Of a stretch of DNA of 64,000 bases, positions 1 through 64,000 are shown piece by piece (position 1 is the first letter of the stretch; every line of letters starts with the position of its first letter). The notes beneath the pieces are model-generated. The model was not told the origin of the DNA, searched no databases, and worked only from the letters and a program-made list of their open reading frames with translations. A program made the translations under genes and the position numbers. Origin of the DNA: Kiloniella spongiae (GTDB lineage: Bacteria > Pseudomonadota > Alphaproteobacteria > Kiloniellales > Kiloniellaceae); contig NZ_LAQL01000002.1 of NCBI RefSeq assembly GCF_001026905.1, positions 620,001 to 684,000 on the forward strand. The letters are read 5' to 3'.

Positions 1-26
1 CGTTGGTCTGATCTGGAAATTTTGAT

Positions 27-770
27 TTAATTTACCTTCATCATACGCTTGAAAGCGCCATCATAAATACCCACAAGGTCCTGAAATATCTGTGTTGCCT
101 GCTTCATGTCGCTCGCACTTGGCATTTTGATATCTGCAACACCTGAAATTTGGTCAACTTGTCCCTGCAAAGCATCAATATGATCAGCCAATTCAGTAGG
201 AACCTGATAGCTTACAGCTGAAACGCCCTGCAAACTTTCAAGGTGAGAAAAAACCACCGCCAATTGTCGTTCTTCATTCTCCGTCATGATTTTCTGAGGA
301 TCAGCAAGCATACGACCCGCCTCTTCTTCCAGGCGCTGAACAAGATTATGATGCATTGGGTCAACTGATTTTGGTGCAAACCCTAAAACATCGCTCATTC
401 TTCGGCGCAAAGCAGTAAGTTGCTCCTTTTCATCAGTGCTTAGCTTTTTATGCGAAGGCTCTCCGAATATTTCGGTTAGTTGCCTTTCCAAATCTCGGAT
501 GCGGTTTTGTTCTGCTGGTAAAAGATCTTCAAAACGGACGTCCCCTACCTGATGGACAGAACCTTCCATACGCGCCAAGAGTTCTTTTGCTTCGTCAGAT
601 AAGGTAATTTCATAGGCAGCCGAACTGGGACTTTCTTCTTTTTTAGCCTTATTACCTGATGTTAAGCGTTCGTCACTCGGTACCGGGGCAACAGCGTTTG
701 GTAATCCATGGCCGACACCCGTACTGAGAGAAACAACATCCATACTTACGCTCACCTTTTCCCACCTCAT
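27..770 (-). CDS. hypothetical helical protein
   Basis: Open frame of 247 codons that I do not recognise. The product is hydrophilic and looks almost entirely helical, with charged heptad-like stretches at about residues 85-130 and 165-215. No signal peptide, membrane segment or catalytic motif is visible. The first Met has a weak AAAGAG 4 nt upstream; a second Met at codon 10 (position 743) has an AAGG further upstream, so the start is uncertain. It is co-directional with the stress protein gene on its right but separated by about 240 nt. It could be a cytoplasmic coiled-coil or flagellar/export accessory protein, but nothing in the sequence decides this. Confidence 0.6.
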   Translation of the reverse strand: MRWEKVSVSMDVVSLSTGVGHGLPNAVAPVPSDERLTSGNKAKKEESPSSAAYEITLSDEAKELLARMEGSVHQVGDVRFEDLLPAEQNRIRDLERQLTEIFGEPSHKKLSTDEKEQLTALRRRMSDVLGFAPKSVDPMHHNLVQRLEEEAGRMLADPQKIMTENEERQLAVVFSHLESLQGVSAVSYQVPTELADHIDALQGQVDQISGVADIKMPSASDMKQATQIFQDLVGIYDGAFKRMMKVN

Positions 771-1007
771 AAAACTCTTTGGATTTATGAAGCAAATATC
801 AGGCCATAAATTTTATTGTTACTTTTCAATAGGAAAGGTGTTTTATATGAGCATAAATCAGCAATTTTTTCCCTACAATTTTATCGTGGGGAAAAAAGGT
901 ACATGACAATGTTGATCCAGCATTCGTTATGTGCTCATCTCGGTTCAAAGCTTAGCCAACCTGTAGCGAGATGTTTATTGATTTCACTTCTGTAAGATAA
1001 TCCCCGC

Positions 1008-1655
1008 CTATATAGAAGCACCGGGTAAAAAGGGATCAATTCTCGTCCCCTGCACTGGATTTGTCGCAGGATCATCAGTTACAAGGATATCATGACAATG
1101 AACGTCATCTGCTTTCAGCTTGTTCAGGATAGCCAACGCCTTTTGCTCCTGTTCCTGATCCCGAAGCGTAACCCACAACAACAAGCCACCGCGTTGAAGC
1201 TGACTCTCAATTGATTCTGCGTATTTATGACCAATCCATTCAGCGACAAAAGAACCAAAAACACCTGCCGATCCACCAGCCAACACCGCGCCAATAGTTG
1301 CAACGGCCAGAGATCCGCCTGATGCTACAATTGGTGCTGCCGCCACAATCGCACCTATATAGGCCAAACCACCAATGAGTGTTGTTTTTCCCTCAACAAT
1401 TGAATCACGCTCAACATAGGCCGTTCGTGGCACATTGGCATCATCTTCCAGTTCTGTAACAGAATCATACCGATGGCCCAATTTTTCAGTGACCGTTTCT
1501 TCGCTGGCTAACAGGCTGATTTCAGATCGATCAAAACCTGCATTCTGGAGTTCATCGACAGCGGTCTCCAAATCCACAGCACTATGAAAAACACCAACAG
1601 CTTCACGTACAGTCATTTGATGGATTTCTTCCTCTTCCGGGGTGTGTTCAGACAT
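1008..1655 (-). CDS. DUF1269/YflT-like general stress domain protein
   Basis: Product of 215 residues. The N-terminal half (about 15-80) has the short alpha/beta domain of the general stress protein 17M/YflT type: a VGVFHSAVDLETAVDEL helix, then the segment GFDRSEISLLAS. A glycine/alanine-rich hydrophobic stretch (about 95-145) resembles the glycine-zipper region of DUF1269 proteins and probably associates with membrane. The C-terminal part returns to a ferredoxin-like fold (LLLWVTLRDQEQEQKAL). The start is fixed by AAGGAGG 7 nt upstream of the ATG at 1655; an upstream in-frame Met at 1688 lacks this. Role unknown, probably stress-related. Confidence 0.75.
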   Translation of the reverse strand: MSEHTPEEEEIHQMTVREAVGVFHSAVDLETAVDELQNAGFDRSEISLLASEETVTEKLGHRYDSVTELEDDANVPRTAYVERDSIVEGKTTLIGGLAYIGAIVAAAPIVASGGSLAVATIGAVLAGGSAGVFGSFVAEWIGHKYAESIESQLQRGGLLLWVTLRDQEQEQKALAILNKLKADDVHCHDILVTDDPATNPVQGTRIDPFLPGASI

Positions 1656-1833
1656 AAGCGCCTCCTTAAGATAACGCCCCCAGATCAATTCTCTGCAAAT
1701 GAATTAATAAGTGCCGAAAGCACGCTACGCCCCTTGTTCGGCACATAATCATAACACACATCTATGATGATATCAGTAATTAGCATTTCACATAATCGAG
1801 ATTAGAATGATGAGAAGCAATCAGGTAAAAGAA

Positions 1834-1859
1834 AAGCCCGACAGAATTCTATCGAGCTT
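1834..1859 (-). terminator. Rho-independent terminator of pheST
   Basis: An 11-bp imperfect stem (two G-U pairs) around an AATT loop, followed on the minus strand by a T-rich run (TTTTCTTTT). It lies 25 nt past the pheT stop codon and would end the pheS-pheT transcript. Confidence 0.75.
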
Positions 1860-1884
1860 CTCATTTTAACAATTTTACAAAAAT

Positions 1885-4293
1885 TTATCCCCGGAGCGTA
1901 CCGCCCGTTGCCTTCATGGCCTGTGCAATAACTTTCTGCGAAACCGCTTCGATTTCTTCATCCGTCAAGGTTTTGTCTCGGGGTTGTAAAGTCACTGTAA
2001 TAGCCAGTGACTTTTTCCCATCTTCAACACCTTTGCCTTTGTAAACGTCGAAAAGAACAACATCTATAATCAGGTTTTTATCCGCCCCTTTAACAGCACG
2101 GATAAGTTTCCCTGCCTCAACGCCATCATCGACCACGAAAGCAAAATCCCGGTCAACAGACTGGAACGGCGAAAGGTCCAGCGCCGGCTTGATTTTACCT
2201 GATTCGCCTTTTTTGATCTTTGGCTGCGGGATGTTGTCCAAGAAAACTTCAAAAGCAACAACAGGGCCTTTGATATCCATCGCCTCTAGAACACGGGGAT
2301 GGAGTTCACCAAAGGCAGCCAGTACATTCTTTGGCCCCAGACCAAGAACACCGGAACGGCCAGGGTGGAAATAGGATGGTGCCGATGTGAAGACCTGCAG
2401 GTTTTCTACCGGAGCACCCGCTGCGGACAAGGCCGCCATTGCATCACCCTTGGCGTCAAAGAGATCTACAGGGCGGCTTGGGTTTTCCCAATGACGTTCG
2501 GCAATGCTACCGGAACGTAAACCAGTCGCCATCTGCTTTTGTCCTTTGGCCGTATCATCCTGATACTGAGGGCCAACCTCGAAAAGCGCATTATCAGCAA
2601 ATCCACGATCCGTGTTACGCGCTGCAGCTGAAAGTAATGTCGGCAGAATAGAAGGGCGCATCGTATCCAGATCGGTAGAGATCGGATTGGCAACACGCAA
2701 ACTATCGGGAACGCCACCAAAGAGTTCAGCCTGGGCATAAGAAACAAAAGAGAAAGTCACAGCTTCGTCAAGGCCACGCCAGCAAAGTGCTGTTCGCGTA
2801 TTGGACACACGACGTTGTGCCAAAGTCAGCACACCCTGTGGCAGGTAGCTTGGCATTTCCATTTGCGTTTCCGGGATATTTTCATACCCATGGATACGCA
2901 GAATTTCTTCCACAAGACAGGCTTCAAGCTCAACATCCGGGCGCCAGCTTGGAACAGTAGCCAAAATCAAATCATCTTTTTCGGCGACCTCAAAACCCAG
3001 AATAGACAGAATTTCGATCTGATTGTCTTTTTCAACAGCAACGCCGCATAGATCTTTGATACGATTTGGACGCAGCTCAATGACACGTTTTTCTGCTGGA
3101 ATTGATCCTGCGGATGTAATCTTACTGACTTCACCGCCACACAGATCGAGAACCATCTGTGTTGCAACATCTACCCCCCAGTCGGCTGACTGGCTGTCGA
3201 CGGTACGTTCAAAACGATATCGTGCATCAGAGAGAATACCGGATTTACGACCCGTGATCGCAATTGATGTCGGATCAAACAACGCTACTTCCAGGAACAT
3301 ATTTGTGGTTTCATCACTACAGCCGGAATTAAGACCGCCCATAACGCCACCAAGACCCTGAACACTGGTATCATCGCTGATCACAACCATGGTCTCAGAC
3401 AACTTGTATGTTTCTTCATCCAGCGCCAGGAATTCTTCGTCGTTCTTGGCATAACGCATGGTCAGATCACCTTTGACCTTATCAGCATCAAACACATGCA
3501 GTGGTCGACCAAGATCAAACGAAACGTAGTTGGTAATATCAACCAAAGCAGAAATCGGGCGTAACCCGATAGCAAGAAGCCTTTCTTGCAACCATTTGGG
3601 GCTCGGACCATTTTTCAGGTTTTTAAAATAGCGTCCAGCCACATAGGGAACATCATCGGCAACAGCGGCATCAGCTTTCCATTTGATTGAACTCTCAAAA
3701 GAGCCCTCAATTGTTTCAAGCTTCAGAGGCTTAAGCGTTCCCATACCTGCGGCAGCAAGATCGCGCGCAACACCACGCACCCCAAGACAATCGCCCCGGT
3801 TCGGCGTAATCGCAATTTCAATAATCGGATCGTCAAGGCCGAGGATTTCAGCAAGTGGCACACCAACTTCGGTATCTTCAGGAAGATCAATGATGCCATC
3901 ATGTTCATCAGACAATCCCATTTCGCGTTCGGAAACCAACATACCGTTGGAATCTTCGCCGCGTAGATTTCCAGCCTTTAGCGTGAGGTCGATACCGGGA
4001 ACGTATGACCCAACAGGTGCAAACACACCGATCATTCCCGTCCGGGCGTTTGGCGCGCCGCAAACAACCTGACTGATACCCTCGTCTGACTGCACCTGAC
4101 ATACTCTGAGGCGATCAGCATTAGGATGTTGAACAGCTTCAATAACTTTTGCCGTTTTAAAAGCCTTGAGTTCGTCGGCTTTATTTTCAACACCTTCAAC
4201 TTCGAGACCAATGAGAGAAAGTTTTTCAACAATGGCTTCCAGAGAAGCGTCTGTGTCGAGGTGATCTTTCAACCAGTTAAGTGTAAATTTCAT
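1885..4293 (-). CDS. pheT: phenylalanyl-tRNA synthetase beta subunit
   Basis: The 802-residue beta subunit of the cytoplasmic (alpha-beta)2 enzyme that charges tRNA-Phe. The length is normal for bacteria. Domains in order: N-terminal core opening MKFTLNWLKDHLDT; EMAP/tRNA-binding domain at about 40-150 (VIEAVQHPNADRLRVCQV); B3/B4 editing domain around 210-370; B5 domain around 400-475; the inactive class II-like core; and a C-terminal ferredoxin-fold anticodon-binding domain (about 705-802, FQSVDRDFAFVVDD). It starts 14 nt after the pheS stop, so the two are co-transcribed. A terminator follows the gene. Confidence 0.98.
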   Translation of the reverse strand: MKFTLNWLKDHLDTDASLEAIVEKLSLIGLEVEGVENKADELKAFKTAKVIEAVQHPNADRLRVCQVQSDEGISQVVCGAPNARTGMIGVFAPVGSYVPGIDLTLKAGNLRGEDSNGMLVSEREMGLSDEHDGIIDLPEDTEVGVPLAEILGLDDPIIEIAITPNRGDCLGVRGVARDLAAAGMGTLKPLKLETIEGSFESSIKWKADAAVADDVPYVAGRYFKNLKNGPSPKWLQERLLAIGLRPISALVDITNYVSFDLGRPLHVFDADKVKGDLTMRYAKNDEEFLALDEETYKLSETMVVISDDTSVQGLGGVMGGLNSGCSDETTNMFLEVALFDPTSIAITGRKSGILSDARYRFERTVDSQSADWGVDVATQMVLDLCGGEVSKITSAGSIPAEKRVIELRPNRIKDLCGVAVEKDNQIEILSILGFEVAEKDDLILATVPSWRPDVELEACLVEEILRIHGYENIPETQMEMPSYLPQGVLTLAQRRVSNTRTALCWRGLDEAVTFSFVSYAQAELFGGVPDSLRVANPISTDLDTMRPSILPTLLSAAARNTDRGFADNALFEVGPQYQDDTAKGQKQMATGLRSGSIAERHWENPSRPVDLFDAKGDAMAALSAAGAPVENLQVFTSAPSYFHPGRSGVLGLGPKNVLAAFGELHPRVLEAMDIKGPVVAFEVFLDNIPQPKIKKGESGKIKPALDLSPFQSVDRDFAFVVDDGVEAGKLIRAVKGADKNLIIDVVLFDVYKGKGVEDGKKSLAITVTLQPRDKTLTDEEIEAVSQKVIAQAMKATGGTLRG

Positions 4294-4307
4294 TTTCCCA
4301 AACCTCT

Positions 4308-5378
4308 CTACAGACCACGGACCATGCTGGGCATTTCCATCGGCAAGAAGCCATAGTGTTTCATCCAGCGCAGATCAGTTTCATAGAAGGTTCTTAAATC
4401 AGGAATGCCGTATTTGAGCATGGCAAGACGTTCAATCCCGATACCAAAGGCAAAGCCCTGATACTTGGAAGAATCAATACCGCAATTCTCGAGCACTTTG
4501 GGGTGAACCATGCCACTGCCAAGAATTTCCAACCAGTCCTCGCCGGCACCAATTTTCAGCTGCCCGCCAGAACGGGAACACCCGATGTCAACTTCGGCAG
4601 AGGGCTCTGTAAACGGGAAATAACTCGGACGGAAGCGTAAGGGCAGATCTTTCACGCCAAAGAAGGCACGACAGAATTCAATGAGAACGCCCTTAAGGTG
4701 ACCCATGTTGGTTTTCTCATCGATAACCAGTCCTTCAACCTGATGGAACATCGGGGAGTGTGTGGCATCGTGATCGGCACGGAATGTCCGGCCAGGGGCG
4801 ATAATCCGAATAGGTGGTGTCGTATTCTGCATTGCACGAATTTGCACAGGGGAAGTATGTGTCCGCAAGACGGATCGGGTTCCATCTTCTCTCTCTGGCA
4901 TATAGAAAGTATCGAGTTCCTGACGTGCAGGGTGTTCCGGCGGAATATTCAACGCAGTGAAATTATGGAAATCATCTTCGATATGATGTCCTTCGGCCAC
5001 GGAAAAGCCCATTTCACCAAAAATCGCCACCAGTTCTTCCAAAGTCTGACTTATGGGATGCATTTTACCGATTGTCGTAGGTCTTGGCGGCAGAGACACA
5101 TCAACTTTTTCTTCGGCAAGACGTGCTTCCAGTGCAACTGAATGCAGGCTAGCCTTGCGGATTTCAATTGCTTCGGCAACGGCTTGCTTAATCAGATTAA
5201 ATGCCTGTCCGGCTTCTTTACGCTCTTCAGGAGCCAAATTACCCAACGTTTTCATGCGCTGTGTAATTTCACCCTTTTTTCCCAGTGCCTGAACACGCAC
5301 AGCATCCAAAGCATCCAGATCTGTGGCGGCTTCGACTCTTTGCAGTAAATCACTGCGAAGTTCTTCCAGATTATCCAT
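4308..5378 (-). CDS. pheS: phenylalanyl-tRNA synthetase alpha subunit
   Basis: Catalytic alpha subunit, 356 residues. It has an N-terminal coiled-coil tRNA-binding arm (about 1-85) and a class II aminoacyl-tRNA synthetase core. Motif 2 is visible as FRADHDATHSPMFHQVEGL near 200-218 and motif 3 as GFAFGIGIERLAMLKYG near 308-324. It activates Phe with ATP together with PheT. It follows the small lipoprotein gene by 43 nt and precedes pheT by 14 nt. No pheM-like Phe-rich leader peptide was seen upstream. Confidence 0.98.
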   Translation of the reverse strand: MDNLEELRSDLLQRVEAATDLDALDAVRVQALGKKGEITQRMKTLGNLAPEERKEAGQAFNLIKQAVAEAIEIRKASLHSVALEARLAEEKVDVSLPPRPTTIGKMHPISQTLEELVAIFGEMGFSVAEGHHIEDDFHNFTALNIPPEHPARQELDTFYMPEREDGTRSVLRTHTSPVQIRAMQNTTPPIRIIAPGRTFRADHDATHSPMFHQVEGLVIDEKTNMGHLKGVLIEFCRAFFGVKDLPLRFRPSYFPFTEPSAEVDIGCSRSGGQLKIGAGEDWLEILGSGMVHPKVLENCGIDSSKYQGFAFGIGIERLAMLKYGIPDLRTFYETDLRWMKHYGFLPMEMPSMVRGL

Positions 5379-5421
5379 TATACTTCCCGTTCATGAGGGT
5401 ATCCTCAATCAGTCATCTTGT

Positions 5422-5832
5422 TTATTCTAATTTCATTGCCAGCATTGCAACAGCCCCCCCCACGACACTCTGAACCTGTCCATCAAGCAGGACTTTGTCC
5501 AAAACCACATCGTGAGATGTTCGATCATAGCGGTACAAAAGTGTTAATTCGCGGTCAGCATTATCCAGTTTTTTCCGAATACTTGCACTTACCAGTATCA
5601 GTTGATCTGACTGTTTATCATCCCATGGTCCCGCGAGCCAAGTGACTTTACCATGACGCCCCGCCAACTCACCGATTAAATCATCGTTACTCTGTCCGTC
5701 TGCAACATAATCACGCACGGCGTCTATATCATCGGAATAATTTGCACTCGTTGCACCACCAGCGTCAAAACAGCCAGACAGCAGGGACAAGCAAAGGGCA
5801 ATAGAAGTGAAGATCTTCAAAGAGGAGACCAC
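5422..5832 (-). CDS. small lipoprotein of unknown function
   Basis: Product of 136 residues with a type II signal: a hydrophobic stretch and lipobox LLSGC, placing the lipidated Cys at about residue 21. The mature part has a predicted alpha/beta character with the segment LLYRYDRTSHDVVLDKVLL. No family is recognised. The start is a GTG at 5832; the upstream GGAACG is a poor ribosome binding site, and an in-frame TTG five codons in is an alternative. It lies between rplT and pheS on the same strand, so it may be carried on the rpmI-rplT or pheST transcript. Confidence 0.7.
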   Translation of the reverse strand: MVSSLKIFTSIALCLSLLSGCFDAGGATSANYSDDIDAVRDYVADGQSNDDLIGELAGRHGKVTWLAGPWDDKQSDQLILVSASIRKKLDNADRELTLLYRYDRTSHDVVLDKVLLDGQVQSVVGGAVAMLAMKLE

Positions 5833-5963
5833 GGGACGTCGTTCCGATTACAAGCAACAGATTATGTAAATTCAATCAGCGGATTCTGCTAAGGCAGGAC
5901 TGTGATACGAAAGATAGAATACATTTTCTTTAACAAATTAATTTAGGCCCTTAATGACAAACA

Positions 5964-5990
5964 GGCAGCACCCGAAAACCGGATGCTGCC
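5964..5990 (-). terminator. hairpin between rplT and the lipoprotein gene
   Basis: Strong stem GGCAGCA(T)CCG / CGG(G)TGCTGCC with a TTTT loop, beginning 29 nt after the rplT stop. The downstream tract is only TGTTTGTC, so this may be a partial terminator that lowers read-through from rpmI-rplT into pheST. Confidence 0.6.
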
Positions 5991-6018
5991 CTGTCATAAA
6001 GCCTAAAACGAGTGCGCG

Positions 6019-6375
6019 TTAAGCCAGAGCTGCTTTTGCCTTTTCGACAACAGCAGCAAATGCAGCTGGCTCACGAACAGCCAGATCAGCAAGCACTTTA
6101 CGGTCAAGACCGATTTCGGCTTTCTTCACACCATTCATGAACTGAGAGTACGTGATACCATGCATGCGGGCACCAGCGTTGATACGTTGAATCCACAGAC
6201 CACGGAATGTACGTTTCTTAACACGACGATCGCGATATGCGTACTGCCAGCCTTTTTCAAGGCGCTGTACAGCAACGCGGAAGACGTTTTTGCCACGGCT
6301 GCGGAAGCCTTTAGCAAGTTTAACAATTTTTTTGTGGCGTGCACGCGCTGTCACGCCCCGTTTAACACGAGCCAT
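6019..6375 (-). CDS. rplT: 50S ribosomal protein L20
   Basis: Complete L20 of 118 residues beginning [18 protein letters not shown], with the very basic N-terminal tail that threads into 23S rRNA and the conserved core ([20 protein letters not shown]). L20 is an early assembly protein of the large subunit and in several bacteria represses its own operon through the mRNA leader. It starts 17 nt after the rpmI stop and is clearly co-transcribed with it. Confidence 0.98.
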
Positions 6376-6392
6376 TTGCTACTACCTTAACC

Positions 6393-6593
6393 TTAACCGT
6401 TAACGAGGAAATTACGTTTGATGACACGAGCATCAGAATCACAAAGTGTTGTCGTACCGCGAGCGTTACGAATCATTGTTTGTGAGCGTTTGCGCATACC
6501 GTGACGTTTACCTGCCTGAGCAGCAACGACTTTACCGGTTCCGGTCAGGCGGAAGCGTTTCTTCGCGCCAGATTTCGTCTTAAGTTTGGGCAT
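6393..6593 (-). CDS. rpmI: 50S ribosomal protein L35
   Basis: Typical 66-residue L35, beginning [20 protein letters not shown] and containing the conserved KRHGMRKRS segment. It is the first gene of the rpmI-rplT unit here. In enterobacteria infC directly precedes it; here infC is about 6 kb away and rpmI has its own promoter. Confidence 0.98.
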
Positions 6594-6930
6594 TTTCTTT
6601 CCTTATAAATAAAGTTCTTCTTCAGAGTGACTAGGCATACCCTTTGGCACATGCCACCCGACAATGGCGGGGGTTATAGTATCATTTCCCCCCTTTGGCA
6701 AGCTCAAACATAGGGAAAATATGGAGTCCCCAGTCAAAGCTTCCGTTCTTTTTTCTCACATCTTTTTATCATTAATGCTAGGTTATATCTGACCTGAATG
6801 CATTTTTATGAATAAAAAGATGAAAACATACCCTAGAGTATTGAACAATAATTAAAAGATCATACTTCTTGCATCACAACTCACATTCCTTGCCGACGCT
6901 TATTGCTGGACATCAAAAGAGAACCAAGCC
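6594..6930. other. divergent intergenic region rpmI / RND pump
   Basis: About 340 nt between the rpmI start and the RND adaptor start. It contains the rpmI promoter and a short leader with a GGCA/TGCC hairpin on the left. The right part is AT-rich with a small AGGT-N8-ACCT inverted repeat that could serve a pump regulator. No coding region is seen, and no regulator gene lies next to the pump. Confidence 0.5.
6673..6701 (-). promoter_or_regulatory. sigma-70-type promoter of rpmI-rplT
   Basis: On the minus strand: TTGCCA (6696-6701), 17 nt, then TATAAC (6673-6678), predicting a start near 6666 and a leader of about 72 nt before rpmI. A GGGGG/CCCCC inverted repeat overlaps the promoter and start. 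This would explain how rpmI-rplT is expressed apart from thrS-infC. Confidence 0.65.
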
Positions 6931-8040
6931 ATGAAGTTTCCCTATACAAAAACACCCGCACTGATCTTCGCCTCAACTATCTTATTTGGTACACAGCTAG
7001 CCACGGCACAGGATAATTCCGTTCCTCCTCCAAGTGTGATTGTTACCACCGTACAGACACAGGATATTACACCAGAACTAACTTTTGTGGGTCGTGTTGA
7101 AGCCGTCAATACGGTTGATTTGCGCGCACGTGTTGAAGGTTTCGTCGAAGAAAGACATTTTAAGGAAGGCGCAAATATCCAGCAAGGCGATTTGCTTTAT
7201 GTTTTGGAAAAAGCCCCTTATCAAATTGCCGTCGAGCAAGCCAAAGCGGATCTTGCCGGGGCAAACGCGACCCTGAAAAATGCAAGATCGGACCTAAAAC
7301 GAAAAAAAGATCTTCGCAAAAAGAAAGTTGTCTCCGAAGCGTCCCTGGACACTTCAGAAGCCAGTGAATCCTCTGCTCTAGCAACTGTGATGCAAGCAAA
7401 AGCAGCATTACGCAGAGCTGAACTTGATCTAAGCTACACCGAAATCCATAGCCCACTAGATGGTCAAATCAGCCTATCTCGCTATAGTGTTGGAAATTTG
7501 GTCAATTCCAGCAGCGAACCACTTGCAACAATCACCAGCCTTGATCCAATTTATGTTACTGTTCCTGTGAGCGATAAACTCATCCTGGAAGCTCGGCGCG
7601 AAGGCCTATCAAGCGAAACTCCTGTCATCCCTTCCTTGGTTCTCTCAGATGGAAAACCTTATGAGAGTGAAGGCCGATTTGACTTTATTAACACTCAAGT
7701 TAATCAAAGCACCAACTCAATAATTACCCGGGCAATTTTCCCCAATCCCAAACATATATTAGTTCCAGGACAATTCGTTAGTGTTATCGTCCGTGACAAA
7801 AAAACCCGAAGTGAGTTGGTTGTTCCTCAAGCGTCAGTTCAAAAAGATCAACAAGGTTACTTTACTCTGGTTGTTAGTCGTAGCAACAAAGTGGAAATCC
7901 GTCGCGTTCAAGTGGGGGAGCAAGTCGATACGAAATGGGTTGTAAAAGACGGCCTCCTCAAAGGAGAACGCATTATTGTCCAAGGCATCCAGAAGGTAAA
8001 ACCAGATATGGTGGTTAACCCGGTTGAAGAAGGAGCCTAA
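6931..8040 (+). CDS. RND efflux periplasmic adaptor (MFP) subunit
   Basis: Membrane fusion protein of 369 residues. A Sec signal peptide (about 1-27, ending ATAQ) is followed by a barrel-sandwich/lipoyl half ([19 protein letters not shown]), an alpha-helical hairpin (about 100-155), the second lipoyl half ([13 protein letters not shown]), then beta-barrel and membrane-proximal domains. It links the inner-membrane RND pump to an outer-membrane channel. The permease gene follows after 2 nt, so translation is probably coupled. No TolC-type gene is in this window. Confidence 0.93.
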
Positions 8041-8042
8041 TC

Positions 8043-11000
8043 GTGTTTTCAGCCTTTTTCATCAATCGCCCCAAGTTTGCCTTGGTCATATCAATTGTTA
8101 TTTCTCTGGCAGGCATCATCGCCCTAAACTCAATTCCCGTCGCGGAATACCCGGACATTACACCACCACAGGTCAAGGTAACCACCAGCTATCCCGGTGC
8201 GAATGCAACTGTTGTTGAACAGTCTGTCGCCGCCCCAATTGAAGCAAAAGTCAACGGTGTTGACGACATGCTATATATGTCTTCAACAAGCAGTAACGAT
8301 GGCGGTTACGAACTAACAGTCACCTTTGCTGTGGGAACAGATCCGGATATTGCTGCAGTTAATGTCCAAAATCGAGTTGCAACAGCCAATTCCTCGCTGC
8401 CACAAGAAGTCACACGACAAGGCGTGATTACGCAGAAACAGTCAACGTCAATGCTTCTTGTAATCAATATGGTCTCACCTGATAACTCGCAAGATTCACT
8501 GTTCCTGAGTAACTACGCTTCAATCTATATTCAGGATTCACTCGCACGCATTAATGGCGTCGGTAGCGTCTCTCAGTTCGGAGCCCTGGATTACGGAATG
8601 CGAGTCTGGCTCAATCCGGATCGTATGACAGCCGTCGAACTCACAACCAAAGATGTGACCGAGGCGATTGAAAATCAAAACATTCAAGCCACGGCTGGAC
8701 AGTTAGGCGCACCGCCATTTGAAGGAACACCACAATTTCAGTACACCCTTCAGGCCAAAGGGCGCCTAACCACCGTTGAAGAATTCGAAAATATCGTTAT
8801 TCGAGCTAATCAGGACGGCTCCTTTGTCCGATTAAAAGACATCGCACGCATAGAGCTTGGATCTCAAAGCTATTCATCAGCTTCAAAACTTAACAACGCT
8901 CCTTCTGCAGCAATCGCGGTCTATCAATCACCCGGAGCAAATGCGCTAGATGTCGCGGATGCCATCTATGCAGAGCTGGATCGCCTGTCAGAGAACTTCC
9001 CACAAGGCGTGGAGTATAAAATACTCTACGATACGACTAACGCCGTTCGGGCCTCGGTCAAAGAAGTCATCGAAACGTTGCTGATTACCTTTGCTCTTGT
9101 TGTCAGCGTTACTTTCCTCTTTTTGAGTGACTGGCGCTCAACTCTGATCCCAAGTCTTGCGATCCCTGTTTCCCTTATTGGTACTTTTGCCGTTCTTTAT
9201 GCCGTTGGCTTCAGTGCCAATATGATCACACTTTTTGCCATTATCCTCGCCATTGGCATTGTCGTCGATGACAGTATTGTCGTTGTCGAAAATGTACAGA
9301 GGATCATGAAAGAAACCGGAAAGTCAGCCCCAGATTCGACTTTACTGGCAATGAAAGAAGTTACTGGCCCTGTCGTCGCCACAACACTGGTTTTGCTGGC
9401 GGTCTTTGTGCCCGTATCCTTCATGCCCGGCATTACTGGGGAATTATACAAGCAATTCTCACTCACGATCTGTGTTGCAGTTTCTCTGTCATCTATAAAC
9501 GCCTTAACCCTATCACCCGCACTTTGCGCACTTCTTTTAAAGCCTGACAGCGGAGAACCTCGAGGTCCTTTGAAACTGTTCGCAAATCTCGTCGATCGTA
9601 CACGTAATGGCTACAGCAGAGTTGTTGCTCTTATGATTAGACGACTTGCAATTTCCCTGGCCGTACTTGGTATTTTTGCGGGTGTGACCGTCTATATGTT
9701 CCAGATTGTTCCTACAGGCTTTATTCCCATGGAAGATAAGGGCGTGTTCTTCGTGAACGTTCAGCTTCCGGATGGGGCATCACTGGAGCGAACAAATAAA
9801 GTTACCGCTGATGTCACAGATATGCTGCTCGAAGAAGAAGGCGTCACCGATGTTATCTCTGTTTCCGGCTTCAGTATAATATCAGGCGCTGCTTCAAACT
9901 CATCCCTTCTGATACCGATATTAAGTGACTGGTCAGAACGAAGCTCTTTCGAATTAAAATGGTTCAATATTCTAGGCCGCATTAATGGTCGCTTAGCAGG
10001 TCTTGCATCAGCAGAATCCTTTGCTTTCCCTCTGCCTCCTATTATGGGGCTCGGCACAAGCGGTGGCGTTGAAGCCCAGGTTCAGGATTATCTAGGACGA
10101 ACGCCACAAGAACTTGCTTCGGCTGTGCGCAGCTTGGCCTTTGCAGCTAACCAGCAACCAGAGTTAACATCTGTATTCAGTACCTATTCTGCCAATATCC
10201 CCCAGCTATTCCTAGAAGTTGATCGGGAAAAAGCGCTCGTTCTCGGCGTAAAGATCTCGGATATTTTCTCAACCTTGCAGGCAAATCTTGGTTCATCCTA
10301 TATCAATGACTTTAACCTCTACGGAAAGGTGTACAGAGTTCAGATCCAGGCAGAGGCACAGTTCCGAGACGGACTGGAAGATATCGATAATCTGCATGTT
10401 CGTAACGATAGCGGTGATATGATCCCTCTAAGAACACTGATCGAGATTGAGCCCATCTTAGGCCCCTTGTCCGTCGCTCGTTACAATCAGTTCAAATCGG
10501 CATCCATAACCGGATCACCTGCGACAGGCTACAGTAGTGGTGATGCCATTGCTGCACTGGAACGCGCCGCGGCTGATGCACTTCCCGATGGATATGGTAT
10601 TGAATGGACGGGAACCTCTAAACAGGAACAGGAAGCTGGTGGTTATATTGTTATCATATTCTCACTGGCCCTGATCTTTGCGTACCTCTTTCTTGTTGCC
10701 CAATATGAAAGCTGGAGCATCCCTCTATCGGTTATAGTCTCAGTTATTCTCGCTGCTTTTGGTGCTTTAGTACCCATGGCACTCTTACCTTTTCTCGATA
10801 ACAATCTCTATGCTCAAATCGGCATGGTGATGCTTATTGGGCTTGCCAGTAAAAGCGCCATTCTCATTGTCGAGTTTGCCAAGGTCAGACGTGAAGAAGG
10901 CCTTTCTATAACAGAAGCCGCCCTTGATGCTGCAAGCCTTCGCTTCAGAGCTGTTATGATGACAGCCCTTTCATTCATCCTTGGGGTTTTACCCCTGATC

Positions 11001-11186
11001 TTTGCATCCGGGGCCGGGGCCGCCAGTCGTGTCGCGGTGGGTTTCGTTGTCTTTGGCGGCATGGTCGCCGCGACATCAATTGGACTTCTTTTCATTCCGC
11101 CACTTTATGTTGCTTTCCAGTCCATGCGTGAAGCAACCAATAAAAAGTTATGGAAAACGAAAGAAAGCGAGCAAGAGTCAACCTAG
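8043..11186 (+). CDS. RND multidrug efflux permease (HAE1/AcrB type)
   Basis: Proton-driven inner-membrane efflux pump of 1047 residues, the normal AcrB/MexB length. It opens [20 protein letters not shown] from a GTG start 2 nt after the adaptor. Two sets of six membrane segments flank large periplasmic porter loops. The TM4 proton-relay acidic pair is present in [13 protein letters not shown] (about residue 408), and the TM10-11 region shows [15 protein letters not shown] with the relay Lys. The substrate cannot be told from sequence. The pair sits inside the split thrS-infC / rpmI-rplT cluster on the opposite strand. Confidence 0.95.
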
Positions 11187-11203
11187 ATAAAGCAAAAAGA
11201 ACG

Positions 11204-11235
11204 AGAGCCGGAGGTCATATTACCGCCGGCTCTCA
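11204..11235. terminator. hairpin between RND permease and flavoenzyme genes
   Basis: Stem GAGAGCCGG / CCGGCTCTC with a 14-nt loop in the 54-nt gap between two convergent genes. The plus-strand tail is ATTATTCTATTT. It probably acts as a shared terminator. Confidence 0.6.
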
Positions 11236-11240
11236 TTATT

Positions 11241-12458
11241 CTATTTCGCTTTTCTAGCGCGTGCCTTTGCACAAAGAAGCTGGAATTCTTCCGAGCTGGG
11301 ATCAACCTGCCCAAACCGATTAAGAGCAAAAGCACTCAAATCATAAGATGATTTGCTCTTTATGATCAATTCTGCCAAAGCATCTCCAATACCGCCGGAG
11401 GCCATCACACCTGAACCACAACAGCCCGCTGCAACAAACACACCGTCAACACTTTCTACTTCGCCTAACAGAAAATGTCCGTCTGGAGTATACGCGGAAA
11501 GCCCTGCCATGTAGCTTTCAAAGCGTGCCCCATCGAGTTTTGGAAAGAAACCTGAGATCCGTTGCTCAGCATCTATCAAGGCATCCCATTCGCCCCCTTC
11601 TTCCGTTACTGCGAAAGAAGCGATGTCATCCGGTAATTTTCTATAATCAAACGTACGGGAATATTGTTCCTGAATCCCCAGAAGTAAGCCACCAACTTCG
11701 GGTCTGCTATAGGCACCGGCGTCAGCATGAACCATCATCGGTTGATCATCACCGAAATAGATTTCAGGTGCTGCGATCCAGAAATGACTGCGAGTCGGGA
11801 TCATAGGTAAAGCTACGCCCAATGGCAGTGTTAAATGGTTGGACCAAGAGCCAGCTGCTACAACCACATTCTCACAAGAAACAACCCCCTGATCCGTCTC
11901 GACACCAACCACAGCGCCATTTATTACTTTAATACCAGATACACTTACGCCAGTCTGGATTTGTGCACCAAATGATCTGGCAGATTTCGCATAGGCATGT
12001 GTCAAACGGTAAGGATCTATATACCCCTCGTGACTGAAATGAACGATAAGGGCTTCATTTTTAACTTTGAGCCACGGCAAGTGCTTAGACCGCCATTCGC
12101 TATCGACCTGTTTAGCTGTTACGCTTTCGTTTTCAGCACGGTCATACAGCTTTTTCAAGCTGGCTTTACTGTCATCGCTCTCGGCAATTCTCAACGTTCC
12201 AACAGCTTTGAAATCAAGGGCTTCACCCGTGATATTTTCGAGTTCAGGAAGTACCGTAAAAGTACGACGGCTCAGTAGATCAACAGCAGGTTTTGAAGAT
12301 ATCTGAAACATCAATCCGGCAGCTTGTGACGACGAAGCTGTCGCCAAATTCTGACGTTCCACAAGCAAAACATCTTCGACACCTTGTCTTGCCAGATGGT
12401 AAGCAACCGAACAGCCGAGAACACCACCGCCAATAATAACCGTAGATGCTTTCTCCAT
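11241..12458 (-). CDS. FAD-dependent amine oxidoreductase (DAO/sarcosine oxidase-like)
   Basis: DAO-family flavoenzyme of 405 residues. It starts with a Rossmann FAD motif (VIIGGGVLGCSVAYHLARQG), continues with the segment AAGLMFQIS, and near the C-terminus has the second FAD contact (GVFVAAGCCGSGVMASGGIGDALAELI). Members oxidise secondary amines such as sarcosine, dimethylglycine or D-amino acids; the substrate is not decidable here. The start at 12458 is chosen because GGAAGG lies 7 nt upstream; the longer frame to 12491 runs into the infC terminator region. It stands alone between infC and the convergent RND pump. A role in betaine demethylation products is possible but is inference. Confidence 0.85.
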   Translation of the reverse strand: MEKASTVIIGGGVLGCSVAYHLARQGVEDVLLVERQNLATASSSQAAGLMFQISSKPAVDLLSRRTFTVLPELENITGEALDFKAVGTLRIAESDDSKASLKKLYDRAENESVTAKQVDSEWRSKHLPWLKVKNEALIVHFSHEGYIDPYRLTHAYAKSARSFGAQIQTGVSVSGIKVINGAVVGVETDQGVVSCENVVVAAGSWSNHLTLPLGVALPMIPTRSHFWIAAPEIYFGDDQPMMVHADAGAYSRPEVGGLLLGIQEQYSRTFDYRKLPDDIASFAVTEEGGEWDALIDAEQRISGFFPKLDGARFESYMAGLSAYTPDGHFLLGEVESVDGVFVAAGCCGSGVMASGGIGDALAELIIKSKSSYDLSAFALNRFGQVDPSSEEFQLLCAKARARKAK

Positions 12459-12501
12459 AGCGATACCTTCCATAGGTAAAAACAATAACAAACAGGCAAC
12501 A

Positions 12502-12531
12502 AAAAAGCCGCCCTGTTCAAGAGCGGCTTTT
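12502..12531 (-). terminator. Rho-independent terminator of thrS-infC
   Basis: Stem AAAAGCCGC / GCGGCTTTT with an 11-nt loop, followed on the minus strand by TTTTTT. It begins about 33 nt past the infC stop and ends the thrS-infC transcript before the flavoenzyme gene. Confidence 0.85.
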
Positions 12532-12563
12532 CAAAAAGGCTATTAACCTTAGTACTGTCGGGC

Positions 12564-13100
12564 TTATTTTGGCGCCAAGATCATGATCATCTGGCGGCCT
12601 TCCATTTTAGGTCTTAGTTCCATCTTGGCAACCTCGACTAAATCGGTCTCGATACGCCTGAGAACTTCCAGGCCAACTTCTTGGTGCGTGATTTCACGTC
12701 CGCGAAAGCGCATAGTCACTTTGACCTTGTCACCTGCAGAGATGAACTTGTGCGCGGCCCGCATCTTCACGTCATAATCATGCGTGTCAATGTTGGGACG
12801 AACCTTAAGTTCTTTAAGCTCGATAATCTTTTGCTTTTTACGAGCTTCGTTTTTCTTTTTCTGCGTTTCAAAACGAAATCTGCCGTAGTCCATGATCTTA
12901 CAAACTGGAGGCTCCGCATTCGGAGAAATCTCAACAAGGTCAAGACCTTCATCAAATGCACGTTTCATTGCATCACGTGTAGGTACTACGCCAACCTGTT
13001 CGCCGTCTGCGTCAACAAGACGTACAGTGTTGATAGTAATTCGTTCGTTTACCCGCGGACCGTCGATGCGCGGGGGTGTCGTCATTGGTGCGCGTGCTAT
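12564..13100 (-). CDS. infC: translation initiation factor IF-3 (probable AUA start)
   Basis: IF-3 of 178 residues if begun at the ATA codon 13098-13100, or 173 from the first ATG at 13085. It has the N-terminal domain with GPRVNERI and [20 protein letters not shown], a basic helical linker rich in Lys, and the C-terminal 30S-binding domain ([20 protein letters not shown]). IF-3 discriminates initiator tRNA and start codons. The ATG at 13085 has no ribosome binding site, while ATA is preceded by GGGAG at a 7-nt spacing and adds an ARAP N-terminus. Non-AUG starts are a known self-regulatory feature of infC, because IF-3 itself disfavours them. It follows thrS and is followed by a terminator. 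Confidence 0.93.
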
Positions 13101-13132
13101 TGTCGTGCTCCCGTTTTTTCCGTTATCCCAAA

Positions 13133-13156
13133 ATTACAGATCTTATGATCTGTAAT
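13133..13156 (-). promoter_or_regulatory. perfect inverted repeat in the infC leader
   Basis: Ten-base arms ATTACAGATC and GATCTGTAAT around a 4-nt loop, followed on the minus strand by TTT. It lies between the thrS stop and the infC start, about 33 nt before the AUA codon. It could be a weak terminator/attenuator or a processing hairpin; the stem is AT-rich and the T-run short. Confidence 0.45.
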
Positions 13157-13272
13157 AGGCTGTTACTCTAAAATACCAACCGTTTATATCGCGTTTACGC
13201 CTATAAAAACAATGGGCGCATAATGCCAATATCTTATGCCAGTCGGCAACCACAAAGTTATTTTTTAATCGC

Positions 13273-15192
13273 TTACTTCTCAGCAGGCGACTTTGATTCT
13301 TCAGCCAAAGAGCTAAGCGCTTCTTCTAAAGACATAATTTCTTGGTTCTTACCCCCGAGACGACGCAGAGCAACTTTCCCTTCCTCTGCCTCTCGACGGC
13401 CGACCACAGCAATCACAGGTGTCTTACTCAGGCTGTGTTCACGAACTTTATAGTTAATTTTCTCATTACGCAAATCAGCTTTCACCCGGAGTCCCGCAGC
13501 TTTCAGTTTGTCACGAACTTCTTCGGCATACTCATTGGCATCAGATGTAATCGACGCCACAACCACCTGTTGTGGAGACATCCACAATGGGAACTTACCC
13601 GCGTGCTGCTCAATAAGAATAGCAAGGAACCGCTCAAAAGACCCCAAGATCGCCCGGTGCAACATAACAGGACGATGGCGTTTATCATCTTCCCCAATAT
13701 AAGAAGCATCCAGACGTTCTGGTAGAACCACATCCACCTGAAGGGTTCCACACTGCCAGTCACGCCCAATCGCATCCTTGAGCACGAACTCAAGCTTAGG
13801 ACCGTAGAACGCGCCTTCACCGGGATTCATTGTGTACTCAAGGCCAGCTTCTTCAACTGCCTCTCGTAACGCACCCTCGGCTTTATCCCAGGATGCATCC
13901 GTTCCCGCACGTCTTTCCGGACGATCAGAAAACTTCACAACGATCTCGTCAAAGCCGAGGTCTTTATAAACAGTTTTCAGTAGATCACAGAAGACAACAG
14001 TTTCACTGTTGATCTGATCTTCAGTACAAAAAATATGGGCATCGTCTTGCGTAAAGGCACGCACCCGCATCAAACCATGTAATGCACCAGAAGGCTCGTT
14101 ACGGTGACAGGCACCAAACTCTGCCATACGCAACGGCAAGTCACGATAACTGGTCTGGCCCTGCTTAAAAATCTGTACATGTCCCGGACAATTCATCGGC
14201 TTAACCGCAAGTGTACGGTCATCTTCAGATGTCGCTACGAACATATCTTCGCGAAATTTTTCCCAGTGACCAGAAGCTTCCCAAAGGGCGCGATCGATTA
14301 GCTGTGGTGTTTTCACTTCCTGGTAACCGCCGTCTTCAAGGCGTTTACGCATATACTCTTCAAGCGAACGATACAGCGCCCAGCCTTTTGGGTGCCAGAA
14401 AACGGAACCCGTTGCTTCTTCCTGCATGTGAAACAGGCCCAGCTCTTTTCCAAGACGGCGGTGATCACGTTTTTCAGCTTCTTCAAGCATCTGAAGATAT
14501 TTTTTCAGCTGCTTTTCATCAGACCAGCAAGTACCGTAAATACGCTGCAGTTGATCATTATCCTTATCTCCACGCCAATAAGCGCCAGAGACTTTCATCA
14601 ACTTAAAGCCTTTACCAATCTTTCCGGTAGATGGCGCGTGCGGTCCACGACAAAGATCAAGCCAATCACCCTGACGGTAGATCGTCAGATCTTCATTACC
14701 CGGAATGTTATCAACGTGTTCGGCTTTATATTTTTCGCCTTTGGATGCAAAATGCTCTTTCGCTTTTTCGCGATCCCAGACTTCGCGAACAAAGGTTTCA
14801 TCACGCGCAATGATTTCATGCATTTTCGCTTCGATCTTCTCCAGATCATTTGTCGAAAATGGTTCATCACGAGCAAAATCGTAATAGAAACCAACATCAG
14901 TTGATGGCCCAAAGGTTACCTGAGTCCCCGGGAAAAGCGCTTGAACAGCTTCCGCCATCACATGCGCACAATCATGGCGCAGCAAATCAAGCGCCAGCGG
15001 GTGCTTTCGGGTCACAATTTCTAAGGTCGCATCCGTCGTGATTGGATAGGTCGTGTCTCTTAACTCGCCATCTACCACCACAGCTAAAGCATCTTTGGCC
15101 AAACGTGAACCAATAGATTCTGCTACCTCATGCCCTGTTACAGGACCATCAAATTTGCGCTGACTTTCATCAGGCAATGTAATTGTGACCAT
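13273..15192 (-). CDS. thrS: threonyl-tRNA synthetase
   Basis: Full-length enzyme of 639 residues. Domains: N-terminal TGS domain (about 1-60); second editing domain with the [10 protein letters not shown] zinc/editing motif (about 72-82); class II core with motif 2 region [20 protein letters not shown]; and a C-terminal anticodon-binding domain (about 535-630, [17 protein letters not shown]). It charges tRNA-Thr and hydrolyses Ser-tRNA-Thr. It heads the thrS-infC unit; no T-box or operator mimicking tRNA-Thr was recognised in the 5' region. The C-terminal tail ([11 protein letters not shown]) is short and charged. Confidence 0.98.
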
Positions 15193-15495
15193 CGGAAATC
15201 GTTCTCAGTTACTGTTCTATCATCTAGGAAAATTAACTCTTATAGAGTTCCAGCAATGTAAAAGGATTCCATCGCCTGTCAAGCACACCACCAAGGATTC
15301 CGCGCTTTTAATCAAAAGAATCCCTCTATTTGTTTTTTCAATCAACGATTATGAGCCATTCGGAAGAATTCATGACTAACCAGAGCAACAAGCGAACCTT
15401 TCCAGCAATCATAATTAATGTTCAAATAGTGAAGATACTCCCGAATCTATTCATTGCACATCCAGCTAATATCACTTGGTATAAAGATCATGCAT

Positions 15496-16536
15496 ATGAG
15501 CAAGCAACCTGAAGACCTTATTCCCGAGCTTAAGAAATATCGACGCGTCGTACTTGGTCACGGACCAACACCAATTGATCCACTGACAAGACTTGGAAAA
15601 GATCTAGGCATTGAACTCTGGACAAAAAGAGACGATTGCAATGGCTTGGCCTTTGGCGGCAACAAGGTACGCCAGTTGGAATACTATCTTGGTCCCGGCG
15701 TTGATGCCAACGCTGATACCGTCCTGATTACAGGCGCTTTACAATCAAACTTCGTCCGTCTAACAGCAGCGGCAGCGGCTAAACTCGGCTGGCAAGCTCA
15801 CGTTCAACTTGAAGAGCGCGTGCCAAGCGATGACCAACTTTACCGAAAATCAGGCAATATCTTTTTAAACAACTTACTGGGCGCGGAAATCAGCTATTTC
15901 CCTGAAGGAGAAGACGAAGCAGGCGCAGACAAGGCACTGGATGACAACGCCGAACAGCTAAAGCGCCAAGGCAAACGCCCTTATGTCATCCACCTCGGAT
16001 TAGGCTCACTGCCCTATGGTGGCCTCGGCTACATCAGGGCAGCTGCAGAAACTTACGCCCAAATCATCGAGACAGGTAATGAGCCAGACTATGTTGTCAT
16101 TCCATCCGGTAGCGGCCTGACACATGCAGGCTTTCTAGTTGGGGCGCGGGCCATCGGTTGGAATGTTCCCATTATTGGTATTTGCGTAAGGCGAGACCAT
16201 AAAAGCCAGGCAGATCGTATCAGGCAACGATCAAACGAGTTGGCGCAAATGATATCTCGCCCCGGGCTGATAACCGATCAAGACATCATTGTATCAGATA
16301 AAGCACTGGCGCCGGGCTATGGAAAAATGAACACGCAGGTCAAAGAAGCCATTGAAAAAACGGCACAGCAGGAAGCGATTATTCTGGACCCTGTCTATAC
16401 CGCAAGAACCATGGCTGGCTTAATTGATCAGGTTCGCACTGATGCAATCCCTCAAGATGCAAAGGTTCTCTTTATCCACACTGGTGGTAATCCAGCAATA
16501 TTCGCCTACCAAAATGCGATAGAGAGCTTTTCCTAA
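15496..16536 (+). CDS. PLP-dependent D-cysteine desulfhydrase / ACC deaminase family
   Basis: Fold-type II PLP enzyme of 346 residues. The signature WTKRDDCNGLAFGGNKVRQLEYYL contains the Schiff-base Lys (GGNK), followed by the substrate-binding GALQSNFVRLTAAAAAKLG. The glycine loop for PLP phosphate is IPSGSGLTHAG. Family members convert D-cysteine to pyruvate, H2S and ammonia, or deaminate ACC. The FGGNKVR context and the QSN rather than a typical ACC-deaminase active site favour D-cysteine desulfhydrase, but this is inference. ATG at 15496 is chosen for AAAG 9 nt upstream; an ATG two codons earlier is possible. Convergent with the glycosyltransferase gene. Confidence 0.82.
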   Translation: MSKQPEDLIPELKKYRRVVLGHGPTPIDPLTRLGKDLGIELWTKRDDCNGLAFGGNKVRQLEYYLGPGVDANADTVLITGALQSNFVRLTAAAAAKLGWQAHVQLEERVPSDDQLYRKSGNIFLNNLLGAEISYFPEGEDEAGADKALDDNAEQLKRQGKRPYVIHLGLGSLPYGGLGYIRAAAETYAQIIETGNEPDYVVIPSGSGLTHAGFLVGARAIGWNVPIIGICVRRDHKSQADRIRQRSNELAQMISRPGLITDQDIIVSDKALAPGYGKMNTQVKEAIEKTAQQEAIILDPVYTARTMAGLIDQVRTDAIPQDAKVLFIHTGGNPAIFAYQNAIESFS

Positions 16537-16559
16537 GGTAATCGAAAACTAAAATTAAT

Positions 16560-17792
16560 TTAGCTTTGCGCAATGATTTCTTTTTCAGAAATAAGTTCGT
16601 GATATATGCCAACAGTCTTGGCACACATCAGTTTTTTCGTAAAAAACTGCTGTACCCGTTCCTGCCCCTTGCGTGAGAGGATTTCTCTTTCACGCGCATT
16701 CAGACTAAGAGCCCGCCGGATAGCGCGCGCGCAACTTTCTGCATCACCGTTTTCAAACAGAAATCCTGTTTCATTCGGGACCAATTGCTCTTTTGCGCCA
16801 CCATGATCACTTGCCACAACAGGACGACCCATGGCTTGTCCTTCGGAAACAACCCGGCCAAACCCTTCTGGATCAGTAGATGCAGAAACGACAACATCAG
16901 ACAACATATAGGCTGAAGGCATGTCGTTACAGTCGTCCATGATGAAAGCGCGGCTCAAAAGATCATTATCCATAATCATCTTTTCCAGCTCATCCCGATA
17001 AGCTGTTCGCCCCTGATCAGATCCAACCAGCGCACAACACAGATCAATATCGCGAAGATGCGTAAGCGCTTCGAGAAGAACCTTCTGGCCTTTCCAGCGG
17101 GTCAAACGACCGGGCAGCATAATCAGCGGCACGCCATCAGGGAGACGCCATTGTGTCGATAATTGAATGACACGCTCAGCACTAACAGCATGCGGAGAGA
17201 AACTATCTGTATCCATACCTCTGTGTACAATGCGGATTTTACTTTCATCAACCTGATAGTTTTTACGGATATAGTCCGCAACAAATTCAGATATGGAGAT
17301 AACAACATCACCTTTGGTCATAATCGAATTGTAATACCGCTTAAGACCATTATTGATATTGTAAGGCGCGTGAACAGTTGTCACAAAAGGCACCCCGGTT
17401 TTACGGGCCGCCCTATGTGCTGGGCGCGCAGGTGCGCGGGATCTGGCATGCACCAGATCAACGCCCCGATCTTTGATCAGGCGAGCAAGACGTCCTGTAT
17501 TCCGCCACATAGTCCAGGGGTTCTTTGAGTGCACCGGCAGCTCAACATGCTCTGCCCCCGCAATTTTCAGACGCGCTACCAACTGTCCGCCCTTGGAAGC
17601 AACGATTGCTTTACCGCCAGCTTCAATAATGGCTTTTGCCATATCCAGCGTACCGCGCTCCACACCGCCAGAATCCATAGCGGGAACGACCTGAAGCACC
17701 GTCATGGGTGTACCATCAGATTTCACAAGAGAAGGAAGCTCTGGGGTAGCGGCTTCAGATATCAAAGTGTTAAGGTGAGAACCATCCGTCAT
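16560..17792 (-). CDS. GT4-type glycosyltransferase
   Basis: Retaining GT-B glycosyltransferase of 410 residues. The N-terminal acceptor domain begins LQVVPAMDSGGVERGTLDMA (about 32-51). The donor domain contains the linker LPGRLTRWKGQKVLLEAL and the EX7E-like nucleotide-sugar site in STDPEGFGRVVSEGQAMGRPVVASD (E residues near 316 and 324). This is typical of GT4 enzymes that build LPS core or other surface glycans; the sugar is unknown. It is a single gene, divergent from the hydrolase gene on its right. Confidence 0.87.
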   Translation of the reverse strand: MTDGSHLNTLISEAATPELPSLVKSDGTPMTVLQVVPAMDSGGVERGTLDMAKAIIEAGGKAIVASKGGQLVARLKIAGAEHVELPVHSKNPWTMWRNTGRLARLIKDRGVDLVHARSRAPARPAHRAARKTGVPFVTTVHAPYNINNGLKRYYNSIMTKGDVVISISEFVADYIRKNYQVDESKIRIVHRGMDTDSFSPHAVSAERVIQLSTQWRLPDGVPLIMLPGRLTRWKGQKVLLEALTHLRDIDLCCALVGSDQGRTAYRDELEKMIMDNDLLSRAFIMDDCNDMPSAYMLSDVVVSASTDPEGFGRVVSEGQAMGRPVVASDHGGAKEQLVPNETGFLFENGDAESCARAIRRALSLNAREREILSRKGQERVQQFFTKKLMCAKTVGIYHELISEKEIIAQS

Positions 17793-17824
17793 ATGTCGGT
17801 ACTACAAGGAGTCCTATTTAATTC

Positions 17825-18622
17825 ATGTCCAATAAAGATACAGCGCCCAATAGTGATACAGAGTTCACTCCACAAGTTCCAGAGTTTCTCGAACGCCCTA
17901 ATGGGCAGCATATAGCCTATATAAAGACAGAAGGCGATAATGATTTACCGGGAATCGTCTTTCTTGGCGGTTATATGTCCGACATGACGGGTTCGAAAGC
18001 TACTGCGCTGGAAGAATTTGCGAAATCCAGTAAACAAAATTTTGTCCGTTTTGACTATATGGGGCATGGACAATCTTCTGGCAAGTTCACAGATGGAACA
18101 ATCGGACAGTGGACCGAAGATGCTATCGCCGTTATTGATGAATTGACAAGCGGTCCTCAGATTTTGGTCGGATCATCCATGGGGGGCTGGATAATGCTAA
18201 ACGCAGCCCTGAAAAGGCCAGAGAGAGCCAAAGGTCTTGTTGGTCTTGCAGCCGCCCCCGACTTCACACAGGATCTAATGTGGGACACCTTCTCGCAAGA
18301 CATCAAAGATACGTTATTAAGCGAAGGCGTTTATTACGAACCCAGTGAATATGGTGATGAACCCTACGCCATTACCCTGAAGCTCATCGAAGAAGGCAGA
18401 CAACATCTCTTGCTGGATAAGAAACAGCCAATCACCTGTCCCGTGCGTTTGATTCAGGGCATGAAAGACGTCGATGTTCCGTGGAATATTGTGCCCAGGA
18501 TTGTCGAGTCGCTCGAAACTGACGACATGGAAGTCGTCTTGGTCAAAAGCGGTGATCATCGTCTTTCTGAACCACAAGATCTACAGCGACTTAAAAAAAT
18601 CATTAAAGAGGTCAGTTGGTAA
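17825..18622 (+). CDS. alpha/beta hydrolase, ABHD10/thioesterase-like
   Basis: Serine hydrolase of 265 residues with the complete triad visible: nucleophile elbow GSSMGG (Ser near 119), acid in QGMKDVDVPW and His in SGDHRLSEPQD near the C-terminus. The oxyanion region is FLGGYMSDMTGSKA. The short lid and the FVRFDYMGHGQSSG strand match the bacterial relatives of ABHD10, which cleave acyl esters or thioesters. The natural substrate is unknown. It starts 32 nt from the divergent glycosyltransferase gene and is followed by a good terminator, so it is monocistronic. Confidence 0.85.
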   Translation: MSNKDTAPNSDTEFTPQVPEFLERPNGQHIAYIKTEGDNDLPGIVFLGGYMSDMTGSKATALEEFAKSSKQNFVRFDYMGHGQSSGKFTDGTIGQWTEDAIAVIDELTSGPQILVGSSMGGWIMLNAALKRPERAKGLVGLAAAPDFTQDLMWDTFSQDIKDTLLSEGVYYEPSEYGDEPYAITLKLIEEGRQHLLLDKKQPITCPVRLIQGMKDVDVPWNIVPRIVESLETDDMEVVLVKSGDHRLSEPQDLQRLKKIIKEVSW

Positions 18623-18656
18623 GCCACAGACTTAGCCTCTTTTACACTTCATCCAA

Positions 18657-18693
18657 AGCAGTCGATTTGATCTCGGCTGCTTTTTCTTCTTTT
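18657..18693 (+). terminator. Rho-independent terminator of the hydrolase gene
   Basis: Stem AGCAGTCGA / TCGGCTGCT (one G-U pair) with a 7-nt loop, then TTTTTCTTCTTTT. It sits 35 nt after the hydrolase stop. Confidence 0.8.
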
Positions 18694-18718
18694 CCGAAAC
18701 AGATCTATTTGATAAAAT

Positions 18719-18740
18719 ATTACGTAACCAGTTACGTAAT
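18719..18740. promoter_or_regulatory. perfect palindromic operator before the MarR-GNAT gene
   Basis: Arms ATTACGTAAC and GTTACGTAAT separated by 2 bp. Each arm contains the self-palindrome TTACGTAA. It ends 9 nt before the ATG of the MarR-family gene, covering the area of the promoter/ribosome binding site, as expected for an autorepressing MarR-type dimer. Confidence 0.75.
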
Positions 18741-18749
18741 AGGTTTAGT

Positions 18750-19712
18750 ATGAATTTCCTCGCCTCCCTCGGCAGCCTCACACTTGGTAGTCGCCTCAAA
18801 CGTCTGAGCGACACGCTTTTTAATGAGGTCAACATCATTTACGAGAAAACCGGTCTGACTATTCAGGCGGGTTATTTTCCAATCTTTTATCTGCTTTACA
18901 AAGAAGGTGCAGTTTCTGTGTCTGATTGTGCATCAGCTACGGGTGTTAGCCATCCGGCAGTCAGTAAAATGGCAAGAAAGATGATTGAAGAGGGGTGGAT
19001 TGAAAAAAAGCCATCACCGAAAGATGAACGCACACAACTGCTGACCCTGTCAGATCAGGCAAAACACGCCCTGCCCAAGCTTATTCCCATTTGGGACGAG
19101 ATCAAACGCTCACTGGACAGCATGTTAGCAGATACTGAGCCAGATAATTTGCTTAATCAGCTTCTCAATCTCGAACAACTGAATGAGAAAAAGCCACTCA
19201 GCCAAAGAGTTTTGAACAATTTGGCTGACCCCTATCTGTCCGGGGACATAAAAATCATCAATTGGGATCCACAGTACGCGACATCATTCAAAGAACTGAA
19301 CAAAGAATGGCTGGATTACTATTTCCTCAACCTTCAGGAAGAATGGGATAAAGAGTCTTTGGACAATCCTGGGGGCTATTATCTTTCACGTGGTGGGACA
19401 ATCTTTTTTGGCCTTTGTGGCGGAGCCCCTGTCGGCACCTGTGCCCTCGCCCGTGTCACTGATGATCTCTATGAAATTTCCAAAGTAGGTGTCACCCCTG
19501 CGGCCCAATCCAGAGGCATTGGACGTCGCCTTGTTGTTGCCGCCTTGAATGAAGCGCGCCGCCTTGGTGCAACACAAGTGTTTCTGGAAAGTAATCGCAA
19601 ACTGGTTAACGCTCAGAAGCTCTATAGAAAGCTGGGTTTCTGCGAAGTGCCTCACCCCAATGGCAAATCAAAATACAGACGCTCTGACATCTATATGACT
19701 GTAACACTATGA
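18750..19712 (+). CDS. MarR-type regulator fused to GNAT acetyltransferase
   Basis: Two-domain protein of 320 residues. Residues about 10-145 form a MarR winged helix ([23 protein letters not shown] as helix-turn-helix, wing [13 protein letters not shown]). Residues about 160-320 form a GNAT domain with the acetyl-CoA loop [20 protein letters not shown] and the C-terminal YRKLGFCEV strand. Such fusions are known; the regulator presumably senses or modifies a small amine or amino acid. It leads a run of co-directional genes: azlC starts 11 nt later, then azlD and a cupin. The perfect palindrome directly upstream supports autoregulation of the whole group. Confidence 0.9.
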
Positions 19713-19722
19713 GTATGAACAA

Positions 19723-20535
19723 TTGAGTAACGTACCCAATCCTGACAACTGTGCGACAATATCAATGATCACACAGCCGATAGATACCAACAACATGGCA
19801 ACAGGCGAAGATCAAAAATTACCTCGGAAAGAGATTCTGAGAGAAATCTTCGCAGGATCTCGGGCGACCATTCCTATGGTTGTTGGTGCAATTCCCTTCG
19901 GCATTATTTTTGGCACTCTCGCGGAACAAAGCGGGCTTTCTCCCCTTGGGGCAATTGCCATGTCGATTTTTGTCTTTGCCGGTTCTTCGCAGTTTATCGC
20001 CCTGGGGTTGCTTGCTGTGGGCACTGGTCCACTGATTATTATCGCAACCACTTTCATCGTGAACCTGCGTCATCTGCTTTATTCAGCAGCACTGGTAGAT
20101 GATGTCAAACACTTGTCCGGCCCTTGGCGCGCGCTGATCGCTTTTGGCTTAACGGACGAAAGTTTTGCCACCATTGCCGACAAAATTCGCAAGTCAGATG
20201 ACATCTGGCGACAAAAGTACGTCCAGTGGTTCTACCTTGGATCCTTCTCTACAATGTATGGCAACTGGATCCTCTGTACTGTCATCGGCATTACCCTCGG
20301 TGAACTCTTTCCGGATATCGGTAACTGGGGGCTCGACTTTGCCATGTCAGCAACCTTTATCGGCATGGTTCGCCCCTACCTGACAACTCGCCCCATGCTG
20401 GCCTGCGTTTTGGTAGCAGGCGCAATGTCGTTGGGAACAGCAAACATGCCACACAAACTCGGCCTGATGGTTTCGGCTCTCAGCGCACTGGCTGTTGGTT
20501 TATCATATCACCTTATAAGCCGGAGAAAAAAATAA
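19723..20535 (+). CDS. azlC: AzlC-family branched-chain amino acid exporter, large subunit
   Basis: Inner-membrane protein of 270 residues with several hydrophobic helices. The family signature is [18 protein letters not shown] and the following [12 protein letters not shown]. AzlC works with the small AzlD subunit to export branched-chain amino acids or analogues. The frame opens with TTG at 19723, 10 nt after the preceding stop; Met at codon 15 (19765) is an alternative, and the first 40 residues are hydrophilic, so the true start may be later. azlD overlaps its stop by one base. Confidence 0.9.
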
Positions 20536-20852
20536 TGGCCGAAGCACTTATGATCGCAGGCATGACCGCTGTCACTTTTAGCATTCGTTATGTCCTTCTT
20601 GCTTCTGCTGGCCATTTCACCTTTCCAGCTTGGGCAAAAACCGCACTAGATTTTGTCCCTCCTGCCGTTTTGACAGCCATCATTGTTCCAGCTGTTCTTA
20701 TGCCAAATGGTGACGACATTGAATTCAGTCTGCAAAATGCGTCCCTGCTCGCAGCCTGCGTGGCGGTGATCGTCGGCTTGATCCGCAAAGATCTGCTGAC
20801 GACCATTGTCATTGGCATGATCGCTTTTGGCCTTTTCAAATGGCTTTTGTAA
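20535..20852 (+). CDS. azlD: AzlD-family branched-chain amino acid exporter, small subunit
   Basis: Small membrane protein of 105 residues with about four hydrophobic helices, opening [22 protein letters not shown] and containing LDFVPPAVLTAIIVPAVL, the characteristic proline pair of AzlD. Its ATG overlaps the azlC stop (TAATG), so translation is coupled. It partners AzlC in amino acid export. Confidence 0.9.
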   Translation: MAEALMIAGMTAVTFSIRYVLLASAGHFTFPAWAKTALDFVPPAVLTAIIVPAVLMPNGDDIEFSLQNASLLAACVAVIVGLIRKDLLTTIVIGMIAFGLFKWLL

Positions 20853-20917
20853 CAAGCAGCACCTCAAGAGAATCTAAAAACTTCAGTACCCCTGCGAACA
20901 AAGGAAACGCCACAAAA

Positions 20918-21292
20918 ATGTCAGAGAGAAACGTTGTAAATTTGCCAGATGCTCTAGACCAAGTAACCGATCATTGGTCGCCAAAAGTCCTCGCCCAAGT
21001 CAATGATCAATTTGTGAAAATTGCCAAACTCAAAGGTGAATTTGTCTGGCACAAGCATGATGATGAAGATGAGTTATTTTACATTATCAAAGGCAACCTA
21101 CTCATGCAGTATGAGGATAAAACAGTCGTGTTGAACGAAGGCGATATGCATGTCGTCCCCAAAGGCATCATGCATAACCCTGTTGCCAAAGAAGAGTGCT
21201 GGATTATGCTGGTTGAACCCGTTGCTACAGCACATACAGGAGATATCGTTACTGATAGAACGCGTAGTCTTGAAGAGCAGATACAGGCTTGA
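20918..21292 (+). CDS. cupin-domain protein
   Basis: Single-domain cupin of 124 residues starting MSERNVVNLPDALDQ. The two cupin motifs are present: FVWHKHDDEDELFYIIKG (metal-binding His-His-Glu) and MHVVPKGIMHNPVAKEEC (His of motif 2). This is the small conserved family often annotated as cupin of unknown function. An upstream in-frame Met at 20840 would overlap azlD; the ATG at 20918 follows AAAGGAAA. It is the last gene of the MarR-GNAT/azlCD group and ends 2 nt before the convergent SDR gene. Confidence 0.85.
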   Translation: MSERNVVNLPDALDQVTDHWSPKVLAQVNDQFVKIAKLKGEFVWHKHDDEDELFYIIKGNLLMQYEDKTVVLNEGDMHVVPKGIMHNPVAKEECWIMLVEPVATAHTGDIVTDRTRSLEEQIQA

Positions 21293-21294
21293 AA

Positions 21295-22182
21295 CTAAAG
21301 CAAGCTTTTCAATCCCGATTGATAGTCAGGATAATCGAGTTTCACACCAAGCTCGCTTATAATCCGGCTGTTATCCACGCGCTTATTATCCAACCAGAAA
21401 GTCCGTGCCATTGGGCTCATTTCGGCCTGATCAAACGCCACAAGAGGCGGCGGGTCTATTCCTAATAACCGGCTGGCATAAGTGGTGACTTTGGATGGCT
21501 CTTCAGGTGCGCTATCACAAACATTGTAAATACGCCCAGCCCGAGGCCTCTTAATAGATGCGTCGAGTACGTTTGCAATATCTTCGACATGAATACGGCT
21601 GAAAATATGTCCAGGCTTGTCTATTCGCTGCTTCACCCTGCCAGATTTAAGAGAATCCAAAGGACTTCGCCCCGGCCCATAAATTCCCGCCAACCTAAAG
21701 ACATGCACCGGAATGCCATGCACTTCGGTCAACCCCAGCCATTCTTTTTCTGCCTGTATGCGTTGCTCACTTCGCGGACTTGACGGGTTCAGTGAATCAT
21801 CTTCAAAAACCACCCCGCCATCACGGTTCCCATATACTCCTGTCGTTGAGAGATACCCAACCCATTCAAGATTTTTGCATTTAGCAATTTCTGCGGCATG
21901 CAACTCTAGAACACAGTCCCCTTCCTTGCCCGGCGGAACGGAAGAAAGAATATGGGTTACATCACCCAGCACCGTTGAAGCTTCAATCAGAGGCAGAGTA
22001 CGTTCAAAACTGTGTACGACAATACCTTCAGCTTCCAGCCGTTCTCTCTTTCCCTGATCTTTTTGCGAATCAGGCCGGATTGTGCCCGACACCTTCCAAC
22101 CCTTGGCCTGCATCTTTCTGGCAAACGTCAGGGCGGAAAACCCCAGGCCAAAACAAAACAAATGCTTAGAATCATGTGACAT
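21295..22182 (-). CDS. NAD(P)-dependent SDR/epimerase family protein (YeeZ-like)
   Basis: Extended SDR of 295 residues beginning MSHDSKHLFCFGLGFSALTF, where GLGFSA is the dinucleotide-binding glycine turn. It contains the segment EWVGYLSTTGVYGNRDG with the catalytic Tyr in the SDR YxxxK-like region and a late IYNVCDSAPE segment seen in NAD-dependent epimerases. The reaction is unknown; the closest characterised type is the YeeZ family. The frame is open 105 codons further upstream, but that part is low-complexity and basic and overlaps the upstream gene's promoter region, so the Met at 22182 is taken. Confidence 0.82.
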   Translation of the reverse strand: MSHDSKHLFCFGLGFSALTFARKMQAKGWKVSGTIRPDSQKDQGKRERLEAEGIVVHSFERTLPLIEASTVLGDVTHILSSVPPGKEGDCVLELHAAEIAKCKNLEWVGYLSTTGVYGNRDGGVVFEDDSLNPSSPRSEQRIQAEKEWLGLTEVHGIPVHVFRLAGIYGPGRSPLDSLKSGRVKQRIDKPGHIFSRIHVEDIANVLDASIKRPRAGRIYNVCDSAPEEPSKVTTYASRLLGIDPPPLVAFDQAEMSPMARTFWLDNKRVDNSRIISELGVKLDYPDYQSGLKSLL

Positions 22183-22284
22183 ACGTTTCTCGATCTCGAA
22201 ATTGCCTAATTTCTTATATAGGGTCCATTTACAAACTGAAAAGCAAAGCTTGCAAAGTAATAAATTTATGGTCCAAATGCGCCT

Positions 22285-23064
22285 ATGACACAAAAAAACA
22301 AACTCTTCGCGACTCTTTTTATACTTCCTTTTGCTCTTGGCTTCACTTTGCCGAGTGAAGCGGCAGGACCAAAAGAACCTATCAATCACGAAGAGCAGTA
22401 CATAGCCTGTATAAAGCTGGTTGAACGGCGCCCAGACGCTGCATTTGAATCCGCTCTTTCCTGGGCGTCCCAAGGCGGTGGGTTCCCTGCGGAACACTGC
22501 GCAACGCAGGCTTTGTATGCGCTTAAAATATATGATGCCGCTGCAATACGTCTCGAGAAGTTAGCGGATGTTATGAAGACAGATAATGTCGAACTCCGCT
22601 CACAACTTCTGCACCAAGCCGGACGCGCCTGGTACGATCATGGCGATCTGGAACGCGCCTTTGCGGTACAGAGTACGGCAATCACGCTGTTCCCTGATGG
22701 AACAGAATACTACATCGATCGGGCAGAAATCCTGGCTGAACTTGGTCGCTTTGATGAGGCTTTGATTGATCTTGAAGTTGCCCACAGCCTGGAACCGGAA
22801 AGGGCCGATATTCTGGCATTGCGCGGCACAGCCAAAAGATTCTTGGGTAATGACACCGAAGCCTTAAAAGATATCGCTCTCGCACTGAATTTAGAACCTG
22901 ACAATCTGGAAGCACTGCTTGAACGTGGCATACTAAAACGCCTTGCTGGCGATAATAATGGCGCACGGGAAGACTGGCTAAAGATCGTCAATATTGCCTT
23001 GGGCACACCTGCGGCCGATGCAGCGCAGCTAAACCTCGAAAAGCTCGACGTAATGGTAGAATAA
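22285..23064 (+). CDS. periplasmic TPR-repeat protein
   Basis: Secreted protein of 259 residues with a signal peptide (about 1-27, ending PSEAAG). The rest consists of helix pairs; at least three clear TPR units lie at about 115-215 (YYIDRAEILAELGRFDEALI, LALRGTAKRFLGNDTEALKD, LLERGILKRLAGDNNGARED). TPRs mediate protein-protein contacts; no partner is suggested by the neighbours. It is a single gene between divergent SDR and convergent fzlA. Confidence 0.82.
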   Translation: MTQKNKLFATLFILPFALGFTLPSEAAGPKEPINHEEQYIACIKLVERRPDAAFESALSWASQGGGFPAEHCATQALYALKIYDAAAIRLEKLADVMKTDNVELRSQLLHQAGRAWYDHGDLERAFAVQSTAITLFPDGTEYYIDRAEILAELGRFDEALIDLEVAHSLEPERADILALRGTAKRFLGNDTEALKDIALALNLEPDNLEALLERGILKRLAGDNNGAREDWLKIVNIALGTPAADAAQLNLEKLDVMVE

Positions 23065-23106
23065 TTTTTGCCTGTGAAGATTATCTGTGACGATTTCCAG
23101 GCCGAC

Positions 23107-23778
23107 TTAAAAGTCTAAATCAGCATAGTGTTTGGGCGGTGGAACACCCGGTATTAAATCAGTAAGAACGCCCCGCATACAGGGGCGGGATTTTATACGC
23201 GCATACCAATCTTTTGCCCCCTGATGCTCGTTCCAAGGGACATCCCCGATATAATCAAGGGACGAGATGTGAGATGCGGCCGTTATATCAGCCAGCGAGA
23301 AGTCATCCCCGGCCAACCATGTTCTGCGATCGGTAAGCCAACTGATGTATTCCAAATGATAATGAATATTGGCGTGGCCTGCTCGGATGGCTTGGGAGTT
23401 TGGCTCCCCAAGTCCAAGAAAACGCTTTAACATTTTCTCTTCGACCAGATTTGCAGTGACTTCACGCCGGAATTTATCATCAAACCATGAGATCAAACGC
23501 CTGACTTCGGCACGACACAATGGATTATCACCCAAAAGGCTTTGCTCAGGATAAGCTTCTTCCAAGTATTCGGAAATCACTTGCGCACCGCCTGTTATAC
23601 TCGTCCCATCATCCTCGACAAGCACAGGAACTTCCCCCGCAGGATTAAGTGCCAGAAAGGCTTCCCGGCGTTCCCAGACCTTTTCAGCATGCAATTCGAA
23701 CTCGAGCTTTTTCTCTCGCAATAACATGCGAATTTTACGGCAGCCAGAATCGAGGGGAAGGTGATGAAGCTTTCTCAT
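23107..23778 (-). CDS. fzlA: FzlA-like GST-fold protein (FtsZ-binding)
   Basis: GST-fold protein of 223 residues with a thioredoxin-like N-domain (MRKLHHLPLDSGCRKIRMLL, then NPAGEVPVLVEDDG) and an all-helical C-domain (WLAGDDFSLADITAASHISSL). The ending PGVPPPKHYADLDF matches, from memory, the conserved tail of alphaproteobacterial FzlA, an essential FtsZ-binding, non-catalytic GST relative that links the Z-ring to wall synthesis. The typical catalytic Cys/Ser position is degenerate. The alternative is an ordinary GST. It is divergent from the ArsR-type gene. Confidence 0.75.
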   Translation of the reverse strand: MRKLHHLPLDSGCRKIRMLLREKKLEFELHAEKVWERREAFLALNPAGEVPVLVEDDGTSITGGAQVISEYLEEAYPEQSLLGDNPLCRAEVRRLISWFDDKFRREVTANLVEEKMLKRFLGLGEPNSQAIRAGHANIHYHLEYISWLTDRRTWLAGDDFSLADITAASHISSLDYIGDVPWNEHQGAKDWYARIKSRPCMRGVLTDLIPGVPPPKHYADLDF

Positions 23779-23962
23779 TTTCTGGACTATAACCCTACTG
23801 AGCGAACGAGAAAACCGCGTAAAAAAAGTTTATACAAAAGATCCAGCACAAAATAACAATGAATAAAACACTTTGTTTTTAAATGAAGAATTATAAATCC
23901 ATCTAAATTTTGACGAAAACATGACGCTTGATTCTGAAACTGCACTTTCAAGACACTCTTTA

Positions 23963-23979
23963 CTAACTATTATAGTTAG
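23963..23979. promoter_or_regulatory. palindromic operator before the ArsR-type gene
   Basis: Inverted repeat CTAACTA, 3 bp, TAGTTAG, ending 14 nt before the ATG of the ArsR-family gene. Such short AT-rich dyads are typical ArsR/SmtB binding sites, so autorepression is likely. It could also influence divergent fzlA, though it lies about 185 nt from that start. Confidence 0.6.
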
Positions 23980-23993
23980 ATTAATATCGAAGT

Positions 23994-24683
23994 ATGAAAG
24001 AAGGACCAGATATCACCCTTATTGGCTCCCTCATTGGGGATCCAGCCCGTGCAAACATGCTTTCCGCCCTGATTAGCGGAAAAGCACTCACAGCCAGTGA
24101 GCTTGCCAACGAAGCAAATATCACCCTACAAACAACCAGCGCCCACCTCAAAAAACTTGAAGCAGGTGGCCTGATACGTCAACGCAAGCAGGGACGACAC
24201 CGCTATTTTAATCTCGCAGACGAAGACGTGGCCACGTTATTAGAAACCATGATGGGTCTTGCTGCAAAAAAGGGACATATCCGAACGCGAACCGGCCCAA
24301 AAGCACCCGAGATGAGGAAAGCCAGAGTCTGTTACAATCATCTTGCAGGTGAATTCGGCGTTCAAATGTTCGATAGCCTGATTGGCAGAGGATTTCTTTT
24401 GGAAGAGCGGGATGAGATTGCAATTACTGATTCTGGCCGTGATTTTATTAGGGGACTGGGCATTAACCTTGAGCTACTACAAAAGGCCAAGCGCCCTCTC
24501 TGTAAGTCATGTCTGGATTGGAGTGCTCGCAGAAGCCATCTAGCCGGGTCGCTCGGCACTGCTTTGCTGAATCATATCTATGAAAAAGGCTGGGCGAAGC
24601 GTCTTGAGGATGTGAGGGTCGTTGAATTTTCACGCCGAGGCGAAGCAGCTTTTCACAATCAATTTCCCCGGTTGACCGACTAG
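23994..24683 (+). CDS. ArsR-family regulator with extended C-terminal domain
   Basis: Regulator of 229 residues, about twice the ArsR norm. Residues 1-90 are the winged helix (GDPARANMLSALISGKALTASELA, recognition helix TLQTTSAHLKKLEAGGLI, wing RQRKQGRHRYFNL). The C-terminal half carries conserved-looking Cys and His residues in ARVCYNHLAGEFGVQMF and LCKSCLDWSARRSHLAGSLG, suggesting metal or thiol sensing. This extended family is common in proteobacteria but its ligand is not known to me. A palindrome lies just upstream. Confidence 0.85.
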   Translation: MKEGPDITLIGSLIGDPARANMLSALISGKALTASELANEANITLQTTSAHLKKLEAGGLIRQRKQGRHRYFNLADEDVATLLETMMGLAAKKGHIRTRTGPKAPEMRKARVCYNHLAGEFGVQMFDSLIGRGFLLEERDEIAITDSGRDFIRGLGINLELLQKAKRPLCKSCLDWSARRSHLAGSLGTALLNHIYEKGWAKRLEDVRVVEFSRRGEAAFHNQFPRLTD

Positions 24684-24769
24684 AAATAACCCGCTCAATA
24701 AGACTTGAAGCTCCCATACTTAACGTCGAGCATACCAAGCTTAAATCAACAATACAGGACAATATTTCC

Positions 24770-25102
24770 TTGAAAAAATCTAGCTTTAAAACTCTTTTTT
24801 ACCTCTCTAATGAAGACGTAAATATTGTTGAAATCAAGCGATTGGATCTTCCCGAGACGGCTGATAAGTCAGATATTTTCCACTGGCTTTTGTTCGGCAA
24901 TGATTGCTCCATTCAAAAACTTACTTTCGTCTCCATGAACGAAGAAAACGGTTTTCAATTAAGAGAGTTTAAAGAAGGTAAACTTCGCTTCAACGACGAT
25001 ATCGGTTTCTACGACACAGAGACCTCTCACGCCCTGCAATGTAATCGACCAAACGAGTTACCCGATACGCTGGCATCATTGCTGGAAAATTATTTAACTT
25101 AA
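24770..25102 (+). CDS. hypothetical protein
   Basis: Frame of 110 codons starting at TTG 24770 (MKKSSFKTLFYLSNEDVN). The product is acidic, soluble, of mixed alpha/beta character; no family, signal peptide or motif is recognised. The ribosome binding site is weak (AGGAC at about 11 nt). The frame lies in the same direction as the ArsR gene, 86 nt away, and converges on gltB with a hairpin between them. Coding status is plausible, not certain. Confidence 0.5.
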   Translation: MKKSSFKTLFYLSNEDVNIVEIKRLDLPETADKSDIFHWLLFGNDCSIQKLTFVSMNEENGFQLREFKEGKLRFNDDIGFYDTETSHALQCNRPNELPDTLASLLENYLT

Positions 25103-25124
25103 AATATATTAAACTATAACCAAC

Positions 25125-25151
25125 AAGGAGCTGTATTCGTTACAGCTCCTT
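25125..25151. terminator. hairpin between the hypothetical gene and gltB
   Basis: Eleven-base arms AAGGAGCTGTA / TACAGCTCCTT around TTCGT, between two convergent stop codons (25102 and 25176). T-runs are poor on both strands, but position and stability fit a shared terminator for gltDB and the hypothetical gene. Confidence 0.6.
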
Positions 25152-25175
25152 GATACATGAGTATTTTATAGAACT

Positions 25176-28100
25176 TTAAGCTGATTTAAGTTCGGCAGAA
25201 TCTGTCACAGGATGCTCTAACAAGGAAAGCATTTCCTTTGGCACAACCTGCCAAAAATCACCCTTGATTTGCGCCCAATCATTCAACAGGCGTTCCGTGT
25301 AAACGGACTGCGTTTCCGCATGATGCTCCTTGACCAAATCCAAGAGCACCTCCTCCCAATGATCAGTCTCAACTTGCTGATAGATAACGCTCTCGTCATT
25401 GATGCGACTTGGCAGGATGCGGCTTGGGTCATAAACAAAGGCCATGCCACCTGACATTCCCGCTGCAAAGTTCATCCCCACTTCACCAAGAATAACAGCC
25501 GTTCCGCCAGTCATATATTCACAACCGTTTGAACCGCAGCCTTCAACTACAACCTGAGCGCCGGAATTCCTAACCGCAAAACGCTCACCTGCTTGTCCCG
25601 CAGCAAATAACTTACCCGCTGTTGCTCCATAGAGAACCGTATTCCCGATAATCGTGTTGTGCTGGGTCGCCAATTTGCTTGAAGCCAAAGGCCGTACCAC
25701 GATTTCGCCGCCAGAAAGCCCTTTACCAACATAATCATTGGCATCACCAAAGACTTCCAGCTTCATACCCTGAACGGCAAAAGCCCCCAATGACTGCCCG
25801 GCAGAACCACGCAATCGAACCGTAATATGTCCCGGTTGCAGTTCTTTCATACCAAAGCGCGTTGTAATTTTTGATGCCAAGCGGGTTCCAACAGCACGGT
25901 GTGTATTGCGTACGTTATATTGCAACTGCATCTTTTCGCCCACCTCGAAGAAAGGATTGGCATCGTCAATAATCTGCGCATCAAGCGTATCCGGAACGGC
26001 ATTACGCCCCTCTAACGTACAATAACGCTCAGAAGTTCCGCTATCCGCCAAGGCAAGCAATGGGTTGAGATCCAAATCATCAAGATGCGATGCACCACGG
26101 CTGACCTGTTTTAGCAAATCAGTTCGACCGATAATTTCATTCAGCGTTTTATAACCGAGTGAGGCAAGAATCTCGCGCACTTCTTCGGCAATAAAGCTAA
26201 AGAGATTCACGACCTTTTCTGGCGTACCGTCAAACTTCGCTCGAAGATCATCATCCTGTGTACACACGCCAACAGGGCAAGTATTGGAATGACATTGACG
26301 CACCATAATACAGCCCATCGCGACCAGTGACGCCGTCCCGACACCGTATTCTTCTGCTCCCAAAAGGGCTGCGATAACGATATCACGTCCGGTTTTCAAA
26401 CCACCATCGGTCCGGAGCGTCACATTATTTCGTAAGCCGTTAAGTGTAAGAACCTGCTGAACTTCACTCAGGCCAATTTCCCACGGCACGCCCGCAAACT
26501 TAACCGACGTTTGCGGCGACGCGCCCGTTCCGCCAACATTACCGGAAATCAGAATAATATCTGCCTTTGCTTTCGCTACACCCGCAGCAACCGTACCAAT
26601 CCCGGACCGTGCAACAAGCTTCACACAAACCTTGGCTTTGGGGTTAATTTGCTTCAGATCATAGATAAGCTGCGCAAGATCCTCGATAGAATAGATATCG
26701 TGATGTGGCGGTGGAGAAATTAATGTGACCCCCGGCGTGGAATGACGCAGACGTGCAATCAGCTTTGTCACCTTGAAGCCCGGCAGTTGACCGCCTTCAC
26801 CCGGTTTCGCACCTTGGGCAACCTTGATTTCAATTTCACGACATTTGTTCAGATATTCTGCAGTGACACCGAACCGCCCCGAAGCAACCTGTTTAATAGC
26901 CGAGTTTTCATTGTCTCCGTTTGGATGCGGCACATAGCGTTCTGGCACCTCACCACCTTCACCTGAATCAGACTTCGCCCCAATCCGGTTCATGGCAATA
27001 TTGAGCGTGCCGTGCGCTTCCGGGCTCAACGCCCCCAAAGACATAGCCGGTGTGATAAAACGCTTTCTCAGGGACGTGATAGATTCCGTATCTTCAACAT
27101 CAAGGCCACCATCCGTTGCCCGCTTAAAGTCCAGAAGATCTCTTAGGTTAATCGGTCGACGACTTTCCAATCCCTTGGTGTATTTCTTAAAGAGCGAATA
27201 AGACCCCTTGGTAACTGCCGTTTGCATGGTATGGATCAGTTGACCTTCCCATGCATGCTCCTCACCGCCAGCGCGATAACGGTAAAAACCGCCAATTGGC
27301 AGAGCTGTAGAATCAGATTCCCACGCCTTTTCGTGAAGCTCCAAGGCCTTTTCTTCCAAACCGGTCATTCCTATTCCGGAAATACGGCTTGGCATACCTG
27401 GAAAGAACTCATCAACAAGTGTACGGGACAAACCGAGTGCCTCGAAGTTGTAGCCCCCACGATAAGACGAAATAACAGAAATTCCCATCTTACCCATGAT
27501 CTTGAGCAAGCCATCATCTACAGCTTTTGTGTAACGCTCCATACAGTCATCGAACGACAAATCATCGAACAAACCACGACGATGGCGATCTGCGATGGCT
27601 TCTTCCGTTAGATAGGCATTCACTGTTGTGGCACCCACACCAATCAAGACCGCAAAATAATGAACATCTAGACACTCAGCACTCCGCACGTTGATAGAAC
27701 AGAATGACCGCAGCTTATGTTCAACCAGATGCGTATGAACGGCACCTGTTGCCAAGATCATCGGTATAGAAACCCGTTCAGCGGACTGTGCCTCATCAGT
27801 AAGTACAACGTGTTCAAAACCTTCGCGAACCAACTCTTCTGCTTCGCGGCGGATACGATGTAGCGCATGACGAAGTGCGCCGGGTTTACCATTGGCTTCA
27901 AAAGTACAGTCAACGACACCAACTGTACGCCCCATATGCTTGGAGAGAGCAACAAATTCCGAGTTCGTCAGGACAGGAGAATCAAGTTGAAGAATTGTAA
28001 CCTGACCTTCTTCTTCGTCTAGAACATTCCCGAGATTACCAATACGAGTAATCAGGGACATGACCTGTTTTTCACGCAGACTATCAATCGGCGGGTTCGT

Positions 28101-29717
28101 CACCTGACTAAAGTTCTGGCGAAAGAAATGGTGCATAGGCCGCACATTATCGGACAGAACCGCCAATGGGGTATCATCCCCCATTGACCCCATGGCCTCT
28201 TTGGCTGTTTCGACCATTGGATGTAGGATGAGCTCCATATCTTCAATGGTCAGTCCAAAATCCAATTGGCGACGACGCAGTTCATCTTTAGAGAGAGGCT
28301 CTCTGCTGTACTTGTGCTTCTTAACCAAATCATCGATCACAAGGATATTTTTCAGCCAATCCCCATAGGGCTGTTGAGCTGCCAGACGATCTTTGATTTC
28401 TTTATCTTTGTAGATTTTACCTTCTTCAAAATTAACCGCAATCATCTGCCCGGGGCCAAGCCGCCCTTTCTCGATAACACGCTCAACATCAATATGAACC
28501 ATACCGGTTTCTGACCCGGCAAAAAGCAGGCCGTCACGGGTGATTGCATAGCGCATTGGGCGTAAACCATTTCGGTCGGTACCGGCAAGCGCCCAAGGAC
28601 CAGAGAATCCACACACCGCGGCTGGGCCGTCCCAAGGTTCCATCACTGCATTACAATAGGCATAAAGCTCTTTGTGATGCTGGGGAACGGCATCGTTTTT
28701 ACTCCAGGATTCCGGCACCAAAAGCGTCTTGGCCATTGGAAGGCTTCGATCAGATCGGATCATCAACTCAAAGACAGCATCCAATGCCGCAGAATCAGAG
28801 CTTCCTGGCAAAATAACAGGTTTCAAATCCTCAACATGCGATCCGAATTTCGGGTGATCAATACGACACTCGTGTGATTTCATCCAATTGACATTTCCCC
28901 GAAGTGTATTGATTTCGCCATTATGGGCGATGACACGGAAAGGCTGGGCCAGATGCCACGTCGGGAAGGTATTGGTCGAAAAACGTTGATGGAAAATTGC
29001 AAAGCTTGAAACAAAACGTCCATCCAAAAGATCCGGATAAAAGTCAGCCAGATTTTCGGCCAAAACCATACCTTTGTAGATAATGGAGCGGCAACTCAGC
29101 GAACAGATATAAAAATCCTTGATTGAATCCCGCTCAACCGCAGCTTCAATCCGGCGGCGAATAATATAGAGATCAGTTTCAAACCGCTCGGCATCGACTC
29201 CTTTACTATTCGCGATCATGATTTGTTCGATTTCAGGGCGATTGAGACTCGCTTTTTCTCCGCATATCGCCGTATTAACGGGAACCTGTCGCCATCCATA
29301 AATGGAATAGCCAAAGTTCAGGATTTCACGCTCGACAATGACCCGACAACGCTCTTGGGAACCAAAATCGGTTCGCGGTAAAAAGACCATACCGATAGCA
29401 AGATCTTCATTTTTCTGGGCATAGCCAATGTGCTCAATCTGCTCTTGAAAGAACCCCTTAGGAATTTCAACGTGAATGCCACAACCATCGCCGGTTTTTC
29501 CATCAGCATCCACAGCACCGCGGTGCCACACAGCCTTAAGCGCTTCGATACCTGCCTCGACAACAGAACGACGCGGTTTACCATCAATAGCAGCAACCAA
29601 TCCAACACCACAGGAAGAATGCTCGTCTTCTGGGTTATACAAGCCATGTTTTTGGTAATGCGCCGCCTTTTGTTCCCACTGGACAATCGGGTCCGGAGTT
29701 ATCTTTTTACGTTCCAT
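25176..29717 (-). CDS. gltB: glutamate synthase (NADPH) large subunit
   Basis: GOGAT alpha subunit of 1513 residues. The class II glutamine amidotransferase domain begins at the Cys of EDEHSSCGVGLVAAIDG, at about residue 37, so a propeptide of about 36 residues is removed to expose the nucleophile. It is followed by the central domain, the FMN/3Fe-4S synthase domain (about 840-1210; ISGNVGGTGASPQTSVKFAG, cluster Cys in CIMVRQCHSNTCPVGVC) and the GXGXG beta-helix at the C-terminus (GNTVLYGATAGKLFAAGQAG). It makes two glutamates from glutamine and 2-oxoglutarate. It follows gltD by 11 nt; the gltD-gltB order is the reverse of enterobacteria. Confidence 0.98.
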   Translation of the reverse strand: MERKKITPDPIVQWEQKAAHYQKHGLYNPEDEHSSCGVGLVAAIDGKPRRSVVEAGIEALKAVWHRGAVDADGKTGDGCGIHVEIPKGFFQEQIEHIGYAQKNEDLAIGMVFLPRTDFGSQERCRVIVEREILNFGYSIYGWRQVPVNTAICGEKASLNRPEIEQIMIANSKGVDAERFETDLYIIRRRIEAAVERDSIKDFYICSLSCRSIIYKGMVLAENLADFYPDLLDGRFVSSFAIFHQRFSTNTFPTWHLAQPFRVIAHNGEINTLRGNVNWMKSHECRIDHPKFGSHVEDLKPVILPGSSDSAALDAVFELMIRSDRSLPMAKTLLVPESWSKNDAVPQHHKELYAYCNAVMEPWDGPAAVCGFSGPWALAGTDRNGLRPMRYAITRDGLLFAGSETGMVHIDVERVIEKGRLGPGQMIAVNFEEGKIYKDKEIKDRLAAQQPYGDWLKNILVIDDLVKKHKYSREPLSKDELRRRQLDFGLTIEDMELILHPMVETAKEAMGSMGDDTPLAVLSDNVRPMHHFFRQNFSQVTNPPIDSLREKQVMSLITRIGNLGNVLDEEEGQVTILQLDSPVLTNSEFVALSKHMGRTVGVVDCTFEANGKPGALRHALHRIRREAEELVREGFEHVVLTDEAQSAERVSIPMILATGAVHTHLVEHKLRSFCSINVRSAECLDVHYFAVLIGVGATTVNAYLTEEAIADRHRRGLFDDLSFDDCMERYTKAVDDGLLKIMGKMGISVISSYRGGYNFEALGLSRTLVDEFFPGMPSRISGIGMTGLEEKALELHEKAWESDSTALPIGGFYRYRAGGEEHAWEGQLIHTMQTAVTKGSYSLFKKYTKGLESRRPINLRDLLDFKRATDGGLDVEDTESITSLRKRFITPAMSLGALSPEAHGTLNIAMNRIGAKSDSGEGGEVPERYVPHPNGDNENSAIKQVASGRFGVTAEYLNKCREIEIKVAQGAKPGEGGQLPGFKVTKLIARLRHSTPGVTLISPPPHHDIYSIEDLAQLIYDLKQINPKAKVCVKLVARSGIGTVAAGVAKAKADIILISGNVGGTGASPQTSVKFAGVPWEIGLSEVQQVLTLNGLRNNVTLRTDGGLKTGRDIVIAALLGAEEYGVGTASLVAMGCIMVRQCHSNTCPVGVCTQDDDLRAKFDGTPEKVVNLFSFIAEEVREILASLGYKTLNEIIGRTDLLKQVSRGASHLDDLDLNPLLALADSGTSERYCTLEGRNAVPDTLDAQIIDDANPFFEVGEKMQLQYNVRNTHRAVGTRLASKITTRFGMKELQPGHITVRLRGSAGQSLGAFAVQGMKLEVFGDANDYVGKGLSGGEIVVRPLASSKLATQHNTIIGNTVLYGATAGKLFAAGQAGERFAVRNSGAQVVVEGCGSNGCEYMTGGTAVILGEVGMNFAAGMSGGMAFVYDPSRILPSRINDESVIYQQVETDHWEEVLLDLVKEHHAETQSVYTERLLNDWAQIKGDFWQVVPKEMLSLLEHPVTDSAELKSA

Positions 29718-29728
29718 GTGCTCTCTCC

Positions 29729-31159
29729 TCAGGCGGCTGCAGTTTTTCTGCGCTCGATATAAGTATGTATTTGATCGGCAGCATCACGGGCATCCTTAAT
29801 CGCCCAGACCACCAGTGATGCACCGCGGACAATATCCCCTGCCGCAAAGACACCATCCAGTGCCGTCATCATCGTTGTGTTATCGACCCTAAGGGTGCCA
29901 TAGCTGCTAACTTCCAACCCTTGCTCATTAAACAGTTGGGGCAGGTTTTCCGGTGAGAAACCAAGCGCCTTGATAACCAGATCTGCAGGAATAGCCTCGC
30001 GAGAATCAGGAACAATCTGTGGAACTTGACGACCCGAGGAATCAGGCATGCCCAGATGCACTTTTGATACAAGCACCTCACAAACGTTTTCCTCACCAAC
30101 AAAAGCGTCCGGCGATGACAGCCATACAAACTCGACGCCTTCTTCTTCCGCGTTCTTCACTTCACGCTCGGACCCCGGCATGTTTTCTTTGTCCCGTCGA
30201 TAAAGACACTTGACTGACTTAGCTCCTTGACGAACAGCTGTACGGACACAATCCATCGCGGTATCACCTCCACCGATAACGACAACGTCTTTGTCCTTGG
30301 CATTCAGACCATCACTCATATGGTCGGATTTCATGCCAAGATCGCTACGATTTGCTTCTGTGAGGTAATAGAGCGCGGGCAGAATATTACCAAGCTCACT
30401 ACCTGGTAGACGTAAATCACGGGCCTGATAAACCCCGGTCGCGATCAAAAGCGCATTGTACTGCTCGCGAATTTCAGCAAAAGAAGTTGATCCGCCGATA
30501 TCAACGCCTAGATGGAAAATAATTCCAGCGTCTTCCAATAGCTTGATCCGGCGATCTACAACGTATTTTTCCAACTTAAACCCCGGAATTCCATAGGAAA
30601 GCAGTCCTCCTGCACGATCATAACGATCATAGACATGGACTTGATATCCCTTGCGTCGCAACTGTTCTGCAGCGGCCAACCCGCCCGGGCCAGCACCGAT
30701 GATACCAACTGTCTCAGGGCGTTCGCGCACAGGTGTGACAGGCTGGACCCAACCATTATCCCAAGCCGTGTCCGTTATATACTTCTCAACAGCACCAATC
30801 GTTACCGTTTCGTGCCCGGACTGCTGGATGACACACGACCCTTCACACAACCTGTCCTGAGGGCAAATACGTCCGCAGATTTCAGGAAAGTTATTTGTTG
30901 CCTGAGAGACTTCGTATGCTTCTTCCAAACGTCCATTAGCAGTGAGCATCAACCAGTCAGGAATATTATTAGAGACGGGACAATGAATTTGGCAAAAAGG
31001 AACTCCGCACTGAGAACACCGGCTCGCCTGGATTTGCGCCGCAGCTTCTGAAAAAGAATCGTAAATCTCACGAAAATCTTCATTACGCTGATCAGCTGGA
31101 CGCTTTTCAGGCATCTCTCTGCCTTGCTGAACAAATTTCAGCATCTTTTCGGACATCAT
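29729..31159 (-). CDS. gltD: glutamate synthase (NADPH) small subunit
   Basis: Beta subunit of 476 residues. It has an N-terminal ferredoxin-like region with two Cys clusters (CSQCGVPFCQIHCPVSNNIP and CGRICPQDRLCEGSC), an FAD Rossmann motif (GIIGAGPGGLAAAEQLRRKG, about 149-168) and an NADPH motif (VVIGGGDTAMDCVRTA). It passes electrons from NADPH to the GltB clusters. It heads the gltD-gltB operon; codons 1 and 2 are both ATG, so the start may be 31156. Upstream is a TTGACA-containing inverted repeat that may be its promoter/operator. Confidence 0.97.
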   Translation of the reverse strand: MMSEKMLKFVQQGREMPEKRPADQRNEDFREIYDSFSEAAAQIQASRCSQCGVPFCQIHCPVSNNIPDWLMLTANGRLEEAYEVSQATNNFPEICGRICPQDRLCEGSCVIQQSGHETVTIGAVEKYITDTAWDNGWVQPVTPVRERPETVGIIGAGPGGLAAAEQLRRKGYQVHVYDRYDRAGGLLSYGIPGFKLEKYVVDRRIKLLEDAGIIFHLGVDIGGSTSFAEIREQYNALLIATGVYQARDLRLPGSELGNILPALYYLTEANRSDLGMKSDHMSDGLNAKDKDVVVIGGGDTAMDCVRTAVRQGAKSVKCLYRRDKENMPGSEREVKNAEEEGVEFVWLSSPDAFVGEENVCEVLVSKVHLGMPDSSGRQVPQIVPDSREAIPADLVIKALGFSPENLPQLFNEQGLEVSSYGTLRVDNTTMMTALDGVFAAGDIVRGASLVVWAIKDARDAADQIHTYIERRKTAAA

Positions 31160-31280
31160 CTCACTCCTAATCGGGCAACTATTTTATTTTTATTCACAGA
31201 AGCTTGCTGGTTACTTCTTTGGAATTTGGGCCGCACCCGCAAATCATAATAATGATCAATAGACAATATAGGTAACTACA

Positions 31281-31298
31281 TTTGACCTATTTGTCAAA
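31281..31298. promoter_or_regulatory. inverted repeat in the gltDB promoter region
   Basis: TTTGAC, 6 bp, GTCAAA, about 125 nt before gltD. On the minus strand it contains TTGACA (31292-31297), a perfect -35 box; a convincing -10 at 17 nt is lacking (TACCTA), with TATATT four bases further. A dyad over a -35 box suggests a repressor site for glutamate synthase. Confidence 0.45.
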
Positions 31299-31380
31299 TT
31301 TAACCACAAAATAATGGCAAAAAAAACCCAAACTATTTCTAAACAATAGAATATAGTTCCGATTTGAGACTAAGTAACAA

Positions 31381-32310
31381 TTATTTCCCTTGATACACCC
31401 CCAGATAAGTCGGCAAAATGACCTCCGCATCCACCGGTGAGATACCAAACACCCCAAAGCCCGCAGCAGATTCAGCAACCACATTATCATTCTTAAGCAT
31501 CTTTAACTGATCTCGCGTCAAAGGCGGCTGAGGCAGCAACTCCATAAAGATGGCTTGCAAATAAGCAACTGAAAACGGCAAGGCAAGATATCGGCGCGAT
31601 CGCCCCGTATACCTTTGCAAAAGATCCAAACAATCACGGAAAGACAGAACTCTAGGACCACCAAGCTCATAAACTCGCCCGCCATACTCATCAGCTTGCT
31701 CGACGCACTTAACAATAACTTCCGCCACATCCCCAACATAAACAGGCTGAAATCTGGCCACTCCACCACCAACCAAAGGTAAGAAGGGGCTCAGAGACAT
31801 CATCCGAGCAAAGCGATTAAAAAAATCATCTTCTGGCCCGAATACAATACTTGGCCGCAAGATACTCGCCATTGGAAATGCCCCTAAAACAGCAACCTCT
31901 CCCTCTCCCTTACTACGACCATAAGCCGACGCAGAGGAAACATCCGCACCAATCGCAGAAACCTGAACAAATGCAGGAACACCGTTCATTTCCGCAATTT
32001 CCGCAATCATGCCCGGCAATTTATTATGCAGATAATCAAAACGCTGCTTTCCACCTTCAAACAGAATGCCGATCAAATTAACAACAGCGGAAGAGCCGCG
32101 AATCGCTTGCTCAAGTGATGCCCTATCCCCCACATTCGTATAAACAGACGTCACACACCCAACATCACCGCAGCAGGTCAAAAACGACGACTGCGCGCTA
32201 TCGCGAACAGCAAGCCGCACATGCCACCCGGCTCTCGCAAGCTTGGAAACGACATAACGTCCCAAAAAACCGGACCCACCAAAAACTGTCACAACCTTTG
32301 AAACACTCAT
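31381..32310 (-). CDS. complex I NDUFA9-like atypical SDR
   Basis: Atypical short-chain dehydrogenase of 309 residues related to the NDUFA9/39-kDa accessory subunit of complex I. The NAD(P) motif is VTVFGGSGFLGRYVVSKLARAGW at the N-terminus; SAIGADVSSASAYGRSKGEGE holds the degenerate YxxxK, and LRPSIVFGPEDDFFNRFA is typical of the family. In alphaproteobacteria it is a candidate complex I assembly or quinone-related protein. The Met at 32310 (MSVSKVV, GGGAAAAT upstream) is preferred over an upstream Met at 32394. Confidence 0.85.
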   Translation of the reverse strand: MSVSKVVTVFGGSGFLGRYVVSKLARAGWHVRLAVRDSAQSSFLTCCGDVGCVTSVYTNVGDRASLEQAIRGSSAVVNLIGILFEGGKQRFDYLHNKLPGMIAEIAEMNGVPAFVQVSAIGADVSSASAYGRSKGEGEVAVLGAFPMASILRPSIVFGPEDDFFNRFARMMSLSPFLPLVGGGVARFQPVYVGDVAEVIVKCVEQADEYGGRVYELGGPRVLSFRDCLDLLQRYTGRSRRYLALPFSVAYLQAIFMELLPQPPLTRDQLKMLKNDNVVAESAAGFGVFGISPVDAEVILPTYLGVYQGK

Positions 32311-32539
32311 ATTTTCCCGATCTGCACTTGTTATTAAATTATTAGAGGACACGATACCCAACAAACGATACGAACCAGCACCTGAAACCATCAATCATCC
32401 TTGACAGAAACAACTTTGCGGTGAGAATGCCGAGATTAACACAAAGTCGACGTTTTATTATTAGACTATTCACTTTATTGTCAGACGAACCACCCTGTTG
32501 CCAGCAACTACCGAGGCACAGATAATCAGGAGCCACATT

Positions 32540-33163
32540 GTGAGCGACGTAAAAATTCATCTCCACCAGACAGATTTGCCAGACGGTATCGATTTTGGCT
32601 CGTCCGTAGCTGTTGATTCAGAAACTATGGGCCTTAATCTTTCCCGGGACCGCCTGTGCCTCGTTCAACTTTCCGCTGGCGATGGGGTTTGCCACTTGGT
32701 ACAATTCAAAGATGGAAATTTTGACGCACCGAACTTAAAAGCTCTTTTCACAAACCAAGACGTTACAAAAATTTTCCATTTTGCCCGATTTGACCTCGCA
32801 GCGATCGAGCGCTATCTCGGCGTCACTTGCAATCCAGTGTACTGCACAAAGATCGCCTCCAAACTGATCAGAACCTACACTGATCGCCATGGCCTCAAAG
32901 AACTGTGCAAAGAGCTCTTAAGTGTCGATATCTCCAAACAACAACAATCCTCTGACTGGGGTTCTCCCGATCTCAGCGAAGATCAACTTCGCTATGCCGC
33001 TTCTGACGTTCTATACCTTCACCGTATGGTAAAAATTCTGGACGAACGACTTGCCAGAGAAGGTCGCAGCGAAATGGCAAAAGCGTGCTTTGACTTCCTC
33101 CCCTGGAGAGCAAAGCTGGACATAGCAGGCTGGGATGAAACAGACATTTTCGCACACTCATAA
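32540..33163 (+). CDS. rnd: ribonuclease D-type 3'-5' exonuclease
   Basis: DEDD exonuclease of 207 residues, the short alphaproteobacterial form without the HRDC domains of E. coli RNase D. Exo I is VAVDSETMGLNLSRDRLCLV (Asp and Glu), Exo II is KIFHFARFDLAAI, Exo III is RYAASDVLYLHRM (Tyr-Asp). It trims 3' ends of tRNA and other stable RNAs. The start is GTG at 32540, placed by AGGAG 7 nt upstream; the longer frame to 32498 is not supported. Rnd next to kdsD-lpt is a common alphaproteobacterial arrangement. A terminator follows, so it is separate from kdsD. Confidence 0.93.
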   Translation: MSDVKIHLHQTDLPDGIDFGSSVAVDSETMGLNLSRDRLCLVQLSAGDGVCHLVQFKDGNFDAPNLKALFTNQDVTKIFHFARFDLAAIERYLGVTCNPVYCTKIASKLIRTYTDRHGLKELCKELLSVDISKQQQSSDWGSPDLSEDQLRYAASDVLYLHRMVKILDERLAREGRSEMAKACFDFLPWRAKLDIAGWDETDIFAHS

Positions 33164-33214
33164 ATATCCGCCATCTTTGCGCCCTTTTTGAAGTACATTT
33201 TTGCTATTCGTTTT

Positions 33215-33245
33215 CCGGCACTTTTTTAAGGTGCCGGTTTTACTT
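33215..33245 (+). terminator. Rho-independent terminator of rnd
   Basis: Stem CCGGCAC / GTGCCGG with a 9-nt loop, followed by TTTTACTT, 51 nt past the rnd stop. Confidence 0.8.
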
Positions 33246-33348
33246 CCCGTTAAATAACGTGTACCAATTAAGTATGACATGCACCATTAGTGCCAGTTTA
33301 TATTTTGCCTGGAACACAAATCCAGGAAATGGGATAAAAATCTAGAAA

Positions 33349-34353
33349 ATGGCTAACGCAGTTCATAATTCTGAGCCGGAAATGACAACAACACCAAACA
33401 ATGCCACACAAGCAATAGATACAGCTCGTCGGGTTCTTGATTTAGAAGCAAAAGGTCTTCAACAATTAAGCGCTGAATTAAACGGCAGCTTTGTCGAGGC
33501 CCTGAACATACTGACGGGAGTAACTGGTCGCGTCATTATATCCGGCATGGGTAAAAGCGGGCATATTGCCAAGAAAATTGCGGCAACATTGGCATCCACG
33601 GGAACACCCGCCTATTGCGTCCATCCTGGCGAAGCCAGTCATGGTGATCTCGGCATGATTACCCGTAGCGATGCCGTCCTTGCCATGTCAAATTCCGGAA
33701 ACACATCAGAGCTTAGTGATCTGATTACTTATACGAGGCGCTTCGGCATCCCTCTCATTGCAATGACCAGCAGGGCGAATTCCGCTTTGGCCGAGGCGGC
33801 GGACGTTGCTCTTATCCTCCCATCACTACCCGAAGCTTGCCCTCATGGTCTAGCTCCCACAACATCGACAACCATGTCACTAGCACTCGGCGATGCTTTA
33901 GCGATTGCGCTAATGGAGCAAAAAAATTTCCAACCACAGGATTTTAAAGTTTTTCATCCCGGCGGTGCACTTGGAAATCAACTCCTAAAAGTATCTGACA
34001 TTATGCACAACAATGAGCTTCCACTCTGTGCCGGCAATACATCCATGACTGAAACCATTCTTATCATGACACAACGCTCGTTTGGTTGCATTGGCGTCAC
34101 GAATCAGGACGGTCAACTGGCAGGGATCATCACTGATGGTGATTTAAGACGACACATGGACACAGACCTCCTATCAATGACCGCAGAAAGCGTCATGACA
34201 CCCGCGCCTAAAACCATCCGCCCTTCGGCTCTCGCAGCTGAGGCATTGGGGCAAATGAATGAACGCTCAATCACCAGCCTCTTTGTCACCGAAGACGAAG
34301 TCCCTGTTGGCATCATCCACATCCACGACTGCCTCCGCGCAGGGATTGCCTGA
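33349..34353 (+). CDS. kdsD: arabinose-5-phosphate isomerase (KdsD/KpsF/GutQ family)
   Basis: Isomerase of 334 residues that makes D-arabinose 5-phosphate, precursor of KDO in LPS. It has a SIS domain (about 40-180; ISGMGKSGHIAKKIAATLAS and HPGEASHGDLGMI with catalytic His/Lys region) and a tandem CBS pair (about 215-330; VSDIMHNNELPLC and VMTPAPKTIRPSAL). The lptC gene follows after 14 nt, with no kdsC phosphatase gene between them as there would be in enterobacteria. The start could also be the Met at codon 12. Confidence 0.95.
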   Translation: MANAVHNSEPEMTTTPNNATQAIDTARRVLDLEAKGLQQLSAELNGSFVEALNILTGVTGRVIISGMGKSGHIAKKIAATLASTGTPAYCVHPGEASHGDLGMITRSDAVLAMSNSGNTSELSDLITYTRRFGIPLIAMTSRANSALAEAADVALILPSLPEACPHGLAPTTSTTMSLALGDALAIALMEQKNFQPQDFKVFHPGGALGNQLLKVSDIMHNNELPLCAGNTSMTETILIMTQRSFGCIGVTNQDGQLAGIITDGDLRRHMDTDLLSMTAESVMTPAPKTIRPSALAAEALGQMNERSITSLFVTEDEVPVGIIHIHDCLRAGIA

Positions 34354-34367
34354 GGCTACGAAACGGC

Positions 34368-35072
34368 ATGAGTTCAACCGCCAGATCTAACAAAGAAAAT
34401 AGCACAGCCACTCAGAATGAACCGGAGCTTGTAACGCCCGTTAAACCTCCTCGGTTTTCCGGCGGTAACGCTTACAGCGTTTTTGTCAGCATTGCGAAAG
34501 TAACGCTTCCTTTTTTTGCTGTCGTTCTGATTCTGCTGGTGATTGTCTGGCCTCAACTCGAAGAGCAAGTAATTACCGAAGGCACAGCTATCGGTAATAG
34601 CATTTTGGAATCAAGTACCCCAGATACTTTGAGCGCTCTGAACCCAAAATACCTCGGACTTGATGAAAAGAATCAGCCCTATACGATTATCGCTGACCTT
34701 GCCGAGCAGTCCAGCGAACGTGAAAACGAGATCTTTTTGACCCTTCCCAAAGCTGACATCACACTGGAAGATGGCACTTGGCTTGCCCTCTCGGCAAAAA
34801 CAGGCATGTATGACAGAGATGCAAAATATCTGAACCTGAATGGCAATGTGAATATTTTTCAAGATCAAGGCTTTGAAATCGTAACCGAAGAAGCCATGTT
34901 TGATGCAAAAGCCAGCTCGGCTTACGGGCAAATGTCCGTTCAAGGTCATGGGCCAGCCGGAACAATAAATTCCGAAGGCTTTGTCATCACTGATCGTGGA
35001 AAACGTATAACCTTTACTGGCAAAAGTAAGCTGATCATCTTTCCTGGGGCTCAGGAGGCCCTGAAACAATGA
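34368..35072 (+). CDS. lptC: LPS export protein LptC
   Basis: Bitopic inner-membrane protein of 234 residues. A hydrophilic 37-residue N-terminus is followed by one membrane helix (about 40-65, VTLPFFAVVLILLVIVWPQL) and a periplasmic beta-jellyroll LptC/OstA-like domain. It receives LPS from LptB2FG and passes it to LptA. The stop overlaps the lptA start (ATGA). Confidence 0.93.
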   Translation: MSSTARSNKENSTATQNEPELVTPVKPPRFSGGNAYSVFVSIAKVTLPFFAVVLILLVIVWPQLEEQVITEGTAIGNSILESSTPDTLSALNPKYLGLDEKNQPYTIIADLAEQSSERENEIFLTLPKADITLEDGTWLALSAKTGMYDRDAKYLNLNGNVNIFQDQGFEIVTEEAMFDAKASSAYGQMSVQGHGPAGTINSEGFVITDRGKRITFTGKSKLIIFPGAQEALKQ

Positions 35073-35881
35073 CCCGTCTAGTAACAACTTTGGCTTTAAT
35101 TCTCAGCATTACTATGGCGCAAGGCAACTCAGTTTTTGCCCAAGGCGTGACAGAAGGTTTAGGCGACAGCAACGTTCCCCTAGAAATCAATGCCGATGAA
35201 GGCATTGAATGGCGCAGAGACCTCAAACAATACGTCGCAAGCGGAAATGCCCGTGCCGCACAAGGCGAATTGGAAGTCTTTGGTGATCAACTCGTCGCCC
35301 ACTACCGAGAAGGTGTAGAAGGAGGTACAGAGATTTACCGTGTCGATGCTGTTGGCAATGTCAAAATTGTCTCCCCCGGTGAAGTAGCCTATGGCGACAA
35401 CGGAGTCTACGATATTGATAAACAGGTTATGGTATTAACCGGTCAAAATCTGCGTATGGTTAGCGGCGCGGATACCATTACAGCACGCGACAGTCTTGAA
35501 TATTGGGAAACCAAACAACTCGCGGTGGCACGCGGCAATGCAATTGCTATACGCGAAGACAAGCGCGTACACGGCAATGTTTTGACAGCTCACTTTGTTC
35601 GTGACACAGAGAATAAACTGGAAATAGAACGTATTGACGCTCATGGCGATGTTCGTGTTGCCACCAAAACAGAGTATGCTACCGGAGACAAAGGTGTCTA
35701 TTTTGTCAAACAAGAGTTAGCCAATCTGATTGGAAACGTGAAAATAACTCAGGGGGAAAACCAAATGAATGGGGACGAAGCACAGTTTAATCTGGCAACC
35801 GGCGTCAGCAAGCTTGTGAGTAAGAGTGGCAAGCCCGTTCAAGGTCTAATCCTACCATCAAGCAAAAAGAAAAACCCATGA
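35069..35881 (+). CDS. lptA: LPS transport periplasmic protein LptA
   Basis: Periplasmic bridge protein of 270 residues, longer than E. coli LptA (185). Signal peptide at about 1-24 (ending NSVFA), then OstA/LptA beta-jellyroll repeats: [21 protein letters not shown], followed by further VDAVGNVKI and IDAHGDVRV repeats. Oligomers carry LPS across the periplasm. Translation is coupled to lptC and lptB by 4-nt overlaps on both sides. Confidence 0.94.
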
Positions 35882-36663
35882 CCGACAAGCAACATCCTAC
35901 CAATCAAGAAAGCAGCACCAAACCATCTCTTGTTGCAGACAATCAAGGCTTGATGGCCACAAATATCGGAAAAAGCTTTAAAAAACGCCCTGTTCTTCGC
36001 GCTGTTACAATGCGCGTCCAACGAGGGGAAGTTGTCGGATTACTTGGCCCCAATGGTGCAGGAAAAACCACCAGCTTCTATATTATTACCGGCCTGCTCT
36101 CTCCGGATTCAGGTTGGGTTACCCTGGACAATAAAGACATTACAGATCTTCCTATGTACCGCAGGTCACGTATGGGGATTGGCTACCTCCCACAAGAAGC
36201 CTCCATCTTTAGAGGCCTGACCGTTGAACAAAACATTCGCGGTGTCTTGGAAGTTGTTGAATCAGTTCGCAGCAAGAGAGAAGCAAAACTGGATAGTTTG
36301 CTAGCAGAATTCTCAATCACACACCTTAGAAACACGCCTGCCATTGCCCTTTCAGGTGGCGAAAGAAGACGTGTTGAGATTGCCCGTGCACTCGCCTCAG
36401 ACCCAAGTTTCATTTTGCTGGATGAACCATTAGCTGGTATTGACCCAATTGCCGTTGGCGACATTCGCGACCTTGTCATGCACCTGAAAGATCGCGGTAT
36501 CGGCGTATTAATTACCGATCACAACGTGCGTGAAACTCTTGATATTGTTGATAGAGCATACATTATTCACGACGGCATGGTGCTTATGGAAGGCACACCA
36601 GGCGAAATCGTAAACAATGACGATGTTCGTCGCGTTTACCTAGGAGAAAGGTTTAGCCTTTAA
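35878..36663 (+). CDS. lptB: LPS export ABC transporter ATP-binding protein
   Basis: ATPase of 261 residues with Walker A ([19 protein letters not shown]), Q-loop, ABC signature ([16 protein letters not shown]), Walker B ([13 protein letters not shown]) and H-loop ([10 protein letters not shown]). An N-terminal extension of about 20 polar residues precedes the usual start. It powers LPS extraction with LptFG, which are not in this window. It overlaps lptA by 4 nt and precedes rpoN by 11 nt. Confidence 0.97.
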
Positions 36664-36674
36664 GGGTTATACCT

Positions 36675-38204
36675 ATGGCAATTTCGCAAAGACTAGAGCT
36701 GAGGCAGAGTCAAAGCCTCGTCATGACACCGCAATTGCAACAGGCAATCAAACTGCTGCAACTGTCAAACATAGAGCTCGCAGAATACGTCCAACAAGAG
36801 GTCGAACAAAATCCTCTTCTGGATCGGGATGATGGCACCCAAAACGCAACGCTTGTCGACACAGATTCCACTGACCTCCATTCCGCCGCCGCCGCCCCTT
36901 CAGAAAACGAAAATCAGCAACCAGACTCGTTAGAACTATCAAACGCCGAAACTCTGCCTGACAATAACCAGGCACCGCTGGATAATGATTTTGATAATTA
37001 CTACGATAGCAGTCCAGACAATCAGTGGAATGATCAGGACACGGCATTTTCGAGCTGGGGCGCAGGTGGAAACACACGCTTTGACGATGCAGAGTATTCA
37101 CTGGAAAACAGGTTGCGTGATACCGTAACTCTCCGCGACCATCTTCGCGAACAGTTACAAATGGAAGTTGACGAGCCAACCGAGCGGCTGATTGGCGTTC
37201 ACCTCATCGACCACGTTGATGAAGCTGGCTACATGAAAGCCTCACTTGATGAAATTTCAGATCAGCTGGGATGTCCGTTAGATTTGGTTGAATCTGTACT
37301 TCAAACACTCCAGTCATTTGACCCTGTCGGCATCTGTGCACGCGACCTCGGCGAATGCCTGGCCATCCAACTTGCGGAACAGAACCGCTTAGACCCGGCA
37401 ATACAGGCTTTACTGGATAATCTTGAACTTCTCGCAAAGCGTGACCTGAAAGGCTTAAAGCAGGTTTGTGGAGTCGATGAAGAAGACATAACAGATATGA
37501 TTGCGGAAATTCGCGCGTTGAACCCGCGCCCCGCAGCGACCTTTGACACCAGCGACGTCGAGACCGTTATCCCCGAGGTCATTATTAAATCAGATAACGC
37601 TGGCGGGTGGCGCATAGAACTCAACAATGACGCTCTGCCCAAAGTTCTGATTAATAATAAATATCATGGAACTGTTTCTGACCTGGCCCGAACAAAAGAA
37701 GATAAATCCTATATATCCGAGCAGCTACAATCTGCAAACTGGCTAATCAAAGCGCTCCATCAACGGGCGACGACGGTTCTTAAGGTCGCGACAGAGATTG
37801 TACGCCAGCAAGATGGCTTTTTACAAAAAGGCGTACAAGCCCTTAAACCACTAACACTCAAGGACATTGCCGAAGTTATTGAAATGCATGAATCAACGGT
37901 CAGCCGCGTTACATCTAACAAATATATGGTCACACCGCGCGGCACCTTTGAAATGAAGTACTTCTTCACGTCCTCCATTAGTGGAGGAGATGGTGATGCT
38001 CATTCATCTGAAGCCGTACGAGACCGTATCAAAAACCTTATTGATCAGGAAGATGCAAAGAAGATTCTGTCCGATGATGCTTTGGTTACCAAACTTAAAG
38101 CAGAAGGAATCGATATCGCGCGACGTACTGTCGCAAAATATCGCGAAGCCTTGGGAATCCCTTCTTCAGTGCAAAGAAGACGTGAAAAAAAGCTCTCTTT
38201 TTGA
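36675..38204 (+). CDS. rpoN: RNA polymerase sigma-54 factor
   Basis: Sigma-54 of 509 residues. Region I (1-50: LELRQSQSLVMTPQLQQAIKLLQLS) is glutamine/leucine-rich and contacts activators. Region II (about 55-130) is acidic and asparagine-rich. The core-binding domain follows, then the DNA-binding domain with the helix-turn-helix (ESTVSRVTSNKYMVTPRGTF) and a C-terminal RpoN box (ARRTVAKYREALGIP). It directs -24/-12 promoters for nitrogen and other functions. It is the last gene of the lptCAB-rpoN block before a separately promoted hpf. Confidence 0.97.
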   Translation: MAISQRLELRQSQSLVMTPQLQQAIKLLQLSNIELAEYVQQEVEQNPLLDRDDGTQNATLVDTDSTDLHSAAAAPSENENQQPDSLELSNAETLPDNNQAPLDNDFDNYYDSSPDNQWNDQDTAFSSWGAGGNTRFDDAEYSLENRLRDTVTLRDHLREQLQMEVDEPTERLIGVHLIDHVDEAGYMKASLDEISDQLGCPLDLVESVLQTLQSFDPVGICARDLGECLAIQLAEQNRLDPAIQALLDNLELLAKRDLKGLKQVCGVDEEDITDMIAEIRALNPRPAATFDTSDVETVIPEVIIKSDNAGGWRIELNNDALPKVLINNKYHGTVSDLARTKEDKSYISEQLQSANWLIKALHQRATTVLKVATEIVRQQDGFLQKGVQALKPLTLKDIAEVIEMHESTVSRVTSNKYMVTPRGTFEMKYFFTSSISGGDGDAHSSEAVRDRIKNLIDQEDAKKILSDDALVTKLKAEGIDIARRTVAKYREALGIPSSVQRRREKKLSF

Positions 38205-38223
38205 TTTTTTTCGCGTAACAAAA

Positions 38224-38252
38224 TCGACTTATTCCAAAAGACTATGTATACT
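38224..38252 (+). promoter_or_regulatory. sigma-70-type promoter between rpoN and hpf
   Basis: TCGACT (38224-38229), 17 nt, TATACT (38247-38252), predicting a start near 38258. The transcript would carry the 23-codon ORF at 38285 and then hpf with a leader of about 150 nt. Confidence 0.55.
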
Positions 38253-38284
38253 ACCCATGTCGTGTATCACTACGGGAGGAAAAC

Positions 38285-38356
38285 ATGGTTCAACCTACTA
38301 TCCTTGACTCCGATAAACGACGTCACTATGGTGCCGCCCCAGATAGCGGGGCTTGA
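38285..38356 (+). CDS. 23-codon small ORF ahead of hpf
   Basis: Short frame, ATG to TGA, with GGGAGG at a 5-nt spacing, the strongest ribosome binding site in this cluster. The peptide starts MVQPTILDSDKRRHYG, is hydrophilic with a KRRH basic centre, and ends in Ala/Gly/Ser-rich residues. It has no membrane character. It lies 27 nt after a predicted transcription start and 55 nt before hpf. It could be a regulatory leader peptide or a small protein; I know no homologue. Confidence 0.5.
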   Translation: MVQPTILDSDKRRHYGAAPDSGA

Positions 38357-38411
38357 CTGGCACATATGGCCATTACGCTAACCCCCTTAACAATTCAGAG
38401 AATTTGTTCAC

Positions 38412-38981
38412 ATGCAGCTTTCCGTTAAAGGCAAGCAGCTCGACGTTGGCGACGCGCTGCGCACTCATATAGAAAATAACCTTTCCGCTACTTTGGATAA
38501 GTATTTTGGTGACGCCATTGATGTAAATGTCACTATGTCCAAAAACGCCTACCTTTACCGAGCAACTGTGGTTGCACATGTAGGTAAAAATATTCGCCTG
38601 GAAGCAAATGGCGAGGCAGGAGAACCTTATCCTGCGTTTGATCTAGCAGCTGAACGTTTATCCAAACGTCTCCGCCGTCATAAACGCAAACTTCGTGACG
38701 ATCATGCTGAAGGCGGCAAAGAAGCCACTCATGCCCAGCATTACATTCTGTCGGGCGAAGAAGAAAAGGATGATCACCAGGAGGAAGTCGAAGACAGCCC
38801 CTTGATCGTCGCAGAGATGGCAACCGAAATCCCGACCTTAACAGCCGGATTGGCTGTGATGCGTATGGATTTGGAAGACCTTCCAGCCATGATGTTCCGC
38901 AACAGCAAACACGGTGGTCTGAACATGATATACCGTCGTGCTGATGGAAATATCGGGTGGGTTGACCCATCAAAGAGCTAA
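38412..38981 (+). CDS. hpf: ribosome hibernation-promoting factor, long form
   Basis: Product of 189 residues. The N-terminal S30AE domain (1-100, MQLSVKGKQLDVGDALRTHI) binds the 30S decoding centre; a charged linker (about 100-130) leads to the C-terminal dimerisation domain (about 130-185, MRMDLEDLPAMMFRNSKHGG). This long architecture makes 100S ribosome dimers alone. Placement between rpoN and ptsN is conserved across proteobacteria. Confidence 0.95.
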   Translation: MQLSVKGKQLDVGDALRTHIENNLSATLDKYFGDAIDVNVTMSKNAYLYRATVVAHVGKNIRLEANGEAGEPYPAFDLAAERLSKRLRRHKRKLRDDHAEGGKEATHAQHYILSGEEEKDDHQEEVEDSPLIVAEMATEIPTLTAGLAVMRMDLEDLPAMMFRNSKHGGLNMIYRRADGNIGWVDPSKS

Positions 38982-39010
38982 GACGCGAATAACTAAAGAC
39001 TATACATGTA

Positions 39011-39475
39011 ATGGAACTAACCGACCTTATCGGCCCAGATGCCGTTGCTGCTGACATGAAAGTCAACAGCAAGAAGCAATTTCTTCAGGAAATGGCAAAA
39101 CGTGCATCTGAGATCACCGGAACAGAAGAACGACATATTTTCGAAGTTCTCATCGAAAGAGAAAAACTCGGCACAACAGGTATCGGTCAAGGCATTGCCA
39201 TTCCACATGGCAAGCTACCGAACTTGGATAGGCTCTACGGCTTCTTCGTTAAACTGGAGCGTCCGATCGACTTTGATTCGATAGACGAACAGCCCGTAGA
39301 CCTTATCTGCCTTCTTCTGGCTCCTGAAACTGCTGGCGCTGATCACCTCAAAGCTCTTGCACGCGTATCCCGCTTCCTTCGGAATGCGTCGACCTGTGAA
39401 AAGCTACGAGGAACAGAAAGCAATGACGGCATATACGCATTATTAAGCGCAACAGCCACAAGTCATGCAGCCTGA
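39011..39475 (+). CDS. ptsN: PTS IIA-like nitrogen regulatory protein
   Basis: EIIA-Ntr of 154 residues with the phospho-acceptor His in GIGQGIAIPHGKL (about residue 66) and the typical LLLAPETAGADHLKALARVSRFL segment. It receives phosphate from PtsP/NPr and signals nitrogen and potassium status. It follows hpf by 29 nt and is ended by a strong terminator. Confidence 0.95.
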   Translation: MELTDLIGPDAVAADMKVNSKKQFLQEMAKRASEITGTEERHIFEVLIEREKLGTTGIGQGIAIPHGKLPNLDRLYGFFVKLERPIDFDSIDEQPVDLICLLLAPETAGADHLKALARVSRFLRNASTCEKLRGTESNDGIYALLSATATSHAA

Positions 39476-39502
39476 AAGGGATAAAAGTTCTAATTCACAA
39501 AT

Positions 39503-39534
39503 AAAAAAGGCTCCGAAATTCGGAGCCTTTTTTT
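39503..39534. terminator. bidirectional terminator ptsN / DUF1150 gene
   Basis: Stem AAAGGCTCCGAA / TTCGGAGCCTTT flanked by A-run and T-run on either side, between convergent stops at 39475 and 39551. It can end both transcripts. Confidence 0.88.
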
Positions 39535-39550
39535 ACCACTATCTCAGATG

Positions 39551-39772
39551 TCAGTGCACACTTAGCGGCTCGAGATCTTGTTGTCGTACAGCAGCAAAGG
39601 CAACATCCCTGTCACTGACAACTGTTATCTCAGTTCCGTCTGCTGCGAAAATACCAAAGCAAGCATCACCATCTACATCCACAGGCTTCACATAGGCTAC
39701 GATTTCCAAGCCCAATGCAGTCATGTCCTGATCTGTCATCAATTCTGATATTACCTGCTTAATCATCATCAC
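39551..39772 (-). CDS. DUF1150 family protein
   Basis: Small protein of 73 residues. The motif LGLEIVAYVKPV and a GIFAADGTEITVVSDRDVAF stretch match the DUF1150 family of alphaproteobacteria, which is usually found beside an Hsp20 gene, as here. Function unknown; the pairing suggests a role in the heat-shock response. It lies 125 nt downstream of hsp20 on the same strand. Any of the first three Met codons could be the start. Confidence 0.82.
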   Translation of the reverse strand: MMMIKQVISELMTDQDMTALGLEIVAYVKPVDVDGDACFGIFAADGTEITVVSDRDVAFAAVRQQDLEPLSVH

Positions 39773-39897
39773 TCTTTTCCAGCTTCAACAGCGACAGTCC
39801 ATTCAAGAGAACTGTAAAATTCATTGTTAGTATAGTTCCCTATTCTTAAGGAACCATCAATCAGTAATATTTCTTACAATCTTATTATTTTTTGGCA

Positions 39898-40350
39898 TCA
39901 ACTCTGTTTATCTTCAATCACAGTCGTTGAGGGCTTTTCGTTGCTTGTTTGAATTTCAATACTACGAATAGCTATATTCTGCAGCGGTTGTTCGAGGTCA
40001 ACATGCAAAAGCCCGTTTTCAAGCTTTGCATCCAAAACTTCGATCCCTTCAGCAAGAACAAATGCGCGCCGGAACTGTCTGGCAGCGATCCCGCGATGAA
40101 GATATTCTTTATCATCATCTGATTTCGCCTTTCCTTTAATGACAAGTTGGTTATTTTCGATCTGAACCTGCATGTCTTCTTGGGAAAAGCCTGCAACAGC
40201 AAGCGTTATACGTATCTTGTTTTCGCTTACTTTTTCAACATTATATGGGGGATAACCATCTGATGCTGTTTTAGAAATCATATCGACAGCTTGTTCAAAT
40301 TGCTCAAACCCAAGCATAAGAGGACTATTAAATAAAGACAATCTCGACAA
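39898..40350 (-). CDS. small heat shock protein Hsp20 (IbpA-like)
   Basis: Alpha-crystallin chaperone of 150 residues, class A type: N-terminal arm (MSRLSLFNSPLMLGFEQFEQAV), crystallin core (about 35-125; YNVEKVSENKIRITLAVAGF, then EYLHRGIAARQFRRAFVLAEGIEV) and a C-terminal tail with the IAIRSIEI segment. It holds unfolded proteins during heat stress. The start is a TTG at 40350 with AGGAGG 5 nt upstream, buried in a ROSE-like hairpin, so translation is probably opened by heat. Confidence 0.95.
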   Translation of the reverse strand: MSRLSLFNSPLMLGFEQFEQAVDMISKTASDGYPPYNVEKVSENKIRITLAVAGFSQEDMQVQIENNQLVIKGKAKSDDDKEYLHRGIAARQFRRAFVLAEGIEVLDAKLENGLLHVDLEQPLQNIAIRSIEIQTSNEKPSTTVIEDKQS

Positions 40351-40447
40351 TTATACCTCCTCGAAAGAGCAAGGCTCATTCTTAATGCGGCCCCATAAGG
40401 CAGCCAGTAGATTCAACCACATGGCCCACATCATGCAGCACCATAGT
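40348..40447 (-). promoter_or_regulatory. ROSE-like RNA thermometer in the hsp20 leader
   Basis: In the mRNA the ribosome binding site AGGAGG lies in a hairpin whose left arm is CCTTGCTC and right arm GAGGAGG around a TTTC loop. Pairing is C-G, U-A, C-G, a G opposite G, U-A, U-G, C-G. The TTGCT sequence with one unpaired G opposite the Shine-Dalgarno is the signature of ROSE elements controlling alphaproteobacterial hsp20 genes. Further upstream stems (GGC...GCC-type) complete a leader of about 100 nt. Confidence 0.82.
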
Positions 40448-40453
40448 GATACA

Positions 40454-40484
40454 TATTTGGGGGCTGCCCTCTCATAGGTCAAGG
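40454..40484 (-). promoter_or_regulatory. RpoH (sigma-32)-type promoter of hsp20
   Basis: On the minus strand CTTGAC (40479-40484) is followed after 16-17 nt by CCCAAATAT (about 40454-40462), close to the alphaproteobacterial heat-shock consensus CTTGAC-N16/17-CYTATNT. The predicted start is near 40447. Confidence 0.65.
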
Positions 40485-40656
40485 CCAACACACAAAATCC
40501 AAATGCTTTATAACCAAAGCACGTTACAAAAGCACCCACAGATTTGCATTCACAGCCAATTAACTACCCAAGATTTAATTTCTTTCCAAATTACTGTAAA
40601 TTGTGTATAGCTATACATGCTCAACACCACATCTTGTGGAAAACTCTGTGGATAAC

Positions 40657-40824
40657 ATGATGAAAAGCTCGTTGTCAGTTGCCTCAAGTCCTTATTTAGC
40701 AAAACCTTTACGTTCAATCGCTCAAGCTAAAGCTGAGCAGAATGAAAAAAGAAGACTAGAAGAAGCAAAACGCCACAAAAGACACAATAAAATGTCTCGT
40801 ACGCAAGATACCAAAAAGCATTAA
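40657..40824 (+). CDS. small basic protein, hypothetical
   Basis: Frame of 55 codons from the ATG at 40657 (73 from an ATG at 40603). The C-terminal half is strongly basic and helical (NEKRRLEEAKRHKRHNKM), like a small nucleic-acid-binding or ribosome-associated protein. No family recognised and no good ribosome binding site. It ends 10 nt before the convergent kinase stop. Coding status uncertain. Confidence 0.4.
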   Translation: MMKSSLSVASSPYLAKPLRSIAQAKAEQNEKRRLEEAKRHKRHNKMSRTQDTKKH

Positions 40825-40834
40825 AGCCGCAACG

Positions 40835-42091
40835 TTATTGCGCCACGACCAAATCAGGAGGGAACCTGAGCGTTATCGCAGTTCCTAATCCAGGCTCACT
40901 CGTAATAGAAAAATCCCCGCCAAGGGCTTCAATCGACCGCTTGGAAACAGGCAAACCAAGTCCTGTTCCACGAACATGAGTGTGTGTCTGAGCGTCTAAA
41001 ACCTGCCCATAGGGGGACAAGGCCAAGGCAAGTTCCTCTGATGACATACCAATGCCATTGTCACGGATCACCATCAAAACAGCACCATTTTCGGTATCGC
41101 ACTGCCCTTCGACACTGACACGCCCTCCTCTACGGGTAAACTTAACTGCATTCGAGACTAGGTTAGTCAAAACCTGCTTAAAACGTCGTTCATCGGTTTT
41201 TAAATCAGGAAACTCATCAGGAATATTTGCCGAAAGCTCAATCCCGGATTCTTCTGCAAGCAAAGCCATCAAACGCAATGTTTCATTCACCGCATCACGC
41301 GCAGAAACTTCTGTTATCTCAAGGTTCTCTTCACTTGATTCTGTTTTAGCAAGATCGAGCACATCATTCACAATACCCAATAAATGCCTACTCGCATTAT
41401 GAATATCATCAGCATAGCCAAGATACTTTTCGTGCCCAAGCGAACCAAATCGTTCCTGCTTCATGATCTCAGAAAAACCAAGAATTGCATTCAACGGAGT
41501 GCGCAATTCGTGGCTCATATCTGCAATAATATTATTATTCTCTTTGGTCTCTTCCGGGAGTTCAGGGTTTTGCTGTAAAATTTTTCGCTCAGCCTGCTTC
41601 AACAGTACAAGGGCAAGATCAGCTTTTTGTGTCTTTTTCGCTAACTCGGCCTCAAGCCTTGATCTATCTTTTGAAATACTCAACAACGTTCGACATGTCA
41701 GCCCAAGGCGATCAATGTCCCGAGGGAAGAGAATAATGTCATCAAATAGAGAAAGAACCTCTTGCCCAAAAGCACCCTGCTCACTATCAGCGACACAAAT
41801 AAACGGACACCGCTGCGCCCAAGACAAAGATTTAAATTGATTAAGTTTCTGCGTTAAATCTTGATTTAACATGCCCGCAGAAAACAAAAGGAGATCTGGT
41901 TTGTTTTTTGCTTCGAGATCAAATGTTTCAGACACCACAATCTGAGAGAAGCCAGCATCGTTAAGCGCAATGCTAACATCTTTGCAAAAGGCTTCGTCAT
42001 CACCAATGATGACAATTCGCGACTGTGTAGTATCTTGATGTAACAACAAGGTCTTCCTGAACCATAAAAATAACTCACTATCCGAATCCAC
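40835..42091 (-). CDS. sensor histidine kinase with degenerate receiver domain
   Basis: Soluble kinase of 418 residues. Residues about 25-140 have a receiver-like fold: acidic pair D31-D32 is kept, but the phospho-acceptor position in KPDLLLFSAG is Ser71 instead of Asp. A coiled coil (about 140-175) joins it to HisKA with the phosphorylated His194 in MSHELRTPLNAILGFSEIM, then HATPase_c with N box (LTNLVSNAVKFT), G1 (VIRDNGIGMS) and G2 (HVRGTGLGLPVSK). No membrane segment is present. The FGSLGHEKYLGYADDI segment resembles PdhS/DivJ-related alphaproteobacterial kinases. Partner regulator not in this window. Confidence 0.9.
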   Translation of the reverse strand: MDSDSELFLWFRKTLLLHQDTTQSRIVIIGDDEAFCKDVSIALNDAGFSQIVVSETFDLEAKNKPDLLLFSAGMLNQDLTQKLNQFKSLSWAQRCPFICVADSEQGAFGQEVLSLFDDIILFPRDIDRLGLTCRTLLSISKDRSRLEAELAKKTQKADLALVLLKQAERKILQQNPELPEETKENNNIIADMSHELRTPLNAILGFSEIMKQERFGSLGHEKYLGYADDIHNASRHLLGIVNDVLDLAKTESSEENLEITEVSARDAVNETLRLMALLAEESGIELSANIPDEFPDLKTDERRFKQVLTNLVSNAVKFTRRGGRVSVEGQCDTENGAVLMVIRDNGIGMSSEELALALSPYGQVLDAQTHTHVRGTGLGLPVSKRSIEALGGDFSITSEPGLGTAITLRFPPDLVVAQ

Positions 42092-42425
42092 CGGGCAGAA
42101 AGTCTGATTAACCTAGAAAAGCTACAATAGGTGCTGAGAGTTATAAAACCATTAAAAATAAGTACTTTTTTATAAATATACTGCTTTGCTGTTCACGCTA
42201 GAATAGCAAATACCTCTAACAACTGTCTATGACACGAGTTTTGTTTGAGATTATTTGAAAAATCTTCAAAGCCTTTTTATTTACAACATTTACCCTTGGC
42301 TCTGGTCTCTGACTTTAATTTTTAGCTAGAGTTTTCATTCATCAGACAAACGTACTACTAACAAAAACAAAACTCACTATATTATAAGAAAAGTATTATC
42401 ATACTTTATCAAAACGGAGATGAGC
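42092..42425. other. divergent intergenic region kinase / metallo-hydrolase
   Basis: About 330 nt, very AT-rich, between the divergent kinase and metallo-hydrolase starts. It must hold both promoters, but no confident boxes, dyads or small ORFs were found. Confidence 0.5.
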
Positions 42426-43286
42426 ATGCAGGTAAGAATTGAGGCTTTCTTTCATAACGCAAGCAATACGATTTCCTATCTTGTTTGGGATATCAAGACC
42501 AAAAAATGTGCTGTGATAGACTCTGCACTTGATTTTGATGTCAGCTCAGGAAGAACATCAACACAAAGCGCCCAGAAAATTATTGATTTCATTAAAGCAC
42601 AGAAACTTAGTTGCCAATGGGTCCTCGAAACCCATGTACATGCCGATCATTTAAGTGCCGCCCCATTTATTAAAGCGCACGTTGGCGGGAAAACGGCTGT
42701 AGGTAGCCATATCCCAGAAATTCAAAAAACATTTAAAACCATTTATAATGCTGAATCAAACTTCAACACTGAAGGTCAGCAGTTCGACCATCTGTTCAAA
42801 GAAAACGAAGAATTCTTACTTGGCAACACAGTTTGTAAAGTTCTCCACACTCCAGGACATACACCTGCCTGTGTTACCTATCTGATTGATGGAAATGCCT
42901 TTGTCGGCGACACCCTCTTCATGCCTGATTTTGGCACTGCACGCACAGACTTTCCTGGGGGAGATGCTGGGCAACTCTACGATTCGATCAAAACAATTTT
43001 GTCATTGGACGACGACACAAAGCTTTACACCTGTCACGATTATGCCCCAAACGGCCGTCAAATTGCCTGGGAGAGTACCGTTAAAGAACAACGGAATAAC
43101 AATCTGCATGCGCACAAAGGTATCACCAGAGAAGAGTTTATAAAGATGCGAACAGAACGAGACAAACAACTAACTATGCCCGCACTTTTAATCCCTTCGA
43201 TCCAAGTCAACATGCGCGCAGGTGACTTGCCCCCAAAAGAAGATGACGGCGACAGATACCTAAAAATCCCCCTAAACAAACTTTAA
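42426..43286 (+). CDS. ETHE1/Blh-like MBL-fold metallo-hydrolase
   Basis: Metallo-beta-lactamase-fold enzyme of 286 residues. The metal motif is ETHVHADHLSAAPFI (HxHxDH), with later ligands in HTPGHTPACVTYLI, FVGDTLFMPDFGTARTDFPGG and CHDY. The DFGTARTDFPGGD stretch is typical of persulfide dioxygenase-like (ETHE1/Blh) proteins that oxidise glutathione persulfide. Start ATG at 42426 has GGAG 6 nt upstream; the ATG at 42420 overlaps that site. Monocistronic, with a bidirectional terminator after it. Confidence 0.85.
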   Translation: MQVRIEAFFHNASNTISYLVWDIKTKKCAVIDSALDFDVSSGRTSTQSAQKIIDFIKAQKLSCQWVLETHVHADHLSAAPFIKAHVGGKTAVGSHIPEIQKTFKTIYNAESNFNTEGQQFDHLFKENEEFLLGNTVCKVLHTPGHTPACVTYLIDGNAFVGDTLFMPDFGTARTDFPGGDAGQLYDSIKTILSLDDDTKLYTCHDYAPNGRQIAWESTVKEQRNNNLHAHKGITREEFIKMRTERDKQLTMPALLIPSIQVNMRAGDLPPKEDDGDRYLKIPLNKL

Positions 43287-43352
43287 AGCGCATGAGCAAT
43301 GTCGGGCGGATCAAGCCTTATACCGGAAAACTCCCAATACAAAACTCCCAAT

Positions 43353-43380
43353 AAAAAAGCAGCCCGACGGCTGCTTTTTT
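43353..43380. terminator. bidirectional terminator between metallo-hydrolase and pyk
   Basis: Stem AAAAAAGCAGCC / GGCTGCTTTTTT with CGAC loop, between convergent stops at 43286 and 43403. The A- and T-runs allow it to work in both directions. Confidence 0.9.
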
Positions 43381-43402
43381 ATTATCTGTGATAGGCCCCA
43401 TA

Positions 43403-44845
43403 TCACGCAACGGGATCTGGCTTTTCATGCTGGCCAACCGTTGCTATGCGAAGATTATTTGTCGCCCCAGGCGTACCAAAAGGAACGCCCGCAGTTACGA
43501 CAACTTTGTCACCGTTTTCACAGAAACCTTCCCGGCGGGCAATACGCGTTGATTTCCCAACCATCTCACCAAAACTACTGACATCACGTGTATTAACGGA
43601 ATGGACTCCCCAAACCAAGGCCATCTTTCTTGCCACACGTAAATCAGGGGTTAACCCCAGCAACGGTGTATTAGGACGACCACGAGCCGCCCGAAAAGCT
43701 GTGCTACCCGTTGTCGTAAAGGTGACAATCGCCTTAGCATCAACTAAATCAGCAACATGGCGAGCTGCATCACTAATCGCATCCGCCTCTGTTGGATTAG
43801 GCAGCACTTCATCTGCATGTACCAGCTTGAGATAAAGTGGATCCTGTTCGATGGTTTCGATAATGCGGTTCATCATCGTCACAGCCTCAAAAGGGTACGC
43901 ACCGCTGGCTGATTCAGCAGATAGCATCACAGCATCTGCACCATCATAAACAGCTGTCGCAACATCAGATGCTTCTGCTCTCGTCGGGGTTGGCGCGGAA
44001 ACCATTGTTTCCAGCATCTGCGTCGCCACGATCACAGGTTTCCCATGTTCCCGGCAAGTTCCTATAATACGTTTTTGTAGAACAGGCACGTTCTCCGGCG
44101 GTAATTCAACACCAAGATCTCCGCGCGCAACCATAACGGCATCGGTCAGTTCAACAATAGCTTCAAGTTGTTCGATTGCAGATGGCTTTTCCAACTTGGC
44201 CATAACGCCAGCACGCCCGTTAACAAGCTTACGCGCTTCCATGACGTCTTCTGGGCGCTGAACAAAGGATAACGCGCACCAGTCACAACCCAGCTCAAGA
44301 CCAAACTCCATATCAAGCAAGTCTTTTTCAGTAAGAGCTGACAGAGGCAAAACAACGCCCGGGACATTCACCCCTTTGTTGTTCGACAGCACACCACCGA
44401 CAACAACTTCTGTTGTAGCTTCTGTGCCACTTAGCCCTGTGACACGCAACCTGATCCGACCGTCATCAAGCAAGAGATCAGTACCAACTTCCAGCGCATC
44501 AAAGATTTCTTTGTGTGGCAAAGTTGCCCGGTTTGCATCCCCAAGTTCATCTTTCATATCGAGCTTGAAGGTCGAACCATTCGTTAACTCGGCTGAATCA
44601 TTAACGAAACGACCCACACGCAGTTTTGGCCCTTGTAGATCCATCAAAACAGCAATCGGACGATCAGATTCTTTTTCGACCTCACGGATCAAGTCGTACC
44701 GTTCTTTGTGATCCGCATGGGTTCCATGGCTGAAATTGAGACGGAAAGTATCAACACCCGCTTCGAACAGCGCCGTAATAGTCTCCTTATCCGAACTGGC
44801 CGGGCCAAGTGTCGCTACAATCTTACAAAGACGCTTACGTTTCAT
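43403..44845 (-). CDS. pyk: pyruvate kinase
   Basis: Glycolytic enzyme of 480 residues making pyruvate and ATP from phosphoenolpyruvate. N-terminal KIVATLGPASSDKETI and FRLNFSHGTH, substrate/metal motif VMVARGDLGVELP, then GKPVIVATQMLETM, and the C-terminal allosteric domain (about 355-475). It starts after AAAGG at 8 nt. Upstream gap lies on the same strand but is separated by two terminators, so pyk has its own promoter. Confidence 0.97.
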   Translation of the reverse strand: MKRKRLCKIVATLGPASSDKETITALFEAGVDTFRLNFSHGTHADHKERYDLIREVEKESDRPIAVLMDLQGPKLRVGRFVNDSAELTNGSTFKLDMKDELGDANRATLPHKEIFDALEVGTDLLLDDGRIRLRVTGLSGTEATTEVVVGGVLSNNKGVNVPGVVLPLSALTEKDLLDMEFGLELGCDWCALSFVQRPEDVMEARKLVNGRAGVMAKLEKPSAIEQLEAIVELTDAVMVARGDLGVELPPENVPVLQKRIIGTCREHGKPVIVATQMLETMVSAPTPTRAEASDVATAVYDGADAVMLSAESASGAYPFEAVTMMNRIIETIEQDPLYLKLVHADEVLPNPTEADAISDAARHVADLVDAKAIVTFTTTGSTAFRAARGRPNTPLLGLTPDLRVARKMALVWGVHSVNTRDVSSFGEMVGKSTRIARREGFCENGDKVVVTAGVPFGTPGATNNLRIATVGQHEKPDPVA

Positions 44846-44875
44846 TTCAGGAACCTTTTCATTATGTTTATTTCA

Positions 44876-45037
44876 GGATTATATCCTGTTTTATCTGTCT
44901 TATCAGTTTTCTGTTACAAAAGCTTGGCTCAACGACGACAGTTTTGTCTCGATCAACGAAACTCTTGGATTGTATTCCATATCCAAACTCAGAGCCAGAA
45001 TACAGAAATCGGCACGTAAATTCGTGCCGATTTTTTT
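44876..45037 (+). ncRNA. candidate small RNA between pyk and gap
   Basis: The plus strand here ends in a clear intrinsic terminator although both flanking genes are on the minus strand. Upstream of it GGCTC pairs with GAGCC (44925-44998 region) to enclose two hairpins: CGA-(C)-GACA / TGTC-TCG with a GTTT loop and TTGGAT / ATCCAA. No convincing ORF with a ribosome binding site is seen. This suggests an independent structured transcript of 100-160 nt; the 5' end is unknown and no promoter was identified. Confidence 0.4.
45007..45037 (+). terminator. orphan plus-strand terminator
   Basis: Stem AATCGGCACG / CGTGCCGATT with a TAAATT loop followed by TTTTTTT on the plus strand only. The minus-strand side has no T-run. 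No annotated plus-strand gene precedes it, which supports the small RNA proposed at 44876-45037. Confidence 0.8.
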
Positions 45038-45093
45038 GACTTTTATGTTTCTCTTCAAAACACTGCTTTTATTGTCATCAGTAAAGATCGGGA

Positions 45094-45134
45094 CAAAAAA
45101 AGATCAGGAGAGAGCCCTCTACTCTCTCCTGATC
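45094..45134 (-). terminator. Rho-independent terminator of gap
   Basis: Thirteen-base perfect arms GATCAGGAGAGAG / CTCTCTCCTGATC around a 7-nt loop, followed on the minus strand by TTTTTTT. It starts 8 nt after the gap stop codon. Confidence 0.93.
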
Positions 45135-45142
45135 AAGTAGAC

Positions 45143-46150
45143 CTAGAGGCTAAGCCCCAGGGCGACAGCAGTGTCAACCATACGGTTGGAGAACCCCCAC
45201 TCGTTGTCATACCAGCTCAAGACACGAACCAAACGATCACCAACAAGTTGGGTTTGCGTCAGATCAAAGGTCGAGCTGGCAGGAGAGTGGTTAAAATCTA
45301 TTGAAACCAAAGGCTCATCATTTGTGTCCAAGACACCTTTGAGAGCACCTTCGGAAGCAGCTACCATTGCTGCATTAATTTCTTCGGTTGTTGTCTTTCT
45401 GCCTGCCGTGAAGACAAGATCAATCATGGATACATTTGCTGTCGGGACACGAACAGCTGTTCCATCCAGTTTGCCATCAAGTTCCGGCAGAACAAGGCCA
45501 ACGGCACGGGCTGCCCCCGTAGATGTTGGGATCATGGAAAGAGCAGCCGCTCTGGCACGGCGCAGGTCAGAGTGCATTGTATCAACTGTGTTCTGATCCC
45601 CCGTATAGGCGTGAACAGTCGTCACAAAACCTTCTTCCAAGCCAACCAACTGGTTAAGAACATGGGCAACGGGTGCCAGACAGTTTGTGGTACAGGACGC
45701 GTTGGAAACAATGGTGTGCTCCGGCGCAATCTTGTCGTGGTTCACACCGTAAACAACAGTTAGGTCAGCGTTTTTACCCGGCGCAGAAATCAATACTTTC
45801 TTTGCGCCAGCTTCCAGATGAAGCGAGGCTTTTTCGCGATCGGTGAAAAGTCCGGTACATTCCAGAGCAACATCAACCCCCAACTCGCCCCAGGGCAAAT
45901 CAGCGGGGTTGCGTTCTGACAGCGCCGCAATCCGTTTGCCTTCAATGATCAAAGCCTTGTCGTCAGCTTTGATATCTTTGCGAAGTGTGCCATGAACTGA
46001 ATCATACTTGAGAAGATGGGCATTGGCCTGGGCAGACGCCAAATCGTTGATTGCAACAACTTCGATATCGTCACGGCCGGATTCAATAATGGCCCTCAAC
46101 ACAAGTCGGCCTATACGACCAAAACCATTAATTGCTACGCGAACCGCCAT
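45143..46150 (-). CDS. gap: glyceraldehyde-3-phosphate dehydrogenase
   Basis: Phosphorylating GAPDH of 335 residues. NAD-binding start [19 protein letters not shown]; catalytic Cys in [14 protein letters not shown] (near 152); then [13 protein letters not shown] with the catalytic His region and the C-terminal [14 protein letters not shown] single gene: AGGAG lies 7 nt upstream and a strong terminator follows. A palindrome similar to GlpR operators lies 45-62 nt upstream. Confidence 0.97.
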
Positions 46151-46447
46151 AATCTGCTCCTCAGGGACTTAAATTTGTAATTCTTAATAATAAAATGTTC
46201 ATTTTTGAACATAAACGCAAGTTATATTTTTCTAAAGTGAATATTTTATGACACTGAATTTCGATTTACGCAGCTAGAGCTTGAACGCCCACAGAATAAA
46301 ACATTAACAATAAGCATTATATATCAAATGTTTATCTAAATATATTTATAATGTAAGCGCTGATTCCATGAACCAGAAAAGAACAACCACCACACATTTA
46401 TGCGTGATTGTGAAAGTTCAGTTACAAAAATCCGAGAGAATCCGGGC
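46151..46447. other. intergenic region glpR / gap
   Basis: About 300 nt of AT-rich sequence between the glpR stop and the gap start, both on the minus strand. It contains the gap ribosome binding site and the palindrome at 46195-46212. No clear terminator for glpR was found and no small ORF stands out. Confidence 0.5.
46195..46212. promoter_or_regulatory. GlpR-like palindrome upstream of gap
   Basis: ATGTTCA, 4 bp, TGAACAT: a perfect 7-bp dyad with the geometry of the E. coli GlpR operator (ATGTTCG-N4-CGAACAT). The same half-sites occur before glpK (ATGTTCA at 47306-47312 and CGAACAT at 47328-47334). Located 45-62 nt before the gap start codon. Confidence 0.6.
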
Positions 46448-47212
46448 TCAACAAAGAATTTCGAGATCCAGAGATTTAATAATAGAAGACAAAGGCTCAG
46501 TCGGCATGCTGTCGGTAACCAATGTATCGACCTGAGAAAGATGCCCCAAACGAACCAAAGCATTTCGTCCGTATTTACTGCTATCAGCAACAAGTAGTGT
46601 GTGCCGCGCGTTTTCTATAATCGTTTGCGAAACCCGGACACCACCATAGTCATAATCCAAAAGACTACCGTCTTCATCAATACCACCAACAGCGATCACG
46701 CCATAATCCGCGCGGAACTGACGAAAGAAATCGATTGTCGCCTCACCGATAATGCTCCGATCAACATTACGAACAACGCCGCCCGCAACAATAATTTCAA
46801 AACTTGGATTTGGACTCATAATATGGGCGACACTCAAACTGTTTGTAATAACCCGCAGGCCTGTGTGCCCCATCAAGGCTTGAGCAACACTTTCGTTTGT
46901 CGTTCCCATATTGATAAACAACGACGCATTGTTCGGAATTTCCCGCGCTACAAGCTGGGCAATGCCTTCTTTTTCCTGCGCATTGATACCTTGGCGTTGC
47001 GTATAGTCGAGATTGAGAACAGAAGAGCTAAAACTTGCCCCACCATGAAAGCGGTTGAGCAATTTGGCATCGCAAAGCTCGTTTATATCGCGCCGAATTG
47101 TTTGTGTTGTTACAGAAAAATCCTGTGCCATAGAATCAATAGATACGAAACCATTATTCTTTGCCAACTCAAGAATCTGCCTTTGACGACGGCTAAGATT
47201 TTCCAGATTCAT
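46448..47212 (-). CDS. glpR: DeoR-family glycerol-3-phosphate regulator
   Basis: DeoR-type repressor of 254 residues. N-terminal helix-turn-helix (RRQRQILELAKNNGFVSIDS, then SVTTQTIRRDINELCDAKLL) and a C-terminal sugar-phosphate sensor domain (about 75-245, with NNASLFINMGTTNESVAQAL). The divergent glpK neighbour makes control by glycerol 3-phosphate very likely. The start at 47212 has GGGGA 6 nt upstream; a Met two codons earlier at 47218 is possible. Confidence 0.88.
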   Translation of the reverse strand: MNLENLSRRQRQILELAKNNGFVSIDSMAQDFSVTTQTIRRDINELCDAKLLNRFHGGASFSSSVLNLDYTQRQGINAQEKEGIAQLVAREIPNNASLFINMGTTNESVAQALMGHTGLRVITNSLSVAHIMSPNPSFEIIVAGGVVRNVDRSIIGEATIDFFRQFRADYGVIAVGGIDEDGSLLDYDYGGVRVSQTIIENARHTLLVADSSKYGRNALVRLGHLSQVDTLVTDSMPTEPLSSIIKSLDLEILC

Positions 47213-47313
47213 CTGCATTCCCCACTAACCAAATTCGCGCTTCTTACCAGCACCCGGTACCATCAGCCGACCCCTTTTAATCAATTTATACCAAAAAAGA
47301 AGCCGATGTTCAC

Positions 47314-47345
47314 TTTACTTTCATAAACGAACATACGAAAGTAAA
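47314..47345. promoter_or_regulatory. inverted repeat in the glpR-glpK intergenic region
   Basis: Perfect arms TTTACTTTC and GAAAGTAAA separated by 14 nt, 37-68 nt before the glpK ATG. The spacer contains the GlpR-type half-site CGAACAT. Position between divergent glpR and glpK suggests a shared operator. Confidence 0.65.
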
Positions 47346-47381
47346 GATCAAATTCCAAGGGGAGTCAAAAGGGAAGCCGGA

Positions 47382-48872
47382 ATGAGCGAAAATCAACACA
47401 TTCTTTCAATTGACCAGGGCACAACAAGTAGCCGGGCAATTATCTTTGATGTCAAAGGCAACAACCTTGCAACGTCACAACGAGAGTTTCCTCAACTATT
47501 CCCTAACGATGGATGGGTCGAGCACGATCCCGAAGCCATCTGGTCTTCAACGCTTGAAGTTTCTCGTGAAGCCCTGAAAGCAGCACAGGCCAAAGGCGCA
47601 AACGTCGTCACCATCGGCATTACCAATCAACGGGAAACAACCGTTATCTGGGACAGATCTACGGGAACGCCGATTTATAACGCGATTGTCTGGCAGGATC
47701 GACGCACAGCAGAACTATGTTCAAAACTGAAAGAGCAAAATCACGAAGAAAAAGTAACTAACAAGACAGGCCTGTTACTGGATCCCTATTTTTCGGCAAC
47801 AAAAATCGCCTGGATATTGGATAATGTTGATGGCGCCCGTGAAAAAGCAGATCGTGGCGAACTCGCCTTTGGCACCATAGATAGTTTCCTGCTTTGGCGC
47901 CTGACAGATGGCAAAGTACATGCAACAGACGTCACCAATGCCTCCAGAACCATGCTCTATAATATCCATGATCTCAAATGGGATAATGACCTTCTGGAAC
48001 TATTTAATATTCCAGCATCGCTTTTACCCGACGTAAAAGACTCTGCCGCTGATTTTGGTACAACTAGCTCCGATATATTTGGAACGCCCATCCCCGTTCA
48101 GGGCATTGCGGGCGATCAACAGGCCGCAAGCTTTGGACAAACCTGTTATGACGCAGGGGACATCAAAAGTACCTATGGCACAGGATGCTTTGTTCTACTC
48201 AATACAGGCGAGAAACCGCTAGCATCAAAAAACCGATTACTTACCACCATCGGCTATCGGATTAATGGCAAGACATCTTACGCTCTTGAAGGTGCAATTT
48301 TCATGTCCGGTGCCGCAGTTCAGTGGTTGCGCGACGGCCTTAAAATAATCAAATCGGCCTCAGAGACCGAAGCTATGGCCAAAAGCCTTCCAGATAACAA
48401 AGGCGTATACCTTGTTCCCGCCTTTACCGGTCTCGGTGCCCCTTACTGGGATCCTCATGCCCGCGGCTCAATCTACGGCCTGACAAGAGACAGCGGCCCT
48501 GAAGAGATCGTTCGTGCAACACTGGAAGCAGTTTGTTACCAGACCAGAGACCTTTTTGAAGCGATGGCTGACGATGGCATCGTCCCAAAAGCACTAAAGG
48601 TTGATGGCGGAATGGTCGCTAATAACTGGGTTATGCAATTCCTCTCCGATACGCTAGACCTTGAAGTGGACCGCCCAGCCGTCACAGAGACCACCGCACT
48701 GGGAGCAGCCTATCTGGCAGGCCTTCAGCACGGGATCTATAAATCCCTCGACGATATTAAAGAAAACTGGAAGCTGGATCGAAGCTTTACGCCAGAAATG
48801 GATGACGCAACCAGAAAACAGAATCTTGCGGGTTGGGATCTCGCAATCAAGAAAACCCAATGTCAGCCGTAA
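47382..48872 (+). CDS. glpK: glycerol kinase
   Basis: FGGY-family kinase of 496 residues converting glycerol to sn-glycerol 3-phosphate. Phosphate-1 motif [16 protein letters not shown] at the N-terminus; [18 protein letters not shown]-terminal ATPase motifs ([15 protein letters not shown] and [15 protein letters not shown]). A good ribosome binding site (AGGGA, 7-nt spacing) precedes the start. Divergent from glpR; neither glpF nor glpD is adjacent. Confidence 0.97.
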
Positions 48873-48934
48873 ACATACAATTTCAGTACGAACTCACGGC
48901 TATCTCTGCTTGAATCTGTTATTTACGAGACCAC

Positions 48935-48967
48935 AAAAAAGCCGGAACTTATGCGTCCGGCTTTTTT
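48935..48967. terminator. bidirectional terminator glpK / ppk
   Basis: Stem AAAAAAGCCGGA / TCCGGCTTTTTT with a 9-nt loop between the convergent stops at 48872 and 49026; works for both strands. Confidence 0.9.
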
Positions 48968-49025
48968 GTTAGTGTTTCTACAATTCAAATCTAACGTGCG
49001 TAAAATACAGACAGCTTTACGGGCA

Positions 49026-51218
49026 TTATTTCTTACGGCGCTTTTTGCCCATACTCTTTTTGAGGGCTTTGCCACGCCCTGATAAACTTGGGTTCGTCAT
49101 AAAAAAATTATGGGCACTAAAACCGATACCAATCGGTTCGACCCGCTTAAAGGTCGTATCTTCTTGCATAGTCCAGCTCTGTGCTTCGTCCTGCAAGTTG
49201 GCAAACATCACCTGATCCAGCACCTGTCGCTTTACCGTATCGTTTTCGATCGGCACCATCACCTCGACCCGACGATCCAGATTTCGGGGCATTAAATCGG
49301 CTGAGGATATGTAAACCTTGGCATCTGGCGATGGCAAATCCTGTCCATTACCAAAACAAAAAATGCGGCTATGCTCCAAAAAGCGTCCAACAACACTGCG
49401 GACCTGTATATTTTCCGACAAGCCAACTATGCCCGCTTTCAGGCAACAGATTCCACGGGCCACAATTTCAATCTGCACCCCGGCATTGCTGGCCTCATAA
49501 AGCGCATCAATAATATCTGCATCAACAAGACTGTTGACCTTAATCCAGATCGCGGCTGGCCTTCCCCCATTGGCATGTTTGATTTCCGATTGAATCTCTT
49601 TTTTAATCCGCTGACGCAAAGTATTTGGTGCATATTCCAGCTTTTCCATCTCCTTTGGTGCTGCCGACCCCGTCGTAAAGTTAAACAGACAGGCCGCATC
49701 CCGCGCCAGTTTCTCATCACAGGTAAAGAAGCTGAGATCAGTATATATTTTGGCATTGATCGGATGGTAATTACCTGTACCAAAATGAACATAGGTTTTC
49801 ATTCCATCACCATCCCGTCGCACCACCATCGACAGCTTGGAATGCGTTTTCAGATCAACAAAGCCATAGACGACCTGAACGCCAGCACGCTCGAGGTTCC
49901 TTGCCCAGCGAATATTGGCAGCCTCGTCAAATCGTGCCTTTAACTCAACCAGCGCCGTCACCGACTTTCCTGCTTCTGCAGCATCAATTAACGCCCGAAC
50001 GATCGGAGACTGATTTGATGTCCGGTAAAGCGTCTGCTTGATGGCAACAACCTTTGGATCACGAGCAGCCTGTTTCACAAACTGGACGACAACATCAAAG
50101 CTCTCGTAGGGATGATGAACAATAAAATCCTTAGCCCGGATAGCAGCGAAACAATCCCCGCCAAAATCTTTGATTCGTTCCGGAAAGCGAGGCGTATAGC
50201 TTTCAAATAGTAACTCGTGCCGTGAAGAAACTATCATCTGGGACACATCTGAAATACCCAGCATGCCAGCCAAGACAAAAACATCGTTCTCATTGACCAG
50301 ATGGTGTTTTGTGACAAACGCGCGCAAACTGCCTGGCATTGACGCATCAAGTTGAAGTCTGATGACAGAGCCCCGACGCCGACGACGCAGCATGGTTTCA
50401 AACGTTCGAACCAGATCTTCCGCTTCTTCATCGACCTCTACATCTGAGTCTCTTAAGATACGGAAAAGGCCATCCCCCAAGAGTTCAAACCCCGGAAATA
50501 AAGTATCCATAAACATACGAATAACATTCTCCAGAGCGATAAAGCGGTCCTGACTACCAGGTAATTTAACAAAGCGTTTGATATTATGGGGAATAGGAAC
50601 AAGACCATTGATCTGGCGATTATCCTGATTTCGAGAAAGCTCCAGCGCCAGAACCAACCCTCTATTCGGAATAAAAGGGAACGGATGGGCAGGGTCAACC
50701 GCCAAAGGTGTCAAAGCCGGGAAAACCTGTGTCTGAAACCATGATGTCAGCCACTTTTTTTCATCTGGATTAAGTTCATCCGGATTTAAAAGAAAAACGC
50801 TTTTGGTTCGTAGCTTGGCAAACACGTCTTGCAGAGCAATTTGCTGTTGCTGCATCAAACGCCCTGCCTGAATTGAAATTTCCTGAAGCTGCTCTGCCGG
50901 TGTCAAACCATCCTGACTGAGCTTCGTCACGCCGGCGGCAACCTGTCCCATCAACCCCGCGACACGAACCATATAGAATTCATCAAGGTTACTCGCAGAA
51001 ATCGACGCAAAGCGCAAACGCTCCAACAGAGGGTGTTGGGGGTTACTGGCCTCTTCCAATACTCTGAAATTAAACGCTAGCCAGGATAATTCGCGATTAA
51101 TAAAGCGTTTTGATGATTTCGTAGCCAGCCAATCACAATCAGGATGATCCACTTTCTTTTCAGGCTTTTCATAATTTTCGAGCTTCTCATCCGGAAGCTC
51201 AACAGCCAGATCATCCAT
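49026..51218 (-). CDS. ppk: polyphosphate kinase 1
   Basis: Polyphosphate kinase of 730 residues with the four PPK1 domains: N domain ([20 protein letters not shown]), head domain, and C1/C2 PLD-like domains. The active-site His is visible in [18 protein letters not shown] and the second His in [14 protein letters not shown]. It transfers the ATP gamma-phosphate to polyphosphate at the membrane. The tail is very basic ([17 protein letters not shown]). It stands alone; no ppx exopolyphosphatase is adjacent here. Confidence 0.96.
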
Positions 51219-51323
51219 CGTAAATTCCTAACCTCTTACACAATCAGATTGATTGCATTAACAAGATCAGGTTTCATTTTCATGTCAGATTAACCAAAGG
51301 AATCTGACAATCAACACGTAAAG

Positions 51324-51353
51324 AAAAAGCCCCGCTGAATAGCGGGGCTTTTT
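51324..51353 (-). terminator. terminator of the ydbH-ynbE-ydbL operon
   Basis: Stem AAAAAGCCCCGCT / AGCGGGGCTTTTT with GAAT loop, 45 nt after the ydbL stop; T-run on the minus strand. Confidence 0.88.
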
Positions 51354-51397
51354 AACTGAGCTTTATACCTTAGATTAGCTTTCTTATAAGGTTGCTT

Positions 51398-51739
51398 TTA
51401 TTTTTGAACCCAAGAGTCATCTTCGGCCTGGAACCAGGTTCCGCTTGGGGCTTTGCTCATAATCTGTTTGGCGTAAACCATGCCAACCTGCTTGACACTC
51501 ACACCTTCTTTGTTCGCACGTACTTGATAGATTTGTGTCCGTTTTGCATTTGTTGCAGACACAAAGTCAGATACAGAACCATCCCGCGCAACCGCCATAC
51601 CATCATAACGCTCACCAACTGCACCAGAACTGCGCAAACCGTCCAGATCAGCAGCCCAGGCTGTTGGAATGACAGATGCAGATGCAAATGCAAAAGCCAC
51701 AAACAGAACTCTCAACATCTTCATGCTTTTAAAAACCAT
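51398..51739 (-). CDS. ydbL: YdbL-like DUF1318 periplasmic protein
   Basis: Product of 113 residues with a signal peptide (about 1-29, ending PTAWA). The mature part has the DUF1318 pattern: LDGLRSSGAVGERYDGMAV, then NAKRTQIYQ and GVSVKQVGMVYAKQIMSKAP. E. coli YdbL is a small periplasmic partner of YdbH-YnbE that helps regulate their complex. The frame is open further upstream to 51883, but that part overlaps ynbE; Met at 51739 with GGAGG upstream is taken. Confidence 0.85.
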   Translation of the reverse strand: MVFKSMKMLRVLFVAFAFASASVIPTAWAADLDGLRSSGAVGERYDGMAVARDGSVSDFVSATNAKRTQIYQVRANKEGVSVKQVGMVYAKQIMSKAPSGTWFQAEDDSWVQK

Positions 51740-51764
51740 TGTTTCAGTTTCCTCCACCGACAAT

Positions 51765-51995
51765 CTAGAAGAGATCTGGGTTGTTATTAATGTCATCTTT
51801 CGCCTGATCTTCCAGACGGACACGTACTTCAGCGTCCAACTTGATATTAAGGTTGATCGTAATCGGCTCTTTCGGCGCTTCAACCCTAACCGTTGGCGTA
51901 CAAGCCTGAAGTCCCATCACAACCGCGGCAACAAGAACAAGCTGCTTGTTTATATTTTCATTCAGAAGGCCACCCAAGGCGTTATCCTCTGCCAT
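51765..51995 (-). CDS. ynbE: YnbE-like outer-membrane lipoprotein
   Basis: Small lipoprotein of 76 residues. An N-terminal hydrophobic segment ends in lipobox VMGLQAC (Cys near residue 32). The mature part reads TPTVRVEAPKEPITINLNIK and ends NNPDLF, both hallmarks of YnbE. In E. coli YnbE multimers contact YdbH and complete a bridge across the periplasm for phospholipid transport. It lies between ydbH and ydbL in the same order as in E. coli. The 31-residue leader is long; a later start is possible but no Met lies in a better place except near residue 27. Confidence 0.85.
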   Translation of the reverse strand: MAEDNALGGLLNENINKQLVLVAAVVMGLQACTPTVRVEAPKEPITINLNIKLDAEVRVRLEDQAKDDINNNPDLF

Positions 51996-52097
51996 TAATC
52001 ATTAAATCCCCAGAAGAATAGTCATCGAAATAAGGCAAGGGAAAGGCATTTTTGCGCCTCCTTATGATTTAAATACCATTTCAGACATTGTTATTGC

Positions 52098-55085
52098 TCA
52101 TTGATTCAACAGTCCGGAAACCAATCCCCTTGAAAGCTTTTGCCCCTGCAAGAGAACCTCAAGCAAAGGCTCTACCTTCGTTTCGAGATTAATGTTCAAT
52201 CGGAAAGGATGCCCATCGAGAACATCTTTATTCGCACCGCTAATACCCAAACTTACCTGAGCCGCAGAATTGATTGGTTTATCAATATCCAGCGTGAGTT
52301 CCGTATATTCAAAATTGTGTAAAGCCTTTACTAGGAGTTCAACCTGTTCGCCGCCCACCGCCAAGGCATCCGCTATCAGTTGCGAACGAATTTGTAAGAC
52401 CCCAGGTCCTTCTGTCGACAAAGCACCTTTTTCAATAATAATCTGATCGCCTTCAAACTTAATTGGAATCTCACCTGTTAATTGCCCCGTTCCACTCAAA
52501 TCTTCGCGTCCAATCAAGGCAAAGAGCTCTTTTAAATCCAATTTCTTAATTTGCAAAAGTACCGATTTTTGATCCGCAAGAATCGGAATTTTTTGAGGAT
52601 CGAAGCCAAGATTACCACCAGCTATCATCAATACGGCAGTCCGTAGATCAACAATAAAATCATCTGCTTCGGGCACAACACCAAACACCAATTCAATATC
52701 AGAGATTGGTATCCCGGCATCAAAAGACGCAATTTCAAGTTTCTGTCCCGGTGGCAAAACAGGCTCTGCTATGCCTTGAAAGAAAAACCGTCCCACCAAA
52801 CCTTTAAAAGGAAGCTCGTTAATCTCTGCATCGGATAGATCCACATTCAAATACCCGTGCCCGTCAGGGATACCCTTATCTAGCTTTATCTCGACGCGTC
52901 CGGAAACCGTGCCATCAAGAACTTTCAGGTCAGACAGGTGCGGGGTAAATATCTTTGGCTGGATGCCGTTTTCGCTAAACAAAATCGGTGGGATAACTGC
53001 CTCAATATCTCCGTTAAGAGAGATTAAATTCATATCCCCTTCAAGGTTTAATAATTTCGTTCCTTCAAAGAGTTTTATCTCAGCAGATAAAGCCGTCTTT
53101 TCCGGAAGACCTGATGTCTCGCTCTTAAAAGTAAATGTGGGCAATCCAAGTTCGGGATCTTCCTGTTTGATGTTTGCTTCCGATCGGCTATCAAGAATAA
53201 ATGCCTTAACATCAAAGTCATTCGCAGGTTGGAAAAAAGGCGTGGAGATATCATTACGAATAGAGCTGATCTTTAACTTTTGATCAGGCAGCTCGATTTC
53301 GGATATTGTTGTCCCGATATGCCACTTGCCTCCCTCGCGTCCCCGAAGGCTACTCAGAAAATTAGAAACAATGATGTCTTTGTTTTCTTTGATCAGATTG
53401 AACTTCACGGCTTTAACACTGAAGTCAGCGGAAACACCCCTGAGCTCGACAGCATTTTCTGCTGTATCCGGCAGAAGTTGAAGTTCACTCTCGAGATTCT
53501 TAAAAGAGAAGACCTCTTTAGCTTGAGTTCGAATAACGCCCGGGACTTCGAACTTTGCAAGCTCGACTTGCCCCCCATCACCTTTGAGGATCAACCTATC
53601 TTTATCTAAGGAGAAGCTTCCTTGTGCGGTGCCTTCTGAAACCTTTATCAGGTAGTCAGCATGTTGTTTTGACTGAGTATTATCAACATTCTCTGTTTTC
53701 ACCGTCCACTCACCGTGCCACCCCTCAGAGGTGTCTTTTGATACGGCGGCTGTTAATGACCCGTCAGATATTTTATGCCCGACAAGCTCTAATGCTTTTC
53801 CTCTGAGATCAAGAGTTCCATTTTCGAGTTGTATTTGGTCATATCCTTGACTGATACTTCCCGTTGCCTTCATCAGAGACGTTATCTCAATAGGTGTTTC
53901 CCCGCGGAGTTTAACACCAATCTTACCTGCGACAGGCTGCTCATCATTCAAGAGAAAAGTAATCGCAGTTTCGGCAGGATTGATTTGCCCCGATAAGGAC
54001 GGGCCAAACATTTGTTTTATGACAGGAGGAATAATTTCATCGGCGGTCCAATTCGTTAAATTAAACTGTCCAACTTCATTAAGGCCAATTTTGGTCTCGG
54101 GACCTTTTTGCATAAACGTTAAGGGTATCTGCCCATCAAAACGGGTCCCTGAAACCAGTTGACCTTCAACCCCAATATTTGCAATCAAATTCACTGTCGC
54201 CTGTCCAAAATGAAGCATCAGGGGATTAATTGCCTCACGCCACTTTGACGGCTGGACCTCCCCCACATCAATCTGCCCGACACCATCCAGATTAACCTTC
54301 ATCCCGGTATGTTCGATATCAGCTGGCAAAAAGGCCTTTGGAATATTACCAATTATATCCCCGAAAACATTCCAGTTCAGGCCAGGATCATCCAGAAAAA
54401 AAGATGCTGCACCCTCGCCGGAAAGGCCAGCTTTCTGCCATTTGATATCCCAGTCAATTTGCAGATCAGAACTTGAAAAAATTGCGCCGAGATAAAATTC
54501 TTCTGGTTCATAGTCAGCTAAGCGCCCCCCTTCGAAGCTGATCCATCCCTGCACATCATCTTCCGAGTGTCCTTTCACTTCAACAGCAAAGGGCAACTGT
54601 GCTGCCCCCAGATCCGTCATGATTTGAAGGCTACTGTTATTGATTTTAAGTGCTGGTCTAAAGGGGAGTACCGGTAGGGATGATTGTGTCTCTGTTTGTC
54701 CGTCAGATCCAAACAGACTGCCCAAAGATCCTAATACAGGTCCTTGTCCAGTGACATCAAGCGACAAGAGCAGGCGATCCAAACCAATCGCCAGCTCACC
54801 ACCTTGCCACAAATCCATCAGATCGTAGGATAAAACAAGACGATCAAGGGTAACCTCGCTCTCAATCCCGACAACCACATTCTGAATAATCACTTCACGG
54901 TGGGATACTTCCGAAACTTCGGCTGAAAAGCCGGGTAATGCCAAATTGTCTGCAACCTGATCCAACAGATACTGAGCAAGTGGGAGACGATAATAGATTG
55001 CGGAACCAATGATCAAAAGCATCACTGCCCCAAACCACAAGAGCCTGCGCCCCCACTTTCTCATGCTATTTTTTTCTGCAATCAT
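52098..55085 (-). CDS. ydbH: YdbH-like AsmA/TamB-type intermembrane lipid transport protein
   Basis: Large periplasm-spanning protein of 995 residues. One N-terminal membrane helix (about 15-33, RLLWFGAVMLLIIGSAIYYR) anchors it in the inner membrane; the rest is beta-rich repeats of the AsmA-like/DUF748-type fold with a C-terminal dicarboxylate-like YdbH signature region (about 760-990). The family forms a hydrophobic groove carrying phospholipids between membranes, redundantly with TamB and YhdP. It is followed by ynbE (102 nt) and ydbL. No good ribosome binding site is seen; Met at codon 8 (55064) is an alternative start. Confidence 0.88.
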   Translation of the reverse strand: MIAEKNSMRKWGRRLLWFGAVMLLIIGSAIYYRLPLAQYLLDQVADNLALPGFSAEVSEVSHREVIIQNVVVGIESEVTLDRLVLSYDLMDLWQGGELAIGLDRLLLSLDVTGQGPVLGSLGSLFGSDGQTETQSSLPVLPFRPALKINNSSLQIMTDLGAAQLPFAVEVKGHSEDDVQGWISFEGGRLADYEPEEFYLGAIFSSSDLQIDWDIKWQKAGLSGEGAASFFLDDPGLNWNVFGDIIGNIPKAFLPADIEHTGMKVNLDGVGQIDVGEVQPSKWREAINPLMLHFGQATVNLIANIGVEGQLVSGTRFDGQIPLTFMQKGPETKIGLNEVGQFNLTNWTADEIIPPVIKQMFGPSLSGQINPAETAITFLLNDEQPVAGKIGVKLRGETPIEITSLMKATGSISQGYDQIQLENGTLDLRGKALELVGHKISDGSLTAAVSKDTSEGWHGEWTVKTENVDNTQSKQHADYLIKVSEGTAQGSFSLDKDRLILKGDGGQVELAKFEVPGVIRTQAKEVFSFKNLESELQLLPDTAENAVELRGVSADFSVKAVKFNLIKENKDIIVSNFLSSLRGREGGKWHIGTTISEIELPDQKLKISSIRNDISTPFFQPANDFDVKAFILDSRSEANIKQEDPELGLPTFTFKSETSGLPEKTALSAEIKLFEGTKLLNLEGDMNLISLNGDIEAVIPPILFSENGIQPKIFTPHLSDLKVLDGTVSGRVEIKLDKGIPDGHGYLNVDLSDAEINELPFKGLVGRFFFQGIAEPVLPPGQKLEIASFDAGIPISDIELVFGVVPEADDFIVDLRTAVLMIAGGNLGFDPQKIPILADQKSVLLQIKKLDLKELFALIGREDLSGTGQLTGEIPIKFEGDQIIIEKGALSTEGPGVLQIRSQLIADALAVGGEQVELLVKALHNFEYTELTLDIDKPINSAAQVSLGISGANKDVLDGHPFRLNINLETKVEPLLEVLLQGQKLSRGLVSGLLNQ

Positions 55086-55285
55086 AGCTGCAGATTAACA
55101 CAGGAGACGCGGGAGGAAAGTGTCTATTCATTTGAAACACAAGAATAAGAAAGTGGAAATTGAACAGAGAAACAAACACTTACTCGAGAACACTTTGTGG
55201 TAAACCCATGTCGCATATTGTACTTTGTTCCGTAAAGACACACCTATAAAAGCAAATAGATAATATTTCAGGAGCACGTGAGGCC

Positions 55286-56242
55286 ATGGCACAGAGGATC
55301 AAGGTTCTTATTAATGCAATCAAGGATCAAGCCCTCAATATCAAGACCTATGAACTCGTCAGCCCTGATGGCGAGCCACTCCCTCCCTTTACTCCCGGTG
55401 CACATATTGATTTTTTCCTGCCCGATGGCCTGATCAGGCAATATTCCTTGTCGAACTCTGCACAGGAACGAAACCGATACGTCGTTGGCATTCAAAAGGA
55501 AGAGCACGGTCGGGGGGGATCGCGTCTCATTCACGATCAATTTAAAGTCGGCGATGCAGTTGAAATATCTGCCCCCCGAAATAATTTTACCCTCGATGAA
55601 ACAGCTCAACGTTACAAACTGATCGCGGGTGGAATTGGCATAACCCCAATCATGTCTATGGCGCGCCGCTTGAAAGCTATCGACAAACCTTTTCAACTGC
55701 ATTACGCCTGTCGCAATGAACAACGCGCCGCTTTTTTAGAAGAACTCAAGTCTTCAGAACTATCAAAGCATGTTGTGTTTTCGTATGATGACGTTCACGG
55801 CCCCTTGAACACATTGGTCCTGTTCGGACGCCCTGAACCAGATGTGAAAATATACTGCTGCGGCCCAACCGGCCTGATGGATGCGGTTAAATTTGCGACC
55901 AGTTCATGGGCAGAGGGAAGCGTCAGGTTTGAACATTTTTCTGCAAGCGAAGATAGCGGCCCACGAGACGATGATGGTAGCTTTGAAATCATTATCCAAA
56001 GCACAGGACGTGTATTAAAAGTCCCCGCTGATAAAAGCATCTTGAGCGTTCTGGAAGAAAACGGATTTTTTATAGATCATGCCTGTTGCGAAGGTATCTG
56101 CGGCACTTGTGAAACAGGCATGATCCACGGCGAAGCAGATCATCGTGATATGATACTGACCGAGGCAGAAAAAAAGGAAAACCAACAGATCATGGTTTGT
56201 TGTTCCAGAGCAAAAACACCAACGTTAACACTGGATCTCTAA
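55286..56242 (+). CDS. PDR-type oxygenase reductase (FMN/NAD/2Fe-2S)
   Basis: Single-chain electron-transfer reductase of 318 residues, phthalate dioxygenase reductase/VanB type. Flavin domain with RQYSLSN (about 51-57), NAD domain with AGGIGITPIMSMARRL and YCCGPTGLMDAV, then a C-terminal plant-type 2Fe-2S ferredoxin domain: Cys ligands in HACCEGICGTCETG and MVCCSRA. It feeds electrons from NADH to a Rieske oxygenase, but no oxygenase is adjacent; the nearest (58.8 kb) has its own reductase. Starts 18 nt after AGGAG with GAGG closer; the partner may be elsewhere. Confidence 0.9.
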   Translation: MAQRIKVLINAIKDQALNIKTYELVSPDGEPLPPFTPGAHIDFFLPDGLIRQYSLSNSAQERNRYVVGIQKEEHGRGGSRLIHDQFKVGDAVEISAPRNNFTLDETAQRYKLIAGGIGITPIMSMARRLKAIDKPFQLHYACRNEQRAAFLEELKSSELSKHVVFSYDDVHGPLNTLVLFGRPEPDVKIYCCGPTGLMDAVKFATSSWAEGSVRFEHFSASEDSGPRDDDGSFEIIIQSTGRVLKVPADKSILSVLEENGFFIDHACCEGICGTCETGMIHGEADHRDMILTEAEKKENQQIMVCCSRAKTPTLTLDL

Positions 56243-56383
56243 TAGATCTTTGCCAATACGTTGCTGTAACAAAACAATGTTTTCTCCTTACGTAAAATCA
56301 CGAGGTAGCGTCAAACGGTTTTCTGACTTATCATGCTTGCAATTTAATCCTTTACCCATTCATGATCTATTCCGGGGGAATTT

Positions 56384-56548
56384 ATGACCTATTTAAAACT
56401 TGTTCTTGCTGCTCTTTTCATTACCGGCCTTAGTGCCTGCTCACCAGAAGTTGGCAGCACAGAATGGTGTGATGCATTGAAAGAAAAGCCAAAAGGTGAT
56501 TGGTCTGCGAATGAAGCCACTGATTTCGCAAAGCACTGTATTCTGTAA
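56384..56548 (+). CDS. DUF3012 small lipoprotein
   Basis: A 54-residue lipoprotein. Signal region MTYLKLVLAALFITGLSAC gives the lipidated Cys19; the mature part contains EVGSTEWCDALKEKPKGDW and a late FAKHC, with two further Cys at residues 29 and 52 that could pair. This matches the DUF3012 family as I remember it. GGGGG lies 8 nt upstream of the ATG. Function unknown; it precedes the esterase gene by about 27 nt and may be co-transcribed. Confidence 0.82.
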   Translation: MTYLKLVLAALFITGLSACSPEVGSTEWCDALKEKPKGDWSANEATDFAKHCIL

Positions 56549-56575
56549 AACACACTACTTTACAAAGGTATGCCT

Positions 56576-57535
56576 ATGGGTGAGGAGTTGGATAAAGAAC
56601 TTCAAGAGTTCGTCTCTGTATCAGAAAGTTTTTCCATACCAGGAACAACCGAATTGAATGATATCAGAGCCGGTTACAATCTGATGTGTCAGCATTACAA
56701 TACCCCTCACCCCGAGGACCTTAAGGTTCTCGAAGGCGCCGTCGAAGGCCCGGAAGGTGATATTCCTATCCGGGTTTATCGCCCTACTGATACGATTGGG
56801 GAGCCATATCCAACTCTCTTATATTTTCATGGCGGTGGTTGGGTTCTTGGCGATCTGGATAGTCACGATTCTATTACGGCTGATCTTGCCAGTCAGGCAA
56901 AGATACAGGTAATAGCAGTTGATTACCGTTTGGCCCCAGAACATGTGTATCCAGCAGCTCTCGATGATTGCTGGGCCGTTTATCAGGCCATTACAGAAAA
57001 CCCGGACATCTTCGGGGCCGATAGTGATCGCCTAATCATCGGAGGAGATTCAGCTGGCGCTTCGCTGGCGGCAAGTGTTGCTCTTATTGCACGGGACATA
57101 AACCTGCTTGGTTTTACCCCCCCATCACTCAGAGGACAGTTACTAATCTATCCTGCTCTGACAAGTGAAGATCTTCCTTCACGGACCACACAGGCACAGG
57201 CACCTTTGTTCAGCACGCCCGATTTGGATACCTTCATCGACTATTATCTCGGCCATAAAGCTACCGAAGGAAACAAGCAAGACTTTAAAGTTTTCCCGGC
57301 GCAAGCTGACGATTTCTCAAAACTTCCAGCAACTTTTATCAGTGCGGCAGAGCTTGACCCCTTAGCTGATGACGGACCGGATTACGCCGACAAACTGAAA
57401 GCCAAAGGCGTTCAAGTAAAATCCATTGTTGAGCCGGGTCTGATGCATGGCTGGCTGCGCGCACGTAACAGTAGCCCAAGAGCAGCAGAGGCCTTTGCCC
57501 GAATAGTACAGGCCCTCAGAGATCTATCCGCTTAA
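56576..57535 (+). CDS. HSL-family alpha/beta hydrolase (esterase)
   Basis: Hormone-sensitive-lipase-type esterase of 319 residues. Oxyanion motif YFHGGGWVLGD, nucleophile GGDSAGASLAAS (Ser near 160), acid in SAELDPLADDGP and His in EPGLMHGWLRARN. Such enzymes hydrolyse short acyl esters. The start at 56576 has AAGG 7 nt upstream; the ATG at 56570 is too close to it. Preceded by the DUF3012 lipoprotein gene and convergent with the O-methyltransferase gene. Confidence 0.92.
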   Translation: MGEELDKELQEFVSVSESFSIPGTTELNDIRAGYNLMCQHYNTPHPEDLKVLEGAVEGPEGDIPIRVYRPTDTIGEPYPTLLYFHGGGWVLGDLDSHDSITADLASQAKIQVIAVDYRLAPEHVYPAALDDCWAVYQAITENPDIFGADSDRLIIGGDSAGASLAASVALIARDINLLGFTPPSLRGQLLIYPALTSEDLPSRTTQAQAPLFSTPDLDTFIDYYLGHKATEGNKQDFKVFPAQADDFSKLPATFISAAELDPLADDGPDYADKLKAKGVQVKSIVEPGLMHGWLRARNSSPRAAEAFARIVQALRDLSA

Positions 57536-57582
57536 GATGTACTTTAGTAAGATTTATGGAGATGATCTGATATTTTTTAGCA

Positions 57583-58245
57583 CTAAATGTCTTTTTTACG
57601 AACCAGCGTCATGCCGTCTGAAAAGGGAAGTGTCACCATTTCGACCCGTTCGTCTTTGACAACGATTTCATTCAATCGACGAATAGCGTCTGTAATCGGT
57701 TCTGTCACAGTTACCTTGGCGACGTTTCCATACCAAAGAACATTATCAATCACGAGCAAGCCGTCAGGCTTCAGGATTTTGAGGCAAGCTTCGTAGTATT
57801 CTGGATATCTCTCTTTATCCGCATCAAGGAAAATCAGATCAAACTCAAGTCCTTTGTCTTCCAATCTGGCAACTTCTGCCAAGGCATCACACAGGCGGAG
57901 TTCTATTTTGTCCTCAACGCCAGCTTCAAGCCAAAAAGCTTCGGCAATGTCTGTGAACTTCTTTTGATTATCCAGTCCAAGCAAAACACCATCATCAGGT
58001 AACGCCCTGGCCATACACAAACTGCTGTAGCCCGTGAAAACACCAATTTCCAAAACCGATCGTGCCTTGAGCAACTTCACCAAAAAGAACAGGAACTGTC
58101 CCTGTTCCGGGCACACCTGCATATGGCCGAATCTCATCTGCAGTGTTTCTGCTCTCAGTCGGGCCAAGAGCGAATCTTCACGCCCACCAAAACTGATTAA
58201 ATACTCCTGCAACTCATCGGTAATAGAAACATGACGAGAATTCAT
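57583..58245 (-). CDS. class I SAM-dependent O-methyltransferase (CCoAOMT-like)
   Basis: Methyltransferase of 220 residues of the caffeoyl-CoA/catechol O-methyltransferase type (Methyltransf_3). SAM motif I VLEIGVFTGYSSLCMARALP (about 61-80), acidic motif LLGLDNQKKF, and metal-binding FDLIFLDADKERYPEYYE followed by LLVIDNVLWYG. Acceptor unknown. It is divergent from the riboswitch-gbcAB unit; a weak ribosome binding site precedes it. Confidence 0.9.
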   Translation of the reverse strand: MNSRHVSITDELQEYLISFGGREDSLLARLRAETLQMRFGHMQVCPEQGQFLFFLVKLLKARSVLEIGVFTGYSSLCMARALPDDGVLLGLDNQKKFTDIAEAFWLEAGVEDKIELRLCDALAEVARLEDKGLEFDLIFLDADKERYPEYYEACLKILKPDGLLVIDNVLWYGNVAKVTVTEPITDAIRRLNEIVVKDERVEMVTLPFSDGMTLVRKKDI

Positions 58246-58461
58246 AAAAAAATTCCATTGTTTTCAAATAATCACGACACCTTTTACCATGGCAACGACC
58301 TATTTCCACAAGCATAAATTACAGTGTCGCAAACGTCGATCTCGCTGTCGTTTTTCAGGGCGACCACGAGGCACGGTTTCATAAAATCGGCCTTAGTAAT
58401 GAATTTAGAAATGACAACTCCTCCAGGTGTTTCATGAAGTTAATATTTTGATTTCATGAAA
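58246..58461. other. intergenic region O-methyltransferase / riboswitch
   Basis: About 215 nt holding the divergent promoters of the O-methyltransferase gene and of the riboswitch transcript. The only clear element is the pair of TTCATGAA palindromes at 58431-58460. No coding region is seen. Confidence 0.5.
58431..58460. promoter_or_regulatory. two TTCATGAA palindromes 22 bp apart
   Basis: The 8-bp palindrome TTCATGAA occurs at 58431-58438 and 58453-58460, two helical turns centre to centre, both preceded by T (TTTCATGAA). They lie immediately before the cobalamin riboswitch and may bind a regulator of the gbcAB-type operon. Confidence 0.5.
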
Positions 58462-58665
58462 ATAATTGGGAAGTCGGTCCGCGCAACTTTACGTCCCACA
58501 GCGCAAACCCGACGCTGCCCCCGCAACGGTAGGAGAGGACCAGAGATCACAAGATATCCACTGGATTAAGCTCTGGGAAGGGTGTGATCTTAGCCATAGT
58601 TCATGGCCCTCTCGAGCCCGGAAACCAGCCTGAGGCAAGTCTAGTAGTCGCGGTGGGCGATTGGA
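58462..58665 (+). promoter_or_regulatory. cobalamin riboswitch upstream of gbcA
   Basis: The conserved cobalamin aptamer blocks occur in order: GGGAAGTCGGT (58468-58478), the B12-box core CTGCCCCCGCAACGGTA (58515-58531), CTGGGAAGG (58573-58581), and GAGCCCGGAAACCAGCC (58614-58630), followed by CGGTGGGCGA at 58651. Spacing and order match the AdoCbl/cobalamin class on the plus strand. The next gene is gbcA, 130 nt on, whose AGGA site at 7 nt from the ATG may be the controlled element. No transporter or B12-synthesis gene intervenes. Confidence 0.93.
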
Positions 58666-58795
58666 ACGACCTGTTGATCTCTAAGCAGCATAAAAGCGCG
58701 CAGAGACAATGCTGTTCCCCTCCCCGTCGCTCGTCAGAATTTACCACTCAGAAAATAATATCTGGGTAGCGCTTGTTGCTGGATAGGACCGAGAG

Positions 58796-60046
58796 ATGAC
58801 TGTATCAGCCCACGACACAATGTTTGACCTGCTTCGCAGTAAAAAACAGAACTACAGCCTGCCGCGAGAGTTTTATAACGATCCGGATTTCTTCAAACTC
58901 GATATGCAACACATCTTCGGGAAGTCATGGATTTTTGCTGGTCTGGTTTGCGACATCCCCAAGCCCGGAAACTTCTTCACCCTATCAATCGGTGACAATC
59001 CTCTGGTTATTGTCAGAGACGATAACAGCGAAGTCCATGCAATCTACAACACCTGTCGCCACCGCGGTTCCAAAGTCTGTCTGGAAGAAAAAGGCCATAC
59101 AGCAAAACTGGTTTGTCCCTATCACCAATGGACCTACAATCTCGACGGCAACCTGCTGTTTGCCGGCAACATGGGCGAAAGTTTTAACCCGGCCGATTTC
59201 CCCCTAAAGAAAGCAAACATTGGCATTGCTGGCGGCATGATCTTTGTCTGCCTTGATGAAAATCCCCCTGCCTTTGCCCCCTTCAAAGAAGCCGTCGAAC
59301 CTTTCCTCAAGCCACACGCATTGGACAGAGCCAAAGTTGCTCACGAAATTACCATCAGCGAGAAAGCAAACTGGAAGCTGGTAATCGAAAACAATCGCGA
59401 GTGCTATCACTGCAATGGCTCACACCCCGAGCTTCTGAACTCCCTTCTAGAGTTCGATAATACAGATGATCCGCGCGCGACCCCTGAATTCAAAGCACTG
59501 GTCGCCAAGAAAACCCGCGACTGGGATGCCTTAGGAATAGCCCACGAAAGCACCCTCCACAATTTGGAATACCGTGCTGTTCGCATGCCATTGGCAGAGG
59601 GTATCCATTCCATGACCATGGATGGTTCTGTTGCCTGTCAAAAGCTAATGGGTGATTTGACCGACCCGGATATGGGTTCAATGCGCCTGTTACATCTGCC
59701 CAATACCTGGAATCATTTCATGGGGGACCATTCAATTGTCTTCCGCGTGATGCCTGTGGGTCCGCAAGAGACATTGGTGACAACCAAGTGGATTGTCCAC
59801 GAAGACGCTGTCGAAGGTGTCGATTACGACCTGGAGAAAATGGTTAAAGTCTGGAACGCCACAAACCATCAGGACAGAGAACTGGCCGAAAACAATCAAC
59901 TGGGTATCAACTCTAAAGCCTATCAGCCCGGCCCCTATGCAGAAGGTGCCGAGTTTGGCGTTATCAATTTCATTAACTGGTATAGCGCCCACATGCTCGG
60001 CAAGTTGTTTGACCCTGCCAAGCTCCAGCTCGCCGCCAGCGAATAA
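58796..60046 (+). CDS. gbcA: Rieske oxygenase, glycine-betaine demethylase type (GbcA-like)
   Basis: Rieske non-haem iron oxygenase alpha subunit of 416 residues. The 2Fe-2S ligands are C87-H89 (NTCRHRG) and C107-H110 (CPYHQW). The mononuclear iron site is in ENNRECYHCNGSHPEL (His205, His210). The ENNRECYHC pattern is characteristic of the GbcA/stachydrine demethylase group that removes an N-methyl group as formaldehyde from glycine betaine, stachydrine or carnitine-like quaternary amines. Glycine betaine is the best guess but not proven. It is the first gene after the cobalamin riboswitch and is followed by its reductase gene. Confidence 0.86.
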   Translation: MTVSAHDTMFDLLRSKKQNYSLPREFYNDPDFFKLDMQHIFGKSWIFAGLVCDIPKPGNFFTLSIGDNPLVIVRDDNSEVHAIYNTCRHRGSKVCLEEKGHTAKLVCPYHQWTYNLDGNLLFAGNMGESFNPADFPLKKANIGIAGGMIFVCLDENPPAFAPFKEAVEPFLKPHALDRAKVAHEITISEKANWKLVIENNRECYHCNGSHPELLNSLLEFDNTDDPRATPEFKALVAKKTRDWDALGIAHESTLHNLEYRAVRMPLAEGIHSMTMDGSVACQKLMGDLTDPDMGSMRLLHLPNTWNHFMGDHSIVFRVMPVGPQETLVTTKWIVHEDAVEGVDYDLEKMVKVWNATNHQDRELAENNQLGINSKAYQPGPYAEGAEFGVINFINWYSAHMLGKLFDPAKLQLAASE

Positions 60047-60135
60047 GCATTCATTTTTAAACTGTACGAGGGCGCAATGACTGCGTCCTCAAAATCAATA
60101 AAGCCCAAAAGGGCGACTAATTGGGGAACTCTAAA

Positions 60136-61233
60136 ATGGCTGAAATGGCTGTTAAGCAGGCTATTAGAGATTTGAACACAACGACGCCGTGGGATAGCCA
60201 CTCTCAAATGCTAGAGTGCGTGATGATCCTTCAGGATACGCACGACGTCAAAACATTTTGCTTTCAAACCACAGACAACAGCTGGTTTCGTTACCTGCCC
60301 GGACAGTTCATTACCATTGAGTTGGAAATTGATGGCAAACCTGTTCTACGGACCTACACCCTGTCTTCCAGTCCATCGCGCCCCTTGTCAATTTCCATTA
60401 CGGTCAAGGCAAATAAAGATGGCTATGCCTCTTGTTGGTTACACGAAAACCTGAAAGAAGGTGATAAAATCAAGGCCCATGGCCCTGCAGGTCTCTTTAC
60501 CCTGCACAACCACATGGCAGATAAATATCTCTTTATTTCAGGTGGGGCAGGTATTACGCCGACACTTTCCATGACACGCTGGCTTTTTGATCAAGGCACC
60601 CATACAGATGTGCATTTTATCCACTGCGCCCGAACACCTTCGGATATCATTGCCCGCCGCGAACTGGAAAGCATGAGCGCCCGCGTCAGCGACATCAAAG
60701 TTGCCTATGCCTGCGAAGAGCCTGATCCTTATGGTGCCTGGACCGGGTATACAGGTCGTCTCAACCAATTGATGTTGGAACTGATTTCACCCGATTATCA
60801 AGAGCGAGAGATTTTTTGCTGTGGTCCAGCACCCTTTATGCAGGCTGTTCGAGATATTCTCAATACAGCTGGCTTCAACATGGACCAATACCATGAAGAG
60901 AGCTTTGAGGCCCCAATCATCGAAGAAGAGGATCGCCCAGAACACGATGACGTTATCATTGATGACGATGCAAAGTCCTCTGTCACCTTCACTAAATCCA
61001 AAAAAGATACCCGGGTTCAGGAATCAGACACCATTCTGACCGCAGCAAAGAAAACGGGCCTTCATATTCCAAGTGCCTGTCAGTTTGGCGTTTGTGGAAC
61101 CTGTAAGGTCAAAAAGGTCTCCGGTGAAGTTCACATGATGCATAACGGCGGGATTACCCAGGAACAGATCGACGACGGCTATGTTCTTGCCTGTTGTTCC
61201 AACCCATTGGGAGACGTTGTTATCGACTTCTAA
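60136..61233 (+). CDS. gbcB: oxygenase reductase (GbcB-like hybrid flavin/2Fe-2S protein)
   Basis: Reductase of 365 residues. FAD domain of ferredoxin-NADP reductase type (about 30-130, LRTYTLSSSPSRPLSISI), NAD domain (LFISGGAGITPTLSMTRWLF, CCGPAPFMQAVRDIL), an acidic linker rich in Glu/Asp (about 260-285), and a C-terminal plant-type 2Fe-2S domain (IPSACQFGVCGTCKVKK, final Cys in VLACCSNPLG). It supplies NADH electrons to the Rieske oxygenase upstream, as in GbcAB. ATG at 60136 has GGGGA 8 nt upstream; a TTG at 60121 overlaps that site. Followed by a terminator. Confidence 0.88.
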   Translation: MAEMAVKQAIRDLNTTTPWDSHSQMLECVMILQDTHDVKTFCFQTTDNSWFRYLPGQFITIELEIDGKPVLRTYTLSSSPSRPLSISITVKANKDGYASCWLHENLKEGDKIKAHGPAGLFTLHNHMADKYLFISGGAGITPTLSMTRWLFDQGTHTDVHFIHCARTPSDIIARRELESMSARVSDIKVAYACEEPDPYGAWTGYTGRLNQLMLELISPDYQEREIFCCGPAPFMQAVRDILNTAGFNMDQYHEESFEAPIIEEEDRPEHDDVIIDDDAKSSVTFTKSKKDTRVQESDTILTAAKKTGLHIPSACQFGVCGTCKVKKVSGEVHMMHNGGITQEQIDDGYVLACCSNPLGDVVIDF

Positions 61234-61247
61234 GAATCTGCATCAGC

Positions 61248-61287
61248 AGAGGTGATCACGGGCAAGATCACCTCTGGGCCACTTTTT
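61248..61287 (+). terminator. terminator after gbcB
   Basis: Perfect 10-bp arms AGAGGTGATC / GATCACCTCT with an 8-nt loop, followed after GGGCCAC by TTTTT. It starts 14 nt past the gbcB stop and separates the riboswitch operon from the FAH gene. Confidence 0.75.
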
Positions 61288-61408
61288 GAAACCATTTAAA
61301 TCTCTTTCGTGCCCAACTGTCACAAATCTTTTCCAAAACTTTCTATCGTCTCTTCAAATTTCTGACGTTATTGTACTCGTAAAGAAAGAAAAACAGGGAA
61401 TAGAGACC

Positions 61409-62254
61409 ATGAAATTACTGCGTTACGGCCCCATTGATCAGGAAAAACCCGGATTATTGGACGAACAAGGGAATATCCGTGATCTTTCTGCAATCGTTGA
61501 CGATATCAACGGCAAAAATCTCAATTCTCTGACACTATCAAAAATACAGAAAATTAATCCCGCCACCTTGCCATTGGTCGAGGGTACACCGAGGATAGGT
61601 TCCTGTGTCACCGGTGTCGGAAAGATCATCTGTATCGGCCTGAACTATCACGACCATGCCAAAGAGGTCGGCGCGAAACCAACACCCGAACCGCGTATCT
61701 TCATGAAGGCAACCTCTTCAATATCCGGCCCCTATGATGATGTTGAAATCCCAAGGGGATCAGAAAAGACTGACTGGGAAGTCGAGCTTAGTGTCGTTAT
61801 TGGTAAAAAAGCAAAATACATCGAAATTGATCAGGCGATGGATCATATCGCTGGTTATTGTTTAGCGAATGATGTGTCAGAGCGCAATTTTCAAATGCAT
61901 AGATCCGGACAATGGGTAAAGGGTAAGAGCCATGACACCTTTTGTCCCCTCGGTCCATGGTTAGTCACTCCAGATGAAATTGAAGATCCGCACCAACTTC
62001 CGATTTGGCTGGAAGTTGACGGTACCCGCTATCAAAACAGCTCAACAAGCAATCTTGTCCACCGTATTCCGGAAACAATCGCCCATCTCAGCCATTTCAT
62101 GACGCTTTTGCCCGGCGATGTTATTTTGACAGGGACCCCGTCCGGCGTAGGTATGGGAATAAAGCCAGATCCGCTTTTCCTTAAACCGGGCATGACAATG
62201 GAGCTTGGAATTGACGGTCTCGGCACCCAAAAACAAACCGCAGTATCCGCATGA
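61409..62254 (+). CDS. fumarylacetoacetate hydrolase family protein
   Basis: FAH-fold enzyme of 281 residues. N-terminal small domain, then ICIGLNYHDHAKEVGAKP and the metal site KTDWEVELSVVIGKKAKYI (Glu ligands), a DVSERNFQMHRSGQWVKGKS loop and the closing GDVILTGTPSGVGMG. The family includes acylpyruvate hydrolases, oxaloacetate decarboxylases and ureidoglycolate lyase-like proteins; the substrate cannot be assigned. Start ATG at 61409 has AGGGAA upstream; the frame is open to 61286 but lacks conservation-like sequence. It follows gbcB but beyond a terminator. Confidence 0.9.
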   Translation: MKLLRYGPIDQEKPGLLDEQGNIRDLSAIVDDINGKNLNSLTLSKIQKINPATLPLVEGTPRIGSCVTGVGKIICIGLNYHDHAKEVGAKPTPEPRIFMKATSSISGPYDDVEIPRGSEKTDWEVELSVVIGKKAKYIEIDQAMDHIAGYCLANDVSERNFQMHRSGQWVKGKSHDTFCPLGPWLVTPDEIEDPHQLPIWLEVDGTRYQNSSTSNLVHRIPETIAHLSHFMTLLPGDVILTGTPSGVGMGIKPDPLFLKPGMTMELGIDGLGTQKQTAVSA

Positions 62255-62429
62255 AAATTTTGCGGAAACCACTGTTCAGTTTTCTATAAAGAGCATTTTC
62301 CCTGCATCAAAAAGATGTGATCAGAAAATTTGTGCTTCCGTTTTGCTCTAAATCATATAAATACTGGCTCCCAATTGAATATAAGAAAGTGAACAGGCAC
62401 AAAGCTCGACAGGAAATCGTGCCATAAAA

Positions 62430-62975
62430 TTGGATCCCGTGTTGATAGCAACCTTGAAAAAACTCCACAGCTATTGGAGTGAGAAAAAACAGCAACGACC
62501 CTTTCCAGCCCGAAAGGATCTTGATCCGCTCGATTTTCACTATGCTCTGGGCGATGTTTCTCTGATTGACGTCGAGCAGGGCGAAAACGATCACAACCCG
62601 ATTTATAAAGTTCGCTTACTCGGCAGTAACATTCAAGAGCGTATTGGAAGCTCCTTCTCAAACCGCAATCTTGATGATTTTCCAGAACAGGATTCTCTCG
62701 ACAAGATGCGCCTCGCCTACAAAAAGGTTCTCAAAACGGGGGAACCTCTGGCTTATCCAAGCTTTTTTAAATACGGCGAAAAAGAGCAACCATTTGTATG
62801 CTGTATCTGGCCTCTTTCAACGAACGGGGAAAAAATCGATATGCTGCTGTGCTGTCGAGAACAAATCTTTGATAGAGCTCTTGTGCCTAATCAAAGCCAA
62901 CTCGCGAAAGAACCGGAAATATGGCCGTACCAGCAATGGGGGAATACCTCACTTCTCTCACCCATGGTTCATTAA
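62430..62975 (+). CDS. PAS-domain protein (PAS_5 family)
   Basis: Product of 181 residues, mostly one PAS-like domain of the alphaproteobacterial PAS_5 type (about 20-145): RPFPARKDLDPLDFHYALGD, then YKVRLLGSNIQERIGSSFSN and a conserved-looking CIWPLSTNGEKIDMLLC strand. No output domain; such proteins probably bind a ligand or partner. The frame begins at TTG 62430, with a GTG at 62439 as an alternative and no clear ribosome binding site. Followed by a bidirectional terminator. Confidence 0.8.
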   Translation: MDPVLIATLKKLHSYWSEKKQQRPFPARKDLDPLDFHYALGDVSLIDVEQGENDHNPIYKVRLLGSNIQERIGSSFSNRNLDDFPEQDSLDKMRLAYKKVLKTGEPLAYPSFFKYGEKEQPFVCCIWPLSTNGEKIDMLLCCREQIFDRALVPNQSQLAKEPEIWPYQQWGNTSLLSPMVH

Positions 62976-63008
62976 AGAGCATGCACTCAAACCAGTACAA
63001 AACAATAC

Positions 63009-63043
63009 AAAAAGGCTCTGAATGATTTATTCAGAGCCTTTTT
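63009..63043. terminator. terminator of the PAS gene
   Basis: Stem AAAGGCTCTGAAT / ATTCAGAGCCTTT with a GATTT loop and A/T flanks on both sides, 34 nt past the PAS gene stop. Confidence 0.9.
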
Positions 63044-63185
63044 AAAATCATCATACAAGTGAAGCGTCACATTTCAACGCTTAGCCTTCTATTCAACAAT
63101 TAGATTTTGAGTATCTAACAAGGCTTTTATAACATCATCCTGCAGGCCCAACCGTACTGAAGCAACACAAACCAATTAACACAAA

Positions 63186-63218
63186 ATAAAGCCAGCCAAT
63201 AAAATCGGCTGGCTTTAT
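63186..63218 (-). terminator. terminator of the RTX-repeat gene
   Basis: Stem ATAAAGCCAGCC / GGCTGGCTTTAT with a 9-nt loop; minus-strand tail TTTTGT. About 50 nt past the RTX gene stop. The sequence between this and the PAS terminator holds no gene. Confidence 0.75.
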
Positions 63219-63268
63219 AAAAAGACATAGAATAACCGTCAGGCCGAAACCTTAAACTTCCAATTGAC

Positions 63269-64000
63269 TTAGTCGATGATAATCTGGGACGCAGGATTGT
63301 TGACCAGATCATCAATACTGTCGATCATTCCACCAGCTGTACCCATATTGTTAAAAGTAATGGAAGAACCGTTGTGGAAGTCAACAACCACGGTACCATT
63401 CTCACCATTATCAGTAACGTTCGAAATCATGGCATTGAGGTCAGCCAGATCCAAACCACCTGCACCGCTATCAACCACATCAGTAAAACGAAGAACATCT
63501 TCGGAAGCGTTAAAATCAGTAACAACATCCTGTCCAAAAATATCATTTACGCCTGTCCCCTTGAGAGAGAAAATAAAGATATCTGCATCATTCCCTCCCG
63601 CCAGTACATCGTTGCCTGTACCGCCATGGAGAGTATCGTTATCGTTTCCGCCCTCAAGGGTATCATTGTTATCACCGCCATAAAGGAGATCGTTGTCGTT
63701 ACCTCCTTCAAGGACATCATCACCTTCATCACCTCTTAGGATATCATGACCATTCCCACCTTCGAGAATATCGTTTCCGATGCCCCCGATAAGAATATCG
63801 TCATCATTGCCACCGCTGAGTTCATCCGCCCCTTCACCTCCGCGAAGTATATCCTTATGATTCCCGCCACTTAAAGTATCATCACCGTCATCGCCATAGA
63901 GGATATCGTTACCATTCCCACCTTCGAGAATGTCGTTATCATCACCGCCAAAAATGATATCATTATCACTTCCGCCATCAATAACATCGTCCCCTTCATC
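63269..64000 (-). CDS. RTX-type calcium-binding repeat protein, C-terminal part (runs off the window)
   Basis: Uninterrupted minus-strand frame of 243 codons entering from the right edge, so the N-terminus is missing. It holds about 15 tandem nonapeptides of the GGxGxDxUx type (for example DILEGGNGN and DTLHGGTGN), forming a calcium parallel beta-roll, then a C-terminal region (DIFIFSLKGTG, then VVTDFNASEDVLRF) that ends the protein in ASQIIID. Such endings are typical of type I secreted proteins. Many repeats have N or D instead of the second G, so calcium affinity may vary. The function of the missing N-terminal part cannot be told; no secretion genes are seen. Confidence 0.88.
   Translation of the reverse strand, partial: DEGDDVIDGGSDNDIIFGGDDNDILEGGNGNDILYGDDGDDTLSGGNHKDILRGGEGADELSGGNDDDILIGGIGNDILEGGNGHDILRGDEGDDVLEGGNDNDLLYGGDNNDTLEGGNDNDTLHGGTGNDVLAGGNDADIFIFSLKGTGVNDIFGQDVVTDFNASEDVLRFTDVVDSGAGGLDLADLNAMISNVTDNGENGTVVVDFHNGSSITFNNMGTAGGMIDSIDDLVNNPASQIIID

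Follow-up and report, generated by a model that had tools for sequence, protein, structure and literature searches.

A cobalamin riboswitch ahead of gbcAB-like genes in Kiloniella spongiae suggests a B12-responsive choice between two routes of betaine demethylation

Cobalamin (B12) riboswitches are known ahead of genes for making B12, for taking up B12 or cobalt, and for a small number of isozymes, metE and nrdAB among them. The glycine betaine monooxygenase GbcAB uses iron, O2 and NAD(P)H. A corrinoid route for betaine demethylation, MtgBCD, was reported in 2025 for Ruegeria pomeroyi, whose MtgC and MtgD were shown to function in methionine synthesis as well as in the demethylation of betaine (PMC12478193); that report argues the B12 dependence of MtgBCD itself from homology and induction. 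Our literature search found no earlier description of a B12 riboswitch over gbcAB.

Here we analyze a 64,000-nucleotide stretch of the Kiloniella spongiae genome (hereafter, the window) in which this arrangement occurs; the features of the locus are collected in Table 1. A sequence-only reading of the same DNA had proposed that an intact cobalamin aptamer lies ahead of gbcA, and the covariance-model search bears this out: the match to RF00174 is full-length, scores 91.7 bits (E 1.9e-21) against a gathering threshold of 31.5, and is the sole Rfam match above gathering within the window. The start given in that reading, 58462, falls 54 bases inside the riboswitch, whose match begins at 58408.

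The aptamer, L5 and P13 of the gbcAB leader are intact. In a consensus fold of 18 gbcA-linked aptamers, 28 of the 46 predicted pairs show at least one pair-keeping change on both sides, and a 13-base string around L5 is identical in 18 of 19 gbcA-linked elements. The P13 hairpin is present in all 19 (with its six pairs all standard in 16), as found by a search motif drawn from these same elements. The predicted duplex between L5 and L13 has an energy of -17.5 kcal/mol with one bulged U, so that the potential for a kissing loop is there; since this duplex takes up some bases from the stem of P13, the actual kissing contact would be shorter.

Table 1. Features of the riboswitch-gbcAB locus, in positions of the window
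Feature	Position	Strand	Basis
Cobalamin riboswitch aptamer (RF00174)	58408..58647	+	covariance-model match, first to last model position
L5 loop (CCCCCG), expected kissing-loop partner	58518..58523	+	position from covariance match and folding
P13/L13-type hairpin (AGTCGC-GGTGG-GCGATT), expression-platform arm	58646..58662	+	motif and duplex prediction
Candidate anti-P13 strand, P13 competitor	58717..58733	+	pairing peak over 14 loci; own copy unsupportive
gbcA-like, Rieske oxygenase subunit of glycine betaine monooxygenase, 416 aa	58796..60046	+	NF058607, Pfam
gbcB-like, FAD/NAD and [2Fe-2S] reductase subunit, 365 aa	60136..61233	+	NF058606, Pfam
10-bp inverted repeat, T5 at 61283-61287, possible terminator	61248..61275	+	read from sequence

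Behind the riboswitch lie two genes that we call gbcA-like and gbcB-like, because their products score below the curated NCBIfam cut-offs: 665.7 bits against 670 on NF058607 for the first, and 448.5 against 500 on NF058606 for the second (scanned from 60121). The GbcA-like protein carries the Pfam domains Rieske and Ring_hydroxyl_A, groups in a tree with GbcA of gammaproteobacteria (Halomonadaceae, Pseudomonas), and is 57-62% identical to the three gammaproteobacterial GbcA proteins compared. The GbcB-like protein has FAD_binding_6, NAD_binding_1 and Fer2; comparison with relatives points to the ATG at 60136 as the probable start of its gene. The oxygen-using enzyme encoded here probably demethylates glycine betaine. 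The earlier description of an aptamer followed by gbcA- and gbcB-like genes thus stands. Its terminator is plausible at most, since the hairpin downstream of gbcB is visible, with TTTTT beginning seven bases past it, and the terminator scan did not list the site.

The linkage between riboswitch and gbcA recurs in other genomes, as the earlier reading had proposed to check. Counting the present locus, 18 of the 42 GbcA-like loci examined in the same class have the element upstream of gbcA and co-oriented with it; these comprise 17 of the 19 loci with full-length GbcA matches of at least 498 bits, one locus with a truncated match, and none of the 22 with weaker matches. The gbcAB-linked element is kept across seven families of the class. 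Among 80 named GbcA loci it occurs once, in the betaproteobacterium Rhodoferax lacus. A covariance model, R1, built from the 18 same-class aptamers (whose own matches to it are by construction), finds no such riboswitch at the other 79 named loci, where it returns two 12-bit matches (E 0.23) downstream of gbcA. Because the same adjacency is seen in 17 further genomes of the class and in Rhodoferax lacus, we conclude that it is not due to chance. Calling genes by longest frame worked poorly where loci were GC-rich, and tblastn with the proteins of this genome was used in addition. One of the genomes (G436) has a second, divergent riboswitch that faces an nrdA-like gene, nrdA being a classic B12-independent isozyme. 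The small proteins behind other riboswitches at two loci (L011 and L106) look alike by eye; at a BLASTP E of 0.093, we do not claim that they are related.

The GbcA tree requires no fewer than five or six changes of riboswitch label, so that a single gain followed by plain descent is unsupported; transfer and repeated loss fit the tree alike. The tree holds 50 of 58 chosen rows: eight (L108, L112, L136, L138, L141, L143, L144 and L070) were dropped because the motif gave no open frame for them, L114 and L115 fell outside the choice, and L113, L110 and L142 sit on long branches with unsure placement. The riboswitch-bearing GbcA-like proteins fall into two lineages, the members of the second being 43-48% identical to the protein in the window.

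If gbcAB stands in for a B12-dependent enzyme, the counterpart should be encoded in the same genomes. All 19 genomes with a riboswitch-gbcA locus carry MttB-family genes, and all 19 also encode a B12-binding_2 domain within a frame that, at 127-377 aa, is too short to be MetH; among genomes with GbcA and without the riboswitch, 3 of 21 carry MttB (Fisher p 1.2e-8; merging near relatives gives 2.8e-6). When the gammaproteobacteria are also removed, the merged counts are 11/0 versus 2/2 (p 0.057). Within the order, MttB is found in 57 of 61 genomes, so that co-occurrence there says little. Outside the order, the presence of the element follows that of the corrinoid route in all but three genomes (G166, G100 and Nitrincola, G441), which have GbcA and MttB and in which no riboswitch was found. 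In four genomes (G018, G093, G115 and G407) MttB occurs without the element alongside weaker Rieske relatives, which were taken to be other enzymes and left out of this count. In Kiloniella itself, MttB without GbcA is seen in three members of the genus.

The Kiloniella spongiae genome itself holds what appears to be the B12-dependent counterpart, although its activity is inferred: the MttB-family and corrinoid protein genes that the earlier reading had suggested looking for are there, three of the former (one of them MtgB-like) and one MtgC-like. The MtgB-like gene adjoins a GbdR-like regulator (409.7 bits, cut-off 480) and a dimethylglycine-dehydrogenase-like gene. Its product matches PDB 4yyc best (830 bits), an entry named just putative trimethylamine methyltransferase; it scores 420 bits against 9yce, a glycine betaine methyltransferase, and 143 against 7xcl, a trimethylamine methyltransferase, and its sole NCBIfam model is a trimethylamine one (282.4 bits, cut-off 525). 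The nearest solved relatives and the gene neighbours point to glycine betaine as its substrate. The MtgC-like gene adjoins DUF1638, and its product falls below the curated cut-offs of NF047996 (200.9 versus 370) and NF047995 (176.4 versus 310); in PMC12478193, marine MtgC is placed apart from anaerobic MtgC. The genome has one B12-binding_2 domain, and domain searches found in it no classical MetH or MetE domain and no PF01717. It also has four other riboswitches, two of them ahead of transport genes of cobalt or B12 type and one more ahead of a lone DUF4198 gene.

We consider it likely that gbcAB stands in for MtgBCD as a route that needs no B12, repressed through the riboswitch when B12 suffices and de-repressed when B12 is low. 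The metE analogy drawn in the sequence-only reading gains its support from comparison: MttB/MtgB-type genes are present, and the element is kept with gbcAB and co-occurs with the corrinoid route. Under this proposal GbcAB and MtgB-MtgC-MtgD would both take the first methyl off glycine betaine, leaving dimethylglycine. With B12 present, binding of the presumed ligand would dock L13 on L5, P13 would form and gbcAB would be off, so that betaine would pass through MtgBCD to methyl-tetrahydrofolate. As B12 falls, P13 would open, possibly pairing with a downstream anti-P13 strand, gbcAB would be expressed, and the methyl would be released as formaldehyde. The analogy extends further, because in Ruegeria MtgC also takes part in methionine synthesis (PMC12478193) and neither classical MetH nor MetE was found here: if MtgC is common to both pathways in Kiloniella as well, the switch would in addition save corrinoid, when scarce, for methionine.

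Several ways in which P13 formation might act on expression were examined. The terminator scan lists no U-tract or intrinsic terminator on the forward strand at 58240-61420. A pairing peak some 60 nt past P13 in a position profile over 14 loci suggests that an anti-P13 strand possibly exists, as does a native-versus-swapped test on 14 loci (p 0.0002), for which the position range was picked after the shuffle results had been viewed. The copy in this genome gives no support, being weaker than the mean of its shuffles (-11.7 versus -13.7 kcal/mol), and pairing reaches the 5% level of dinucleotide shuffles in just 3 of 19 loci (mean z -0.68). When P13 is locked in folding, the predicted access to the ribosome-binding region is lower in 10 of 13 loci, mostly slightly, and higher in 3 (from the 19 loci, G358 was omitted for its unclear start, as were five near-duplicates). 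Since the change is mostly slight and opposite in three loci, we do not claim sequestration of the ribosome-binding region as the output.

Other explanations would account for the same adjacency. The enzyme pair may act on another methylated ammonium compound, one handled by another MttB paralogue, in which case the isozyme logic would be kept; the two lineages of riboswitch-bearing proteins and the presence of up to 11 MttB per genome among the matches listed speak for this, but the grouping of the window's protein with gammaproteobacterial GbcA, its identity to them and its score on the GbcA model leave it a small, if appreciable, chance. It is also conceivable that GbcAB serves B12 synthesis, betaine breakdown giving methyl groups and glycine (for 5-aminolevulinate), with B12 exerting end-product control. 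Betaine is indeed fed in industrial B12 production, and the transport genes and DUF4198 gene behind the other riboswitches would suit such a role. Yet the element goes with MttB outside the order, R1 does not find it at any of the remaining 79 named gbcA loci, and the methyl taken by GbcAB leaves as formaldehyde, which is no methyl donor; we regard this explanation as unlikely.

Two further possibilities concern the riboswitch itself. B12 might switch gbcAB on, for which there is a precedent in the one activating corrinoid riboswitch described, that of A. halodurans cobT (PMC10653944). But the known case needs a terminator that excludes P13, of which none is listed here; locking P13 mostly lowers predicted ribosome-binding-region access; and a B12-induced oxygenase makes no evident sense, so that we hold activation to be quite improbable. 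Alternatively, the riboswitch might be a relic, with gbcAB transcribed from an internal promoter. A 9-of-12 promoter-like match does occur at 58731-58759, but it is no better than shuffles, and the keeping of aptamer, P13 and linkage in seven families and a betaproteobacterium, with compensatory changes, makes a relic very improbable.

Beyond repression of gbcAB by B12, our broader proposal, which we hold to be evenly balanced between right and wrong, is that riboswitch and gbcAB form a cassette that has moved between several proteobacterial lineages or been retained in them repeatedly. Depending on B12 supply, it would have betaine demethylated either by corrinoid methyl transfer or by O2-dependent oxidation, protect the shared MtgC corrinoid for methionine synthesis, and so let B12 decide whether the methyl goes to folate or to formaldehyde. 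A catabolic oxygenase would widen the list of B12 riboswitch targets, and the arrangement would link two separate findings, the classical GbcAB route and the corrinoid betaine route recently shown in bacteria of the sea. On this proposal, the way in which bacteria demethylate an abundant osmolyte is predicted to depend on how much B12 they have.

The closest known parallel is offered by the cobalamin riboswitches over metE and nrdAB, where the riboswitch likewise lies directly before a B12-free enzyme whose B12-dependent counterpart is in the genome. Unlike those cases, the gbcAB enzyme is catabolic and oxygen-dependent, belongs to another sequence family than the enzyme it would replace, and would yield formaldehyde rather than methyl-tetrahydrofolate. 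The GbcAB of Pseudomonas and Chromohalobacter is the same two-component Rieske system, but the named GbcA loci differ: 79 of 80 are without the riboswitch by R1, and, Rhodoferax aside, 17 of the genomes were sampled and 16 of these lack MttB. With the MtgBCD system of Ruegeria pomeroyi (PMC12478193), this genome shares MtgB-like, MtgC-like and DUF1638 genes and the lack of a classical MetH domain. The available part of that report describes bacteria with GbcAB and without MtgBCDE, and names a riboswitch on neither; here, the genes of both routes coexist, and GbcAB lies behind a B12 riboswitch.

The cobalamin riboswitch before the GbcA-like and GbcB-like gene pair (gbcAB) is a real feature of the window. 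A covariance-model search of the 64 kb returned one Rfam match above gathering, to RF00174; the aptamer recognized by the sequence-only reading stands, but the start proposed for it, 58462, falls inside the element. The genome (4.47 Mb, 99.5% complete) holds five cobalamin riboswitches in all. The two genes had been likened to gbcA and gbcB, and their best models agree with this, though under the curated NCBIfam cut-offs: narrowly for the oxygenase (665.7 bits against 670) and clearly for the reductase (448.5 against 500), for which reason we say GbcA-like and GbcB-like. Their Pfam domains are Rieske and Ring_hydroxyl_A in the former, and FAD, NAD and [2Fe-2S] in the latter. As for the terminator proposed behind gbcB, a 10-bp hairpin followed by T5 can be read there, but it is absent from the list of the terminator scan.

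Features of the riboswitch-gbcAB locus, in window coordinates
Feature	Position	Strand	Remark
Cobalamin riboswitch RF00174	58408-58647	+	First to last model position; 91.7 bits, gathering 31.5
Hairpin behind aptamer	58646-58662	+	Read with the motif and the L5-L13 pairing
Rieske oxygenase, GbcA-like, 416 aa	58796-60046	+	Best NCBIfam model a glycine betaine monooxygenase subunit
Reductase, GbcB-like, 365 aa	60136-61233	+	Best NCBIfam model a glycine betaine monooxygenase subunit

Elsewhere in the window lie a second FAD/[2Fe-2S] reductase (55286-56242, +), for which the frames listed between 55000 and 58245 show no oxygenase partner, and an open frame (63269-64000, -) whose numerous nonapeptide repeats, rich in glycine and aspartate, look by eye like the RTX calcium-binding type.

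We looked for GbcA among relatives and in a draw of the class; these overlapping sets of 116, 61 and 385 genomes yielded 53 loci, and further matches in the 116- and 385-genome sets were assigned no locus and stand outside this number. Riboswitches were sought at 42 of these (19 + 20 with Rfam, all 42 with R1, a covariance model built from 18 same-class gbcA-linked aptamers, and three with R1 only); the other 11, L116-L126, score about 148 to 170 bits as general Rieske matches. A riboswitch lies upstream of, and co-oriented with, gbcA at 18 of the 42 loci, the window's own included, spread over seven of the class's families (f1, f2, f4, f23, f44, f112, f114). By match strength, among full-length matches of 498 bits or more it accompanies 17 of 19, the exceptions being genomes G166 and G411, and it accompanies none of 22 weaker ones; one further carrier, in G060, is cut by a contig end. 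Among named genomes we took the best 80 of at least 587 stretches encoding a GbcA relative, searching all 80 with R1 and 13 with Rfam. This set is by name gammaproteobacterial throughout, except for Rhodoferax lacus, its sole riboswitch carrier (RF00174 110.7 bits, R1 97.2 bits); on the other 79 loci R1 found nothing beyond a pair of 12-bit matches (E 0.23) lying downstream of gbcA. In the tree, the riboswitch is present in two GbcA lineages, and the window's GbcA-like protein clusters with gammaproteobacterial GbcA. All 17 riboswitch-bearing genomes examined by tblastn have gbcB behind gbcA; in G269 this order is seen by eye, and in G060 the contig ends there. An upstream O-methyltransferase-like gene is also conserved within the genus (6/6), and in other genera the neighbours differ in the five loci with listed genes.

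The consensus over 18 gbcA-linked aptamers has 46 predicted pairs, 28 of which show compensatory change at least once. A short hairpin at the aptamer end, most commonly (A/G)TCGC-GGTGG-GCGAT, occurs in 19 of 19 leaders, from which the motif was itself drawn; its six pairs are all standard in 16, and the Rhodoferax stem differs yet still pairs. The loop region could pair with the aptamer loop L5 at -17.5 kcal/mol, with one bulged U and with stem bases partly used. According to two papers, corrinoid riboswitches sense their ligand through L5-L13 kissing and P13 (PMC10653944, PMC9600662), and the cobT riboswitch is the first known activator, all other known ones being repressors (PMC10653944). 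A candidate anti-P13 strand lies some 60 nt downstream: over 14 loci its pairing averages -15.4 kcal/mol at the peak versus about -9 to -12 elsewhere, and native combinations pair better than swapped ones (p 0.0002). The window genome's own copy gives no support, and singly only 3 of 19 loci go beyond shuffles.

MttB-family and corrinoid protein genes, expected if a B12-dependent route exists alongside GbcAB, were sought in the same genome, and three of the former and one of the latter were found. The MttB-family gene at C75 scores 830 bits to a putative trimethylamine methyltransferase (PDB 4yyc) and 420 bits to glycine betaine methyltransferase (9yce); it adjoins a regulator resembling GbdR (409.7 bits, cut-off 480) and an FAD/GCV_T protein of 855 aa, to judge from its domains probably a dimethylglycine or sarcosine dehydrogenase. 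The 230-aa corrinoid protein, with DUF1638 next downstream, has MtgC models as its best, below their cut-offs. Since it carries the only B12-binding_2 domain found in the genome, and since PF01717 was found neither here nor in the five other riboswitch-bearing members of the genus, neither classical MetH nor classical MetE appears to be present. Genes like this methyltransferase, corrinoid protein and DUF1638 set are named in Ruegeria pomeroyi, where, in PMC12478193, mutants show MtgC and MtgD to be required for betaine demethylation and methionine synthesis alike, MtgB is assigned by homology and proteomics, and B12 dependence is argued from homology and induction. In the window's genome, the mtgB-like gene (L013 10026-10124, -) matches PYLIS_3, the mttB pyrrolysine element (51.1 bits, gathering 38), although no stop interrupts its frame; at L010 (2478-7533, -) a second MttB-family gene is grouped with enolase-superfamily and old-yellow-enzyme-type genes.

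All 19 riboswitch-gbcA genomes (12 + 6 + Rhodoferax) hold MttB; each also has a B12-binding_2 domain in a frame that, at 127-377 aa, could not accommodate MetH, and some additionally hold a MetH-sized one. We compared them with 21 genomes having GbcA in the tree's two GbcA lineages or belonging to the named set (G166, G100, G411, G395 and 17 of 18 named genomes sampled from the 80), of which three, G166, G100 and Nitrincola, have MttB. Excluded, as of other Rieske lineages or unsure place, were G018, G093, G115 and G407, with MttB but a locus without riboswitch, and G099, G103, G110, G323, G324, G404, G412 and G439, with neither. Fisher's test gives p 1.2e-8 (2.8e-6 with near relatives merged), values that overstate independence: MttB occurs in 57 of 61 genomes of the order, and p is 0.057 without gammaproteobacteria. 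Three contrasts run in the expected direction, Rhodoferax versus gammaproteobacteria, G207 versus G411 and G058/G436 versus G395 (the latter two at joins 98/76 in the tree), and one, G010 versus G100 and G166, does not, all three having MttB.

In G436 (L131 2836-3359, L156) the riboswitch of gbcAB and a second one, which precedes an nrdA-like gene, point away from each other, so that genes for two B12-independent enzymes adjoin, each behind a cobalamin riboswitch. G017 too has two riboswitches back to back, one before gbcAB and the other before a small gene and, by eye, an ABC binding-protein-like gene; there (L157, C7:70000-86000) gbcAB lies amid genes resembling, by eye, a B12/metal ABC uptake system and a TonB receptor. 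Other riboswitches of the window's own genome precede a 114-aa protein without Pfam or NCBIfam match (L011 8230-8444, +; C12:268229-268443), followed by a DinF-like MATE transporter below cut-off, with a GC-rich hairpin near the small gene's start, and a DUF4198-cbiM-type cobalt transport cluster and a lone DUF4198 gene (L009 12390-12623, -; 15944-16181, +).

Among the papers listed, titles and abstract starts gave none that places a cobalamin riboswitch before gbcAB; an unremarked listing is possible, because supplementary tables and most subscription papers lay outside the search. PMC12478193, the sole paper found with both "riboswitch" and "glycine betaine monooxygenase", has the former once, in the title of a cited work about a glycine riboswitch. 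Known targets in PMC3766115 and PMC2211319 are B12 synthesis, transport and isozymes, with a fatty-acid desaturase in the latter; the word betaine is absent from the main text of either.

The proposal that gbcAB is shut off when B12 permits the corrinoid route is, by comparison of genomes, well supported. GbcAB would replace MtgBCD without needing B12, which would repress it, and would stand to MtgBCD as metE to metH; regulatory sign, ligand and substrates are what we infer. Should MtgC have a part in methionine synthesis here too, the riboswitch may spare corrinoid. Isozyme control by a B12 riboswitch is of a known kind, and its catabolic target is unusual.
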